This document shows, in pieces, positions 1 to 64,000 of a stretch of 64,000 nucleotides of DNA (position 1 is the stretch's first letter; each line of letters begins with the position of its first letter). The notes under the pieces are model-generated. The model saw nothing but the letters and a program-made list of their open reading frames with translations. It ran no database searches and had not been told where the DNA came from. A program made the translations under genes and the position numbers. Source of the DNA: Syncephalis plumigaleata (taxonomy: Eukaryota; Zoopagomycota; Zoopagomycetes; Zoopagales; Piptocephalidaceae). The stretch lies in NCBI GenBank assembly GCA_025201365.1, contig JAIXMF010000008.1, positions 496,001 through 560,000 of the forward strand, written 5' to 3'.

Positions 1-888
1 ACCATCGCTGAACCATTACGTCGACTAACCAAGAAAGGAGTACCATTTGAGTGGACACTCGAGCAACAATCTTCTTTCGAGCGGTTACGACAGACCCTTT
101 CCAGCGATGCTGTCCTCGCATTTCCGAAGTTTGACCGTCCATTCCGTGTTGAAACCGACGCGTCCTCTGTAGGATTGGGTGCCGTGCTTGCTCAGCAACA
201 CAACGATGAATGGCGACCAGTAGCTTATGCTAGTCGAGCTCTTTCTAAAGCGGAAAGTAACTATTCAGCCACTGAATGTGAATGTTTAGCTATAATCTGG
301 GCTTTGGAAAAGTTCCGTCCTTACATTTATGGTTGTCCGTTCACCGTCGTCACAGATCATTCTGCTTTACGATGGTTAATGAGTCGTCCCGTTTTAACTG
401 GAAGGTTAGGACGATGGACCCTCAAGTTACAGGAATGTCAGCCCACCATCGAATACCGTAAAGGCACATCTAATGCCAACGCGGATGCTCTTTCTCGTGA
501 TCCGTTGCCCTGGAGCCACTTCGTTAGCGAATGTACGACGAATCCCGACACACCAGATGAAGAAGTAGACAGCAACGAACAGCGCGACTACCCGATACCA
601 CTTATCGAATCTCCAGCAATCGCCGCCGCCGTAGACGAAGATCCATCCGTGAACGAAGAGAGTTTGGCCAACTCGATTCCGACATTACCTACACCCGACG
701 AATGGCGCGATGCTCAGCGTGACGACGTTGAGTTCGAAGGTGTTTACGCCTTCCTATCCGACAACAAGCCGTTCTTCGAGGAGGTTGGTTCCGAAATGCT
801 ACGCAAGATTCGACGCCGCGCTGAATCATACCGTATACAAGATGGCAAGTTACTACGCATTAAAAAAGGTCAACGACTTGTAGAAGTA
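1..888 (+). pseudogene. RT tail and RNase H of the gypsy polyprotein (fossil part)
   Basis: The frame open from base 1 carries the end of the RT connection (FRVETDASSVGLGAVL, an RNase H start with catalytic Asp), ALEKFRPYIYG, and VVTDHSALRWL with the usual TDH motif, then ADALSRDPLP, the typical end of the gypsy RNase H region. It continues into a linker toward integrase before the palindromic insertion. Family assignment is secure; the piece is part of an interrupted element. Confidence 0.9.
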
Positions 889-2518
889 CAGTGGGGGAAA
901 AAATTGTTCACGTGTTATATACTTTTTTACTTTCCCAATCACTACACAATTAATAAACAACATATCACTTTGTACTTTTACATGTTAATAAAGCTATTAA
1001 TTCTCTTTCTAATGATATAAAATATGTGCATACTTTATTATAGATTTCTTGAGATATTAGTGTTGAAAGTCACGTGGTGCACGTGAACAATTTTTTCCAT
1101 TACTAATAAAATTAACATTTCTTACCAATAATCAATTTTTATTCAATTTAAATGTAATAAAATGTTTATATATGAGTAAATACGAGCTGTCGTGCATCGT
1201 ACGAGCAATAAATAATTATAAATCAAGTTGATGTGGTTGAGCAATATGGCTATAATTGCTCATTTTAATGTATAGTAAAAATGTTACTACAGTATGCTTT
1301 ATTCACTTCCAAATGTTGTGCAAATGCTTATTAAAGCGCTTTTAAGCAATGGTAGCCTCCCTAGAACCACTGCGGGCAAGTTAGCTATGGTTAAAGATAT
1401 GATTACATTGAACAATCACGCATGCAGCTGCTGGAATAGCGTTCATGTTACTACAATTTCGCTTATTACTCAGTGTACATTCGACCGATCCTACTTAAAT
1501 TGCAGGTTATGATAAAGCACGTCTTCACGCAGATAATGATATAAAATAATGCTATGTCGATGGGAAAAGCGTCTAGTTATCATCCTACAAAGATGATGTC
1601 ACATTAATGTCACTGAATAGCGTAAATTTTAATTTTAATTTTTTGTAATAAATTTATTAATTAATGCCAAAAATAATAGTAAAAAATAGCGCAGAGCACG
1701 TCTTCACGCAGATAATAAACAATAACAATAGCAGTTAATAAAGTGTTAAAGAATTTATTAAAAGATTTAATAAGAATTAATTTACGCTATTCAGTGACAT
1801 TAATGTGACATCATCTTTGTAGGATGATAACTAGACGCTTTTCCCATCGACATAGCATTATTTTATATCATTATCTGCGTGAAGACGTGCTTTATCATAA
1901 CCTGCAATTTAAGTAGGATCGGTCGAATGTACACTGAGTAATAAGCGAAATTGTAGTAACATGAACGCTATTCCAGCAGCTGCATGCGTGATTGTTCAAT
2001 GTAATCATATCTTTAACCATAGCTAACTTGCCCGCAGTGGTTCTAGGGAGGCTACCATTGCTTAAAAGCGCTTTAATAAGCATTTGCACAACATTTGGAA
2101 GTGAATAAAGCATACTGTAGTAACATTTTTACTATACATTAAAATGAGCAATTATAGCCATATTGCTCAACCACATCAACTTGATTTATAATTATTTATT
2201 GCTCGTACGATGCACGACAGCTCGTATTTACTCATATATAAACATTTTATTACATTTAAATTGAATAAAAATTGATTATTGGTAAGAAATGTTAATTTTA
2301 TTAGTAATGGAAAAAATTGTTCACGTGCACCACGTGACTTTCAACACTAATATCTCAAGAAATCTATAATAAAGTATGCACATATTTTATATCATTAGAA
2401 AGAGAATTAATAGCTTTATTAACATGTAAAAGTACAAAGTGATATGTTGTTTATTAATTGTGTAGTGATTGGGAAAGTAAAAAAGTATATAACACGTGAA
2501 CAATTTTTTCCCCCACTG
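889..2518. mobile_element. 1.63 kb near-perfect palindromic (foldback) DNA element, copy 1, Tc1/mariner-type ends
   Basis: Both ends read CAGTGGGGG inward and are flanked by TA (887-888 and 2519-2520), the target duplication typical of the Tc1/mariner superfamily. The two arms, about 735-745 bp each, are inverted copies of one another with almost no mismatch, around a unique centre of about 155 bp (roughly 1630-1785). A 72-codon frame starting MLYSLPNVVQMLIK occurs once in each arm (1294-1512 plus, 1895-2113 minus); I do not recognise it and it need not be coding. The end motif TTGTTCACGTG recurs inverted at about 1080-1100, a sub-terminal repeat that could be a transposase site. No transposase is present, so the element is non-autonomous. 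It lies inside the gypsy element, hence is the younger of the two. Confidence 0.9.
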
Positions 2519-2520
2519 TA

Positions 2521-3627
2521 GTACCCGCTGTCTACCGCCAAGCTGTATTATATCACAATCACGACGTCCCTACAGCTGGCCATTTCGGTGTCTATCGTAC
2601 ATTCAAGCGTATACAACAAGGTTATTGGTGGCCATCGTTATATCAAGATACTTACGATTATGTAATGTCTTGCCCGTTATGCAGTCGTCAACGCGCGCCC
2701 GCAAAACGCACAGGCTTGCTACAGTCTATTCCAACCCCTGAGCGACCTTTCGATCTAATCGCTATCGATTTGGTAGGACCATTCGAGTGTACTACTAAAG
2801 GTAATAGATATATAGCTGTGTGCGCCGACTACACGACACGATGGATCGAAGCTGCCGCCATACCGGACCCATCTGCTACTACGACCGTACAGTTCCTATT
2901 AGACTACGTTATCGCTCGTCACGGTGTTCCTCAAGCTTTACTTACCGACCGCGGTACAAATTTCACTTCCGATCTAACAGTACATGTCGCCAAAGCACTC
3001 GGTATTCAACAGCGACTTGCTACCGTTAGACGCCCGCAAACCGACGGATTGGTCGAGCGTTTTAACAAGACGCTAGCTAGCATGTTAGCCAAGTTCGTTA
3101 ATGAACAAGGCACCGACTGGGATACGTACCTACCACTATTAATGTTCGCTTATCGTTCCACGCCGCAAGCTTCTACTGGTCACACTCCATTCCAACTATT
3201 ATATGGCCGAGAAGCGCGACAACCACTAGACGCAGCAGTAAAAGGAGTTGAGCCTACGCAGATTCGACATGCAAAGAAGCGCGAAGATTACAGTAACTAC
3301 GTCGAAGAGTTACAACGTAGACTAGAAGACGTGAGAGAACGCGCTCTTGTCATGATTACAGCAGCTCAACAACGACAGTCTGCGAGGTACAATAAAAAGC
3401 GAAAAGGTGCTACGTACGAAGAAGGTGACTTGGTCATGGTCGAGAACACGAACCAAAAAGGATCGAAGTTAGAACGACTACGCAACAAAATGCTTGGACC
3501 ATACGAAGTGAAAAAGCAAACCAGAGCAGTCAATTATACCCTTGAAAAAGTAGGTACTAAGGAGATACTCCACACACACGCGGACAGGATGCAAAAATAC
3601 ATACCCAGAAGTACCACCCAGGAGTAG
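2521..3627 (+). pseudogene. Integrase of the gypsy polyprotein (fossil part)
   Basis: After the palindrome the reading continues with an H2C2 zinc-binding region (HNHDVPTAGHFGVYRTFKR and CPLCSRQ), then the DDE catalytic core: IAIDLVGPF (first Asp), LLTDRGTNFTS (second Asp) and the Glu of DGLVERFNKTL, followed by YRSTPQASTGHTPFQLLYGR, a hallmark of gypsy integrases, and a basic C-terminal GPY-type region (LGPYEVKK). It ends just before the 3' LTR. Part of an interrupted element; treated as a fossil. Confidence 0.9.
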
Positions 3628-3670
3628 TGTATGACAATTCGTACGTATAATCATACACTGGAGGAGGTGA

Positions 3671-3850
3671 TGTGATGATGTCTACCGTTTTCGGTAGAAT
3701 CATGTCATGATTAACAGCCCCTCCAAGTATAAATAGGTCCAACTAGAACCTATCTATCATTATCGAAAAAAAAAAAGCTATCTTTTATCCCCTCTCTCAA
3801 TAAAAAGCGTTTATATCTTTCGTAAATCCTCTCGTTTATTTGATATTGCA
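3671..3850 (+). repeat. 3' LTR of the gypsy element
   Basis: The purine-rich tract GGAGGAGGTGA (about 3660-3670) is followed by a 180 bp segment that starts TGTGATGATG and ends ATATTGCA, the expected TG...CA termini. Inside are a TATA-like TATAAATAG (about 3729) and a polyadenylation-like CAATAAAAAG (about 3800). The 5' LTR lies outside the window, so the ends rest on this one copy. Confidence 0.7.
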
Positions 3851-3894
3851 AGTATAGAATCGTAGCGTAAAGGTATATTTACTGGAACCTACGA

Positions 3895-4499
3895 TTACGG
3901 GTCTTTGATATTAACCCAATTACACGCTGTTCTCACTAGAACGCCACAATGCTCATGACTAAAATCGAGCGATAATAATGACGACGACACTTTATCATCG
4001 AATGGCCAGTAACTCGGTCGTTTCTCTAGACTTTTAATTCTGTTCTGTGCCTCCATTAAGCTGTCATGTAATCGAAGCTGCTCCATTCGATATTGCTCCT
4101 GATTATGATCCAACTCTGCCCTTAATTGTCTACACTCGGTAGTGATGGTGTGCAATTGTTGTTCTGTCGCTTTGTTTTGCTGTTGCGTTTCCTCCAGTTT
4201 CATTCTCCATTCGCGGGATTGTTCTACCAGCAGTGTTGTTAGTATTCTCCATTATATTACCATGTTACTCCGTTAGTTGTTTACCAACCTTCAAGTTCAT
4301 GCTGATGTGTATTGCCAAGTGTATGGAGTAATTGTTGAAATGTACTTTGATTCCGGTTGAAACTTATAATGTGCTTATCGGACTGATTACCATCAGCATC
4401 TAAATCAGTGTTCATGGAAGACATGTCGAGTGTATCTGCTATCTCGGTGGTTACATTAGAATAATGCGTGGTTCCTATAGATTCAACTGGCAACGCCAT
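3895..4499 (-). CDS. small coiled-coil protein, function unknown
   Basis: Two exons on the minus strand: 4499-4289 and 4223-3895, joined in frame to give 179 residues. The first exon is polar, Asn/Ser/Thr-rich and ends in a His-rich stretch (GNTHQHELE); the second begins EEQSREWRMKLEETQQQNKA and runs as a Gln/Glu/Arg/Leu coiled coil for about 65 residues before a short globular tail ending VNIKDP. The only donor that keeps the frame open is G|GTTGGT, which is unusual; the acceptor GGTAG is normal and an ATACTAAC branch site lies upstream of it. I do not recognise a family. The stop is only 45 bp from the gypsy LTR, so the natural 3' end may have been altered by that insertion. Confidence 0.55.
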
Positions 4500-5110
4500 G
4501 CTAACTGATTAAGAAAGAACAAAGAGTGAAATGAAAAGAAAAGATAGATAGATAGATAGACGAGGTAGCGGTACAAATAAACGCACAATATTGTGGTCAC
4601 GACAATTATGCTTCAAATGGTGGTATAGAGTGGAATGAATGTCCTTTATTATACATGCTTCACTTGATCTATTGAGTCATGTTGTGTCACCTTTGCTGGT
4701 AGCCAAGCGAAATGATCTACAAGCCAACTTGTTGTTATTACAGTTGTTGTTATACAAGGTTAAACAATATCATTATGTTGTACGCTATTCCTTAGTCATA
4801 TAATATAGTAGATAGGTCATGGTTATACATTAGTTGACATTGATTCAATCATCGTTAGAGGTGTGTGTCTATTGATATGATAGTAGTAAAGAAGAGTACT
4901 TGTTAATTGCTTTTTAAAAAGAGAATGGCCATGAAACCAAGTAAAAGAAAAGAAAAAAGAGAGACAGTATATAGTCAAGTGTGTGTGTATGTGTGTGTAT
5001 GCTACATGATGCGTAATGTATTATTGTAATGACAAGTAAGAGGAAAGAGAAGGATAATACGAACGAATGAATAAATGTTGCTTGATTCATTCACAAATGA
5101 GCTATTCTAG
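4500..5110. other. intergenic stretch, no gene seen
   Basis: AT-rich sequence with a short GATA run near 4545, a GTGTGTATGTGTGTGT microsatellite near 4980 and an A/G-rich patch. Probably the 5' region of the coiled-coil gene on one side and the 3' region of the methyltransferase gene on the other. Confidence 0.6.
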
Positions 5111-6804
5111 TTAGGGTCGACGACCAGTGAAACAGTATACTTCCATGTAGGTTTGTCGGCGTTCCGTCTCCTCTAGGAAGCAATCTATCAGTGCCTCGTA
5201 CTGCGAATGATCGATGGCATCGCTCGCGAGACGAACCACGTCATCAGCTAGGGCACGCATTAACATCTCCATGGCACGTCGCATCAGTGTGCCGGGTGCA
5301 CCACCCCAATCGCCTACGGGTAGCGAGACCACCCGTTGCGTCACGTCGATAAAACCCGCACTGCCTAGCTCGTTAGTTAGGCCGTGTATGTGATCCACGC
5401 GTTGACCACGATCCGCCAACACCATCGCGATAAAGTTGTCGAGTCGTTCGCCGCATGGTCCGCGATTCTGCAGACGTCGATGGAGCTCGACAATCTCGAC
5501 CCATCCGCTCGAGCGACACAATCGGTAGAGCTCGCGACAATCGGGCGTATGTCCATTGTGCAGGATATGCGAGTATGATGTGCGATAGTGCACGTAATCG
5601 AAACTACCATCGGGAAAGGGAAGGCTGTGCGATGGATTGGCGAATTGGAAGGACGCGTTTTTCGGCATGTTATTCCATCGAATTAGATCGAGTGCGTCCA
5701 ATCCTATAACACGCGCTTTCGGGAATACCGTGGCTATTTCCTGAGTAAAAATAATGTATTAGTATCTTTTTATAATACAATGAATGGATCAATTGAATAT
5801 ACCTACTCTTACCCAGATACCTGTACCGGTACCAATATCTAAAATGGCGCGTGGCTTATGGATCGGTACGAGATAGTTTCGTTTTAGTATATAATGCAGG
5901 ATACCATGTAGTAAATCCATTCTAGCGATAATATGATCAGAGTGCAATTAGAATGATGTCTAATAGGAAACATGGCATATCGTATCAACTAACCAACTTA
6001 CCTTTCCATAGCGCCATCATCAATACGATTTGCCTTCTCCCATGGTGACATCGTGGTGGTGGTGGTGGTGGTGGTGGTGGTAGGTGAAGCAGCCACACCA
6101 CTTGTCATGTACTGTGTATTGTTGCTGTTATTATTATTATTATTGTTGTTGTTTTTATTACCAAGAGAGAAGATCGGTTTTCTAGATGATGTTGTATTGG
6201 ATGGAAAACGTGGTGACGTGCTATTTTGAAAGTATAAAGCAAGTGTGCTGGAGGGGAAACCACGTTTCTGATGCGAATGACGCTTATTCATATCCTGATG
6301 ATTGCCATGCATACCACCACCACTATAGTAGCTACGACTACTACCGCTACTGTTGGGTGGATGTATTTGCATGTTGGTAATGCCACGGCCATACGTGCTA
6401 CATCCGGCCAGACTTTCTGGTAATTCCTGCGACTGCTGTTGATTCATATCGTATTTACCATTGCCACATGGATAATGATTACGGGAATCGAAAGTGATAG
6501 CGGCAGTCGTTGAATTGGTCGAATAATGAACATTGCTATTACGTGTTGTTGCTGCTGCTGATGATGATGACGGCGATGGTGATGACGATAAAGATGGTGG
6601 CAAGCGTGAATCCTGACTAATACAATTCCTTGCTAGGGCGGCCTCACTCGACATGGGCAACTCCTCGAGGATGAATTCCTCCGGGCAATAGTAGAGCGGA
6701 TACTCGGGATTGAGGTTGTTTACAATATTGTCGTGAAAATTGCTGACTGTGTGTCGGCGTTTAACACGAGGATATTTGCATGGCTTCGGATAGCCTTGTC
6801 CCAT
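5111..6804 (-). CDS. class I SAM-dependent methyltransferase
   Basis: Three exons on the minus strand: 6804-6002, 5921-5813 and 5740-5111, about 514 residues. The first exon (about 268 residues) is mostly disordered, with Ser, Pro-Ser, poly-Asn and poly-Thr runs; the fold starts near its end. Exon 2 encodes MDLLHGILHYIL and the SAM-binding motif I AILDIGTGTGIW; exon 3 continues EIATVFPKARVIGLD (motif II acidic residue), LPFPDGSFDYVH (motif IV), a Glu-rich EIVELHR segment and the C-terminal cap. This is the pattern of the fungal Methyltransf_23/TAM family with N-terminal disorder; substrate unknown. The frame extends upstream to an ATG at 6852, but the stretch that would be added is a hydrophobic LSLVLVNLLVC; I prefer the ATG at 6804 (MGQGYPKPCKYP). 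If the longer start were used the protein would have a weak signal-like N-terminus, odd for this family. Confidence 0.85.
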
Positions 6805-7859
6805 TTCGTGCTTGGAGCAAACCAGCAAGTTGACAAGAACAAGCGACAACAACGAGTGATGCTGTTAGAGTGGAAGTGTCGAATGGAGGATGCGTGCGTA
6901 TGTGTGCGAGAACAGTTGCGCAGTCCAGCTGTCACCTTGCTTACCTATACTGATGGTATGTGAGCAGTTATGGTAGACGCCCGTCTAGCGCAGGACCATT
7001 TGCTTCTTTTATTTATATTTATATATATACGAATAGACGCTAGTTCTGTTATTTTTGTATTTTGGATATTGAAGGCTTGTTGCTAATTCATAGATACGAG
7101 GAAAAGACAATTGGATGGCAAATATGTGTGTATATGTATATATCAACTGGTTAAGGGTTGACACCGAATGATAGATTGATTGATGTTACTGCCAAGCACA
7201 TCCAGTTAATGACAACTGCAATATTACCGGGAAATTAGATTAAGCAATGTGTGTGTGGAGCTGAAAGTGTCCAATAAGTGAAGGAACGAAACTTTTTCCG
7301 TAGTTTACACGAGAGAATGCGGTAAAGATACGAATAGAATAACAATAATGGTGGATATAGTACTGAATAATTATAGACTTAAAATAACTAAGGGGGAAAC
7401 AAACAAACGAGCAAACGAACAGAGAGAGAGAAAGAGAGAGAGACAAACAAGGATTAAACAAAGTTATAAACTGAGTAATAGGCTAACTATCTAACAATAA
7501 CTAGAGCAGGAGAACAAGAGGGAGAGAGGGATAGGGAGGGAGGGCAAGGATAGATTAATTAAAATGGCATCTATCTAGCTTTCTCTCTTGTAAGGCCTGC
7601 AAAATAATCCAACAATAGAAAAAGAAGCAAGAAAGGCTATAGTGTGTATATGTGAGAGAATGAAAGGTGTATAGGATATAGCACAATGTAAATAACAATA
7701 GCAGAAGGAGCGGCTCACAATGTTGGAAAAGATGACCTGTAGAAAGTGCTGCTACATCCTCCTTCTCTTAACTTAGGCTTACTCGATTTGTATAGATGAA
7801 GAGTGAGAGAATGAATGAGAGAGTGAGAGAGGAGCGGTGATATACTTGAACGATGTGTA

Positions 7860-8000
7860 TGCAAGTACGTGTACGAGTGTGTACGTGTACATATGGACGT
7901 GTATGTAGTATGCAACTGCGTGCGAGGTGGTGCGTGTATGAACGTGTATGTAGTATGTAGTATGTAGTATGTATGTTGTACGTGTGTATACGCCCTTGAA
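7860..8000. repeat. GTGTATGTAGTATG-type tandem repeat
   Basis: Imperfect tandem copies of a GTACGTGTATGTAGTATG-like motif, ending in four consecutive GTAGTAT units near 7950-7972. Simple-sequence expansion; no coding potential recognised. Confidence 0.6.
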
Positions 8001-8464
8001 AGACCGAGAACAACGACGAACCATCATGATAGAAGTAGGACATGCATGAGCGGGTTGTTTCCCTTATTGCCTATACGAATGTACACGCATATGCACGCAC
8101 ACTCGTACTGCAAGGATTGACGAATAGATAGAATGGTCTAAACTCACCTAATTGATAAGAAAAGCTAGTCACACACACATATATACACACATATGTACGT
8201 ACTGGTTCATATCAAATCCGTTATATGTATACTTGCGTATTCCACGCTCCCATTGATACATGTCTCGATTTATCCACGGATATAGATGAGCGATAATAGG
8301 TGGACTGTATTCGCTCCTAATGAATGATGAGCGACAAGCATGCTACTTCTTCTACTCCTGATTGGTGCTGCTATTCATCGCTTATTACGATGAATGTGGT
8401 TGTAAAACATTTACATATGATTGACCTGCAGACGAATAATTCAATGGTGTCATTGACATACTGC

Positions 8465-8525
8465 TCTCGCTCGCTCTTTCTCTCTTTCTCTCTTTCTCTC
8501 TTTCTCTCTTTCTTTCTTTCTCCTT
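8465..8525. repeat. CTTTCTCT microsatellite
   Basis: Pyrimidine-only run built from CTCTTTCTCTCTTT units. Gives rise to hydrophobic Ser/Phe/Leu frames that are artefacts of composition. Confidence 0.75.
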
Positions 8526-9406
8526 TCCCCACTCTTGCATGTGTGTAAATCTATCTTCGTGCAGTTGGATGAACCATGCTTACACTCCCACGCAAGTGCA
8601 GAAATATGTGATGGTCCATGCGCACACATGCGTGTAGCATATCCATCATTGTGAACCTTGATGGTGATAACGATAATGCTGATGATGATGATGATGATGA
8701 TGAATGCGTGACCCTGTCCCCACTAATTTCATCAATTGCTATGACGATGATGTTGTATTTGTTGTCGTCTACTTTAGTAGAATTGTATTAGTAATATGAG
8801 TTGGTCAGGATGGCACGCGTTCTTGTATTCGGTTTATGAATTCACAGGGTATGCCATATGGCTGATGCGACATCATGCTGTTAATTATGATTCACCTCTC
8901 CTTCTTGCTCTTCTTACGCTTGCTGTTGTTCTGCGAGCAAAAGAGTATGTCACATGAAACATGTCGACTGATGTGGATGACAGGATGTTTATACACGGAA
9001 TGCCAAGAAAAAGAAGGGAATGCTAACAGTGCAATTGTAGCTGGGGATAACCTATGGTGTGCTACACAACTAACTGCCTACCTACTGCGCCCTTGGTCGT
9101 ACAACAGTAATACACGCATGCGTGCATTGCTGTACAAAGGCCAGCATCCTTCAAACAAGTTACTCGCTTTCCGTTAGCAGGTTAACTCGGTGATCATTAT
9201 CATCATCAGCTCATGCTAACATAACTTGCAATGAATATCGCTATATGATATCATCATTATTCCTTGTTATTTCACTTTTCTCAATATGTCCCTCTTAACA
9301 TCTGCGATATTCAATGACATGAACATTATGACATAAACACTTTTAAACTACCAATTGAACTGTTGCTGTTGCTTTTATGGCTTAGTTTATTATATCAGTG
9401 ATATTA

Positions 9407-10448
9407 TTAAGCAGCAGGTGCTCCTTCTCCCAATAGAGAAGGACGTGTCATACGACGCACGCTCGGTAAACGGGGTAGCTCCGCTACGGTGGCTTGTATC
9501 TTTTGATGGGGATCCTCCCCTTGGAACCGATACTCGCTAAAGAACTTGTTCAAAAACGTATACATTTGTGCTCGATGCGCTCTAATCTTGTCGGTTTCGT
9601 CGTCTATCGTGGCAAGGCCATCGACCACATCTAGGCTAAAGTCTTTCTTCATGAGATAGCCGAACGAATTTATGCGCAGCCTTCCATTGTTAACTTGAAC
9701 ATCTGTAAAGCAAAGTGACTGTCAGCTAACCTCGTGAATGGATGCATGAGCATTTTAGCTTGCTTACGGTGTTCATTCCAACTTAGATACCATCCTAATG
9801 CATCCGCAAATCTATGAGCTAATGTCATGTTAGTTCAGCGTTATCTCTCTCTCTTTCTCTCTTTTTCTCTCTCTCTCCCTTTCTACATGCATCCTCGTCC
9901 ATACCGTCTTTCAATTGCTGCACAATGCTATCACGCAGGTCTCTTGAAGCCTTGACCATTCCACTGATGGATGAGCTGAAAATACCAACAAACCTGGATC
10001 GTTCACGGAGATAACAAATATTTCCTAACGCGTCCGGATAACTGTCGAGTGGACAGTCTGCACTGTGCGGTGCCATTCTCTCGTTGTGATTACGGGCTCT
10101 AGCGACAATACAATCCTAACAGATTGTGATGGATGTCAGTATGGGAATTCCTTCATTTACACGTACGCATACCCTGTAGAATAGTTCGTTTGCCTGGTCC
10201 GAGAATTGTGTCTCGCTACTCAACTGATCCACAGGCATATTTCCATAGCATAGTATTTCAACATTGATTGAACTGCCCCATCTATTCAGTATACCTCTGT
10301 GTCTTTGATGTGGATTCAGCACTAGTCCCGCCACACTTTCAGGACCTATATTATGCTGTGATGCATCCACTAAAGCGTCTAGTATTATCGATGGCAACGC
10401 CAATAGAGCAAATGTAGCCAACAGCACACGTTTACCGCAGAATAGCAT
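9407..10448 (-). CDS. secreted protein of unknown function
   Basis: Four exons on the minus strand: 10448-10173, 10115-9905, 9818-9768 and 9702-9407, giving 277 residues with all frames continuous. The N-terminus (MLFCGKRVLLATFALLALPS) is a clear signal peptide. The mature part has two closely placed Cys pairs (DCIVARARN...ADCP and NICYLRERS), a helical middle (SSISGMVKASRDLRDSIVQQL) and a Gly/Trp patch in the 51 nt third exon (ADALGWYLSWNEH). No domain is recognised. The intron between exons 2 and 3 is a GA-rich microsatellite on the minus strand. Expected location is extracellular or the secretory pathway. A second secreted multi-exon protein with similar architecture but a kinase fold lies at 18.2-19.5 kb; I see no sequence relation between the two. 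Confidence 0.72.
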
Positions 10449-11196
10449 GATAACAAATGTTAAATGATTGTTTCCGGAACAGCACTAATACTATCAAGTA
10501 AGCGTGTCTATGTCTAGTTGGCAATAACAAAGTAAATATTATAAAGAAGAAAGAATCCTTGATAGACACGTAAAAGGTGGGTCTAGATAAGAGACGAGTA
10601 ATCGTGAAGGTTATATAGCCGGCTCACGATACTATTCTCGGCATATGCTTGACATGAGCTAGTTTGAAAAAAATGCAATAAAAGACCATATGGCTATTAC
10701 TTTACTCGGAATGTTAGTATCCAAATACACGTAAAACGTGACTGCACTATAGTCATATTCGTATTTCTCCACTTTTCTACTTGATGCACCATATAATTGT
10801 TTCCATAAATTAATCATCATAGCATAGTGGTGTAGCTTCTCGTGCCATTCTCTTGTTTATTCAATTTCATTTTGATATGAATATATTATGAACAGCTAGT
10901 GTTCATTGTTCATTATTCGTTAATAGCAACAGCGACAGCAACAACAGCATTTACATGATCATCAGCTACAAGTAATATTATTGTTAAATATATTCAGGAT
11001 AGATAATAAATAGCAGCTACTATATACATTGTACTTTAGATTGATGATATACACGAACAAATCGTTGTATTCATGTTCCTTGCTTGCAATCTCCTTGTAT
11101 TTTCATCAAGATATACGACGATGCGTCACCATTAGATTATTCATAATAGTCACGTGATTAATAAAAACCGATTTCTTCCGATAGCGATTTTGCTAA

Positions 11197-11203
11197 TGAG
11201 TCA
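11197..11203. promoter_or_regulatory. TGAGTCA, possible Gcn4/AP-1-type bZIP site
   Basis: An exact TGAGTCA heptamer 196 bp upstream of the PPR start codon. This is the known core of fungal Gcn4-like bZIP factors. One 7-mer can occur by chance, so functional use is only inferred. Confidence 0.3.
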
Positions 11204-11351
11204 GCGGAAAATGGAATAAAAAATGATCAGCTAAAGTTGGTAACAATCTTTTTTTCCCTACAAGCTGATCAGTTTTGTTACATTACGCATTTCTCGCGCT
11301 GCTACGTTTTTTCTTCTTCTTTCCTAATCATATTGGCATTACTTGTTGTAT

Positions 11352-11391
11352 ATTCACCCGATCACTGTTATCATATGCGAATCGGGTGAAT
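11352..11391 (+). promoter_or_regulatory. perfect 11 bp inverted repeat just upstream of the PPR start
   Basis: ATTCACCCGAT (11352-11362) and ATCGGGTGAAT (11381-11391) are exact inverted copies separated by 18 nt, ending 7 nt before the ATG at 11399. It could be an operator for a dimeric factor or a 5' UTR hairpin affecting translation start. Confidence 0.45.
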
Positions 11392-11398
11392 TTCTGTC

Positions 11399-14300
11399 AT
11401 GTACCGCGCAACCTCTCAGACATTCAGTAATCTAGCGCGTTACGCGCCTGCACGACAATTTACGCCAGTAGCGACTAAACAGCAACAACCTACATTATTG
11501 CAGCATGTACAGACGTGGCGAGCGAGCACACAGTCCACCGTTGTTACGAATAACACGACTGGCGACGGACGTGATCATTCAAAATCCTATATTGGCACTT
11601 CGGGTTATGGTCGCGATCGACGCCTGAGAGACTCGTCGTCGTTCTCTAGTAAGACCGATTTTAATGGAGGACGTGTCACCACGCTATTGCCTTCAACTGG
11701 TGGACAATTCGGTCAGCAGCAGCAGCAGCATGGTGTACGCCAGAGACAGCAACAGCGTACGCTAACCGGCATCGCTGCTGGTTCGGCACGCGAAGGTCAA
11801 GATACGCAGCGTGATATGGCATCATTCAACGAACGTATCAAGTCGTTAAAACGCGAAGGCAATCTACTGGGTGTGGTACGAGAATTCTCGCTAATGAAGA
11901 ATCTGGGCATCTCGCGTAATCTACTTACGTACAACTTGGTGCTGGATGCATTCGCCGAACTACGTCAGCATAAATCATCGCTACGTCCAATGTTGGATGT
12001 ATTTAACGAATTGCTCAAGGAACCGTTTCTTCAACCTAGCAGCTACACTTACCGCACAATGGTCCGTGCATTATGTATTCGCGAGTTGGAGGTGCTCAAG
12101 TTGAAGGTCCACCTAGAAACCCGAATGCAATGGATTGACGACGAGGCAGAGAGGGCACGACTTGCCGCGCTCAATGCCGAGGAGAACTTTAAACAAGCGA
12201 TGGCGCTATTCGAACGGGCGCGCGGTGAATTCTCCGAGCCATTCGATCTTAATGCGTTGGATTTGCTGCTATGGACCGCGGCGGAGAAGGGCGAGTCCGA
12301 GGCGACACTTCGTATATTCGAGGCTGTCGAGAGTTCATTATCGATTGTACCCGGTTTCCAGACGTACGCCGCATTAATCACTTCGTTCGGTCGAGCAGGC
12401 GACATTGAAGCTGCTCGCGAATGCTTCCAAGTATTCCTCGAGCAACGTTCGCAACTATTGTCCTATGGCAAGCGAGGACGCAACCAGTCGCTTATTCCGT
12501 TTAACAGCATGGTATCGGCACTTGCCCGTTGCAACGACATGAACGCTGCCTGTCATTTGGTCGAGGTGGAAATGGAATCACTCGGTGTAAAACCGGATGA
12601 AATCACGTACAATGCACTGATTAGTGGATACACGCAGGCGGGTGATCTAGACGCGGCCGTACGTATGTTTGACAAGGTTAGCAACGATCCGAATCTACCG
12701 GATCCCTCGCACCTATCGTATAATGTCATTCTGTCGGCGGCGTGCAAGCAGGATGCGGTCGATATTGCTCGTCGCTTCTTCAACCTGACAAAGCTTCATG
12801 GAGTACCAATTCGCTACGGCAACCTAATGTCCTACTTGGATTTGTGCGTCAAGCAGAGCGACATCAAGGAGGCCGCCGATGTTATCGTGATCATGGAGCG
12901 TAATGGCGACACGCCAGATCTTCACTGCCGTCAGCTGATGCGTTCGCTAATTGAGAAGCAGGATATCCCGGTGGAGGGCATTAAACTCTTTTTGAAACGA
13001 TTCGCCAACTTGACGCTAGACTACAACGACCGACACAGCATGCTACGCGATCTAGGCGTGTGCTTTATCGATGCGCATCCCGATCATTTCCCGGAACACG
13101 TTGAAATCATTGAAACGTTGCATAGTCATTCGGTTCGATTTAAAATGCGCCTAATCGAGTCGTTTATGCGAGCATACCGTGCATATCGCAACAAGCATGG
13201 CATCAATGCGATCGCTCAGGTTATGACGCAGCGTGTCTACATCCCCTTGATTACAGCGTGGTACGAGCGTCTACAGAGTAATGACGATCTCGAACAAGTG
13301 TTTGCGGAGATTACCGAGTTGCTACGCGACATGAAGAGTTGCAATCATCAAATGGAGGCTACATTCTTCCTTCGAATGGCCAAGCGATTCGAAAGTGCCG
13401 ATCCCGATGCGGTGACCCGTTGGAGGAATACAGTTGTCGAGATATTCGGCGAGGAAGCAGTTACCTCTGCCACGCAATTCATTGATCCCGAGTTCAGGGA
13501 CAATAGTGATAATGTGCAGCGCCCGCAACAGCTGCAACCACGACGACACATCACGGACCAGGAGAATAAGGAAATATGGTATTTGTGCAATCGACTACGC
13601 GCTATCGGTCGTATTCCAGCTAAAATCAACGAGGTGATGAAGGGTATAGACAAGCTACTTGCCCGTAATATTACCATATCGCCGGAGATAGCACGTAACG
13701 TCATTCAATGCTGTGCTAATTCGACGAGACACCAGGAACTCGATGGACTTGTCACACGACTATTAGACGCGTATGATGCAGTCGACAATCAGGTGGAACG
13801 CAACTCACTTCGACAACAAGCAATCTCCAGTGCCATTCTAGCCTATGCCAAGAGACAGGATGGCGAATCAGCCTGGCGCATGTACAAACTACTTCGCATC
13901 GACGGGCTTATCCCGTCACGTACGGCGTATAGCGAATTGCTTCGTCTCTATAAAGGTGAGGATGACGTCGAAGAAGGTATGCGTATGTACCAGGAGATGA
14001 ACAGCGTACCGAGTGCCTATTTCGCCAATATTTTCCTGGGTAAGCTGGCTCGTAAACTAGGATTCACCGTGGCATCCGAGTTATTCGACGAAATGATGAA
14101 ACGTGGATTGCAACCAACATCCGTCACTTATGGCACATTGATTAGCGCGGCTTGCAAGGAGGACAACGAGGAGGGCGCCATACGCTACTTTAAAGAGTTG
14201 TGCCTACGTCCGGAGAAGGATAACAACCCGGCGCCATTCCATGCTATGATGCAGTATTCACTATCGCGTAACGATCGTGCCTCAATCCTACGCTACTTTA

Positions 14301-14824
14301 CATCTATTCGTCGCCATTTGATTACACCCGTGCCACACACGTATCGTTTACTGATCGAGGCGTACGTGTACGTGGAACCACGCGACATGGCATTGGCGGA
14401 ACAGTCATTGCGCGACATGCTCAAGGCGAATCTACAACCTAACGGTGCTCACTTTGCACCGCTCTTCCATGGCTACGCCGATGAAGGCCGGGCCGATCGT
14501 GTCGAATGGTTATGGGAAGAGATGAAGGTGCAAGCGCATCTACCTGACGAGATTGCCTATCTCGCCGCTATTGCTGCTGCCGAGAAATGCGGACACCATA
14601 CATTTGCACAGAAACTACGTGATGAGATGTTTGCCACGATGAAGCAGAACACGAACGAATCGGACGCGCCATTACCACAGCTGTCGTCGACACCAGCTCA
14701 GACGCAATCATCTGCCGATGCTGTTGATGCTGTCGTGCCTCCAGTGCAATCAATGCCGACAGAAACATCATCATCATCGACGACGGCGACGACAACATCA
14801 CCTACATCGCCATTACAGCAATAA
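11399..14824 (+). CDS. mitochondrial pentatricopeptide-repeat (PPR) protein
   Basis: Single exon, 1,141 residues. The start MYRATSQTFSNLARYAPARQF is basic, hydroxylated and lacks acidic residues, as expected of a mitochondrial targeting peptide; a Gln-rich linker follows. From about residue 160 the protein is built of 35-residue helical-hairpin repeats with the PPR signature, for example LTYNLVLDAFAEL, TYAALITSFGRAGDIEAARE, EITYNALISGYTQAGDLDAA, SYNVILSAACKQ, and in the C-terminal half TAYSELLRLYKGEDD, VTYGTLISAACKEDNEEGA and HTYRLLIEAYVYVEP. The last 60 residues are a Ser/Thr/Ala-rich disordered tail. PPR proteins bind single-stranded organellar RNA and act in mitochondrial mRNA stability, processing or translation; the RNA target cannot be told from the sequence. 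A hairpin-like repeat and a bZIP-type site lie upstream. Confidence 0.93.
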   Translation: MYRATSQTFSNLARYAPARQFTPVATKQQQPTLLQHVQTWRASTQSTVVTNNTTGDGRDHSKSYIGTSGYGRDRRLRDSSSFSSKTDFNGGRVTTLLPSTGGQFGQQQQQHGVRQRQQQRTLTGIAAGSAREGQDTQRDMASFNERIKSLKREGNLLGVVREFSLMKNLGISRNLLTYNLVLDAFAELRQHKSSLRPMLDVFNELLKEPFLQPSSYTYRTMVRALCIRELEVLKLKVHLETRMQWIDDEAERARLAALNAEENFKQAMALFERARGEFSEPFDLNALDLLLWTAAEKGESEATLRIFEAVESSLSIVPGFQTYAALITSFGRAGDIEAARECFQVFLEQRSQLLSYGKRGRNQSLIPFNSMVSALARCNDMNAACHLVEVEMESLGVKPDEITYNALISGYTQAGDLDAAVRMFDKVSNDPNLPDPSHLSYNVILSAACKQDAVDIARRFFNLTKLHGVPIRYGNLMSYLDLCVKQSDIKEAADVIVIMERNGDTPDLHCRQLMRSLIEKQDIPVEGIKLFLKRFANLTLDYNDRHSMLRDLGVCFIDAHPDHFPEHVEIIETLHSHSVRFKMRLIESFMRAYRAYRNKHGINAIAQVMTQRVYIPLITAWYERLQSNDDLEQVFAEITELLRDMKSCNHQMEATFFLRMAKRFESADPDAVTRWRNTVVEIFGEEAVTSATQFIDPEFRDNSDNVQRPQQLQPRRHITDQENKEIWYLCNRLRAIGRIPAKINEVMKGIDKLLARNITISPEIARNVIQCCANSTRHQELDGLVTRLLDAYDAVDNQVERNSLRQQAISSAILAYAKRQDGESAWRMYKLLRIDGLIPSRTAYSELLRLYKGEDDVEEGMRMYQEMNSVPSAYFANIFLGKLARKLGFTVASELFDEMMKRGLQPTSVTYGTLISAACKEDNEEGAIRYFKELCLRPEKDNNPAPFHAMMQYSLSRNDRASILRYFTSIRRHLITPVPHTYRLLIEAYVYVEPRDMALAEQSLRDMLKANLQPNGAHFAPLFHGYADEGRADRVEWLWEEMKVQAHLPDEIAYLAAIAAAEKCGHHTFAQKLRDEMFATMKQNTNESDAPLPQLSSTPAQTQSSADAVDAVVPPVQSMPTETSSSSTTATTTSPTSPLQQ

Positions 14825-15193
14825 CGGTAATATTAATAACATTGATAATAGGTGGGATCTGTTCACTTTGTTTGAACTAGACTAAAACGTATTTTGATAT
14901 ATTTTTATTTTCAAATAAAATTCCAATAACACCCTTGATAGAAAGTAAACATATACGGTAAGGGACAAGGTATGTATGGCCAATGACCACCCTGCATTGA
15001 TTTAAATAGCCATCATGATAACAATAACAACAATAGTAAGTAAGGGGCAGTAGCAGAGTATTTGTAGCTAGAGCTTAGCCGATTTAGATAAATGAGCGAC
15101 TAATAGTAAGTAGCGTAATTCCAGTAAGATTGTTTTCCTGCTGTTGTTGCTTTATTGATTACACTTTCTAAACATCGATCAACATCGATCAAT
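14825..15193. other. intergenic, 3' region of PPR gene
   Basis: Contains AATAAAATTCC (about 14915) as a likely polyadenylation signal for the PPR gene, then the upstream region of the surface-protein gene with two adjacent copies of AACATCGATC (15172-15190). No gene. Confidence 0.55.
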
Positions 15194-15874
15194 ATGAGAT
15201 TAATAGTAAAAACAGCGACAGTTACGCTATGTGTATCGCTTATTGCTAGTACGGGATTAGCCATTACGAATGATACACTACTTGCTTCTACAGCATCAGT
15301 TGATAAACTACCTGATGAAATACATAGCACAGATGTAGAACCACACACAAATACGACGAATACAAGTAATACCATTGCTATTACCAATAGTATACCAACT
15401 AATAGCAGCAATAACAACTCCAGTGTCAATAATACCAATATCAATATCAATAATAATATCAATAATAATGCTAAACAAATCTATACGACACCATTGAATC
15501 GCGGTAATACAGCTGTATTGAATAGCAGTAGTACTAATACTAGCAGCAATACTAACTCATCAAATAAACTGAGAAATGCAACAGCAACAACAAACAATAC
15601 TGCGACAAATAGTAATAGCAATACTACGGATAGTCAATTCCTTTTCCCCCTTCCTACCTTGACAGCGGTCGGTAATGATACTGAGAATGCGATTGAACCT
15701 AAGCAGCCAGCACCGACGGAGCGTGGAGGACGCACACCAGCAAGTCGTAATGCTACACGAAATCGTATGCGTACCAATAGACAAGATCTAAATAATGCTG
15801 ATTCATTCCACGTAAAATACTGGCTTGCTTCAACGACAATGGCGGTCATTGTCGGTGCTATAGTTTATCAATAG
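15194..15874 (+). CDS. Asn/Thr/Ser-rich secreted or GPI-anchored surface protein
   Basis: Single exon, 226 residues from the ATG at 15194. The first 23 residues (MRLIVKTATVTLCVSLIAST, then GLA) form a signal peptide. The middle is extremely rich in Asn, Thr and Ser with many N-x-S/T sequons (NTTNTSN, NNSSVNNT, NATATTNNTA), i.e. heavy glycosylation potential. The C-terminus WLASTTMAVIVGAIVYQ is hydrophobic and ends almost at the stop, fitting a GPI-attachment signal or a tail membrane segment. Such proteins are typical of fungal cell walls. An in-frame ATG 13 codons upstream (15155) would put polar residues before the signal peptide and is less likely. Confidence 0.75.
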   Translation: MRLIVKTATVTLCVSLIASTGLAITNDTLLASTASVDKLPDEIHSTDVEPHTNTTNTSNTIAITNSIPTNSSNNNSSVNNTNININNNINNNAKQIYTTPLNRGNTAVLNSSSTNTSSNTNSSNKLRNATATTNNTATNSNSNTTDSQFLFPLPTLTAVGNDTENAIEPKQPAPTERGGRTPASRNATRNRMRTNRQDLNNADSFHVKYWLASTTMAVIVGAIVYQ

Positions 15875-16014
15875 AAATGATAAATAATAGTTTAATTCTA
15901 ATAAAACACAGTTTGAAACTATACGCACGTTTATACGTTTGCAGCAAAAGAATGGTATAATATGTATGTGTATGTATGTATAGTTTAGAAATGATCTCGA
16001 TGCTCGTCATCTTT

Positions 16015-17511
16015 TTAATCGAGTATCGATTGCAATCGAGTGATGGCCAATTGAGCGCAATGAGCCATGGCCGCTTTAGCTCCTAGGAAACGTCTTTCAT
16101 TCGTGCTGAACTCTATCGGTGGACTATTCTTACGATACTGATGACGTACTGTGACACTGCAACTGAACATATTACCGATAGTCTCGCGAGCATCATAGAT
16201 TGGTCGCTCGTAGCCTAGTTGCTGGCATAGTTCCTCTAGTTTAGCACAATGATCGATATAGAAGGCACTATTACTATTGCTATTGAGACTACGCATATTG
16301 CTATTCCTACTAGGTTCATGGTAAGCAGGCGGTGATGAAAGCGGTGATACAGGCGAGGGTGAAGGTAAAGATGCTGTTTCTGCCGTGTTTAGATAATGAG
16401 TCGCCATATCACTAGGCACGTGTAATCCACCGCGTGATCCCGATGGCGGTGATGATGATGATGATGGCTGATTACTAGCAGTGATACTAGGATCGATTTG
16501 ATGGCAAATTCGTGTTGCTGCATCCTTTAATACATCAATGATATTCGGGCTACTGACATCGCTAGACGCGCTAACTTTATCGATTTGCTTGTAGCCGATA
16601 TGCACCGATGCCGCAAACGACTCGTGCTTGTAACTCTCGATGACAAACTCGATCGAGGTCTCCAGTTGTTGCGCGATGGCGATCGATAGTTGCAAGGGTG
16701 CCTCCTCAACCTTTGGCGGCAATGCCGAGATGCAGTCGCCCTTGACGAGATTCATCATATCTTGATCGTTGAACCCGTTCAGTATAATGTGGGCAAGATA
16801 GGCGCAATACTCGCGACTGGGATCGGGATGTCTCACGCGTGCCGGAGAAAGTGTGGAATCAGTTAGATCGACCTTGAACGTGCACTGCCCGATCCTTAAT
16901 TCTGTCTCGTAGTTGGCCAACGACAGATCGGTGCATAGTTCCGGCCTCGTGTCCCCCTCTTGACCGCTACTACTATTATTACGATTACTATTGCTGCTGT
17001 TGTTGTTGTTGCCGTTGCTGTTGCCAGTATAATTATTAGTATGAGGCTGGCTCGATAGGACTTCTTGTGGTCGTGTTTTATTCGAGAATATCAGTCGAAA
17101 TATAATGTTGAATCTTGTTAATACAGGAAATGACGGCTCCATCGTATCGGCTGGTTGACCATCCACTAAATTGTGCGAATAACTCGGAATTGATAAATGG
17201 TCCGGTAAACGTTTACGTAGCATATTGGCTAGTGCGTCGCTATGCTTTTTATATCCGGGAGGCGGGCTAGGGAAATCCTCCAAGTAGGGCGCCGACTCTT
17301 CTGAACTCCAGCACGACTGCGTAGTGTTGCTTGATGAATAAACAGACAAGTTATCCGGCAAGGTTATCGTGTCATTGACTATTTCTTGGTTTTCAATGAG
17401 TGGGTCAAGACTGATTGCACCAAGCTCCTTAAGGATAGACTCGAGTTGACCAGCTGGCCTTTGAGTAGCACCAGCAGGTAAAGCGAAGGTATCTCGGTGA
17501 TTAGAACTCAT
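16015..17511 (-). CDS. protein with C-terminal double-stranded-RNA-binding-type domain
   Basis: Single exon, 498 residues. The last 80 residues (CAKLEELCQQLGYERPIYD, then FSCSVTVRHQYRK and RRFLGAKAAMAHCAQLAITRL) follow the alpha-beta-beta-beta-alpha pattern of a dsRBD, with the conserved G-x-K-x-x-A-x-x-x-A helix. A middle block (ALANMLRKRLPDHLSIPSYS, VRHPDPSREYCAYLAHIILN, LQLSIAIAQQLETSIEF) is folded but not recognised; the linkers are Ser/Pro/Asn-rich. A role in RNA binding is inferred from the dsRBD only; it is neither Dicer (no helicase or RNase III) nor ADAR (no deaminase). Confidence 0.7.
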   Translation of the reverse strand: MSSNHRDTFALPAGATQRPAGQLESILKELGAISLDPLIENQEIVNDTITLPDNLSVYSSSNTTQSCWSSEESAPYLEDFPSPPPGYKKHSDALANMLRKRLPDHLSIPSYSHNLVDGQPADTMEPSFPVLTRFNIIFRLIFSNKTRPQEVLSSQPHTNNYTGNSNGNNNNSSNSNRNNSSSGQEGDTRPELCTDLSLANYETELRIGQCTFKVDLTDSTLSPARVRHPDPSREYCAYLAHIILNGFNDQDMMNLVKGDCISALPPKVEEAPLQLSIAIAQQLETSIEFVIESYKHESFAASVHIGYKQIDKVSASSDVSSPNIIDVLKDAATRICHQIDPSITASNQPSSSSSPPSGSRGGLHVPSDMATHYLNTAETASLPSPSPVSPLSSPPAYHEPSRNSNMRSLNSNSNSAFYIDHCAKLEELCQQLGYERPIYDARETIGNMFSCSVTVRHQYRKNSPPIEFSTNERRFLGAKAAMAHCAQLAITRLQSILD

Positions 17512-18221
17512 AGTCTAGAAGATTACGAAAGAAGAAGCAGAAATAAAAGCAAAAGCAGAATGTAACAGTTACGTGATAGAGTGATACTAAATACAAAATA
17601 AAAGAGAGAGAGAAAGAAATGCAACCACCTACAGGATTTTTCCAACCGATTAGCGCTGTTATTCTTTAACTTTTGCTGTTTATTAATAAATGATACTTGT
17701 AAGTGTTAATATAACTATCATTATTTATTCGTAAAGACAAGACTAACTGCGCAAATTGGTTGGAAAAGTCTTGTACATAGTGCTCCACTGCATTGATGTT
17801 GCTAACATCCATAATGGAAATAATAAAACCGATATGTACAAACCCATTTCTGTATTACTTCCTAGTCTATATATATTACTACTACTACTATTATTATTGT
17901 TTATTACACCATCTATTCATTATAATAAATGATGTGATATAGCTGTTCATCATGGTTATCTGCCAATAATGTTGGTAAGAATATATACATTTAAAATCTA
18001 TAATAATATTGTATCGAAATAGTGAATACGCTTTATTGATGATGAAATTATTAGATCATACAGCAATATCAGCAGTTGTATGGTCATGCTGTGCGAGTGT
18101 CATCACATTCTCATTGTCTATATGATTGCTAATCGATTCAATGACAGATTAGTATTTTAGTAGAATGAATCAGTTATTGCTCGATACTTACCGTATACTA
18201 ATAGTGTATCGATTATAACTA
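17512..18221. other. intergenic region with a MITE
   Basis: Between the 5' end of the dsRBD gene and the 3' end of the kinase-like gene. Apart from the MITE at 17637-17767 it is AT-rich with a TACTACTACTA/TTATTATT microsatellite near 17878-17900. No gene. Confidence 0.6.
17637..17767. mobile_element. 131 bp MITE, deletion derivative of the Fanzor element
   Basis: Left end TTTTCCAACCGATTAGCGCT and right end TGCGCAAATTGGTTGGAAAA are inverted copies (17 of 20 positions). The inner left side (CTTTAACTTTTGCTGTTTAT...) matches the inner left side of the element at 23081, and the inner right side (ACTTGTAAGTGTTAA...TTATTTATTCGTAAA...GGCTAACTGCGC-like) matches that of the element ending at 27151. 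So it keeps both ends and lacks the whole 3.9 kb middle. Confidence 0.8.
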
Positions 18222-19483
18222 TTAAATGCGTGGTGGTAGTCCTCTTAATACGAGTATAGGAGAGGAGCAAGCAAACGGATCCTTGACTAATGTGTATATC
18301 GCTTTTACAAGAGGAAGCATTTCAGCCATGACTGCTCTTACAGCATATGATGGTGGCGCTGAATCATCTGCTGTTAGTCTTCTTATGTCATAATAACTTA
18401 GCATAACCCTAAGTTGGTTTAAACAAACTAAAGCAAGTGTATAGTCATTCATATAACTCATCCTAAAAGGATTCTCTGTATGAACGTCAACAAACATATA
18501 CAAAAATTTTGTCAGCGTAAGCTTAAAATCATTGCAGCTATTGTATCGTTGACTTGGATTTGGTGACAAGTGTTCCTTGCCATTCAGGTTTATAGGTTGC
18601 CAACCATCTTCCTTTTTAAATACAATAGTCCTATCCAGATCAATGATCTTTACTCCAGCTATTTCGCCAGTTGGGGTTAACTGTATCATGATGTCTACAT
18701 TCTATTGTTAGCATGTCTCATGACAATAAATTTTTACTTACTATGTATAAGTCCATCATGATAGATAATACCGGCATTGTAAAGATACATCAAACCTACA
18801 AAGCAATTAATAATCATATTGCATATATATGAATGACCGTAATGCTTACCTTTAATAATATCAGGTAATATTTTGGTAGCACGCTTATATATATTGACAT
18901 TGTTGTTGTTTTTGAGGTAGTCTTTTAGGTTCATCCCCTCAATGAAGCTGTAAAGATGACATACGTACATCTGACCGGCCTCATTAAAGCCAAATTGGTG
19001 CAAGGGATCCATGACATTTTCTCGACCTGTTGCGTAGTCGTTTGACAGCTCCCCTTTTTCCAACTTCCTCTTTAATTCCTTCAATGCCTATTTTATATCA
19101 TATGATGAGTAAGATTATTTGGATATCATGTTGTTCTACTTACATTGAACGCATCTACTTCCTCCGATGCCTTGTCGCATTTCATAAAGGCATCGTGGCC
19201 GTTCCAATTTACTCGTGCAAAACTAAGCTGATCACCATCTCCACCACCCCAGCGTATGTTCGACAGAAAAAGATTGTCCTTGTATGTTTCGACGTATTGC
19301 TTGGAAAACGTGGATTTAGTTTCACGACCTATAAGCAAGTTAGCAGACATCGGATAGATTACATATGAATAACTTGCTTTCTTTGAAAACACCACCGCCA
19401 GCTGAATGAGCGCTGGGTAACTGGGATAACAGCGCTAGAGCACAAGTGCTAATAGCCAATGCAGAATGTGGAGTTATTCGCAT
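18222..19483 (-). CDS. secreted protein-kinase-like protein
   Basis: Five exons on the minus strand (19483-19378, 19328-19144, 19087-18850, 18795-18742, 18694-18222), 351 residues, frame continuous. It starts with a signal peptide (MRITPHSALAISTCALALLS). Kinase landmarks follow: an N-lobe strand with Lys (NGHDAFMKCDK), an acidic helix (ASEEVDAFNALKELKRKL), the hinge-like YVCHLYSFIEGMNLKDYL, the catalytic loop GIIYHDGLIHNIMI (HRD written YHD, with the Asn kept) and IIDLDRT in place of DFG. The protein ends with a helical C-lobe. The first intron has a GC donor (A|GCAAGT) with a CTAAC branch site. The last acceptor is GTGTAG, chosen because it alone restores the HxD-N spacing. Secreted kinases of this diverged type may act in the secretory pathway or outside the cell; activity is uncertain because DFG and HRD are altered. 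Confidence 0.78.
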
Positions 19484-19625
19484 ATTGTTTGTTACGGCCT
19501 AAGAGCAAAGAAGTGGATGTGGGTATGTTGTGCGTGTAAATGAGAAGAGGATAGTGAGCTATTGACTTGTTCACGTCAAATGGCTGCTCATTTATAGGTG
19601 AAAGGCCGATGGTTACGGTGTTGAA

Positions 19626-19980
19626 GTTGTTTCAAACGTTATATCAAATAAACGAGCCATGAAACCGTTCGCCATGTGTAATTTTGAATGATAGATATCG
19701 AATGGCACTAGGGTACTCATTTACAGCTGTGATTCTGTTACAACTAACGTGGATGAATACAGAATAGTACACTGGAATGTCTTTCAAACGTAGTATCAAA
19801 TAAATACAGCATGACATTTCGCCATGTGTAGTTGCTAATTATAGGCATTGAATGACATTAGGGTGCTGACTTTATTGCAAACCAGCATGGATAAAGGCCA
19901 TAACAGATATTGAATGCTATTAGGGTCCTGATTATATTGCGGCTAACGTGAATAAAATCCATAATAGTGTAATGAATTCA
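19626..19980. repeat. degenerate tandem repeat, unit about 90-160 bp
   Basis: Three to four diverged copies share TTTCAAACGT(T/A)(A/G)TATCAAATAAA, then TTCGCCATGTGTA, then GATATTGAATG(G/A)CA(C/T)TAGGGT and a final TAACGTGGAT(G/A)AA. The later copies are shorter. Non-coding as far as can be seen. Confidence 0.65.
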
Positions 19981-21172
19981 GCTGCAATTGAAACATGCAT
20001 GATTGATATGGAAATGGAATGGAATTCGATTTAGTTCCAATAATAGCACGATCAACATGATGCATTGGCATGCAACTAGCTAACATTAGAGCATACGAAA
20101 TAATAGACAAGTCATTGAATACATTCCAACTATGATGGCAATGACCATTAAACCATTGTTTCTACTTGTAAGCCATGCTGTCATTCAGTTATAGTTCATG
20201 ATTCAAGTATTAGGTAGTAGCAGTGTATCCATGTCAATACACGCACGATCACGTCAGATGATCAGTATCTATTGTGTTGTTCGATGATTTGCTATACAAT
20301 TCATTACAATGACTACAGGTAAATATACATCCACTGATATTAATGCATAATCAGGGAGTGGATGAGTGATATATTCTAGTTGACTGCATACTGCTGATAA
20401 CTGAATATGAATGATAGGAATAGCAGTGGTAGTAGTAGTAGTAACTAGTTGTATTGGTTGAAAGCAGAGTATGTTCAATAGAGTGTAGAGAATACAGCGA
20501 TATGTATGAAGTTGATACGGTGTTTATTGGCTGAATGAGAATAGAAGCAGAGGGACAAGTAGTATGGATAGCAGTAGGAGTGAATAGAGCGAATGAGCAC
20601 ATATGTTTACAGAATGCAGACAAATAAACAAATAAACAGAGTTGACAGGACAAGAAAGAGGAGCAGCAGCAGCAACTAGTGAATAGAGTAAACACCGCGT
20701 ATACACCACTTACCGAGTAGATTACAAATAAACAATAGAGATACGAGTGTATGAATAGAGTAGTAGACGAGTCGACAAACCGAGAGGAGAATAGATATTA
20801 GGAGAGGAGTGGTATGAGCAATTGCAGTGAAGAGTACTGACAGATAGAGAAGAGCAAGAAGAGTATAGTGGAGTGCACAGAATAGTAAAGGAATGAGCAG
20901 CGAAATTAGTGAATAAGAGTTGTTTATGGTAAGAGAAGAAGAAGGAACAAGAAGTTATGTATAACAAAGAGTATACAGAATAGCATGTAACATACGTGGA
21001 ATGAAAGAGTGTTGAGTGGATGGATAGATGCACGGATGAAATGGATGAAGGAGATAATAGTGATGAGTGAGAGGATGGAAAGGGAAGGGGATAAAAGTTA
21101 ACAACACCTACTAATGGGAACATTAACAAAAGATAAGGGAAAGGCATTAACAAAAGTTAATAAATTTATTAA

Positions 21173-21590
21173 TGTGTGGTGCGGACACATCGTCTCCATA
21201 AGACATTAATTAAAAAAGTATATAATTCACGATGTCGCTTGCAATACTTTTGCGTTTGCATTGCACGTTTGTATGTTGTGACTTACCTAACCAGATATTC
21301 ATACATATATAAGCTTCTACGAAGCACGTAAATTATAATAAAATAAGTTCCGTTTTGAAATAGTTTGTGTGTGTGTCCTATCGTTGTCCCTAGTCAGAGT
21401 TGGCTAGTGTTCTTTATACGTAGAGAGAGAAAGCTGTACGAGTGTACAGTTAGGAAAGAGTTACACGACGGATTATTACGAGCGATTCATTAAGCCTAGT
21501 TACATTGCCGCCCAACGAGCTAGGAAAAGCAACATGGCTACCCACGTCCGACCCGTCAATAACCACCCGCCACAAATGCTTCCATAAACA
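21173..21590 (+). mobile_element. LTR-retroelement relic (LTR plus primer-binding-site-like sequence)
   Basis: A 332 bp segment runs from TGTGTGGTGC to TTACA, contains TATATAAG (about 21306) and AATAAAATAAG (about 21338), and is followed at once by TTGCCGCCCAACGAG, which resembles a tRNA primer-binding site, and then by a very short open frame at 21534. This is the order of an LTR, its primer site and a leader. It is a fossil; only the left end survives. Age and family cannot be judged. Confidence 0.35.
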
Positions 21591-21775
21591 ATTTCTCCTT
21601 ACCTTTTTGTTAACATTTTATTAACTTACATTAGTAACTTTTGCTTAACTGTTTATTAGTTTTTTTTATTAAATTTCAATAAAGGTTTTGCCCCAGGCAA
21701 TAATACTAATGTAATAGATTGCTTAATGTATATATTCGAAATAGATAGATAGATTAGAGATGAAGGTGAATATGA

Positions 21776-22864
21776 TTATGTCGATGTCGCTGTCTTCACC
21801 CATAGTTTGTGAGCACTAAGCATACCGGATAGTAAACCCGTTAACGCGGGCCAACCATCGGAGAACTGCCAATGGAATAGATCGTATGTGCAGAAACCGA
21901 GATCGCCGAGGAATTTACCACAAGAAATGCGTAGCCAGTATTGCTTATCGTAGAGGACCGCTAAAGCTTTCTCGGCCACTTGCAATGACTGCATTCCATG
22001 CTCGTATTCCGTGGGATCTTTTCGTAATCGATCAACGATCAGTTGCTGTACCTTGATCTTACGCTTTAGTGCAAGCTGATCCATGGCATTGCCGTACAAG
22101 TCGAGCCATATACCTAGGAACCAGCAGCGTAATGACCATATCTCGGATGGATCCTCCATCCATTTCGGTAGACAATTAATGCGACACAAGCAGTAAATAT
22201 CATCGAAGAAATCGTTTAGGAAACCGACCACAGGCGGTACACCATCCCACAACCATTTTGCAAATACGGTTGTGGGCATTGATTTAAGTGTCGATTTCGC
22301 TAACTGCTGATTACTCACCTGTCTCGATTGGATCGGTATGTTGACGAGCCAGTCGAGAATCTCCTCGTAAGGCTCCAACCAATGGCCAAGTCGAATGATC
22401 TTACGTGTTGTGCTGAACGCCTTGACTAGTGCCGATAGCCGTTGTCGGAATACTTTATCCCGAGGATTCTTAATGGCACGCCACAACAGTACTTTAAGCG
22501 AGTACTGAATTAGCTTCATAGTCTTGTCGCGTCCATCGGTTTGACGTACGAATCGCAAGTAAGTCGTTAGCAATGGTAAACCTGCCGCTTTAACCATAGA
22601 ATTCGACGAAGATGCTGTTGTTGCTGTCGATTTGACAATAGCTAGTTTGTTGACTGCTACTGGATTGTCATTCGATAATGATGGTGATGATGAAGATGAT
22701 GATACAGCACCGTTTGCCGTAGTCATGGTGGTGGTATCGACACTAGTCAATGTAGTAACGATGTTATCCTTGTTATCCATTGTAAACTGACTCTGTATTG
22801 TTGTAGTTGTTGCTGTAGCGTATTCTTCCGCAGGCTGTTGCTGTCCCATAGTATCACGTTGCAC
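21776..22864 (-). CDS. PEX11: peroxisomal membrane biogenesis protein PEX11
   Basis: Single exon, 362 residues. About 95 N-terminal residues are Thr/Ser/Asn-rich and disordered. The PEX11 domain begins at LPLLTTYLRFVRQTDGRDK, with TMKLIQYSLKVLLWRAI (the amphipathic helix that bends peroxisomal membranes) and LVKAFSTTRKIIRLGHWLEP, then VVGFLNDFFDDIYCLCRI, a hydrophobic WSLRCWFLGIWLDLYGNA and the closing DLFHWQFSDGWPALTGLLSG. PEX11 family proteins elongate peroxisomes before Dnm1/Fis1-dependent fission. The N-terminal extension is longer than in typical PEX11 (about 230-260 residues); a later in-frame Met at MVKAAGLPLLTTYLRF could be the start of a shorter form. Confidence 0.88.
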   Translation of the reverse strand: MQRDTMGQQQPAEEYATATTTTIQSQFTMDNKDNIVTTLTSVDTTTMTTANGAVSSSSSSPSLSNDNPVAVNKLAIVKSTATTASSSNSMVKAAGLPLLTTYLRFVRQTDGRDKTMKLIQYSLKVLLWRAIKNPRDKVFRQRLSALVKAFSTTRKIIRLGHWLEPYEEILDWLVNIPIQSRQVSNQQLAKSTLKSMPTTVFAKWLWDGVPPVVGFLNDFFDDIYCLCRINCLPKWMEDPSEIWSLRCWFLGIWLDLYGNAMDQLALKRKIKVQQLIVDRLRKDPTEYEHGMQSLQVAEKALAVLYDKQYWLRISCGKFLGDLGFCTYDLFHWQFSDGWPALTGLLSGMLSAHKLWVKTATST

Positions 22865-23199
22865 AGCGGCGATATAACTAAGAAGAAGAGATGCGAAGCT
22901 GATGAGTAGGAATAAAAAGGCTTATTCTTTCTAAAATACTGATAGAAGTAGGTAGTAGCTGTTGTAATGGTATTTTATTCAATACAACAAATAATGCAGG
23001 AGAAGAAAGATAGAAGGAAAGAAGGCAAGGAGCTTGAACGAGTGAGCAGTATCGCCACGTGGTGATAGAAAGATACAGTGTTTTTCCATCCAATTTGCGC
23101 ATTTATCCTTTAACATTTGCAGTTTATTAATAAATAGATTAGCACAATTGTTAACACCATTATTACCATAGATATGCCAATTAACATAGCATGACAATA

Positions 23200-24450
23200 A
23201 TAACAATTCAGTATTCAGTAATGGATCATTTATTGATAGCGATAACTATCATCATCAATTCTATAAGGTAGATGATACAAGTGTACTAGTATAGTTGGAT
23301 ATTGCCATGTCACGTACTTACAAGTAGTAATAAACTAGTATGATAGATAAATTATGATGATAATGCTTACGGTTAATTGCATAGAGAGCAACGAGTGAAC
23401 AAATAGAATACACGATAAACAATGTAATAAACAAGTAGCAGTTAGTAGAATGACTGACTTGTCACGAACGAGCAAGGAATGAACAAGGAAGGGCACATGA
23501 ACACGTATGTCAGTTTATTTGGAGAAGCAGTGTATGCTTGTAGGTAAATAGAGTATGTAGCTAGCAGTAAACAAATGAAAATACAAATAAAAGCATGACG
23601 TATTGGTGGCATACAAACAGTTGACGGAAAAGAGTGGTAAAAGTAAAGGGTACATATTACAACGAGAGCAGTGAACGCTTAAACATTGATAAATAAGCAG
23701 GACAGTGATAGAAAACAAAGGACTAGAACGAACAATAAACAAGGCTTATTGGTATAGTAATAATAACGACAGATGAGCATGTAGATAGGATAGAAGAAGA
23801 GGAAGAGAACAAAGAGACAAATAAAAGTCATAGATATAGTATGGCAGAATAGCTGCTATTGGGAATGTGTATGTGAAAGTGAAAGAGGAAGTAGGAGGAA
23901 TACGAATGACACGAAGACGCGTATTACTGAGAAAGAGAATGGAATAACTAGCATATAGTTAAGAGGAAGTAGACGCGTGTTGCTAAAGAGAGAAAAGGAA
24001 AATAAAAGAAAAGAAACAACTAGAATGCAGTTGACACAAAGAAGTGTGTTACTGAATGACAAGGGAAGTGAGGTTAGTACGAAGAAGACAGCATTAGTAA
24101 AGAGAGAGAAAGAAAGATGTTTTTATTGACTAATAAAGAAAATTAAGAGTTTATACATCAGTCGATAATGAGGAATGGAAATATATTAGAATTGGTAACG
24201 AAGTAAAGGAGGAGGAAAGAATGTAGGTAATGAAGTAAAGGGAAAGGGAAAGAGAAGCAGCAATGAAATGAATACTTGGAGTGGATTGATAGACCATTAA
24301 TCAAGTGTTAACAAATAGATAAGGAGAAGTTGCTAATGGAGGCATTAATAGAATGCAAATGAATATATTAACACCCATTACAAGACTCTGTTCATTTATT
24401 AATAACGAATATATTTAATAAAGTGTTAACAAGATTACTAATGCTTACTG
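23200..24450. other. purine-rich non-coding part of the Fanzor element
   Basis: About 1.25 kb of degenerate GAGTGAATAGAG/GAAAGAGAAG-type sequence without a supported gene, ending in TTAACA/TTAATAA-rich DNA (24290-24440). A block of the same look lies at 20.45-21.17 kb on the other side of PEX11. Confidence 0.5.
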
Positions 24451-24634
24451 ATTGCTGCGTTCTAAGCGGCGTTATACCATTGCTACAATGACACTAGATG
24501 ATACGAGTCTTACTGTGTTGCGCTGTAAATGATACTACTTACCATAATAGATTCACCCTTCCTGTATGTGTCTGCACGAGCGTTTCACGCCTACGTCATC
24601 AGGTCCGCGCAGTTAGTACTACCAACGTGCCACG

Positions 24635-24642
24635 TATATAAA
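24635..24642 (+). promoter_or_regulatory. TATA box of the Fanzor gene
   Basis: TATATAAA lies 107 bp upstream of the chosen start at 24749, preceded by a GC-richer stretch (CCGCGCAG, CACGTA) and followed by an AT-rich leader. Position and sequence fit a core promoter; not otherwise tested. Confidence 0.45.
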
Positions 24643-24748
24643 GAAGCGTCTATACTACAATAAAATAAAAGATTAATTAACCCTTCATATTGTAACTGTG
24701 CTCGTTTTAACATACTGCTATTGCATTAAATACTACCCCATTTTATCC

Positions 24749-27007
24749 ATGGCGTCACAGCCAGGCACTCATGGCTCGTCTACTTCTGCCGACAATGAAC
24801 GAGTTCTGGCTGTGAAGTCTTCGCTTTCTGGCATTGGTTGGAAGAAGCATCACAATGAGTTGCGCGATTTTGTAAATATCGTACATACTACGACCTTCCA
24901 CGCCTATTCGCTCCTAAAGTACATTTTCCTTAAACAGCAGCATAATCGGCACTTTGACATGGAGAGGTATATCCGTGTAGACTTTTTCAAAGAAGTATGG
25001 CTCTCCTTAATCAAGCCCAAAAAAGCACACGAGCCTCAAGAGAAAACAGGTCGATATCGCGCGTTCCTCGACGACCATGTTAGAGCTTACCTTCGTATTA
25101 CTGGCTATAAAAAGCCAGAGTTGGCCTATGCTCATCAATCAGCTACTTACGAGGCAAGGAAGATGTACGTCGCTTACACCAACAACGTCCGATTGCGTTT
25201 TGGTGATCATCTTCGACGCGCTATTAACGAGCATTTCAAGGTTAAGAAGAAGTTAAAGGATATGAGGGATGGATTGCCCAAGGGCGTAGCTGCTGATGTG
25301 ATTCGCGCGAGAACCAATAAAATCACTGAGCCAGCAAAAAAGTTCAAGCTAGCGATGGTACAGCGAGACGGGCCTAAAAGGTTGGCTGGTGAGGGTCGCA
25401 TGTTTGCTGGAGCATACAACAAATTCAAAGGTGTTTTAAATGCTTACGGTAAAGATTACAAATTTGGTACAAACGGCATTTACTACGACTGTAAACAACA
25501 CCCGGTAAAGCACTTTAAGGCGTTCCTTGAACTTGCGCGTCTGTTTAAGAAGCTCGAGTTAAAGCCTTTCAACTGCTTTCCCTTGCGCCGATCCTTCTCG
25601 CCGTGCTACGTCCATATCGACACAGTTATTCTTTGCCACAACATATTAGGACGCAGTTATGAGGATAAGAAGACTGAGCAGCAGAAGGAAGCGGAGAAGA
25701 AGTGGACCGATGAAGAGAGGAAGGAAGCCCTTAAGAAGAAAAAGAAGAAACATTGGGGAGAAGTCGTGGAGCTCAATCGAAGGGTATTCAGAGATCAAAA
25801 GGATGGTGAGCTCGAGTTTTCTGGCTCGATTGAGACCGATGGCGTTGGTGTCACGGTCCTCAAAAAGGGCATCGAGAAGGTCACCGAGGAAGGGGGAGCG
25901 AAATCAGCAAAGGATCCCTTCCCGTATATCAGTAAATTGGATGCTGAGGATCACAAGGCAATCAACGGCAAATGCGTGGCGGTGGACCCGGGAAGAAGGA
26001 ACTTACTGTTTTGTGTACACGAAAACTCGACAGTGGAAGAGAAGCGCAAATATCGGTACACGAAACTACATCAAGACAAGATGCGGAGGACGAAGAAATA
26101 CCGCAAGATTCGCGATGACTGCAAGGAGGGGAATTTGGCGGTGCAGCAGGCCGAGGTGGCTCTTTCGGAAACCAAGGGCAACACTTTATCTCTACAGGAA
26201 TATAAGGAATATCTGGAACGCCGATCACAGCACTCGGAGGTCCTTACTAACTTCTACAGAGATACTCTCACCCTCCCCTCCGACCATTCTGCCCAACATC
26301 CTCTCTTCAGGAAGCTGAAACTCTCAGCCTACATCAGCAAGCAACAAAGTGATCAAAAGCTGATTGATGACTTAAGGGAGAAGTTCGATGGGGATGCAGC
26401 ATTTGTGATGGGGAACTGGTCCGCTCCTCACACCAAATACCACGAGCCCATACGTGGTATTGGCTTTAGAAGGCTTTTAAAACGACATGGGTTTAAAGTC
26501 TTTCTAATCGACGAGCACAAGACCAGCAAGTGCTGCCCAGCCTGCAACAATCCCACCCTCGAGAAATTCAAGAAGGTCCCAAATCCTCGACTCAAGAAAC
26601 GCAAAGACAGCCATAGAATTATCTGTCATGGTCTTTTAAGGTAAGTACAATTTATTACACTTTGCTATTTATTAAATATATTAATTAATTATTTTATTAG
26701 ATGCACACATCAAACTTGTAATAAAGCCATGAAAGATATAAAGGCTAAGAAGGAGCGAGAGGGCAAGCTGGAGGTGGATTATAAAGAGGATCCGGAATTT
26801 AACAGATACGATCATCGTTTATGGAATCGGGATATGGCTGCATGTCTGAATTTTATTCAGATTATTCGCAGTGTTCGTAAGGACAAGGGTATTCCAACAC
26901 AATTCCATCGAGGTGCCGTTTCTCCTCCTGATCCTAGCACGTCCGCAAAGCATTCACTAAATGAAGATCAAGATCAAGAGGGATCTAAACAACAAATAAC
27001 AAATTAA
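24749..27007 (+). CDS. Fanzor (eukaryotic TnpB-like RNA-guided nuclease)
   Basis: Two exons, 24749-26640 and 26701-27007 (60 nt intron, GTAAGT...ATTAG), 732 residues. The RuvC-like core is complete: KCVAVDPGRRNLLF with Asp413, FLIDEHKTSKCCPAC with Glu589, and WNRDMAACLNF with Asp675. The zinc ribbon has CCPAC in exon 1 and CTHQTC (Cys632, Cys637) in exon 2, so the intron splits the finger. The E-x-x-T-S-x-x-C-x-x-C arrangement, with the Glu next to the zinc ribbon, is the rearranged pattern known for Fanzors. The N-terminal half is a basic helical region (RAINEHFKVKKKLKDM) with a long KKKKKK-rich loop. Fanzors are RNA-guided DNA nucleases carried by eukaryotic transposons; the guide RNA usually comes from the element's own end. 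The start MASQPGTH is chosen for its CCATGG context; an upstream in-frame ATG (24698) adds a hydrophobic stretch. All catalytic residues present, no break. Confidence 0.93.
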
Positions 27008-27130
27008 CCCGGTTGTATCGTCAACCGTCCTAGTCTTTCCCCAAAGGGAGAGGGGCTGGGAAACAGAATACGGGGGTACTTGTACTTGTAAGTGTTAACT
27101 ATTATTTATTCGTAAAAACAGAAGGCTAAC
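27008..27130 (+). ncRNA. candidate guide-RNA (fRNA/omegaRNA) scaffold
   Basis: The 123 nt between the Fanzor stop and the right TIR are far more structured than the surroundings: a perfect CGGTTG/CAACCG hairpin (27010-27027) and then a roughly 13 bp G-C-rich hairpin (27029-27060) with loop CAAAG. TnpB and Fanzor guide RNAs are known to be made from this position, reading into the element end. This is inference from place and fold; no RNA evidence. Confidence 0.4.
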
Positions 27131-27151
27131 TGCGCAAATTGGATGGAAAAA

Positions 27152-27478
27152 GCCTGTAAAAAGTGCGATCTCAAGGATGGAAATGGTAGTATACGAGGTT
27201 TCTACTAGACTACCGCATTCTCGTCTAAATACAACGGTATCTATACAGTTGATAGGATAATCAGCAAGGACAGTCTTATGTATCATACATAATAGATACT
27301 ATAATAAACCAAGTATAACAGCATATTTGTAATATATAGCAATCTATAGTAATCATATCATATCGTGGACACAAGAGTGAGCACTTTGTATTATAAAAAG
27401 TCGATATTTTATAATCGTATTGTTAGTGTTTACATTCTTACTTTTTTCTCTCCTCATTCCTTTGATTCACTTGTATTT
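27152..27478. other. intergenic, promoter side of NIP30 homologue
   Basis: AT-rich sequence with a TTTTTTCTCTCC pyrimidine tract before the start codon at 27479. No gene. Confidence 0.5.
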
Positions 27479-28530
27479 ATGGATAATAATCTACCAATTA
27501 AACGTAGTTTCGTGTCTCAGGACACTATCGATGAGCAGCGTCGTGCTCGCGAGGAGGAATGGCGTAAAGCACACGCTAAAGAAGGAGAAGGTAAAGAGAG
27601 AGATATATGTGCGGTATACACGAACATAACATGGAATGTCCTACTTTTATTCACCAACAACTAACTCTTGTATGTATACTAACAACGCGGTATTTATACT
27701 CGTGATATAGTACCACCTATTGAGGAGGCACCCTATGATCCACGTCCATTATATGAGAAACTACAGGAACAACGACAAAAGAAAGAGGATGCCTTTCAAG
27801 AGGCAACACGTCTAGGTAAATAACATTGACTGAAATACTAAGGATACCGCTAATACTACAACTGCTATTACTGTTATTGTCGTCTATAGCCAATCTAGTT
27901 CATCGTTTAGACGATGATGAAATTGATTTCCTACAGTCTATCCGTTCAGAGGAGAAAGCACGCGAGCAAGATAAACAGAATAAGGAGAAAATGGAGTTGG
28001 ACGCATTTCGAAGGTAAGCAATTGTCCATTGTAAATAGTAGTAATAGAATGATTGCTTACATTGTATATATATATATATATATATAAATGGACATACATG
28101 TTGATGTATCTAAAGAGCACAAGCAGTAGCGGCAGAATCATTAGGACCACCATCTATTACTGCTGGATATGATGTTAAAGAGAAAGCAAGTGTATTAGAC
28201 GGGACAACATTAGTAAAATCGAATAATGAACCTGGTTCATCATCAACATCAACATCAACATCTTCTACTTCCACTAGTAATAGTAGTAACAAATCAAGAA
28301 AAACATCTACTGATAAACAACGACAATTGTTAAGTAAGGTCATTGTAAGGAAACGACCATTATCTACGGTAGATTCAGACACATCTAGTAAGAATACAAC
28401 TGAACCACCCACTAAACAAATAAAACAGACAACAACAAAAGAAGAAACAGCAGTAAAATCAAAACCTACATTACCGTCATTAGTAGCTTATAGCGATGAT
28501 GATGACAGCGATGATGATAGCGATAATTAA
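27479..28530 (+). CDS. FAM192A/PSME3IP1 (NIP30) homologue
   Basis: Four exons (27479-27590, 27711-27815, 27890-28013, 28116-28530), 251 residues, all joins in frame. The N-terminal NIP30 domain is clear: RSFVSQDTIDEQRRAREEEW, PYDPRPLYEKLQEQRQKKED, then ANLVHRLDDDEIDFLQSI, which match the conserved FVSE...EEW, YDPRSLYERLQEQK and LDEDEVDFL motifs. The C-terminal half is disordered, Ser/Thr/Lys-rich, and ends YSDDDDSDDDSDN. In animals this family binds the proteasome activator PA28-gamma through a CK2-phosphorylated acidic tail; whether the fungal protein does so is unknown, but the acidic Ser-containing tail is kept. Convergent with the Cdc7-like gene, with 146 bp between stop codons. Confidence 0.88.
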
Positions 28531-28676
28531 TCATAAGCATAATAAAATAAAATATTATTAGTAAATGAAAGGGGAAATAAAGAGAGAGAGAAGACTCGAA
28601 TCATTGATACTGATACTGATACTACTACTGCCATGATTTGTTTATAATAGTATATGTATATGCGTATATGTGTATA

Positions 28677-30994
28677 TTAGTATCGATAGATGCCATAAGT
28701 ATCATCAAGGTCATCGTCACTCCAGTAGTTGTTTCTACTACTGAAAGTCATGGCACAAGTGCGATGATAACGTGCCATACGTCTCGCTTCTTGATAGGGT
28801 GCCAATTCAGTGCCTACGAACTCGCTCGTCTTAGCATTGATAAAACTAGAGTCGAGCGCTTGCTTAGTCGTCCATCGAGTGATTGGATTAGGATCGAGTA
28901 GGCCGGCTGCCACCTCCATCGCTTGCCACACCACCTTGGGAATGGTCGTGTCGCGGAACGGGTTATTAAGCGAATTGATCAGTTCCGTGCGTGATCGCTC
29001 CAACGTGTCTAGTGTGGCGATGGAACTGCCGAGACAACGCACGGACGAGCAGTCGTCGGGCAGATAAGGCACCAGTGCCAATGCGAATACGACACCAGCC
29101 GAGAAGAGATCGCATCGACGACCGTCACGTAACGCTTGCTGTTGCGGTTGTCGTCGACGATCATCGCACTCCTTCGCCGGAATGGAACCAACCGATCTTA
29201 TTAGTAGGATGTCAATCTCTTCGTCGTTATTTTGATATTCGTTCTTATCGGGCGATGGATGCATGCCCAATAGTTCGGGTGCAATGAATCCGGCAGTACC
29301 ACAGGCACGGATACATGAAGAGCAACCGGCTTGCGGTCCTGCCACCGGCACGTCACGAGCGAGACCGAAATCAATGAGTACCAAGTCGCCCGAGGCATCT
29401 TGAAGCATGTTGGCCGGATTGACATCGAGATGCACGAGACCACATTCGTGTATGTGTTTCAGCGCCGATAGCAATTGTTGTAGTAATCGGGCCAGATCAA
29501 CCAAATTGTGTTCGGCCCATTTGAGTGGACGCAAACGTGGAAACACGAATACACGACGACTTTGATCGTCGAGGAATGTGTCGATAAGCTGAACGACGTG
29601 TTCAACCCCAGATACTCGATTAAATGCCGCCAATTCACGAACTGCCAGATAGGTGTCGGCCACCGTCTTGAAGGTCACCGGTAAACAGTCGGCCGCTCGA
29701 ACGCCAAACTCGACCACAGATAGGGAGTTATCGAATTTACGACAACGATCGTTAACAAGATAACCAGTCTGGGTTTGACATGGATAGTGCTCGCATGGTG
29801 CATGATAGATGTAGTCAGGATGACGTTGACGATGCCTGACCATCAATTGCAACTGCTGCTTAGTAACTGACGTGGAGGTTGGAAAGTCATCCTCTTGTTC
29901 CATTGCTGCTGCTGTTGTTGTTGTTGTTGTTGCGGCAGTAGTTGGTGGTGGATTCCTTCGTATTACATCTACGATACAGTCCAACTCGTCGTCGTCAGGA
30001 TCATTGGCCGTCCTCGACGATCGTGAAGATAGTGAAGGCGATATGGAGTCTACACTGCCGGCACGTGCCAATTCTTCAATAAAAGATGGAGCAGTATCAC
30101 TAGTGCAATTGCTCTCAGTCTTGTATTGATCAGCAGCACTATTATTATTACTGTTCCGCTCGTTGTAGTCCTGTACCATATCATCCGCTAGTGCAGATAA
30201 CCTTTCACTGAACGCTCCATCGGTGGCTGTGTAAATGTGTGTGTGTGTGTTTGCTCATTAATAAACCAATGTATAACTATTATACAGCGTGTAATAGATT
30301 ACACGCCATCGTAAATGATATTATTCTTACCAGCATCTACCGATGCAAATCTCGCGCGTATCGGCGTACATGGTGTACTCTGCGACATGGATAGCTTGTT
30401 ACGCTTTCGTAATAGAGCATTCCTACTAAACTGTAGTTCAGCGAGTGCGTGCACCTGATCTACCATTTCCTCGTCGTCATTACTACTGTCCTCTTCGTCG
30501 TCCTCTTCATCGGCATCGATGTTATCTTCCTCCTCCGAATGGACAAGACGTATTGCATGATGCGTAGTATGACTAGCATATCGTGCATGGCTGGTGTTCA
30601 CAATACGATCATCGTAATTACCATTGGACGATGTGGCCGTATCAAGCTTCTGCTCTTTGGGAGGTGCCGTATCAAGTGGCGAGGCCGATCTTTTATGAAT
30701 CCACGAATCATCGGATGATAGACCGCTCAATGAGAATGATGCTCGATGACATGCTTTCGACGAGTATAAACGACCGTTGACGGGTAGTGTACGTACTGTA
30801 CGATTGACATGACGGCATGTACGTTGATCATAAACTGAGATACGATTGGCATTCATCGCGGATGGCTGTCGTCGTTGCTGATGTGGCTGTGGCGATGAAC
30901 TAAGTTGTTCACCCGATGCTAGCAGTACATCATCCTCGTCTTCACTTTCATGACGAGTATAAAAAGAGTAATGAAGGACTGGTGGTTGTGCCAT
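28677..30994 (-). CDS. Cdc7-like serine/threonine kinase
   Basis: Two exons on the minus strand, 30994-30331 and 30226-28677, giving 737 residues. The first 330 are disordered with acidic runs (ADEEDDEEDSSNDDEEM). The kinase domain has FGVRAADCLPVTFKTV (candidate beta-3 Lys), LLQQLLSALKHIHECGLVHL and DVNPANML (catalytic loop), LVLIDFGLARDV (DFG), an insert with clustered Cys (AGCSSCIRACGTAGFIAPEL: activation loop and APE), a long insert (DKNEYQNNDEEIDILL...) and SAGVVFALALVP. The GTxGFxAPE wording and the kinase inserts resemble Cdc7, the Dbf4-dependent kinase that fires replication origins. The HRD-x-K motif reads HLDVN: the catalytic-loop Lys is Asn, unusual for an active Ser/Thr kinase. 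Assignment to Cdc7 is moderate. Confidence 0.7.
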
Positions 30995-33257
30995 GATGAT
31001 GATGATGATAATGCTATTGTTGTTTTCGTTTTGACGTGTCTAACAAGAGTATTAGACTTATTAAATAGTTGCAAACTGAGTTGAATTGCTTAGATGTGCT
31101 ATAAAACAAAAATAGAACAATGAAACACAGCCCGCAGTTAGTAAGAGAAAAGAGGGAATGAAATCAATGATGCTGCTTATGTGAGATGGTGAGATGGTTA
31201 GGCGCAGTATTAGCAGTGACAAAAAGATCAGCTGTAATACGCGAATATGCTTGGTAGATCAAACTTTGGGTTGATCAGAAAAAAAAGACTGAATGGAGTA
31301 AATGTGCGTAACAACCAAGGAAAGGGTTAAATACAAGATAGATAAGAGTCGAAAGTAAAAAGACTATCGACTAAGAAGCAACAAGAAACAAGAGACGCTT
31401 AATAGGACGATTCAATGGCAAATAGGTGCCAGAGGAGATGAAGATGAAGATGAAGATGGAAAAAGACAACACGACTAAGCGTAGTCGTCGTAACATGCTA
31501 AGCAGGGATGCTTAATATACACGCTAGATGAATGATGAATCGCTGCTGCTATTCCATGTCAATGGCGTAATTATAGTTCATTCATTATCGCTGCTTGTTC
31601 GGAAGCATGTTCACAAGATAAGCTCCTGCATGCAGCTAACGCGGTAGCCCCCGAGATAAGATAGCTAACAAATACGGATAGACCGCGTGTATGTATGCAA
31701 TAGTTTGTGTATACGTTTGTGTATACAATAGATTGTTCAGGTGTACAACAGAATACTTACCACTAATGAATGGAATTACACACAAGTCTAGGATATGATG
31801 CAAATGAGTAATCAATGGAATGATGTTAACGAACACAACTATAATAGCTGATTGCCCGTCTAGTAATAAATTATTAACCACGACTATGAGATATTATGAC
31901 TATAATAGTCTTCTAAAAGGCAACTAAAGCAATGCAAAGACAATCATGGAATTGTGAATAGAGAAAGATAGCGAGATAGAGAGAAGAAAGGAAAGAGAGG
32001 ATAAGGAATGTGAGAAGAGGAAAGGGTAGTGCGCGTAACAACCACTAGTAATTACTACTGTTACTATTGCTGTTACAACACAAACAAGTACTCGTCGTCC
32101 TGATAACCGGCACGCTTGCCACTATAACAAGTGGAATCAGCGTGTATGCTGGTTGGTGGATGTGAATGCAGATAAAAGATGGATAAGGTAGGAGGGGAAT
32201 GAGAGGAGTGACTGCCTGTAATAAGCTAGTTTTAGTAGATCGGGCATATATCCTGGCTTATTTGCTGGGTATATCCATGTGTGTGTGTGTGTGCGTGTGT
32301 GTATGCAGTACAGCAAAGAAAAATGTCTTAATTTACCATTTGAATGGGAAAGAAAGGTGAAAAATCACCGCCACAAATAATAAAGGCGGCACTTGTATAA
32401 CACAACACAGATGGATATAGATGGATATAGATTGATAGATGGATAGATAGAAGGATAAAAGGAATCACCTCTATCTTCTCTAGCATTAAACGGCACGTGA
32501 ATGCCGAGCTGTAAAGTTGAATCAATCATATCATTGTGATAAGTAACAATGCCTCATTGTACATACACACATACATACACGCATACACACATACATACAC
32601 GCATTCAAGGCATCATGTCATCCATAATACAATGGTAGATATGTATGTGTAGTATATCAATCATGACAGGAATATGCAATAGAAGAAACATGTGCAAATG
32701 CTTTAACCATATGACTACTTACCACAAGCTTTACTTCTACTACTACTACTACTACTACTACTGGAATAGTACAATGTACACTGACTAAATAGCGAGGTAG
32801 CCGTAGATTGATGTGGCATATATTTCATAGTAGATATAGGATCACTGCTGAATAGACGATAGTTTATACACGTCCACACATATATAGATATAGATAGATC
32901 ACAATAAGGTTATAGTGTTATAGATTGTTTGGATGAGAACAGTTACAATCAATAACTAAATAGATATAAAAAAGAAGAAATAGAAGGAGACGTAGAAGAA
33001 AAGTGTAGCAGTCCTTTTTGACTATAGAAAGAATGGGTAAAGCGTATAAAAGCACAAGCAAGTAGGAAAGAATACTTGTAACAAACAGTAACTGAACAAT
33101 GGTTGTGATGTGTGTGTGAGTGAGTGATAGTTGTTAAAAATCACCGCCTCATGTCAATGGGTCTAGCTACACATTCTTATATAAACCCTGAAGAGTGAGA
33201 GGGAGACATCACCCCACTCATTACTCCGCTTTATCCATATAGAATTATCTTTATCTA
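30995..33257. other. 2.3 kb intergenic region
   Basis: Upstream of the Cdc7-like gene. Holds GTGTGT and TACATACACGCA microsatellites (32278-32300, 32566-32610) and a TACTAC run (32737-32762). Several isolated minus-strand donor-like ACTTACC sites (31757, 32720) and a TATATAAG on the minus strand (about 33183) hint at an undetected transcript, but I could not join any exons in a continuous frame. Confidence 0.45.
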
Positions 33258-34886
33258 CAGTGAGCGAAAGAATTGTTCACGTGTTTTGTACTTTCCCACT
33301 TTTCTAATCACCACATAATCAGTATGCAATGTATTTCTCTATTCTTTCACAAGTAAATAAAGGTATTTATTCTCTTTCTAACGATATAAATTAATCATAT
33401 ATTTAATTATAAAATGCTTGAGATATTAGTGTTGAAAGTCACGTGGTGCACGTGAACAATTTTTTCCATTACTAATAAAATTAATATTCTTGAGCAATAA
33501 TCAATTTTTATTCAATTTAAATGTAATAAAATGTTTATATATGAGTAAATACGAGCTGTCGTGCATCGTACGAGCAATAAATAATTATAAAGCAAGTTGA
33601 TGTGGTTGAGCAATATGGCTATAATTGCTCATTTTAATGTATAGTAAAAATGTTACTACAGTATGCTTTATTCACTTCCAATTGCCGTGCAAATGCTTAT
33701 TAAAGCGCTTTTAAGCAATGGTAGCCTCCCTAGAACCACTGCGGGCAAGTTAGCTATGGTTAAAGATATGATTACATTGAACAATCACGCATGCAGTTGC
33801 TGGAATAGCGTTCACGTTACTACAATTTCGCTTATTACTCAGTGTACATTCGACCGATCCTACTTAAATTGCAGGTTATGATAAAGCACGTCTTCGCGCA
33901 GATAATGATATAAAATAATGCTATGTCGATGGGAAAAGTGTCTAGTTGCCATCCTACAAAGATGATGTCACATTAATGTCACTGAATAGCGTAAATTAAT
34001 TCTTATTAGATCTTTTAATAAATTCTTTAACACTTTATTAACTGCTATTGTTATTGTTTATTATGCTTTATTAACGTGCTCTGCGCTATTTTTTACTATT
34101 ATTTTTGGCATTAATTAATAAATTTATTACAAAAAATTAAAATTAAAATTTACGCTATTCAGTGACATTAATGTGACATCATCTTTGTAGGATGGCAACT
34201 AGACACTTTTCCCATCGACATAGCATTATTTTATATCATTATCTGCGCGAAGACGTGCTTTATCATAACCTGCAATTTAAGTAGGATCGGTCGAATGTAC
34301 ACTGAGTAATAAGCGAAATTGTAGTAACGTGAACGCTATTCCAGCAACTGCATGCGTGATTGTTCAATGTAATCATATCTTTAACCATAGCTAACTTGCC
34401 CGCAGTGGTTCTAGGGAGGCTACCATTGCTTAAAAGCGCTTTAATAAGCATTTGCACGGCAATTGGAAGTGAATAAAGCATACTGTAGTAACATTTTTAC
34501 TATACATTAAAATGAGCAATTATAGCCATATTGCTCAACCACATCAACTTGCTTTATAATTATTTATTGCTCGTACGATGCACGACAGCTCGTATTTACT
34601 CATATATAAACATTTTATTACATTTAAATTGAATAAAAATTGATTATTGCTCAAGAATATTAATTTTATTAGTAATGGAAAAAATTGTTCACGTGCACCA
34701 CGTGACTTTCAACACTAATATCTCAAGCATTTTATAATTAAATATATGATTAATTTATATCGTTAGAAAGAGAATAAATACCTTTATTTACTTGTGAAAG
34801 AATAGAGAAATACATTGCATACTGATTATGTGGTGATTAGAAAAGTGGGAAAGTACAAAACACGTGAACAATTCTTTCGCTCACTG
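33258..34886. mobile_element. 1.63 kb palindromic (foldback) DNA element, copy 2
   Basis: Same family as the copy at 889-2518. Ends CAGTGAGCG/CGCTCACTG, flanked by TA on each side (33256-33257, 34887-34888). The arms are again almost perfect inverted copies and each carries the same 72-codon frame (33663-33881 plus, 34263-34481 minus), here with two substitutions relative to copy 1 (IAVQ for NVVQ). The outer 160 bp differ a lot from copy 1 but match each other. The roughly 150 bp centre is present in the opposite orientation to copy 1. Confidence 0.9.
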
Positions 34887-36127
34887 TATATCATCCTAAA
34901 AAGGAGACGCGTTATCATCAATGCTACTCTACCATCTCATAGACACATTCACATTATTATCATGTTGTTGTTGTTGTTGTTGTTGTTGCTATTACTTGTT
35001 ACTGAGTAGCATAGTAGACATGTACATGTGTGTGTGTGTGTGTGTGCGATGCTTGTACACGCATATTTCCCCTATCATTCATCATTCGTTCATCTATGTG
35101 TGTATATGTTCTCTCTCTCTCTCTGTATATTCTATAGAAGAACAACTCGTCTCTCCTTGTTACCATCACAGCATTCACATCCATCTCCTTCCTTGTATGC
35201 ATGCACACGCTTGTTCTCTCAGTCTTAGTCTCAGTCTCAGTCTGAATATCCATCTCATTCATGACGACGACAAGTAAGTAATCGATTATTTATTGTATCT
35301 ACTATTACTATTACTATTACTATGATATGATATGACTATGGTGACTAGCAATAGCAACCTACTATTACTAATAGTAGTAGTAGTGTAGAATAGTCATCAT
35401 AAAGGTCATATCATTCACATAGTATCCATGATCAAGAAGCTTGGCATAATGACATATGCCAATATTGAATGGTAAGAACACTTTATAATAGCATCATCAT
35501 ACATAATGTACAAGTAATCCTATTTATATCAATAAATAGACACGTAAAAGGAATCCTACACTAACATTTTGAATTGTAATAGTAAAATGGTAAAATAGTA
35601 AAATAGCGGAGCTACTACAGCAATGATGTTCATTCCCGTATATCGGCAATTTACGGAATATGATGTCATTTTCATGTGGTAAACGCCTTGCATGATAGAT
35701 GTACGAAAACAACAACAACAGCAACAGCAACAGCATATGACTACTACTCACATTCTATGGTAGTATCTATCACATAGCTGCAACGTACAATGTCAAGGGG
35801 ATTGTGTGACGATCCACTGACGTCAATCACATCTACATAGCCAGTAGAGTAACCACAACACTAATAACCATAACAGAATAGAAATGGATCGGGTTCTCTA
35901 ATACATTCATGTGAGTAGATTTAGTAGAAGGATATACCAAGGGTTTTATTTGATATAGGCCTTGTTTGTGTAATAACTGTAACAGTGAATACTTTTAAGT
36001 TTAAAACACCGCTTGCTACATTTTATAGATTACTGCATTAGATGAAATAGTAATTGTTTTATTGCTACTTGTAATAAAATACACATTAAATAGATGATGA
36101 TGATGACTACTACCAACAAGTGTCGTA
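34887..36127. other. intergenic region, no supported gene
   Basis: Starts with TGT and GTGTGT microsatellites (34960-35045) and CT-rich runs (35110-35250). Donor-like GTAAGTAAT at 35274, GTAAGAAC at 35471 and GTGAGTAG at 35911 occur, but joining the short frames between them soon meets stops. Treated as non-coding. Confidence 0.45.
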
Positions 36128-38443
36128 TTATGCAGTGGGTGGTAGTGTACGTCGTGTCCACCATGATGCATCGTTATATCGTAGTAGGATGGATCGTGTG
36201 GTACGATTAGGCATGAGTCGATACTTCATCATCATTTGTAGAACATTAGTGAAGGCATGACGATCTCGTTTATGACCGAATAGTTGTAGTAGTAGGTGGC
36301 AAGTTATTAGATTAGGTGTGATACGTGATGTCTTCATTTGATGAACAAGTCGATAGGCTGCTGATCCTGCCGTAAATGCATCTAATCCGTTATTGTCCTT
36401 CATTAGCAATACTTTAAAGCATATGTTATAGGTGCACACATCAGGTTGAAATGTATTCATTGATGTGTTATCTCGATTTGTTAACCAGCTATTCAGTGTT
36501 TGTTCCACTATGGTAAGTGATGCTAATGGTGATTTTGTACGATCTACTACATTCTGCTCCATTTGTCGTGTAAGATCGGCTTTAAATTGAATGTTACCAG
36601 TATACGAGGTGGGTTTGATGCCTTGTTTCATTGCTATTCGAACAATACGACGTGCCATCTCCCATTGACCCTGATCGACAAATGCATTGGCTACTGTATT
36701 GAAACTGATTGCATCTGGGTAACATGTTGAAGTAATTAATTTCTTGCCACGATATCGAAGTGATCGATGTCGAATATGTTTGAATGGTGCACGCTTGTCA
36801 GTATTGGTCGTACATGCTTGTGCCAGTAGGCCAACTGCTGATTTCAATGAACCAGCCTCGCATAAAAGTCTTAGCAATTGATTAAGTAAATGTACCGGTA
36901 TGATAATGCCATCCTTGTAGAATGATAGGATAATTTGTGTTGCTGCATGTAGATTATTATTGCCCACTAGATGCGCTGTTGCATTACGTGTCTTCTTATG
37001 TGTTGCAGTCGTGTCAATCTGTACTAGATCATCATTAGATTCCCTCATACTATGCTTAGTAAGATGTTGTCGTATGGAGGCAAATAGACTAATGTCGTGA
37101 CGTGGACTGGGACGTGTAGCAATTAGTTGCCATAATCGACGTTCAGCAGTTGTACCAATACCCGTGCCATAATAAATACTATCGTTATAGGCCAATAATG
37201 CTAATGGACGCTGATGTGATTGTATTGCCATATTGATGATCTGCTGGTAGGATGCCCGTCCTACAATGGCTGATTTCGATGTTACTGTCGTGTTATCCAT
37301 GTCATGTCTATTTCTCGTACGAGCAAGTGATCTATCATCATCCATATAGGCGGTTTCCTCGGTTAAACCGCGTAGCATCTTGCGTAGTGCATTTCGTTTC
37401 AATCGGAATATCGTAAGATGTATACGTAACAGTTCTTTACGTAATATCATGTCATGCATTGGTATATGCCATGTCTTGTAGTTCACATTGAGTAGACGGG
37501 CGGCATCACGCATTAGTGCTCGATAGGCGCTATCGGGTGGTTTCAATCCTCGTATTCGCATATCCCTAATGACTAGAAGTATTCTATCAGCTTGTTGTGC
37601 TCTATAATCATCTGGATCCATTCCATTCGAATCAATATCGACTAGTGTCAATTTGTTGTTGTCGTTCATTTTCAATTTCATGGTAATTACAGCACTCGTA
37701 GGTGTTTTCGTATCGCGACGCCATTCCAATAGACGTAATAGTCGACGGAATGTCATTAGACTAAGTGTATACAGGAAATGGGTCGATTGTCGATTATTAG
37801 CGTATATTTGCCATACATCTTCTATGGATATTGGACCAGATCCATTTAGTAATCTATCCAGATGCGCTGCACTCTCTTGATAACATGTCTCGTCAGTAGA
37901 TAATGGCAGATTGTGATCCATTGTCTGTTCACGATGTAACGCGTCATTGACATTACTCCTTAGCAATGACTTTCTGTTTAACTTGTGGCCACGATGTATT
38001 CTAGCAAACCTTCTTTGAACCTTTGTCTGCTTTTTCCTATTCAACGCTGAAGCACTGGCATGATTCTGACGAGTATCACGATCTTCATTCCGAGTAGTTA
38101 TTGGTAGTATTGTTGAATCAGTAGGGTCGAGATCACGGTCAGTGGATAGTTGTGTCGTTGATTCATGCAAAGTTACATGGGGTATGGCTGCTGAGTAATT
38201 CGTAGTTGTACCAAGTTGTGCTGTACTCGTCGTATGCAGAGACTGAATGCTAAAGGCGGAAGACAATAAGGTAGACGGATAGGTAGCGGTGGTAGAGAAG
38301 AACGCGGCGTGATTCCATATACGACACTCGCTACGACGATCTAGACCTTGCCAAGTGGTCACCCGCAAGGATCGACGAGTTCCCGTGCAGTCCATGACGC
38401 ATCGGCGCAGTACCAGAAACGTTCGCTGCATCAGCTGCCACAC
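36128..38443 (-). CDS. mitochondrial PPR-type protein
   Basis: Single exon, 771 residues. The N-terminus (MWQLMQRTFLVLRRCVMD...) is basic and free of acids, followed by Ser/Thr-rich linker, fitting mitochondrial import. Helical-repeat signatures become clear in the C-terminal half: DAISFNTVANAFVDQGQWEM, CTYNICFKVLLMKDNNGLDA and LITCHLLLQLFGHKRDRHAF, each with the PPR-like Y/F-N-x-x-x start and G-x-x-x-x-A helix. Earlier segments (VWQIYANNRQSTHFLYTLSL, DSAYRALMRDAARLL) are weaker repeats. It is probably an organellar RNA-binding factor of fast-evolving type; not obviously a paralogue of the protein at 11.4 kb. Confidence 0.8.
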   Translation of the reverse strand: MWQLMQRTFLVLRRCVMDCTGTRRSLRVTTWQGLDRRSECRIWNHAAFFSTTATYPSTLLSSAFSIQSLHTTSTAQLGTTTNYSAAIPHVTLHESTTQLSTDRDLDPTDSTILPITTRNEDRDTRQNHASASALNRKKQTKVQRRFARIHRGHKLNRKSLLRSNVNDALHREQTMDHNLPLSTDETCYQESAAHLDRLLNGSGPISIEDVWQIYANNRQSTHFLYTLSLMTFRRLLRLLEWRRDTKTPTSAVITMKLKMNDNNKLTLVDIDSNGMDPDDYRAQQADRILLVIRDMRIRGLKPPDSAYRALMRDAARLLNVNYKTWHIPMHDMILRKELLRIHLTIFRLKRNALRKMLRGLTEETAYMDDDRSLARTRNRHDMDNTTVTSKSAIVGRASYQQIINMAIQSHQRPLALLAYNDSIYYGTGIGTTAERRLWQLIATRPSPRHDISLFASIRQHLTKHSMRESNDDLVQIDTTATHKKTRNATAHLVGNNNLHAATQIILSFYKDGIIIPVHLLNQLLRLLCEAGSLKSAVGLLAQACTTNTDKRAPFKHIRHRSLRYRGKKLITSTCYPDAISFNTVANAFVDQGQWEMARRIVRIAMKQGIKPTSYTGNIQFKADLTRQMEQNVVDRTKSPLASLTIVEQTLNSWLTNRDNTSMNTFQPDVCTYNICFKVLLMKDNNGLDAFTAGSAAYRLVHQMKTSRITPNLITCHLLLQLFGHKRDRHAFTNVLQMMMKYRLMPNRTTRSILLRYNDASWWTRRTLPPTA

Positions 38444-38669
38444 CTCTGCATAAACTACAGGCAGAAGGGCAGAGAAGTGGGAATGGACAAGTAGGTAAGC
38501 AGAAGTAGTAGATTCTAATTACTACCAAGAGAAGTGGAGATCAGACAACATGAATCGGGAAATAAAAAATCGATAACGCGTCTTGCTTTGATTGAGGAAA
38601 TTAAATCGCTACCTTCTCAATATCACTTCTCTCACATACACGATTACTTCCACTACTGTTGTTGTTGTT

Positions 38670-39350
38670 ATGAATTCCACTACAATAAAGAATACAACAG
38701 TAACTATTGTTATTGTTATGGGTGTCACTGCATGTGGCAAGACGACACTAGCGAAGCAATTAGCACTACATGAAGCGGATAAACATGAAATGCAACTATC
38801 GGTAGATAACAACAATGCGAATGATGCTACTTCAATCCATTCCACTACTACATCGCATGTCATCGATCTACTTTTATTCTACATTGAGGCAGATGATCAT
38901 CACTCGAAGCAGAATCTTATCAAAATGTCAAGTGGACTCGCACTCACCGATGAGGATCGATGGCCATGGCTTAACGCACTTTGTATGGCGGTGAATGAAC
39001 GTGGCGACTATCTTGCTCGTCAACTTGTATCTAATAATGGCCAATCTATTCATCTCTATCTGGCATGTTCCTGTTTGAAACGTATCTATCGTGATGTATT
39101 CCGTAAGCAATTAGCGTATCCCGTTCGATTCATCTATTTAAATGTTAGCCAGCAATGTGCGGAACAACGAGCTGCTACGCGTATCGCTCATTTCATGCCA
39201 TCTAGTCTCGTAGCAAGTCAATTTGCCGTATTGGAATCACCCACTGACGATGAACACACATCCAATTCATCGGATGTCATTACATTGGATGGCGAGATGA
39301 CCGCATCAACGTTATTAACAATGGCGATAGACACGCTAAACGTATCATAA
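38670..39350 (+). CDS. gluconokinase (D-gluconate kinase)
   Basis: Single exon, 226 residues from the ATG at 38670. It phosphorylates D-gluconate to 6-phosphogluconate with ATP. Seen: Walker A VMGVTACGKTTLAKQLA, the gluconokinase segment YIEADDHHSKQNLIKMSSGL followed by ALTDEDRWPWLNAL (matches the family's G-D-x-x-H-P-x-x-N-x-x-K-M-x-x-G-x-P-L-x-D-x-D-R-x-P-W), the ACSCLKRIYRDVFR lid region and HFMPSSLVASQFAVLESP near the end. A nucleotide-binding insert of about 25 residues after the P-loop helix is Asn/Thr-rich and unusual. The frame extends upstream to 38592, but that adds a hydrophobic Thr/Val stretch; the later ATG puts the P-loop at residue 17, normal for the family. Confidence 0.88.
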   Translation: MNSTTIKNTTVTIVIVMGVTACGKTTLAKQLALHEADKHEMQLSVDNNNANDATSIHSTTTSHVIDLLLFYIEADDHHSKQNLIKMSSGLALTDEDRWPWLNALCMAVNERGDYLARQLVSNNGQSIHLYLACSCLKRIYRDVFRKQLAYPVRFIYLNVSQQCAEQRAATRIAHFMPSSLVASQFAVLESPTDDEHTSNSSDVITLDGEMTASTLLTMAIDTLNVS

Positions 39351-39398
39351 ACTATTATTATTAATAAATACTTGTTTATTACGAATCACACGTATAAA

Positions 39399-39956
39399 CT
39401 AAAGATAACCTTTGTATTCCTTCATAAATCGAGTAATGGTCGTTTGCTTAAAGTGCTCCCAATCCCAATCACGATCCTGTAGTAAGAATCCATTGTCACT
39501 ACACCAAATATACGTGTCAGCCTCAACAATCCTTGCGTTCTCGTCGTATTCGGTTCCCAGCATTACGGTAACGCGTTCTCGTCGATATTCCTAATGCATA
39601 GTATGAAATGAAATGAATAAACTGCAGATAAGTACATATGCTCACTTACATCGCCTTCGAAATAATCCAACAATCGAATATGTTCATCGTTCAGTCCATG
39701 CACTAATACACCTAGTACGCTATCTTCAATCTGTCCTGGTATACATGCGGGATAGTCAACATCAATTACTGGATGTCGTCGGTAACCCTACATCATCATC
39801 ATCATTATTACTAGACAGTAACTGTAGGATTCATTAAATACTTGCCATTAATATGGCCGGTAGTCCATCCGATGGACCTGGTACGCCAGTCTTCGTGATA
39901 ACACTGGCAAGCACCTTAGGATGCATCAAAGACCCATAGAAGAATGCACAATGCAT
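39399..39956 (-). CDS. AIG2-like gamma-glutamylcyclotransferase family protein
   Basis: Three exons on the minus strand (39956-39846, 39787-39650, 39590-39399), all in phase 0, giving 146 residues. The start MHCAFFYGSLMHPKVL contains the family's YGSLM substrate-binding motif; GYRRHPVIDVDYPACIPG and VLGVLVHGLNDEHIRLLDYF + EGD follow, with the catalytic Glu of the FEG motif, then EYRRERVTVML. The family includes GGCT/GGACT enzymes and plant AIG2, which cyclise gamma-glutamyl groups. The first intron has a GC donor (ATG|GCAAGT). Its 3' end faces the gluconokinase stop, 48 bp away. Confidence 0.85.
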
Positions 39957-40128
39957 AGAGTATAGCGTGTGATTCAGTAAAGTAATGAGCAAGTAAAAGA
40001 ACAAGGTTTATTAAAGGCAGCAAAGGTTGATCATATGAGCATTTTCTAACAATTGATACACCGCTATTCAACATCTAGCAGTATCCTATCCAATTAGATA
40101 TGAAATGGCAAGCATCTTCCTATTATTG

Positions 40129-40749
40129 TCATGCATTGTCATCTTCATCGATACACTGATAGAGTACACGAATACGTAATGAACATTGAGAACAATTGAC
40201 TAGTTCAGCACCGGCTTCCAAGTCATCCTCTGTCAATAAATATTCACCACTACAACGACATGCGATACTATAGACACATGTATCTATATACAAATGATTA
40301 TGGAATAAGTAGAGTTATTGTCGTTGATGTCTGTTGATTACCTTCATCAAATGTCATATCATCTAAATCGACCGCAACATCCATCGGTGCTGATTGTCGT
40401 AATCGATCGGCTACACTAAGCGATTACTCGATATGCTCTAATGTAATAGTCAACGATAATGAACTTACCTTTAAGTTGCATATCATAATTACTACGCTTC
40501 TCAGTATCACCTAGCACAGCCCATGCTTCTCTAATTGCTTCCAGTTGAAGACGTAATGTCGTGTCATTAGTTGTATCCTGCTTGTTTACCAGTTTATCGG
40601 GATGACACTAGAACAGACTAAGTCTACTTTGCTACTACATAGAGTAATATACCTACTAGCAATAACTGACGCTGATACGTCTTTCGAATAGTGTCACGCG
40701 TAGCATCTTCTGACACACCTAATAGTTCGTATAATGAGGCGTCGGCCAT
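40129..40749 (-). CDS. DPH4: diphthamide biosynthesis J-protein DPH4 (DNAJC24)
   Basis: Four exons on the minus strand (40749-40657, 40607-40469, 40410-40342, 40283-40129), 151 residues. The N-terminal J domain reads SLYELLGVSEDATRDTIRKT, with the HPD motif in CHPDKL at the start of exon 2 and AIREAWAVLGDTEKRSNYD at its end. The C-terminal CSL zinc finger is complete: VDLDDMTFDE, CRCSGEYLLTEDDLEAG and NCSQCSLRIRVLY (four Cys). This pairing is diagnostic of Dph4/Jjj3, which donates electrons/iron and stimulates Hsp70 in the modification of His on elongation factor 2. The third acceptor is GTGTAG rather than the earlier TTAG, which would give a stop. Confidence 0.94.
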
Positions 40750-40933
40750 ATTGCAAAGTATAAAGTATAAAAATAAAGAATAAAAAACAATCTGTATTTA
40801 GCTTGATATTTCCTATCCTTGCCCATTTTTCCATCTGATGTGATATTACTTTTACTCTATCCGTAGAACAAGCATATTTATACTGGCAGAATTCGTATCT
40901 TTTTTATTCAATCTTATCTATATATTCAACATC

Positions 40934-42758
40934 ATGACCTCACATATGGTTACTCCAAAACAGTTGACTTCAGCTGAGAAACAAGTGCTGCGTACGCTGG
41001 TCTCGCGTGTAGCACGCGCATTTTACGATCCCAAGTGGACGGTCATCTTGGATGCACTCTGTCGAGTAGAGACGTAAGAAGCGTGACTCGATTCAACTGA
41101 CAAAGTACTAATGCCGTGTGTCTCGCTTGTTCCAATTAGTTATCGTGACGAACAGCTCTCTAAAGTGACTAAACTCTCGTCGAGTAATGTGCACAAGATA
41201 TGCGCTAAACTTCGTGATGAATATCTTATTCGTAGGTAAGTTGACTAGTATTGTAGAGGAAGATATTAGACAGCAGCATATTAATATTACATTCATTTTA
41301 CTAGTGCTTATCGTTATGATACAAAGAAAGTAGAGGGATTAACGATTCGACGTACTTACTACATGATCGATTATAAACGATTTGTCGATGTCGTTAAATG
41401 GAAGATCTATGAGATGCGTAAGCGTGTTCTTGCTGATCTACGCGGGGTAAGCAATGAACAATAGAATGACATATCTGCTTGTAGTAGTGATAGTATACTA
41501 ATTATATAGTATGCTATTAGGAACAAGAAAACAAAGGTTATGCATGTCCATCGTGTATGCGTATATTTGATGCACTAGATGCCTGTAAGAATGTCGATCC
41601 ATTTACGTGTCAGTTTATGTGTGATCAGTGTAATGTTGCACTAGTAGAGAATGATAACTCGGAACGATTACGTAAAGCGAATGACAAATTGGCACGGTAG
41701 GATTGAACTATTAGCGGTAGATTGTTGTTCATTCTTAATAATGAAGCGTATGAAATGAATACAGGTTAACAGAGCAAACACAACCGATTATTGATCTGCT
41801 TAAACAAACAGATAGTATGATATTGCCTGCGTAAGTATAATGATACACTAAGCAGTTCATACAACTGTATATTTATATATGTGTATGCTAACCATTCAAT
41901 AGATACACACCAGAGATGGAACAACGAGTGACGAGATTGGCAGAAGAGGCAGAAATGCGCGAATCAGGCGTGGATGGTGGTGAGATTGCCATATCAACTG
42001 ATAAAGAAGGGCAGAATGAAGAAGAGATTGTGGTATTCTTCCAAGATGATAATCCACGCGAGAAAGCAATGGAACAAGAGAAGAAACGGTAAGTAGTAAT
42101 AGAAGGAGAAGATCATATTGTATTCATTCCATCTACTAATAATAATTATCATACAATTACATTATAGATTACAAAATGCATTACCTGTATGGCATACACA
42201 TAGTACAGTGACAGGTAAAGCCATTGGCAATGATGGTGATTCACATAAAAGTGGTACAGCCACTGGTCAGTCAGATGCTAGTCATCCTGATAATAAGGAT
42301 GCAATCAATGATGGACAAGATGTCGATCATAGTTCATGTAAGTGTAATCAATGCAACATGAATGAATATGACATTTACACGATATGTAATAGATTATGAA
42401 AAGTATTATGCACAATTACACGAAGAAGGAGGCTACATGGAGGGTGTTGATGATGTTGACGATGAAGATGAAGATGAAGAGTTTGTTGAAGTAGAATCAA
42501 CGATTACCATGGTTGAAGATGCAACACCAGTAATAAGGTATAGTAGTGATTATGATTATTGTATTCCTATGTATCAATTGTAACATAATGATATGTAGAA
42601 AGAAGATGCGTACTGATAATGATGATGATGATGAGATCACGACAGAATCTAATGGAAATACTACTATGGATTCTAGTCAGCATCAACAAGAGAATACACC
42701 TATTGAAGTAGTAGTCGATGAAGATGAAGATGAAGATGATTTTGAAGTAGTTACGTAA
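40934..42758 (+). CDS. TFA1: transcription initiation factor TFIIE alpha subunit
   Basis: Nine exons, about 430 residues, first exon 40934-41073, stop at 42756-42758. The N-terminal winged helix reads VLRTLVSRVARAFYDPKWTV, EQLSKVTKLSSSNVHKICAK and IRRTYYMIDYKRFVDVVKW. The zinc ribbon follows: GYACPSCMRIFDALDA ... FMCDQCNVAL (four Cys). The C-terminal part is acidic (VDDVDDEDEDEEFVEVE, DEDEDEDDFEVV), like the acidic tail that contacts TFIIH p62. Length and domain order match yeast Tfa1 and human GTF2E1. Together with TFIIE beta it recruits and regulates TFIIH at RNA polymerase II promoters. Introns are short (about 45-65 nt) and numerous. Divergent from DPH4; the start codons are about 185 bp apart. 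Confidence 0.93.
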
Positions 42759-43136
42759 ATTGAAGACATATATTAATGAAATAAAACATTTTGTACTATC
42801 AGTCTATGAATTATGAATAAATTCGGATGATGACATGAATCTAGTATTTCCGATCCCTTCCGACCTGATGAGCGTATATAGTTTTTTTTTTGCTTTTTTC
42901 CACGATTTGGATACAGTTCATACACGCGCCTTTCACATTTTGTTTTCCCTTATCGTGTGTATACGTGCGTGTACGTGTGTGTGCGTGCGTTTGTAGTCTC
43001 CCTAGTCAATTATTGTAGGATCGACTTGCTTGTGCGCTTAAAGAAGTCGTTCCACTATTGTTATTACAAATACACTGGTGTAGTTCGTGTAGTTCAGAGT
43101 TAATTACACTAATCTAAAGAAGAGTAACGATTAAAC
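42759..43136. other. intergenic, 5' region of CLU
   Basis: Polyadenylation-like AAATAAAACATT just after the TFIIE-alpha stop, a poly-T tract (42881-42890), a GTACGTGTGTGTGCGTGC microsatellite (42958-42990) and the CLU leader. No gene. Confidence 0.55.
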
Positions 43137-46100
43137 ATGGCTAAGAAGGCTCAGATCCAATCAATTAAGCAAGAGGCAACTATGCCCGCCACTAAAGAGA
43201 CGGTCGTTGCTGAGCATAGCGATACAGCGCCAGTGGAACAAACGAACGAGACACCATCCACTGAGGAGATATCAGACACACGTAAGTAATACTGTTGCAT
43301 GAAGGATACATATATATATACGTGTAAATAGTGTAGCATACTAATCTATTACGTCAATAGCAGCTATTCCCGTATTCACGCTTAATGTCAACCTACCATC
43401 TGGCACCGATCCATTTACTGTACAAGTGAGCACTCAGGAGTGTGTACAAGATATACGACAAGCGATTATAGAGTCTCCCGAAACGTGTATCTATTCATGT
43501 TTCTATTTGGCATTTAATGGACAACGACTTAACGACTATACAGAGTTGGGTGCCATCGAGGCATTTACACCAGGAGATAGTTTAACACTAGTTGAAGGTA
43601 AGCAGCTCATAGAAGATAGAAAAGTATTGACGTTGTTATTATTTTATTTGTAGATGTGTACACTGAACGTGAAGCACGTATTCATGTGGCACGCTTACGT
43701 GACATGCTACAAGGACATGCCACTCGTACCAGTGCGCTTGCAGTCGGTATTGATCCAGGTCTTTCCTGCTTCTCGGCAGTTACAGGAGAACCGAGTAAGT
43801 GGATAATACCGCGTGTATACATGTATAGACTATAGTCATTAACATGATCAATAGTTGTTGATGAGAAGGAACCGGAAGTGAAGAAGCCGGAAGGGAAAAA
43901 GGCAAACAAGAAAGCGGCTACTCCATCTACTCCTAAGATGAAGCCACACGCTTTCTCCGGCTATAACATGGATGTAGCACCAAAAGTGAATGACATTATA
44001 CCGGATAATGTTCACGATAAGCCTATTCCATGCTTGAATACATTGACGCTTTCCGGTTGGAATCCAGTGCCACATGCACGTCGTCTTCAAGGTAAATATA
44101 TGCAACTATTGCTACTTGTATTACATTGATTTTAACTAGTATACTTCATCAATACTAGGTGATTTATTATACTTGTCCATTGTCACGCTGGAGGGAGAAA
44201 CTTACTGCATTACTGCATCCATGGATGGTTTCTACGTTAATCAGTGCACTGATACGGTATTTGATCCAACACCGAATGGTAAATACAAACTGCAACATTC
44301 TCTGGTTAAGCTGTTGCAATCGATATCATCCAAGTTCACCGCTGGATTTGATAAGTTACAAATGCATATAATTAATACGCATATGCTTGAGAATGTCCCG
44401 ATTGCCACTGCCACACCCGCCTATCCATGGTGTGTTGAACCGGTGAAGCCGACATTCGACGCCGGTCGTCCCACCGACACCTACTTGAACTTTGGCGCGG
44501 ATGCAGCTGAATCATTACGCGATTGGAATGACGAGTTGCAAACTAGTCGAGAATTGCCACGTAGCACGATGCAGGATCGTGTACAGCGTGAACGTGCATT
44601 AAACAAGGTGCTCGCCGACTTTACAGATGCGGCAGTACGTGGTGCGGTATCGGTCGTTAACGGCAATGTGCCACCGATCAATCCGATGGATTCCTCCGAT
44701 GTGCATATGTACATCCATAACAACATATTCTTCAGTAAAGGATTCGATGGTCGAGGTACATTCGAGCAATTGGGCGGTGAGATGGCGGCACACGCAGCTA
44801 CAGGTAAAGATTTGGAAGGTGTACGTATCTTGAACCAGCTCGACATCGAAGGACTTCATACGTTGGGCTGTGTGATCGTCGACTACAAGGGTCATCGTGT
44901 AGTGGCGCAGAGTATCGTTCCTGGTATATTCCGTCGCCAGGATGAGTCGTCGATTGTTTACGGCTCGATTGATGGTGGCACGACCATTGCAGCGGATGCG
45001 GAATTCCACAAGTTGGCCGGTCAACTAGCGAAGAGCCTGCATTATACCGAGCATCAGCTGAAGGATGCCTCGGAACAGGAGCACACGCTCTACACGTCAC
45101 TCGAAACCAAGGGACTCATGGGTGCCGATGGACGTCGTTACCTGCTTGATCTCTATCGATTATTGCCGGTGGATGTGCAATTCCAAGAAGAGGAATGTGA
45201 CGAGGAACAAGCCACGAAGAATGACCTTCCTGTGTATCCGCACAAGTTAACGCTATTACGCTCGGAACTTATCGATCTAGTGTGGGAGCATCGTCTACGT
45301 ACCTGGGTCAATGAACGTGTTGCAAAGATCCAAGCGGAAAAGGAAGCAAAGAAGGCGCAAACAACTGAGGAAGGCAAGCAAGATGACGATGATAAGGACG
45401 ATGAAGAAGCTCAGGAATTACAAGCTGATCCTAAACCAGAGACTAACAATAATGAAGCCAACAAAGAAGAAGGAAAAGAAGAAGAGGAGAAAGTAGCATC
45501 GGAGGAGGGTGAAGTCGATCCCGACAACATGAAGATCGACATTAATGAATTCGAGTTCAATTTGAATCCTGATGCCTTTACACCTGCCCAACAACTGATT
45601 GAAACGAGTTCCGACACCGAGCAGAAAACGGAGAATGTACGAGAAGCGTCGAAATTCCTTAGATCGCACATTATCCCATTGCTGGTCAATGATCTCACCA
45701 GCTATCAAGTGACGCCCATCGATGGCAATGCCCTTACTGTTGCCATGCATCGTCGCGGTATTAACATGCGCTATCTTGGTCGTGTTGCCACGGCATTGGA
45801 TGCAATTAACGACAAGCGTTTGGCTCATGTCAAGGCGATTATCGTGCAAGAGATGATCGTACGCAGTGCTAAGCATATTCTACGTCGTTTGCTACAACCG
45901 GTATCGCCACGATGGGAATCCGATTGTATTGCACACTTTTTGAATTGCTTACTCGGTCGAGAAGTGAACGCTACACCAAAGGCGCAATATCGCGGTGATG
46001 ATTCCTCTTTGGACTACGTAAACTTGACACCTGCCTCACTTGATGAACAACTCGCCAAGGAGGTAGCTCTACGTTTCCGATACAAACTAGCGAACATTAC

Positions 46101-47523
46101 ACAGACGATTGAACAGGATATACGCAAACTACCAGTACTACGCGAGATCTGTCTACGTGTTGGTGTACAGATTGAAACGCGTGATTATGTGTTTACGCCA
46201 CAACGTTCTACCACTAGTGGAGGTAGCAAGCAACAACAACAACAACGTCAAGTGATGCAACCCACTTCATTTACACCGGGTGATATTGCCAATATCTTGC
46301 CAGTAGTTAAGGAGACACCCCTAAAGGTAAGTTTACAATAATGAATATGACAATGATAATGATTAACGCAATCATTCATTGTAATTAGAGTTTATTTGTA
46401 GATGAAGCCTTTGAAGCGGGTAAAGTGAGCTTGTCACAAGGTAAATACACTCTAATTGTAATATAGATAATACACTACTAATAAACGAGACTAGGTAATA
46501 AGGAACTTGGTCTGGAATTGTTGATGGAATCATTGTCGCTACACGAGCAAATCTACGGATTCCTACATCCAGAGACTGCGCGTTGCTACGCGGCACTCGC
46601 CTTGATTTATCGTCAGTTAGGCGATAACGAGACAGCCGAGGACTTCCAACGACGTGCGGTGATTGTGGCCGAACGAGTTATTGGTGTAGATCATGCCGAT
46701 ACTATTAACTATTACATGAATCTCGGTTTATTCGAGCATGCCCTTGGTAAAACACAATTGGCATTACGCTACCTTCGTCGAGCGATGGATTGCTGGCGAC
46801 TAGTCTACGGTGATCATCATCCAGATTCTGCCACTACCGATGTAAGTAGTGTAGATGTACTCGATTAGCTTTATTGATGATACTAATAACAATCATACTA
46901 TTAGAATAATGTGGCAGTAATGCTGCAATCACTCAATGACTTTGAAGGTAGTCTAAGCTTTTTCCAGCGTGCACGAGACACGTACCAACTAGTACTAGGA
47001 CCAAAGCATATCGTTACCACTAACTGGTAAGTAATAGCACGATCGAATAGATGACTATATATTGAGTGACAACATCGAATAGTGTGCATACTCTCGCGAA
47101 AGCGTATGCATTATCCGGTGACTATAAGCTCGCGTTAAAATTGGAGAAATCCGCGTATAACACATATCGTACAAAGTTGGGCGAAGAAGATATGCGCACC
47201 AAGGAGAGTGCTATGTGGCTAGAGGAGTTCACGGCACGAGCTGTTGATTCGGTAAGCATGAATGCATTGAGACTATGCACATAGATTCATATTGACGATG
47301 ACGATGCTAGGCACGCAAGGAGAAACAGCAGTATCAGCACTCGTTATCCGGCCTACTTAATGGCGATTTATCAGAACCGATGACTGCCGGTAAACACTCG
47401 TCTCATAAGGCTGTTCATGGCGATATGCCCATTGACGATCTACTGGCATACATCAATGAGGCGGATGGTTCACGTAAGAAGAAGGGCGGCAAGGGAAAGA
47501 AACGCGGTACATCCACGAAATAG
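43137..47523 (+). CDS. CLU1: clustered mitochondria protein CLU1/TIF31
   Basis: About ten exons, roughly 1,250-1,300 residues, from the ATG at 43137 to the TAG at 47521. Domains in order: CLU_N ubiquitin-like region (FTLNVNLPSGTDPFTV, LAFNGQRLNDYTELG), the GSKIP-like/CLU linker (CLNTLTLSGWNPVPHARRLQ), the CLU central domain on the large exon (RDWNDELQTSRELPRSTMQD, YGSIDGGTTIAADAEFHKLA), an acidic low-complexity segment with EEEEKV runs (about 45340-45520), the CLU/eIF3-p135 region (FLRSHIIPLLVNDLTSYQVT, GINMRYLGRVATALD), and C-terminal TPR repeats spread over small exons (HPETARCYAALALIYRQLGD, YYMNLGLFEHALGKTQLALR). The tail is basic (SRKKKGGKGKKRG). CLU proteins bind nuclear mRNAs for mitochondrial proteins and set mitochondrial distribution; yeast Tif31 associates with eIF3. 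Exon ends for the small exons are approximate. Confidence 0.94.
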
Positions 47524-48223
47524 AATAGTAACTCTATAATACGCGGTATGATCGCATAGAATAATGATGACTGCATATATGAATCACGAAAATAGCAGAA
47601 AAATAAATATATGTTGACTCACTTGATACCTCGTTTATTGTTACATGAAAGAGACAAATGATTGCTAATGAAATATTCTGAAATGATGATGATGCAGATT
47701 CAGACAATAGACAACGCACACTGTTACACGGTATGGCAGACATTAACAATGGCAAGTCAGCGTATATTTCATTGTTTAATTAGTACCGAGTAAATGTAGC
47801 ATCTATAATCAATTAATGAATAGTGCTGTCATACTGATAGATACTAGTAGTAGTCATTGTAGATTAGGTTAAAGTGTCTAGATATGATCAATTCGATTGC
47901 GTATCTACTGTTCGATATCCATATGATTGACATGACACAATTACTGCATGTTTGATGTTCATTAGGTCAAAGGCGACATTCATGCATGGTAGCATCATTC
48001 AGAAGCAATTATTGAATATGCGATGATATCGATTTGTCTATTCTGCAGGGCATTGTTGTATTACGACTATTCCACCTATAAATAAACAATGCTAATCGAT
48101 TCATCTTATCATCATCATCATCAGGTGTGTCTACTCTTTTATTCTATTCTATACTCATTACTCCATTTCGCTTGTTTGTTTGTTTGTTTGTTTCTCTTGC
48201 TCTTCCATTAGGACAATATCAAC
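47524..48223. other. intergenic, promoter and leader of the microexon gene
   Basis: After the CLU 3' region (AAATAAATAT near 47601) there is no gene until 48224. A TATA box and a probable leader intron lie at its right end (listed separately); the TTTGTTTGTTTG and CATCATCATC runs are near 48105-48195. Confidence 0.55.
48077..48084 (+). promoter_or_regulatory. TATA box of the microexon gene
   Basis: TATAAATA 147 bp upstream of the first coding ATG. A leader intron from about 48125 (CAG|GTGTGTC) to 48211 (CCATTAG) with a pyrimidine-rich 3' half would splice the leader close to the ATG. Supports the view that the array downstream is a transcribed gene. Confidence 0.45.
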
Positions 48224-51200
48224 ATGGAATCATCTGCTGATAACAATAACAATAACAGCCAGCCTATAGTCAATGATACAACATCCATATCATCAAATTC
48301 CACTGGTATTTCTATTATCATCATCATCATCGATACTAGTCAACATACTAATCGTAATACTACTATCTAATGGTCTTTCTAATGACAATCAATAGATGGT
48401 AAGTCCATATTGTATGACATTGATTGCGATACTGATGATGATGCCACCTATGATGCTGTCAATCATAGCTGGTGAGTTAAACAACGAGTGATTATGACAT
48501 ACGTTGTGTTGACTGGAATGTACATCAAAATCATATGTTACTATTCTAGAAGCAGACGTAAGTTGATATTCTGTCTAAATAAACATACAACGTACTAATT
48601 GCAATACTCGTATGATAGGAGGTGAGTTGTGAATCACGATGATACTATGCCATACGCTAATTGGAATGTGGCAATCGATTCCCGTATGATTATCATGTAT
48701 AGGGTTCTGTAAGCTACTAGTATCATTGCAATGAGCCATTTGACTCACGTATGATTGCATGTATTAGTGGGTAAGCGAGCACTCGTTGGAATGTAGCATT
48801 CGATTCACCAATGATGACGCGTAATAGATTGTAAGTGGGCGGTATTCTGATTGCAGTATACGTCATACTAATTGCAATGGCACAATTGCTTCATTTGTCA
48901 TTCCACACACACATATGATAGCATGTAGGTGATCATTTCGATCATAGTCTATGATGTGCTCATTACAAGTTGACGTGTCATGATACGTGTACGATGACCT
49001 GTAACAGGATGTAAGTTGCTAGTCTAGCATTACCGTATAATGTACTAACTGTAACGAAAACATTCTCTTTGCATCTGATTGCACTAGTATGTAAGTGGAC
49101 ATTTCCATACTAATGCATGGCATGTTAATAGCAATGCATCACACACACACATATATATATACATACATAATAGATTGTAAGAAGTTAGCATTCCAGTCTT
49201 ACTAGTTGATGTACTCATTACCCTATGGCATACAATTCACATATGATTACGAGTAATAGTATGTAAGTGATCATCAGTGCAATGTGCGATCGATTAATTA
49301 CAAATTGATTGACGATTCACGTATGCTTCCATGTAACAGAGGGTAACTAGACATTCCTATCGTGATATGTGCGACGTGTTAATCGAAATGAGGAACATGG
49401 TTAATGATGGATGATTACACGGCATAGATTGTAGGTTGTCATTCTAGTATCAGTATACGGCATGCTAATCATAGTATATATTTATTATTACAAATAATAG
49501 GAGGCAAGTCATTATGATGACTATAGAATACGATATACTAATTGTAGCATGATCCATGATTGACTTGTAACAACACATGCAGAAGCACGTAAGCTAGCAC
49601 TCCAATAATAATCACAATAATCATAATGTAAATACAATTCATATACGTGTATGTGTGTGTATGATGATCACACGACATAGACGGTAAGTTATCACGTGGA
49701 CTACAATCCCAAAGTGTAGCTCACCTATGACTATGGAATACAATAGGCCGTAAGTTATTATTTCGATTGAAGCATATGAGACATTAATTGGAGTGTGGAA
49801 TACAATCAATCCACGTACTGTCACGTATAACAGAAGGTAAACTAGCATTATAATCACCGTAGAATGTATGCTAATAGGGATGGTACACAATCATCGTATA
49901 ATAATACATAGGACATGGTAAACTAGCGCTATGATGACAATGAGTGATATGCTAATTGTGATGTGACGTATAATTTATGTATGTTTATGGATAATAGCCT
50001 GTAAGCTAGTATAGCAACTACAGCATATGATAGACTGATTTTAGTGTACTATACAATTCCCGTATAATTACACATTACAGTTAGTGAGTTAGCATACTGA
50101 TTAAAACATGCAAAGAATGATTGTAATTTATATATGGTTATGCATACTAGGATGTAAGATAGCATATTGATCATGGCATGCGCTGAACTAATCGAGATAT
50201 GACCCTCGATTTCTACACGATTATACGAAACAGCAAGTAAGTCAACGTACGATTACAGCATGCCATAACCTAATTATTATATTATCATGAAATCCACGTA
50301 CGATTATGCATGACAGATAGTCAGTTACCCTGTCAACTGTGACGCATAAGCTCATTAGAATTTAACATATGCCTTTTGATTATACCTGACAGGAAGTAAG
50401 TTAGCATACCGATTTCACCATACTATGATCTAATTGTAATTGACATATGCCCTGTTATAATTACGCATGATAGGATGTAAGTTAGCGTATTGGCCATGGC
50501 ATGCGATAAACTGATCATAATGTGATACTTCATTCCCATACAATTGTACGAGGCAGCAAGTAAGTCAATGGACAATTGCAGCATACGACGGACTAATACG
50601 ATTCGCAATACACGTATATTTACGCATCACAGTTAGTAAGTTGGGATGGTGATTGAAGCATACAATAGCTTAATTGTAATTAATATATGGCTCACTAATG
50701 ATTTCACGTTATAGGAAGTAGGCTAACACATCAGTTATACTATGCAATGGGCTAATCGTATTGTAATACACAATTTCTATATGATTATACGTGGCAGATA
50801 GTAAGTCATTGTGCCGATTATAGCATACGGTGAACTGATATGGCACTTAATACACGCATATTTACACATGACAGTATGTAAGTCAAAGTATGGGTTGCAG
50901 CATACGATGGGATTAATATAGCATGTAATTCACGTATGATTATGCATGGCAGTCTGTAAGTTACCATACCAACTGTAGTATATGAGTTCATTAAAATTTA
51001 ACATATGGCTTCTGATTATACCTGATAGAAAGTAAGTTAGCATATCGATTACAAGTTATTGTGAACTAATCGTAATGTTATGTCTTCTATATGATTATGA
51101 ACGATAGGATGTAAGCTAGCACCATAATTGCAGCATACGATGCATTAATTGTAATGAATACGACCCATATGTGATCACAAATGATAGGAGGTAAGTTTTT

Positions 51201-53426
51201 TTTTATGTTCATACTGGATGAACTAATTGCAAAATGCCCTATGATTCACGTATGATTACATGTAATAGTTGGTAAGCTGACATGCTGGTTACAAGATGTG
51301 ACGTGCTAATGGTAATGCCATTGAATGATTCACATAAAACTGGAAATGTCAGAGGGTAATCCAGCATTCCAGTTAATTTACATAGCGTATTAATCACATT
51401 GTGGTACACTATTGGCTGTTGATTGTGTGTGAAAGAATGTAAGTCATCATTTTGATTACGATCTACGGTATACTAAACGGGATGTGATGTGTGGTTACCG
51501 CCTCGTTATTGTTATAGCAAGTAAGTTGATATCCAAATGATGGTGTATCATACACTTATTACAATGGGGCATACAATCCATATAGCATTATACACAGGAA
51601 AAAGTAAGTTTATTGTTTGATTTGGCCAAACATCTTGTGAAGCTAATCCACTGTTTTATGTCCTAGTTGGAGGAAATAAGACGACGTGTAGGTTAATGCC
51701 ACGATTACAATCTATGGTATACTAATCGGAATGTGACAAATGGTTAACGTATGGCCATATGTTAGCTTGTAAGCTGATATTCGAATGATAATGTATCACG
51801 CACTCATTACAATGAGATGTACAATCCACGTATGATCATTTACAGGAAAAAGTAAGTTTTCTCGTTTGATTTAGTCAGACATCATGTGAAGCTAATCCAC
51901 TGTTGTATGCCCTAGTTGGAGGCTAAAAAGCAGCGTGTAAGTTGATGTCACGATTACAATCTACGGTACACTAATCGGAATAAGATATGTGCTTGTATCA
52001 TTATCATAGAAAGTAAGCTGGTATCCGAATGATGATGCATCATGTCCTTATTCCAATGGAACATACAATTCACATATGATTATACATAGGAAGAAGTAAG
52101 CTTTATCGTTTAATTTGGCCAAACATCTTATGAAGCTAATCCACTGTTGTATGGCTTAGTTTGAGGAAATAAGACGACACGTAGGTTAATATCACGATTA
52201 CAATCTACGGTATGCTAATCGGAATGGGATATGTGCTTACATTATAATAATAGATGGTAAGCTAATATCACAATTACGATTTACAGTATACTGATTACAA
52301 TGTGGTATGTGCTTGTATTATTATTATTATAGAGAGTAAGTCGATATCCGAATGATGATGCGTCATGCACTCATTCCAATGGGATGTTCAATCCACATAG
52401 AATCGTATACGGAAAGAAGTAAGCTTTATCGTTTAATTTGGCCAAACATTTTGTGAAGCTAATCCATTGTTGTATGTCCTAATTGGAGGCTGCGGATCGA
52501 CATGTAAGTCATCATTTTGATTACAACCTACGGTATACTGATTACAATGTTCTATGTGCTTGTATTATGATAGCTTGTAAGCTAATATCCAAATGATGAT
52601 GCATCATGCACTCATTACAATGGGATGTACAATCCACGTATGATCATTTACAGAAAGAAGTAAGTTTATTGTTTGATTTGGTCAAGCATCTTGTGAGACT
52701 AATCCACTGTTGTATGTCCTAGTTGGAGGCTGAGAAGCAGCGTGTAAGTTGATGGCACGATTACAATCCAATATACTAATTGGACTGTAATATGTACTTG
52801 TATCGTTATTATAGTGGGTGAGTTGATAAGCGAATGATGATGCATCATGCACTCATTACAATGGGAATACAATCCAAGTATAATCATGCACAGGAAGAAG
52901 TAAGTTTATTGTTTGGTTTGGTCAAGCATCGTGTGAAGCTAATCCACTATTGCATGGCTTAGTTGGAGGAAGCGAATCGACGTGTAGGTTGATATCACGA
53001 TTACAATCTACGGTATACTAATCGAAATATTACAAATGATTAACGTATGGCTGCATGATAGCTTGTGAGTTAAACGTGTCAGTTAGTAGACATGAAGCAT
53101 TAATCATAGTGTGACATACAACTCCCATATGATCATGAATACTAGGATGTAAGCTAGCATTTTTAGCATTGATACATCGATCTAATCACAATACAATTTA
53201 CATCATCTAAACGATAGAAATAAGCAGTAAGTAATAATTCACAATAATCATATCCATACTGATCCATTATGACTACAGAACAAGACAAGGACATCATCAA
53301 GTAGATATTATAGGTATTCAAGTCAAGAATGGATTGGTACAAGACCCTCATTTAGTGTCCATGTCATTCAAGCCATTATTCCTTGGACCAGCAATATATC
53401 TACAAGATCATTTAATCATTTATTGA
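48224..53426 (+). CDS. microexon gene: about 60 tiny internal exons, mostly single codons
   Basis: Exon 1 (48224-48305, MESSADNNNNNSQPIVNDTT..., phase 1 end) is followed by about 60 units of the form intron-AG | few nt | GTAAGT. Read lengths: 44 exons of 3 nt, eight of 6, five of 21, plus one of 2/5/8 nt (48550-48557), one of 18 and one of 15. The first two (ATG 48396, CTG 48469) and the 2/5/8 nt exon bring the frame to phase 0; after that every exon is a whole number of codons. Joined, exons after 48557 are open in phase 0 over about 312 nt, while both other phases meet stops. The protein (about 135 residues) has a polar head, single residues such as W-I-H-D-Y-I-Y-R-I-E and D-Q-I-E-D-Q-L-E-I, and a charged helical tail with LEEIRRR, LEAKKQR, LEAEKQR and LEEANRR. 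No family recognised. Coding ends either at AAATAA (53218-53223) or, with a 2 nt exon, in a 49-codon last exon ending 53426; AATAAA follows. Confidence 0.72.
50151..50717 (+). repeat. duplicated block of four single-codon exons with their introns
   Basis: Exons GAT, CAA, ATA, GAA (from 50151) are followed by exons GAT, CAA, TTA, GAA (from 50474). Introns after matching codons are also alike (for example both introns after GAT share CATGGCATGCG), and the offset is 322-323 bp throughout. So a four-exon block was duplicated as a unit. Confidence 0.7.
51591..53060 (+). repeat. six tandem cassettes of 1 + 2 + 7 codon exons
   Basis: A unit of about 240 bp recurs with 21 nt exons at 51667, 51916, 52160, 52483, 52723 and 52963 (spacing 249, 244, 323, 240, 240). 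Each has a 1-codon exon (Leu/Lys/Trp), a 2-codon exon (EK/EE/KE) and a 7-codon exon. The introns share long stretches such as GTGAAGCTAATCCACTGTTG and TGATGATGCATCATGCACTC. The 323 bp unit has an extra 1-codon exon (AGA, 52333). Confidence 0.85.
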
Positions 53427-54634
53427 ATAAACATGTCGTATTCTGATCATTACATATAATAATAATGCTTCGTCTTGCTCTACATCTTCTGAAGCTATCC
53501 ATTTCAAACTATTCCTAAAGATAGACATGCATTCAAGTATTACACTTGCAAAAGTACTAAAATGATTGAGAGAAGCCTGAATATACCAAGATAATAAACG
53601 ACACCTCCATATAAAAAGAATCCAGTTCTACGGGCAATGATTCAATGGCATTGTTTGCCAACATAATTTAATGACATACGACACCACTAATGCACAATTA
53701 TTGCATAGTGCACCATGCATCATTACTACTACTCTATTATGGTGTACCAATTGACCTACATACGATATACTTTTTAGAACAGACTATAAACATAGAAGGA
53801 CATACTAGATGTAAATAGAGAATCTTCCTTTCTAGCCTTAAAGCTTTTCATATAACCGATACAGTTGATTGACCAAAACTCCGGCAAACCAATCAGCACA
53901 TTGCCATATAAAAAACCCGTTTAATTGAATCGAGTATTGTTGCCGGTATAACCAGCATCCACATCATCAAACACCAACCGCAGCTTTGTCTTTCTTCTTT
54001 TCGCTTCACATTTATATTCTAATTGTTTCAAAGCTACCATCTTGACGGTATACCGCCGTGAGTCTTGCACTGTTGTCTTTATTGTATCCGTAACTCAATT
54101 CTTGGCTATTCAGCATACGTCTACTCTCCTTTTCCTTTCTCCTTCATCATCTTCTAATTACCGCTACTACTACTACTAATAAGAGTAATAAGTGTCTATT
54201 GCATTATTGTTATTGTTGTGGTTGTTTCTTGTTGGTGTACGCCCGTGTAGCACCACTTGCGTGACGATAAATATTTACCGCCTATTGTTCTATCACATAT
54301 AGTTGTATTGGAAACTATCTCTCTCTTTTGTTGGCATCTTACATTCTGGCTTGTAGTCTATCGTCATTTCACCGTGATTCTTAAGCATCAAACACATTGC
54401 AATATAAACGGTGTCTGTACTGGTGGAATACTAGTCCTAGTACACTTGTTACTTGCCACTTGTTACTCGGGGTACCTCAACGTTATTGGTGTGTTTCAGT
54501 GAAGGGCGTGTACTTGCCAAGTATTTGCCTTACTGTTCAACTTTATCTGTGATACACCTCGCACAACCGTAACACGAGCAACCAAGGCATTATTCGATCC
54601 GGACTGAGTAGTTTCAATTAATATCCGATTAATC
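53427..54634. other. intergenic, 5' region of the RhoGAP gene
   Basis: After the polyadenylation-like AATAAA (53426-53431) no gene is supported until 54635. A short TACTACTACTACTAAT run lies near 54163. Probably promoter and leader of the large gene downstream. Confidence 0.5.
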
Positions 54635-57600
54635 ATGTCGAGCTCCGCCAGTATCGCGGAGTCAATTCCATCGGTGACATCTACGTTTAATGCGACACGA
54701 ATGGCATTTCCAGCTTCACATCGATTTGAGGACAACTTCTGGTCACCGAATACATTCGATGATGGCGACATTAACGACTACCGTTCCGGACTTGATGTGC
54801 TTTATCAGAAAATGCAGCAGGGCTGTGTTGAATGCGATGAGATTGCCAACTTTCTACGTCAGCGCATTTCCATCGAGGAACTATACGCGAGTAAGCTTAC
54901 CGATCTAAGTCAGCTCAAGCCTAATCCCAATGGTTTTGGTCGTGATGATGGTGCATCCTTACGACAAACATTCGAGAACATCAAGTCGGAAAGCGAGCAA
55001 CTAGGTAGTTGTCATCGTCAACTGGCCGATAACATCACAGTGATGGTGCTACAACCATTGATGCGATTCGCCGAGGAACATCGTCGACGAGTACAGGCTG
55101 GTATGAATGAATTGGATGGTGCAGTTGGTGACTTTGAAAGACAAGTAAGTCTACACTATAATATACTGATTTGAGTAATCGCAGTTATGTTTATTAACGA
55201 TGGTAAATCGCAATAGATTGATGTATTGGATCGTGCACACGATGACTATCTGAATAAATGTGAGCTTGCCGATCAAGCTGAATCAGAAGTGATGGCAGAG
55301 AAGGCACGTTTAAACGATGTCGACTACATGATCGAGAATCCTCGTCAGGCATTTGTTCGATTGGGCCCGCTTAGTTTCTCGACCGAACGAGATCTTGACA
55401 TATTCCTAGGTCGATTGCAGCAAAATATCCCGATGGAAGATGTTCGCTACTCGTTGTTCGGTGTTTATAAGCATTCGGTGAATGGTGAACTACTAGTTGA
55501 ATGGCTACTTCAATCCTGCCGTGAACACTTGAAATCACATCGAGCGGCCGAGGAAGTCGGACAGGCCATGATCAACAATGGTTATTTAAAGGTCGTTGGC
55601 ATGGGTAGCACATTCCAGGCACGCGCCAACTGCTATTATCAATGGCGTAGATTGGCACCGGATCCCGAGGAGGAGGAGCATCGAAAGTTACGTGCCGAAG
55701 CTGATGATGCCGACGATGTTTACCATCAAGCGGTATTCCGCGCAGAACAAGCTCGTATGCTGGTGGAGCAACGTCTCATGACCTACTACTACACCATGAA
55801 TCAAGCGGAACAGGAGCGAATTGAAGAGGTACGATCGGCATTCACCAATCTAGCGGTAGCACTCTCCAATGTCATGACAGTAACACAAGCGGTATGCGAT
55901 CGTATGGTCGTCTATCTCGAAGCGATGCGTGCCGATTTCGACATGCAATACTTTGTGCAGCAATATCGTACCGGTCCTTATTCGCCACGTCCTATTATCT
56001 ACGAGAACTACTATCATAGTCCGGCGTCAGATCAAGTATTCGGCGTTCCTATTGAAGAGCAAACCCGAATAATGCAAACAAAGATCCCGCCATTTGTCGC
56101 TAAATGCTTGAGTTTGATCGAAAAGGAACTACACACGCTATCGAATGAAGCGAAACAGCGTATGTGGATTGCACCACTACAACTACCGGTGGTGCATCGA
56201 TTGCGTTGTACGGTGAATACCGGTGAGCCGATTACCCTTAAACAGCTGCGACAATTCGATGTCAACACAGTAGTTGGTGCACTACGTCTATACCTGATGG
56301 AACTACCGGAATGCCTATGCACATCCCATCTATACGAACCAGTTAAGGCATTATACCGAAAAGGAGGTGACAATGTTGATGCACGCTTTTCCGCACTACG
56401 TAGCATGCTGACAACCATGCCGTCATCCAATTTCGACACATTAAATCGACTTATTAGTCATTTATACAAGTAAGTAAACGAGTATAGTATATTGAATCAT
56501 TATGCTAATGAACACATGTATATAGTCTAGTGCTATCTACTTCAGCAGATGACAGCTACTTGGCATCTCTAGGCATGACGCTTGGTCCAAGTATCTTACG
56601 TCCAGCGTACATAACTCGAGTGAACTTCCACGATCGTCATCCACAACGATTGGTACGCGACTTGATTGCAGCCTTCAGAGTTATATTCGCACCTATGCAT
56701 CGTTCCTCAATCGTGTCACTGGGCGATTACAGTATGCGACGTGACTCGCAAGATCTTTCCATGTTAGCGCCGAATGTACGTAAACGCATTCAAGAGGCCA
56801 CCGCCAGTCATATGAGTGATCGTGGCTCTATCCACTCGTCGGATTCACAATCAATCACTAGTCCGTTTTCCTCTTCATTCTCAGGAGCCGCTATACTTAC
56901 AGATGAGGTACTCGCCGCACAACCTGTCAACCTTCATGACAACGATGTCGATGCCGATAACGATGATGACAATGATGATGATGATGACGACGACATTCAT
57001 TCAGTATCGACATCATGGGATTCCGATCATGAAGAGTTAGCGACACAAGCAACTGAATCGCAAACCATGGAATCACCAGACATGATCGCCATGATCAATA
57101 CAGTTAGCAGCACTAGTATCATGGAGACAGAAGATGTCGCGGTTAAGCGTAGTCTAAGCAATGACAGCGGACGTGACATTAACGCTAGTCCACCTGGTGT
57201 GCAAACGCGTGATGTTGGACTAGACGACATCAATCTTGCTTCTCCTGCCACGGTTCATCATCCTAGATTGGCGGATATCCCCGATGATGTACATGATACA
57301 TTGGATCAAGCATCATCAGACAATATCATTGCAACAACCAACGATGTAGACCACGATATCGATATACGTCGTGAATCAGCTCAATCATTCCAATTGGACA
57401 ATGACTACGATCCAGAATCACCAAATGGCTATGATTATTACGAGGAACATAACAATGAACGTGAATTTGCCGATATCAATGTTACTGCTGATGTCGATAA
57501 TGATGATGATGATGATGATGAGCAATCCACCGCGACAACATCTATTGCAACAAAGGTCGCAGTCAGTATGGGAGTAGGCTTAGCATTGCACACGGCAATG

Positions 57601-60600
57601 AGTCACCTGCATGATCCATCATCATTAGAGGAACCGTCGCCCAACTCATCAGAGGATGAATCAGAAGATGTACGACAAGGAAATAGAGCTGCAGCATTGG
57701 CCGCTCTACTAGGCTCATCTGGAGATGCTAATGCCGAAGAAGACTCTAACGATGAAAGTGACGACGAGGCGTATAATCCACTAGAGGAAGTTGTATCACC
57801 ATCCTTTAGCATCTACGAACAGGCACGTCTGGCTATGCAAAGCAAACAGCAAGAGCAACAGCATGACACTGAATATGACGATGATGTTACTGCTACTGAT
57901 GTCATTGAGGAAGACAACGAGGATGAACTCAACGCAATGGCATTCACACCAACTAGTGCCGGACTTGTTCCACGTCTAGAGTTTAGTATATTCGAGTCAG
58001 ACGATATTGACGATGACAACGATGATGATCTTGATTTCGGTGCAGAAGATGGTGAATATCCAATTGACGAGCAATATTATGAACAATACGCACCACATGC
58101 TGCATCAAGTGGACCGGGAACACAATCAGCAACCTCATCAATTCTATGGTTTTCCGATAGTGAATCCGGCGAGGATGAAGACGATGAAGAGCTAGAGACC
58201 AATATGGATGCTGAAAGTACATCGGAAGAGACGGACGTGGTGATTCGACGTGACAGTCCTGACAGTGCAGCCACTTCTCTATCAGAAGCCGAACCCATTG
58301 CTCAAGAGATGATGGAAGAACTTATGGAGAAGGCACTAAAGGAAGTGGACGATCAAGATGTTCCTAATGATGACACGATGCCGATCGATGACTTGACCAC
58401 ACCACGCACAATGGAATCAACAGCTCATGTAACAGTTGATGTAGTCGATCAATCTACAACAGCTAATGATGTGGATTCAATTGATGTCGATACATCTGCA
58501 ACTACGACTAAGCCTAGATCATTCATTGATGAAGCATCAAGTATAGTCACTACTGATATTAATGTGGAAGACAATGCGACATTCAATGAATCGATATTAT
58601 CTCATGAGGATACTACAATCAGCAATTCTAATCAACTAGTATCTGAGACTGTTGTAACCGAGATTGTCAAAGAAGAAGTCGATATTACCTTGACATCCGA
58701 ACAGATTGATGATTCCATTGATCAACATTGCAATACACTAGAAGCAACTACTCATACATCATCTATTGATACATCAAATCATTTATTATTGAATGATATG
58801 GTTGAAGATACGACAAACAACAACGGCAACAATGATACTGAAATCGATACAGTAGATACAACTACAACATCAGATGTCATATCCATTGTTGAGGATACAA
58901 CTATCACTCGTACTGTTGATATTAATGATGACATCGAGATACAACAACATGATGCTAGTGTTACACCAACCGAGTTACCAAACGTATTATTCGATATGGA
59001 TGAGGCATTTGAAGCAGTTCAACATGAAGCCGATAATATTGCCAGCGAGACTATTAGTGATGTAATAGAAGCAGCTGTTACATCTGTTGAAGATAGCACC
59101 ATCGAATTGGATGAACAAGTCAGCGACAGCATAGTGGAATCTATTGATGAAGTAAGCGAGCAATGTTCTATTCATTCCATTTCACTAGTTGATCAACAAG
59201 CAGAACAAGAAGAGACAATGTTAGATGATGTCAACTTGCCTATTACCGAACTAGTTGAACAACATGAATCAATGGAAATCAACTTGACTACAACAACTGT
59301 ATCTATTGATGAACAATATGAACAATCAATGGAACAAGAAGAGATTGTAGTAACATCAACAGAGGAACGACAAATATCATTGAATGATGATGATGATGTA
59401 AACATTGATGAATCAATTTCGGTATTAGCACAACAAGTTGTACAATCTGATGCAATGATAGATCAAGAAACACTAGCAATAATGTCCAAGGATATCATGA
59501 CTATTGATGATACCGTAACTGAAGAAGAAAATGTTCAACATGTAGAAGAAGAGGATGAATCTATCATGACAGCACCTATGGTAGAAGAAGAAACTCATGT
59601 TGTTCCTGATTTAATTGTCGATGAAGAAGTCGTTACAGCAGACTTAGTAGAAGAAGAGTCGATAATAACAGCGGCTATGGTAGAAGAAGAAATCGTCACA
59701 CCCGACTCAGTAGAAGAAGAAGTTGTTACTGATGCAGTATTCGACACAGTTACTGAGGAAGAAGCTACTGATGCAGTATTTGATGCAGCTATCGAGGAAG
59801 AAGAAACGATTGCAGTATTCAACGTAGTTACCGAGGAAGAAGAAACAACTGATGTAGTATTAGGCGCAGTTACGGAGGAAGAGACCGCCGTGGTGCCTGT
59901 TTCAATTGCTGAGGAAGAAACTGCCGTGGTGTCTGATTCTATTGCTGAGGAAGAAGAAATCGTTACAGCAGACTTAGTAGAAGAAGAGTCGATCATAGCA
60001 GCGGCTACGGTAGAAGAAGAGATTGTTACATCCAACTCAGTAGTAGAAGAAGAAGTTGTTACTGATGCAGTATTCGATACAGTTACTGAGGAAGAAGCTA
60101 CTGATGCAGTATTTGATGCAGCTATCGAGGAAGAAGAGACGGCTGTAGTATTCGACACAGTTACAGAGGAAGAAACTAATGTGGTATCTGATTCTATTAC
60201 CGAGGAAGAAGAAATCGTTACAGCAACTACATTAGTAGAAGCGGAGGAAATTACTGTGGTCTCTGATGAAACTATTGAGGAAGAAACCGTTATAACAGCA
60301 GCTATGGTAACAGAGGAAGAAGAAATTGTTACAGCAGATGCATTGGTAGAAGAAGAAGAAACGATTGCAGTATCTGATTCTATTACTGAGGAAGAAGAAA
60401 CAACTGATGTAGTATTGGACGCAGTAACTGAGGAAGAAGAAACGATTGCAGTATTTGACGCAGTAACTGAGGAAGAAGAAACGATTGCCGTATCTGATTC
60501 TATTACTGAGGAAGAAGAAACAACTGATGTAGTATTGGACGCAGTAACTGAGGAAGAAGAAACGATTGCAGTATTTGACGCAGTAACTGAGGAAGAAGAA

Positions 60601-62076
60601 ACGATTGCCGTATCTGATTCTATTACTGAGGAAGAAGAAACAACTGATGTAGTATTGGACGCAGTAACTGAGGAAGAAGAAACGATTGCAGTATTTGACG
60701 CAGTAACTGAGGAAGAAGAAACGATTGCCGTATCTGATTCTATTACTGAGGAAGAAGAAACGATTGCCGTATCTGATTCTATCACTGAGGAAGAAGAAAT
60801 GATTGCAGTATCTGATTCTATCACTGAGGAAGAAGAAATGATTGCAGTATCTGATTCTATCACTGAGGAAGAGGAACCGGTTATAACGACGACTACGATA
60901 GAAGAAGAAACTACTTTAGTATCTGATGCAACTATCGAGGAAGAAATGACTGTAACAACGGTCACGATAGAGGAAGAAGAGGAATTGACATTGTCCACTT
61001 CAACTACATGTGAACATGAAGATGAATCTGATATCGATGCTGTAGAGAAAGTAATTAGTACAGTATCAGATGTAGTTACCGTAGAAGAAGATAAGATGAC
61101 TACTGTTGAATCAACATCACTTATGCCTACACCTACATTCCCTGATGATGATGATATGTTCTCTGTTATACAAACAGCAATTCATACACGTTTACCAGAA
61201 TCAGATGAGGAAGTAGACGATGAACATTATCACATTAAGAATGATGGTTTCTCATTGTCGAGTGATTTATTAATGAGAAACTATACTACAGATCCATACA
61301 TTCCATTGTCAGATAGCGAATATGATGAACCGGTAGAACTAGATCATGCTACTGATTCATTATCTAAATCATATAACAATGATACAGATCATGATGATGT
61401 TGATTACTCTGGTAGATACATGTCTATTCGTACCATTGTGTCACCACCATCACCATCGCTATCATTTAATGATGAGGATGACACTGCTGAACATGGTAAT
61501 CATCACAATGATGGCTACTTGAATGGTATGACAAGACAATTACAAGTCAATGCCTTGAATACAACAGATGGATCACTTGTAGTGGAGAAGTTCGAAGATG
61601 ATGCCACCTTCTCTGATGTAGCGAGTGATATGGATGAATTGAATACTGGACGTATCTCACCTGCTTCGTCGTCATTCATGGAGAAGCTTAGTCTCCTCGC
61701 TAATGCTCATCCAATGACTACAACTACAACCGATCTAGTTGAACATACGGAAGATGAAGTGGATTCGGATGAGGAAGTGGATACAGAACTGATGGAGGCC
61801 AAACTAAGAGCAATGCTGAATCGATCGACTGCATTATCTGACGATGAACAACTAGTGATTGCACCTCAAGATATACCATTACCACCTAGTCCATTTGTAT
61901 CGATTACCGTGACCGATACATCGATTGCACCTCATGATATACCATTGCCACCTAGTCCATTTGTATCGATTACCGACAATGAAGAAGATGAGGAAAGTGT
62001 CGCTGATGCATTCGATGCTAATGACTATCAAACAAGCACTATACCACCTGTAGGAAAAGTAGAACTGCCACTATAA
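54635..62076 (+). CDS. F-BAR/DEP/RhoGAP protein (Rgd2 type) with giant acidic tail
   Basis: Three exons (54635-55144, 55217-56469, 56526-62076), 2,437 residues. Domains: F-BAR/FCH (FEDNFWSPNTFDDGDINDY, YQKMQQGCVECDEIANFLRQ + RISIEELYASKL), interrupted by a DEP domain (YSLFGVYKHSVNGELLVEWL, AMINNGYLKVVG), second half of the F-BAR coils (QAEQERIEEVRSAFTNLAVA), then RhoGAP (FGVPIEEQTRIMQ, FDVNTVVGALRLYLMELPEC, LNRLISHLYKNLV and LGMTLGPSILRP). This order is that of yeast Rgd2, a GAP for Cdc42/Rho5 acting in membrane and polarity control. In the place of the catalytic arginine-finger motif G-I/L-x-R it reads RMWIAPLQ. The remaining about 1,700 residues are acidic and low in complexity (DDNDDDDDDD; VTEEEETIAV repeats), then DIPLPPSPFVSIT twice, a proline-rich motif of the kind bound by SH3 or EVH1 domains. 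The tail is far longer than in known Rgd2 proteins. Confidence 0.9.
59590..60885 (+). repeat. coding minisatellite of TEEEE repeats
   Basis: Within the acidic tail of the RhoGAP protein. Units of 13-15 codons ending (V/I)(T/I)EEEE alternate with AVFDAV, AVSDSI and DVVLDAV segments. Three consecutive 120 bp units (about 60366-60725) are almost identical, and the last copies are a 39 bp unit (60745-60870). Near identity suggests recent, ongoing expansion and length polymorphism. Confidence 0.88.
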
Positions 62077-62354
62077 AACAAAAGGAAAGCAGTATACTAT
62101 TCATTCCTAGTAGGCATATATACATATATAACAAGTGCCATGTTTCATAGTTGTTCAATTCGTGTGGTTATTCCGGTAATATACACTCACTTAGTGGTTG
62201 TGCTTACACACTTATCGACTATACTTATTCACGCGATTGTTTGTTTATAATAATAAAATATTATTTAATTACTTTTGAATAGTAACTTGTATTATTTATT
62301 TAGTTATTGCATAAATCTATTTGTAATATAAAACCTATATAACCTTAATTATCT
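62077..62354. other. short intergenic region between convergent genes
   Basis: AT-rich, with AATAAAATATT (about 62252) as a likely shared polyadenylation region for the RhoGAP gene (plus) and NAPE-PLD (minus). Confidence 0.5.
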
Positions 62355-64000
62355 TTATGATGTCCATGATTCTGCTAGATGATGATAACTTTCACCTAAT
62401 AAAGCATCAGGTGTGGTAGTACCTGATAGATTATCTATACAGTAATAGAATGATGATAGACAATATAACATGTCTTAATAATCATACTAGTAATAACTAC
62501 AATGTTCACTCACTTACTTTCAGGTGTTATAGAAGCATTAGAATGAGTTGTTGTACTTTCCGGTAATGAACTGGTTACTACGCGTGTCTCACCCAGTGGT
62601 AGTGTAATGAATGAATCGCCTAGCTTGTGATCCTCCACTGCTTTCCTTAGTCGTTCTGGTGGTTCCATATAATGCTATAATGTATTATGAATATGTGCAT
62701 GTATGTGTATTAATAAAGTAGCATTGACTTACCTCATCTGACATTAAGAATGTGCCCCAATGTACACCAATTGATAGTTGTGCTCCAATATCTTTATGTA
62801 TTTTAGCAGCATCATCTACATTGTTACATCGCAATAATTAACTATTGATATTCATGTCTCAAATAGTAACAACAATTACTTACCAGGATCAATGTGTTGA
62901 TGCTCCATATACCATCGAGGTGCATAACTTCCAATTGGAATGGTAGCAAGTGTAACAGGTCCTAATCGTTTACCTATCTCTTTAAACGCTGTACAATAAC
63001 CTGTATCACCACTACATTATAGCTATAGTTAGATAGTGTCATTAGCATACATTCATTATTGAATCTCACCAGTGGAAGAATGATGAAGATGGTCCTTTAA
63101 CGACGAAACCACACCATAATGACTGATTGACATCGAATAAAGAGCGTCCACTCCAATGCTTATTTCGTAGATAATAAGAATTACACTAATTAGCATTCAT
63201 TGATTCATTGAACATGTAATTCAATACGTACCTGTAATGGTGTAGCAGTTACGGTAAATCCGGCATTACCCTGGAATGTATGTTCCTGCCACCAATCGAG
63301 TTCAATCACTTTGTAGACACCTCGACGTGCAAACCAATCACGTAGGCCAAGTGGCACCACCCATTGTACAGTATTGTTAAGTGCATACACTACATGTTCA
63401 TCCAAATGATCGAAATGATTATGCGATACGAGTACAATATCAACATGCAAGTCGGATAGTTGACACGGAGTAGGACGTAATCGACGTGGTCCCAAATAAT
63501 TATTCACTGTACATTGACTAGTATTCATTACAATTAGTAACATGCATCGTAGTTCATTGTATTATGACATTTACCTGAATATCGGATCTGTTAATATATT
63601 GACACCGTCCAATTGTACCAAACAAGTGGACTGACCCAGCCATGTTACAGTTACCGGATATTGATGCTGACAGCGTTGTCCCTCGGGATACAAAAGTTCA
63701 AAGTTAGGCGTGACTAATGGTAATGTCTTCTTCACTTCCTAAATACATGATAACATACTAATGTAAATATTCCTATTCATTTATTATCTACTTGTAACTT
63801 ACCTCTGTTGATTTCGGTCTATGTTGATTCGGACGACCGAACCACCATCGAAGTACATCCCATAGCGTGTGGTCATGCCAGCCAGGATATGGATTAACGA
63901 ACTGTCCATCCACTAATAGCGACCAGTGCTCAGGCGGTACTTGTCCCTCCTCCAACGCCGGTGCTTCTTCATAGCGACGACGTTCAAGCAAGTGACGACG
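62355..64000 (-). CDS. NAPE-hydrolysing phospholipase D (metallo-beta-lactamase fold), 5' end cut by window
   Basis: Multi-exon minus-strand gene; the open frame runs off the right edge, so the N-terminus is missing. Visible in order: [38 protein letters not shown] (first strand pair of the fold); [19 protein letters not shown]; the metal-binding [19 protein letters not shown] (HxHxDH); [31 protein letters not shown] with the bridging Asp; [15 protein letters not shown]; and [20 protein letters not shown] with the last metal His. These are the signatures of NAPE-PLD, a zinc hydrolase releasing N-acylethanolamines from membrane N-acyl-phosphatidylethanolamine. The last exon (ending TAA at 62355-62357) encodes a short Thr/Ser-rich tail ending HHLAESWTS. 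Introns are short (about 45-75 nt). Confidence 0.92.

Follow-up and report, generated by a model that had tools for sequence, protein, structure and literature searches.

The 64,000-nucleotide window of Syncephalis plumigaleata DNA analysed here contains a gene that likely belongs to a large family of this species in which coding sequence would be spliced codon by codon, many members would be small secreted peptides, and change would proceed by whole cassettes. Architecture, codon quantisation, selection signature and family membership were established at the level of DNA sequence. In members with a signal peptide, a conserved exon 1 is predicted to encode this peptide together with an Arg-Arg processing site. 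One or more short phase-1 exons follow, then an adaptor exon, 2 or 5 nt long (8 nt for the window subfamily), that would set the reading frame to phase 0. From there, exons each holding exactly one codon would alternate with homologous ~80-nt introns up to an NNNTAAGCR stop exon and a conserved 3'UTR. The window gene would sit in a subfamily whose exon 1, judged by eye, has no evident signal peptide, and its predicted product is a charged helix; AlphaFold, given 4 sequences, modelled P0143 with a helix at 53-104, 42 residues with pLDDT of at least 90, and a pTM of 0.38. The sequence-only reading from which this work started had described the single gene and missed the large multigene family, the signal peptide of many of its members, the homology of the introns and the whole intron-plus-codon units by which some paralogues differ.

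The window gene was delineated with a parser that was blind to reading frame and trained on other loci of the S. plumigaleata genome. From 48399 onward it returned 61 introns of 57–92 nt (mean 76), and 45 of the 60 exons between them were 3 nt long; with intron 1, placed manually since the parser scored its GTATTT donor too low, the gene has 62 introns, and its three-nucleotide exons number 45–47. The dozens of 3-nt internal exons described earlier are present, although the count of 44 becomes 45, or 46 or 47 across three parser settings when the ATG exon at 48396 is included. The ~60 tiny-exon units claimed at 48.3–53.2 kb proved real, and the window holds 49 copies of AG-NNN-GTRRGY where 10.1 were expected, with 0/100 dinucleotide shuffles reaching 49; 40 occurrences lie on the + strand at 48.2–53.3 kb, the other 9 elsewhere on both strands. 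None of the 45 three-nucleotide exons is a stop, whereas the shifted frames of the 34 adjacent pairs hold 5 and 7. This agrees with the proposed stop-free phase 0 from 48558, but the frame starts upstream, with exon 1, the ATG and CTG exons and the 8-nt adaptor. Exon choice is ambiguous near 49501-49588 and within the 51.6-53.0 kb repeats, where all three settings include frame-breaking 7-nt and 2-nt exons; the parse alone is therefore without an open frame through these parts, while the deposited model stays open by a somewhat different exon choice. A branch-like YTRAY site 18–60 nt before the intron end was present in 52/61 introns (shuffled mean 27.6, max 38), and the stricter CTRAY in 37/61 (shuffled 11.7, max 18), so that the branch site reported for nearly every intron holds for the loose motif only. 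Direct AG-GTRRGY adjacency occurred on the + strand at most 2 times inside the array and 10 times outside, too few to judge; the array exons measure 3 nt and are not the zero-length exons of recursive splicing.

Table 1. Features of the gene in the window (positions count from the first nucleotide of the window).
Feature	Position	Strand	Basis
TATA-box-like TATAAATA	48077..48084	+	candidate promoter element, by reading of sequence
Exon 1, MESSADNNNNNSQPIVNDTTSISSNST + 1 nt, phase 1 at end	48224..48305	+	exact match to BDF22DRAFT_655650
Intron 1 (GTATTT...TAG)	48306..48395	+	hand-set; identical in deposited-protein alignment
3-nt exon ATG, phase 1-1	48396..48398	+	parse and deposited-protein alignment
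3-nt exon CTG, phase 1-1	48469..48471	+	parse and deposited-protein alignment
8-nt adaptor exon AAGCAGAC, from phase 1 into phase 0	48550..48557	+	parse and deposited-protein alignment
Array of mostly one-codon phase-0 exons with short introns between	48619..51520	+	frame-blind parse
Repeated modules of 3-, 6- and 21-nt exons, encoding charged helix	51586..52983	+	tandem repeats
One-codon exon CTT	53062..53064	+	parse and deposited-protein alignment
One-codon exon GAT	53146..53148	+	parse and deposited-protein alignment
Terminal coding exon AAATAAGCA, stop TAA at 53221-53223	53218..53226	+	parse and deposited-protein alignment
3'UTR intron (GTAAGT...ACAG)	53227..53278	+	acceptor chosen by family comparison
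3' exon and UTR, family-conserved; AATAAA at 53426-53431	53279..53440	+	3'UTR query; exon end provisional

The repeated modules have a DNA period of ~240 bp (e.g. LEAEKQR at 52723-52743), and here exon choice is ambiguous and the parse and the deposited-protein alignment disagree. In form, the terminal coding exon matches the NNNTAAGCR stop exon found in signal-peptide members. For the 3'UTR intron the parser chose a later acceptor (53313), and the nearer one was preferred from family comparison: of 14 loci listed, 13 have ACAG ahead of (A/G)ACAAGAC and L009 has AAAG, and intron-poor copies carry the corresponding spliced junction. The 3'UTR query gave 40 matches among the 40 scored of 226 first-look candidates.

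Deposited gene models were compared with the DNA. The model for the window locus, BDF22DRAFT_655650, has the same architecture as had been proposed, a gene with dozens of one-codon phase-0 exons followed by a stop (32 one-codon exons, longest run 23, 0 mismatches, 2 gaps), and in the array at 48619..51520 it fits without mismatch but omits some exons. BDF22DRAFT_685685 contains 39 one-codon exons, 38 of them consecutive (0 mismatches, 0 gaps), and the partial BDF22DRAFT_685769 contains 36 (4 mismatches, 1 gap). In shuffled-tail controls (20 each), failures were never below 24 for _685685, 16 for _685769 and 33 for _655650; stricter alignment weights gave 6 mismatches and 2 gaps for _685769 and 2 gaps for _685685. 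The models may be partly ab initio, since weak-site exons are omitted and some exons look machine-made (the last exon of _685685 and an 18-nt exon of _655650).

The several one-codon exons that the window model skips, mostly with weak donor or acceptor scores, are dropped in frame, which fits either real skipping or gene-finder choice. They could be taken to indicate that the architecture serves alternative inclusion of one-codon exons, yielding many peptide variants per gene, the more so as the length of most array exons is a multiple of 3 and skipping them preserves the frame. We regard such isoform generation as rather unlikely, given that gene-finder choice may account for the dropped exons, that the strong conservation of splice cores fits constitutive use better, and that the phase-adaptor exon is not skippable. 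The earlier statement that any subset of exons can be skipped was too broad because of this 8-nt exon.

Across the whole genome, tandem pairs of the AG-NNN-GTAAGT type numbered 681 when the exon was 3 nt and 19 when it was 6 nt; exon lengths of 2 nt and 4 nt each gave 0, as did the reversed-pattern control. Multiplying the 681 strict pairs by the ratio 534 to 153, taken from 30 loci, gives an estimate of ~2,400 one-codon exons, second haplotypes counted. The same signal-peptide exon 1 opens 20/20 of the arrays first fetched and has 146 genome matches; this exon is of the MKFSAVIAIAVAVVALTSLVAVEA type, frame-broken in 3 loci, with the signal peptide judged by eye. Frame-blind parsing of 30 loci (L001-L008 and L041-L042 lay outside the analysis) yielded 639 internal exons, 534 of them 3 nt long and 605 with a length that is a multiple of 3. 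With the first parser penalties false exons of 30–45 nt appeared and 6 loci were incomplete, which heavier penalties lessened but did not remove. End-to-end parsing in frame succeeded in 13/30 loci, 5 of them via a doubtful adaptor of 14–17 nt; in these 13 loci, as in the deposited window-gene model, the array exons after the adaptor were in phase 0. Among the other 17, exon 1 was frame-broken in 3/30 loci (open to the donor in 27/30), and the remaining failures came from weak sites at the adaptor or from units that the parser missed.

The window subfamily was recognized by exon 1 plus intron 1, which has 31 genome matches, 28 of them at ≥91% identity, including the window gene itself and one partial match at a contig end. 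The one-codon architecture read from the window gene recurred here: among the 30 further matches, the first exons were repeated in 5/5 loci examined, and in 6/6 loci the second 3-nt exon was CTG or TTG and the adaptor measured 8 nt. A protein search with a family profile, which reaches only relatives with shared 5-residue words, returned 22 matches at E ≤ 1, to S. plumigaleata and unnamed proteins only. No protein named S. fuscata or S. pseudoplumigaleata was among them, though the database includes both, which is weak evidence that the family is absent from these species. Pfam gave no domain above cut-off for 7 products, the profile search and Pfam found no homology to trematode MEG proteins, and the one spliced product tried had no relative of solved structure.

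Coding capacity was assessed from the 3-nt exons of the 30 loci, 168/534 of which precede any parsed adaptor, where the phase is 1 or undefined. Stops numbered 0/534, or 0/481 without three near-duplicate loci, with 10.8 expected from position composition and 35.9 from intron triplets; for TAA and TGA alone, 7.4 were expected and 0 observed (P 6e-4). Frame +2 contained 49/417 stops and frame +1 4/417, the latter nearly as stop-poor as frame 0 (0/481, p = 0.046). As CAG is missing from the 3-nt exons along with TAG, avoidance of splice-like triplets may account for part of the deficit. In three paralogue pairs, splice cores carried 2/396 substitutions against 136/3114 in intron interiors (p = 1.4e-5). 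Within the window subfamily, one-codon exons had 3/150 changes and introns 260/3919 (p = 0.017, in comparisons that share one locus); all exons pooled were changed at 24/220, above the introns, due to variable 6-nt and 8-nt exons.

The array units are homologous tandem repeats of ~83 bp, and the part at 51.5–53.0 kb is detectable as a repeat, so a non-coding satellite with splice-like motifs and no gene was considered. This reading was rejected as hardly credible: sequence evidence is strongly against it, from the lack of stops among 534 units, the exact codon lengths and the conserved splice cores to the conserved signal-peptide and stop exons, the deposited proteins and the spliced junctions in intron-poor copies. 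Decay of once useful genes into pseudogenes might account for the broken exon 1 in 3/30 loci and the 17/30 without an end-to-end in-frame parse, but appears very improbable with exon 1 open to the donor in 27/30, splice cores constrained in recent paralogues, and 0/77 exon changes against 87/1726 in introns between L035 and L038 (p = 0.049).

Introns of different genes were homologous, with a mean identity of 0.679 compared to 0.510 for shuffled sequences. A BLAST search with a consensus intron, run on the window only, gave a single match, within the array. Adjacent introns were barely more alike than distant ones (0.691 vs 0.688), and constant local duplication is therefore not suggested as the main process; as the dominant recent process, local tandem duplication is unsupported. 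Of five paralogue pairs compared, two differ by no unit, L023/L036 differ by two whole intron-plus-codon units, and L021/L037 as well as the distant pair L010/L014 by four each. The same kind of precursor is coded in one piece in four intron-poor copies (L043, L044, L056, L060). TAAGCR is joined to (A/G)ACAAGAC in L046, L051, L057 and L058, and in L057 and L058 CGTCGTG-CTG-TTG-TCGAAC-GCC-GTG-CTC is likewise present in joined form. The sequence directly upstream of the ATG in L043, L044 and L046 is shared with the others, so such intron-poor copies may represent an ancestral intronless state and not derive from cDNA.

Introner elements provide many homologous introns per genome, scattered through unrelated genes. 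The introns described here are alike in homology and copy number, but are packed one codon apart within one family. Their homology between genes (68% identity against 51% shuffled) and the intron-poor relatives with an unsplit precursor would also agree with a history in which introner-like elements multiplied and left one-codon exons as a neutral by-product of no benefit. We think this unlikely, in that random insertion would not quantise exons to one codon, while copying of whole tandem units would.

Under the preferred reading of a codon-by-codon spliced family, ordinary spliceosomes would remove the introns by intron definition, probably stepwise, because the factors for both sides hardly fit a 3-nt exon simultaneously. 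The mature peptides would evolve by whole cassettes of intron plus codon, with single residues gained or lost and the frame kept, a mode of change that would be favourable for peptides engaged in an arms race with the host fungus. A further-reaching version, less likely than not, would see here a distinct kind of gene, a codon-cassette gene: each residue of a secreted peptide would be one codon plus one homologous intron, spliced, gained and lost on its own, and would serve to vary the peptides residue by residue in evolution as well as, through exon skipping, inside a single organism. S. plumigaleata is mycoparasitic, living on other fungi. The secreted peptides are perhaps used against the host fungus, a role suggested by the signal peptide (judged by eye), the variability of the mature part and the parasitic habit. 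Conotoxin-type precursors combine a conserved signal peptide and processing site with a hypervariable, often Cys-rich mature peptide, features that the fungal genes would share, but conotoxin mature peptides are not known to be split codon by codon.

The closest parallels are partial. Schistosome MEGs, with exons mostly of 15 bp (range 6–81 in the text and 3–81 in the abstract), 10–20 per gene and introns up to 5 kb (PMC10526429), are parasite genes for secreted variable proteins, as proposed here, coded mostly in very short exons that are mostly multiples of three, as are 605/639 here (534 of 3 nt). They differ in their ~15-bp exons and kilobase introns from the fungal genes, with a mode of 3 nt and up to ~60 mutually homologous introns of ~80 nt (window ~60 introns, mean 76 nt). 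Aphid bicycle genes, averaging ~17 exons with nearly all internal exons in phase 2 (PMC9168663), resemble the Syncephalis genes as a large, fast-changing family of secreted putative effectors with many small single-phase internal exons, but the Syncephalis arrays are in phase 0 with one codon each. The isolated 1-nt exon of Fusarium CYP621A (PMC12940212) and the 3-bp exon of Drosophila hth (PMC7392893) indicate that spliceosomes, fungal ones too, can use such sizes; these are single tiny exons in ordinary genes, in contrast to dozens in succession. Among the top-ranked titles from searches of an open-licence PMC library, no description of consecutive one-codon exons was found, still less of a large family with runs of 37–38.

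If spliced as predicted, the genes test how short an exon can be and still be recognized, and in what order introns are removed, and they offer a route for whole-residue protein change without frameshifts. The family would lend itself naturally to testing intron definition and intron multiplication, and many predicted secreted peptides of S. plumigaleata may be misread by standard RNA mappers and gene finders. A chance origin of the pattern was rejected by dinucleotide shuffles, reversed patterns and scans of sequence collections. The pair pattern was found in 35 stretches of the prokaryote collection; the three examined are cyanobacterial arrays in which an invariant repeat alternates with spacers that differ, and were taken for CRISPR arrays. 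Viral contigs yielded 3 single matches.

In the window, the pattern AG-N3-GTRRGY occurs 49 times against 10.1 expected, a count reached in 0 of 100 shuffles, and 40 of the 49 matches lie on the + strand within 48.2–53.3 kb. A frame-blind dynamic-programming parser, with weights for splice sites and branch and trained on other loci of the same genome, placed 61 introns (mean 76 nt) from 48399 onward and 60 exons in between, 45 of them 3 nt long (one-codon exons); intron 1 was placed by hand and lies outside these 61. Exon 1 ends in phase 1, which the ATG and CTG exons leave unchanged up to a short exon that moves the frame (adaptor; see table). The chain of one-codon exons described at this position in the sequence-only reading is thus borne out by the motif excess, the frame-blind parse and the phase series up to the stop; the architecture stood, and the start, stop and phase logic needed adjusting. 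Around 49.5 kb and in the 240-bp repeats at 51.6–53.0 kb the sequence alone does not fix the exons, and the parser's choices there break the frame, which the deposited gene model keeps through both stretches.

This deposited protein, BDF22DRAFT_655650, is matched by the window product and maps to 48224–53220 with 0 mismatches, ending at the same stop; it comprises 32 one-codon exons (longest run 23), and two residues are gaps in the alignment. Two further proteins were aligned to their own loci: BDF22DRAFT_685685 (39 one-codon exons, 38 consecutive, 0 mismatches, 0 gaps) and BDF22DRAFT_685769 (36 one-codon exons, 4 mismatches, 1 gap). Stricter alignment weights left the former with 2 gaps and no mismatch and the latter with 6 mismatches and 2 gaps, and among 20 shuffled tails per protein the minimum numbers of failures were 33 (_655650), 24 (_685685) and 16 (_685769). 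Skipped weak-site exons and odd last exons suggest that the deposited models are, in part or more, of ab initio origin, and they thus count as a second, independent interpretation of the DNA rather than as transcript evidence.

In the genome (32.6 Mb), the paired pattern ATAG-N3-GTAAGT ... ATAG-N3-GTAAGT occurs 681 times and its reverse not once; genome-wide, spacers of 2 and 4 nt gave 0 matches each, 6 nt gave 19 and a reversed 4-nt control gave 1. At the sequence level, an extreme microexon architecture is confirmed, extending well past the locus first noticed. Thirty family loci were collected, 20 drawn from the pair matches listed and 10 added later via exon-1 or 3'UTR matches. In all of the first 20, the chain is preceded by an exon 1 encoding MKFSAVIAIAVAVVALTSLVAVEASPxLxRR or a near variant, and in L009, L024 and L028 exon 1 is frame-broken. 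Judged by eye, exon 1 would encode a signal peptide with V-E-A ahead of the cut and, in most members, a putative dibasic processing site. It is followed by phase-1 exons of 3–12 nt, an adaptor of 2 or 5 nt (where parsable) and the one-codon array, and the 3' part consists of a stop exon with a TAAGCR end and a 3'UTR that is conserved and preceded by an intron of its own. Exon 1 has at least 146 matches in the genome (150 of 163 candidates scored), and the one-codon loci are fewer, as some matches fall in second-haplotype-like contigs and some in intron-poor copies. In the contig pairs C58/C223 and C15/C35, small contigs are near-exact repeats of stretches in large ones, the relation expected of second haplotypes, so match counts exceed the true locus number. 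A variant of the same architecture, arrays of tandem 6-nt (two-codon) exons with 8 strict pairs each, was seen at C58:10437-12683 and C223:612325-614569.

Across the 30 loci, the frame-blind parse yielded 639 internal exons, 534 of 3 nt and 605 divisible by 3; of the 25 with a length of 2 mod 3, 23 are of adaptor size (2, 5, 14 or 17 nt). None of the 534 three-nucleotide exons (481 without the near-duplicates L024, L036 and L038) is a stop codon, where the base composition of these exons predicts 10.8 and the triplets of introns 35.9; 168 of the 534 lie upstream of any parsed adaptor, so that their phase is 1 or not known. CAG is likewise missing (0/534, with CAA found 22 times), as if acceptor-mimicking codons were avoided, and the absence of TAG may thus come partly from likeness to the acceptor; for TAA and TGA alone, 7.4 are expected (P = 6e-4). 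Over 417 junctions, frame +2 contains 49 stops and frame +1 only 4, which makes the contrast between frames 0 and +1 weak (p = 0.046). An in-frame path from ATG to stop exon was found in 13 of the 30 loci, five via a doubtful 14–17 nt adaptor; the other 17 have no end-to-end frame owing to three broken exon 1 copies, doubtful adaptors and unparsed units.

In some family members the mature part is unbroken. In four of these intron-poor copies (L046, L051, L057 and L058), TAAGCA or TAAGCG is fused to (A/G)ACAAGAC, the exact product of 3'UTR intron removal; among the 14 intron-bearing loci listed, 13 have ACAG as the acceptor of that intron. L057 and L058 furthermore carry CGTCGTG, CTG, TTG, TCGAAC, GCC, GTG and CTC joined, which are separate exons in L013 and relatives. 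L053 and L055 look similar without the exact junction, and L043, L044, L056 and L060 have a stop at the end without the GCR tail. The usual frame is not kept up to the stop in L046, L057 and L058, and some members among L043, L044, L046 and L049–L060 are frame-broken; the start pattern missed 5 of these 15 copies (L049, L050, L052, L054 and L059). The copies could be cDNA-derived or represent intronless ancestors, and under either origin they support the predicted exon boundaries.

Between three recent paralogue pairs, substitutions affect 2/396 positions in splice cores vs 136/3114 in intron interiors (p = 1.4e-5). The intron divergence of L035/L038, L023/L036 and L021/L037 comprises 113 transitions vs 25 transversions, a strong bias that perhaps reflects a repeat-directed or deamination-like mutation process. 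Exon 1 and intron 1 of the window gene, shared by a subfamily without evident signal peptide, have 28 genome matches at ≥91%, one partial, from 31 in total. The exon series CTG/TTG, 8 nt, GAG/GAT, 6 nt, TGG, ATT, CAT/TAT, GAT, TAT, ATT, TAT, AGG is repeated in all five other subfamily loci compared. One-codon exons of the subfamily differ at 3/150 sites vs 260/3919 in introns (p = 0.017, all comparisons sharing one locus); pooled exons differ at 24/220, owing to variation in the exons of 6 and 8 nt.

Splicing would proceed on ordinary spliceosomes by intron definition, each intron of ~80 nt being recognised as one unit; as simultaneous binding to both sides of a 3-nt exon is hardly feasible, introns should be removed stepwise. 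Between genes, introns are 68% identical (51% when shuffled), so that units can recombine. Among five pairs compared, L023/L036, whose introns diverge by 1.8%, are two whole units apart, L021/L037 and the distant L010/L014 are four apart each, and L020/L024 and L035/L038 show no unit difference. Such gain and loss would add or remove single residues, never shifting the frame. Constant local duplication would be a simple picture of how the arrays arose, but adjacent introns are scarcely more similar than distant ones, which speaks against it. Alternative inclusion of one-codon exons is possible.

Schistosome MEGs (PMC10526429) and aphid bicycle genes (PMC9168663) are the nearest kinds; the present family works like both and belongs to neither, the differences lying in exon size, phase, intron length and homology. 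Known exons of 1 and 3 nt occur singly (PMC12940212, PMC7392893), and among the papers listed by queries of the open-licence literature, several of these narrow, none was seen to describe consecutive one-codon exons. The mature peptides are strongly variable; of 481 three-nucleotide exons, 33 encode cysteine, and a C...CC...C layout is seen in some products (L018, L020). Syncephalis is placed in the mycoparasitic Zoopagomycotina, and Zoopagales mycoparasites are described as having mostly Mucoromycota hosts (PMC10386755); from secretion, variability and lifestyle, one might guess that the peptides serve as effectors against the host. The family search returned proteins of S. plumigaleata. Five proteins from JGI and ENA (P0138–P0142) have a start resembling the family signal peptide, and four appear to read into a family-like first intron, so relatives may also carry the family.

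Exons of the window gene and other features of the window
Feature	Position or sequence	Strand	Remark
Phase-adaptor exon	8 nt, AAGCAGAC	+	phase 1 to phase 0
Stop exon of window gene	AAATAAGCA	+	one-codon exons after adaptor stay in phase 0 up to stop
Retrotransposon-type integrase ORF	2500-3627		Integrase_H2C2 + rve
Fanzor1-type gene	24677-26644, perhaps on through 26645-27007		best solved relative Parasitella parasitica Fanzor 1, E 7.6e-107
F-BAR-domain ORF	54608-55174		upstream of acidic ORF 56512-62076
Very long acidic ORF, repeat-rich	56512-62076		tandem repeats of 39 and 120 bp, 60352-60876

A Pfam search of the Fanzor1-type gene at E <= 0.001 gave no family. Parasitella is a mycoparasite within Mucorales, and as it shares this lifestyle, mobile DNA shared with Syncephalis is worth considering. 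The CLU protein encoded beside the microexon gene is 75% identical to that of Syncephalis fuscata and 73% to that of S. pseudoplumigaleata, with the next match at 62%.
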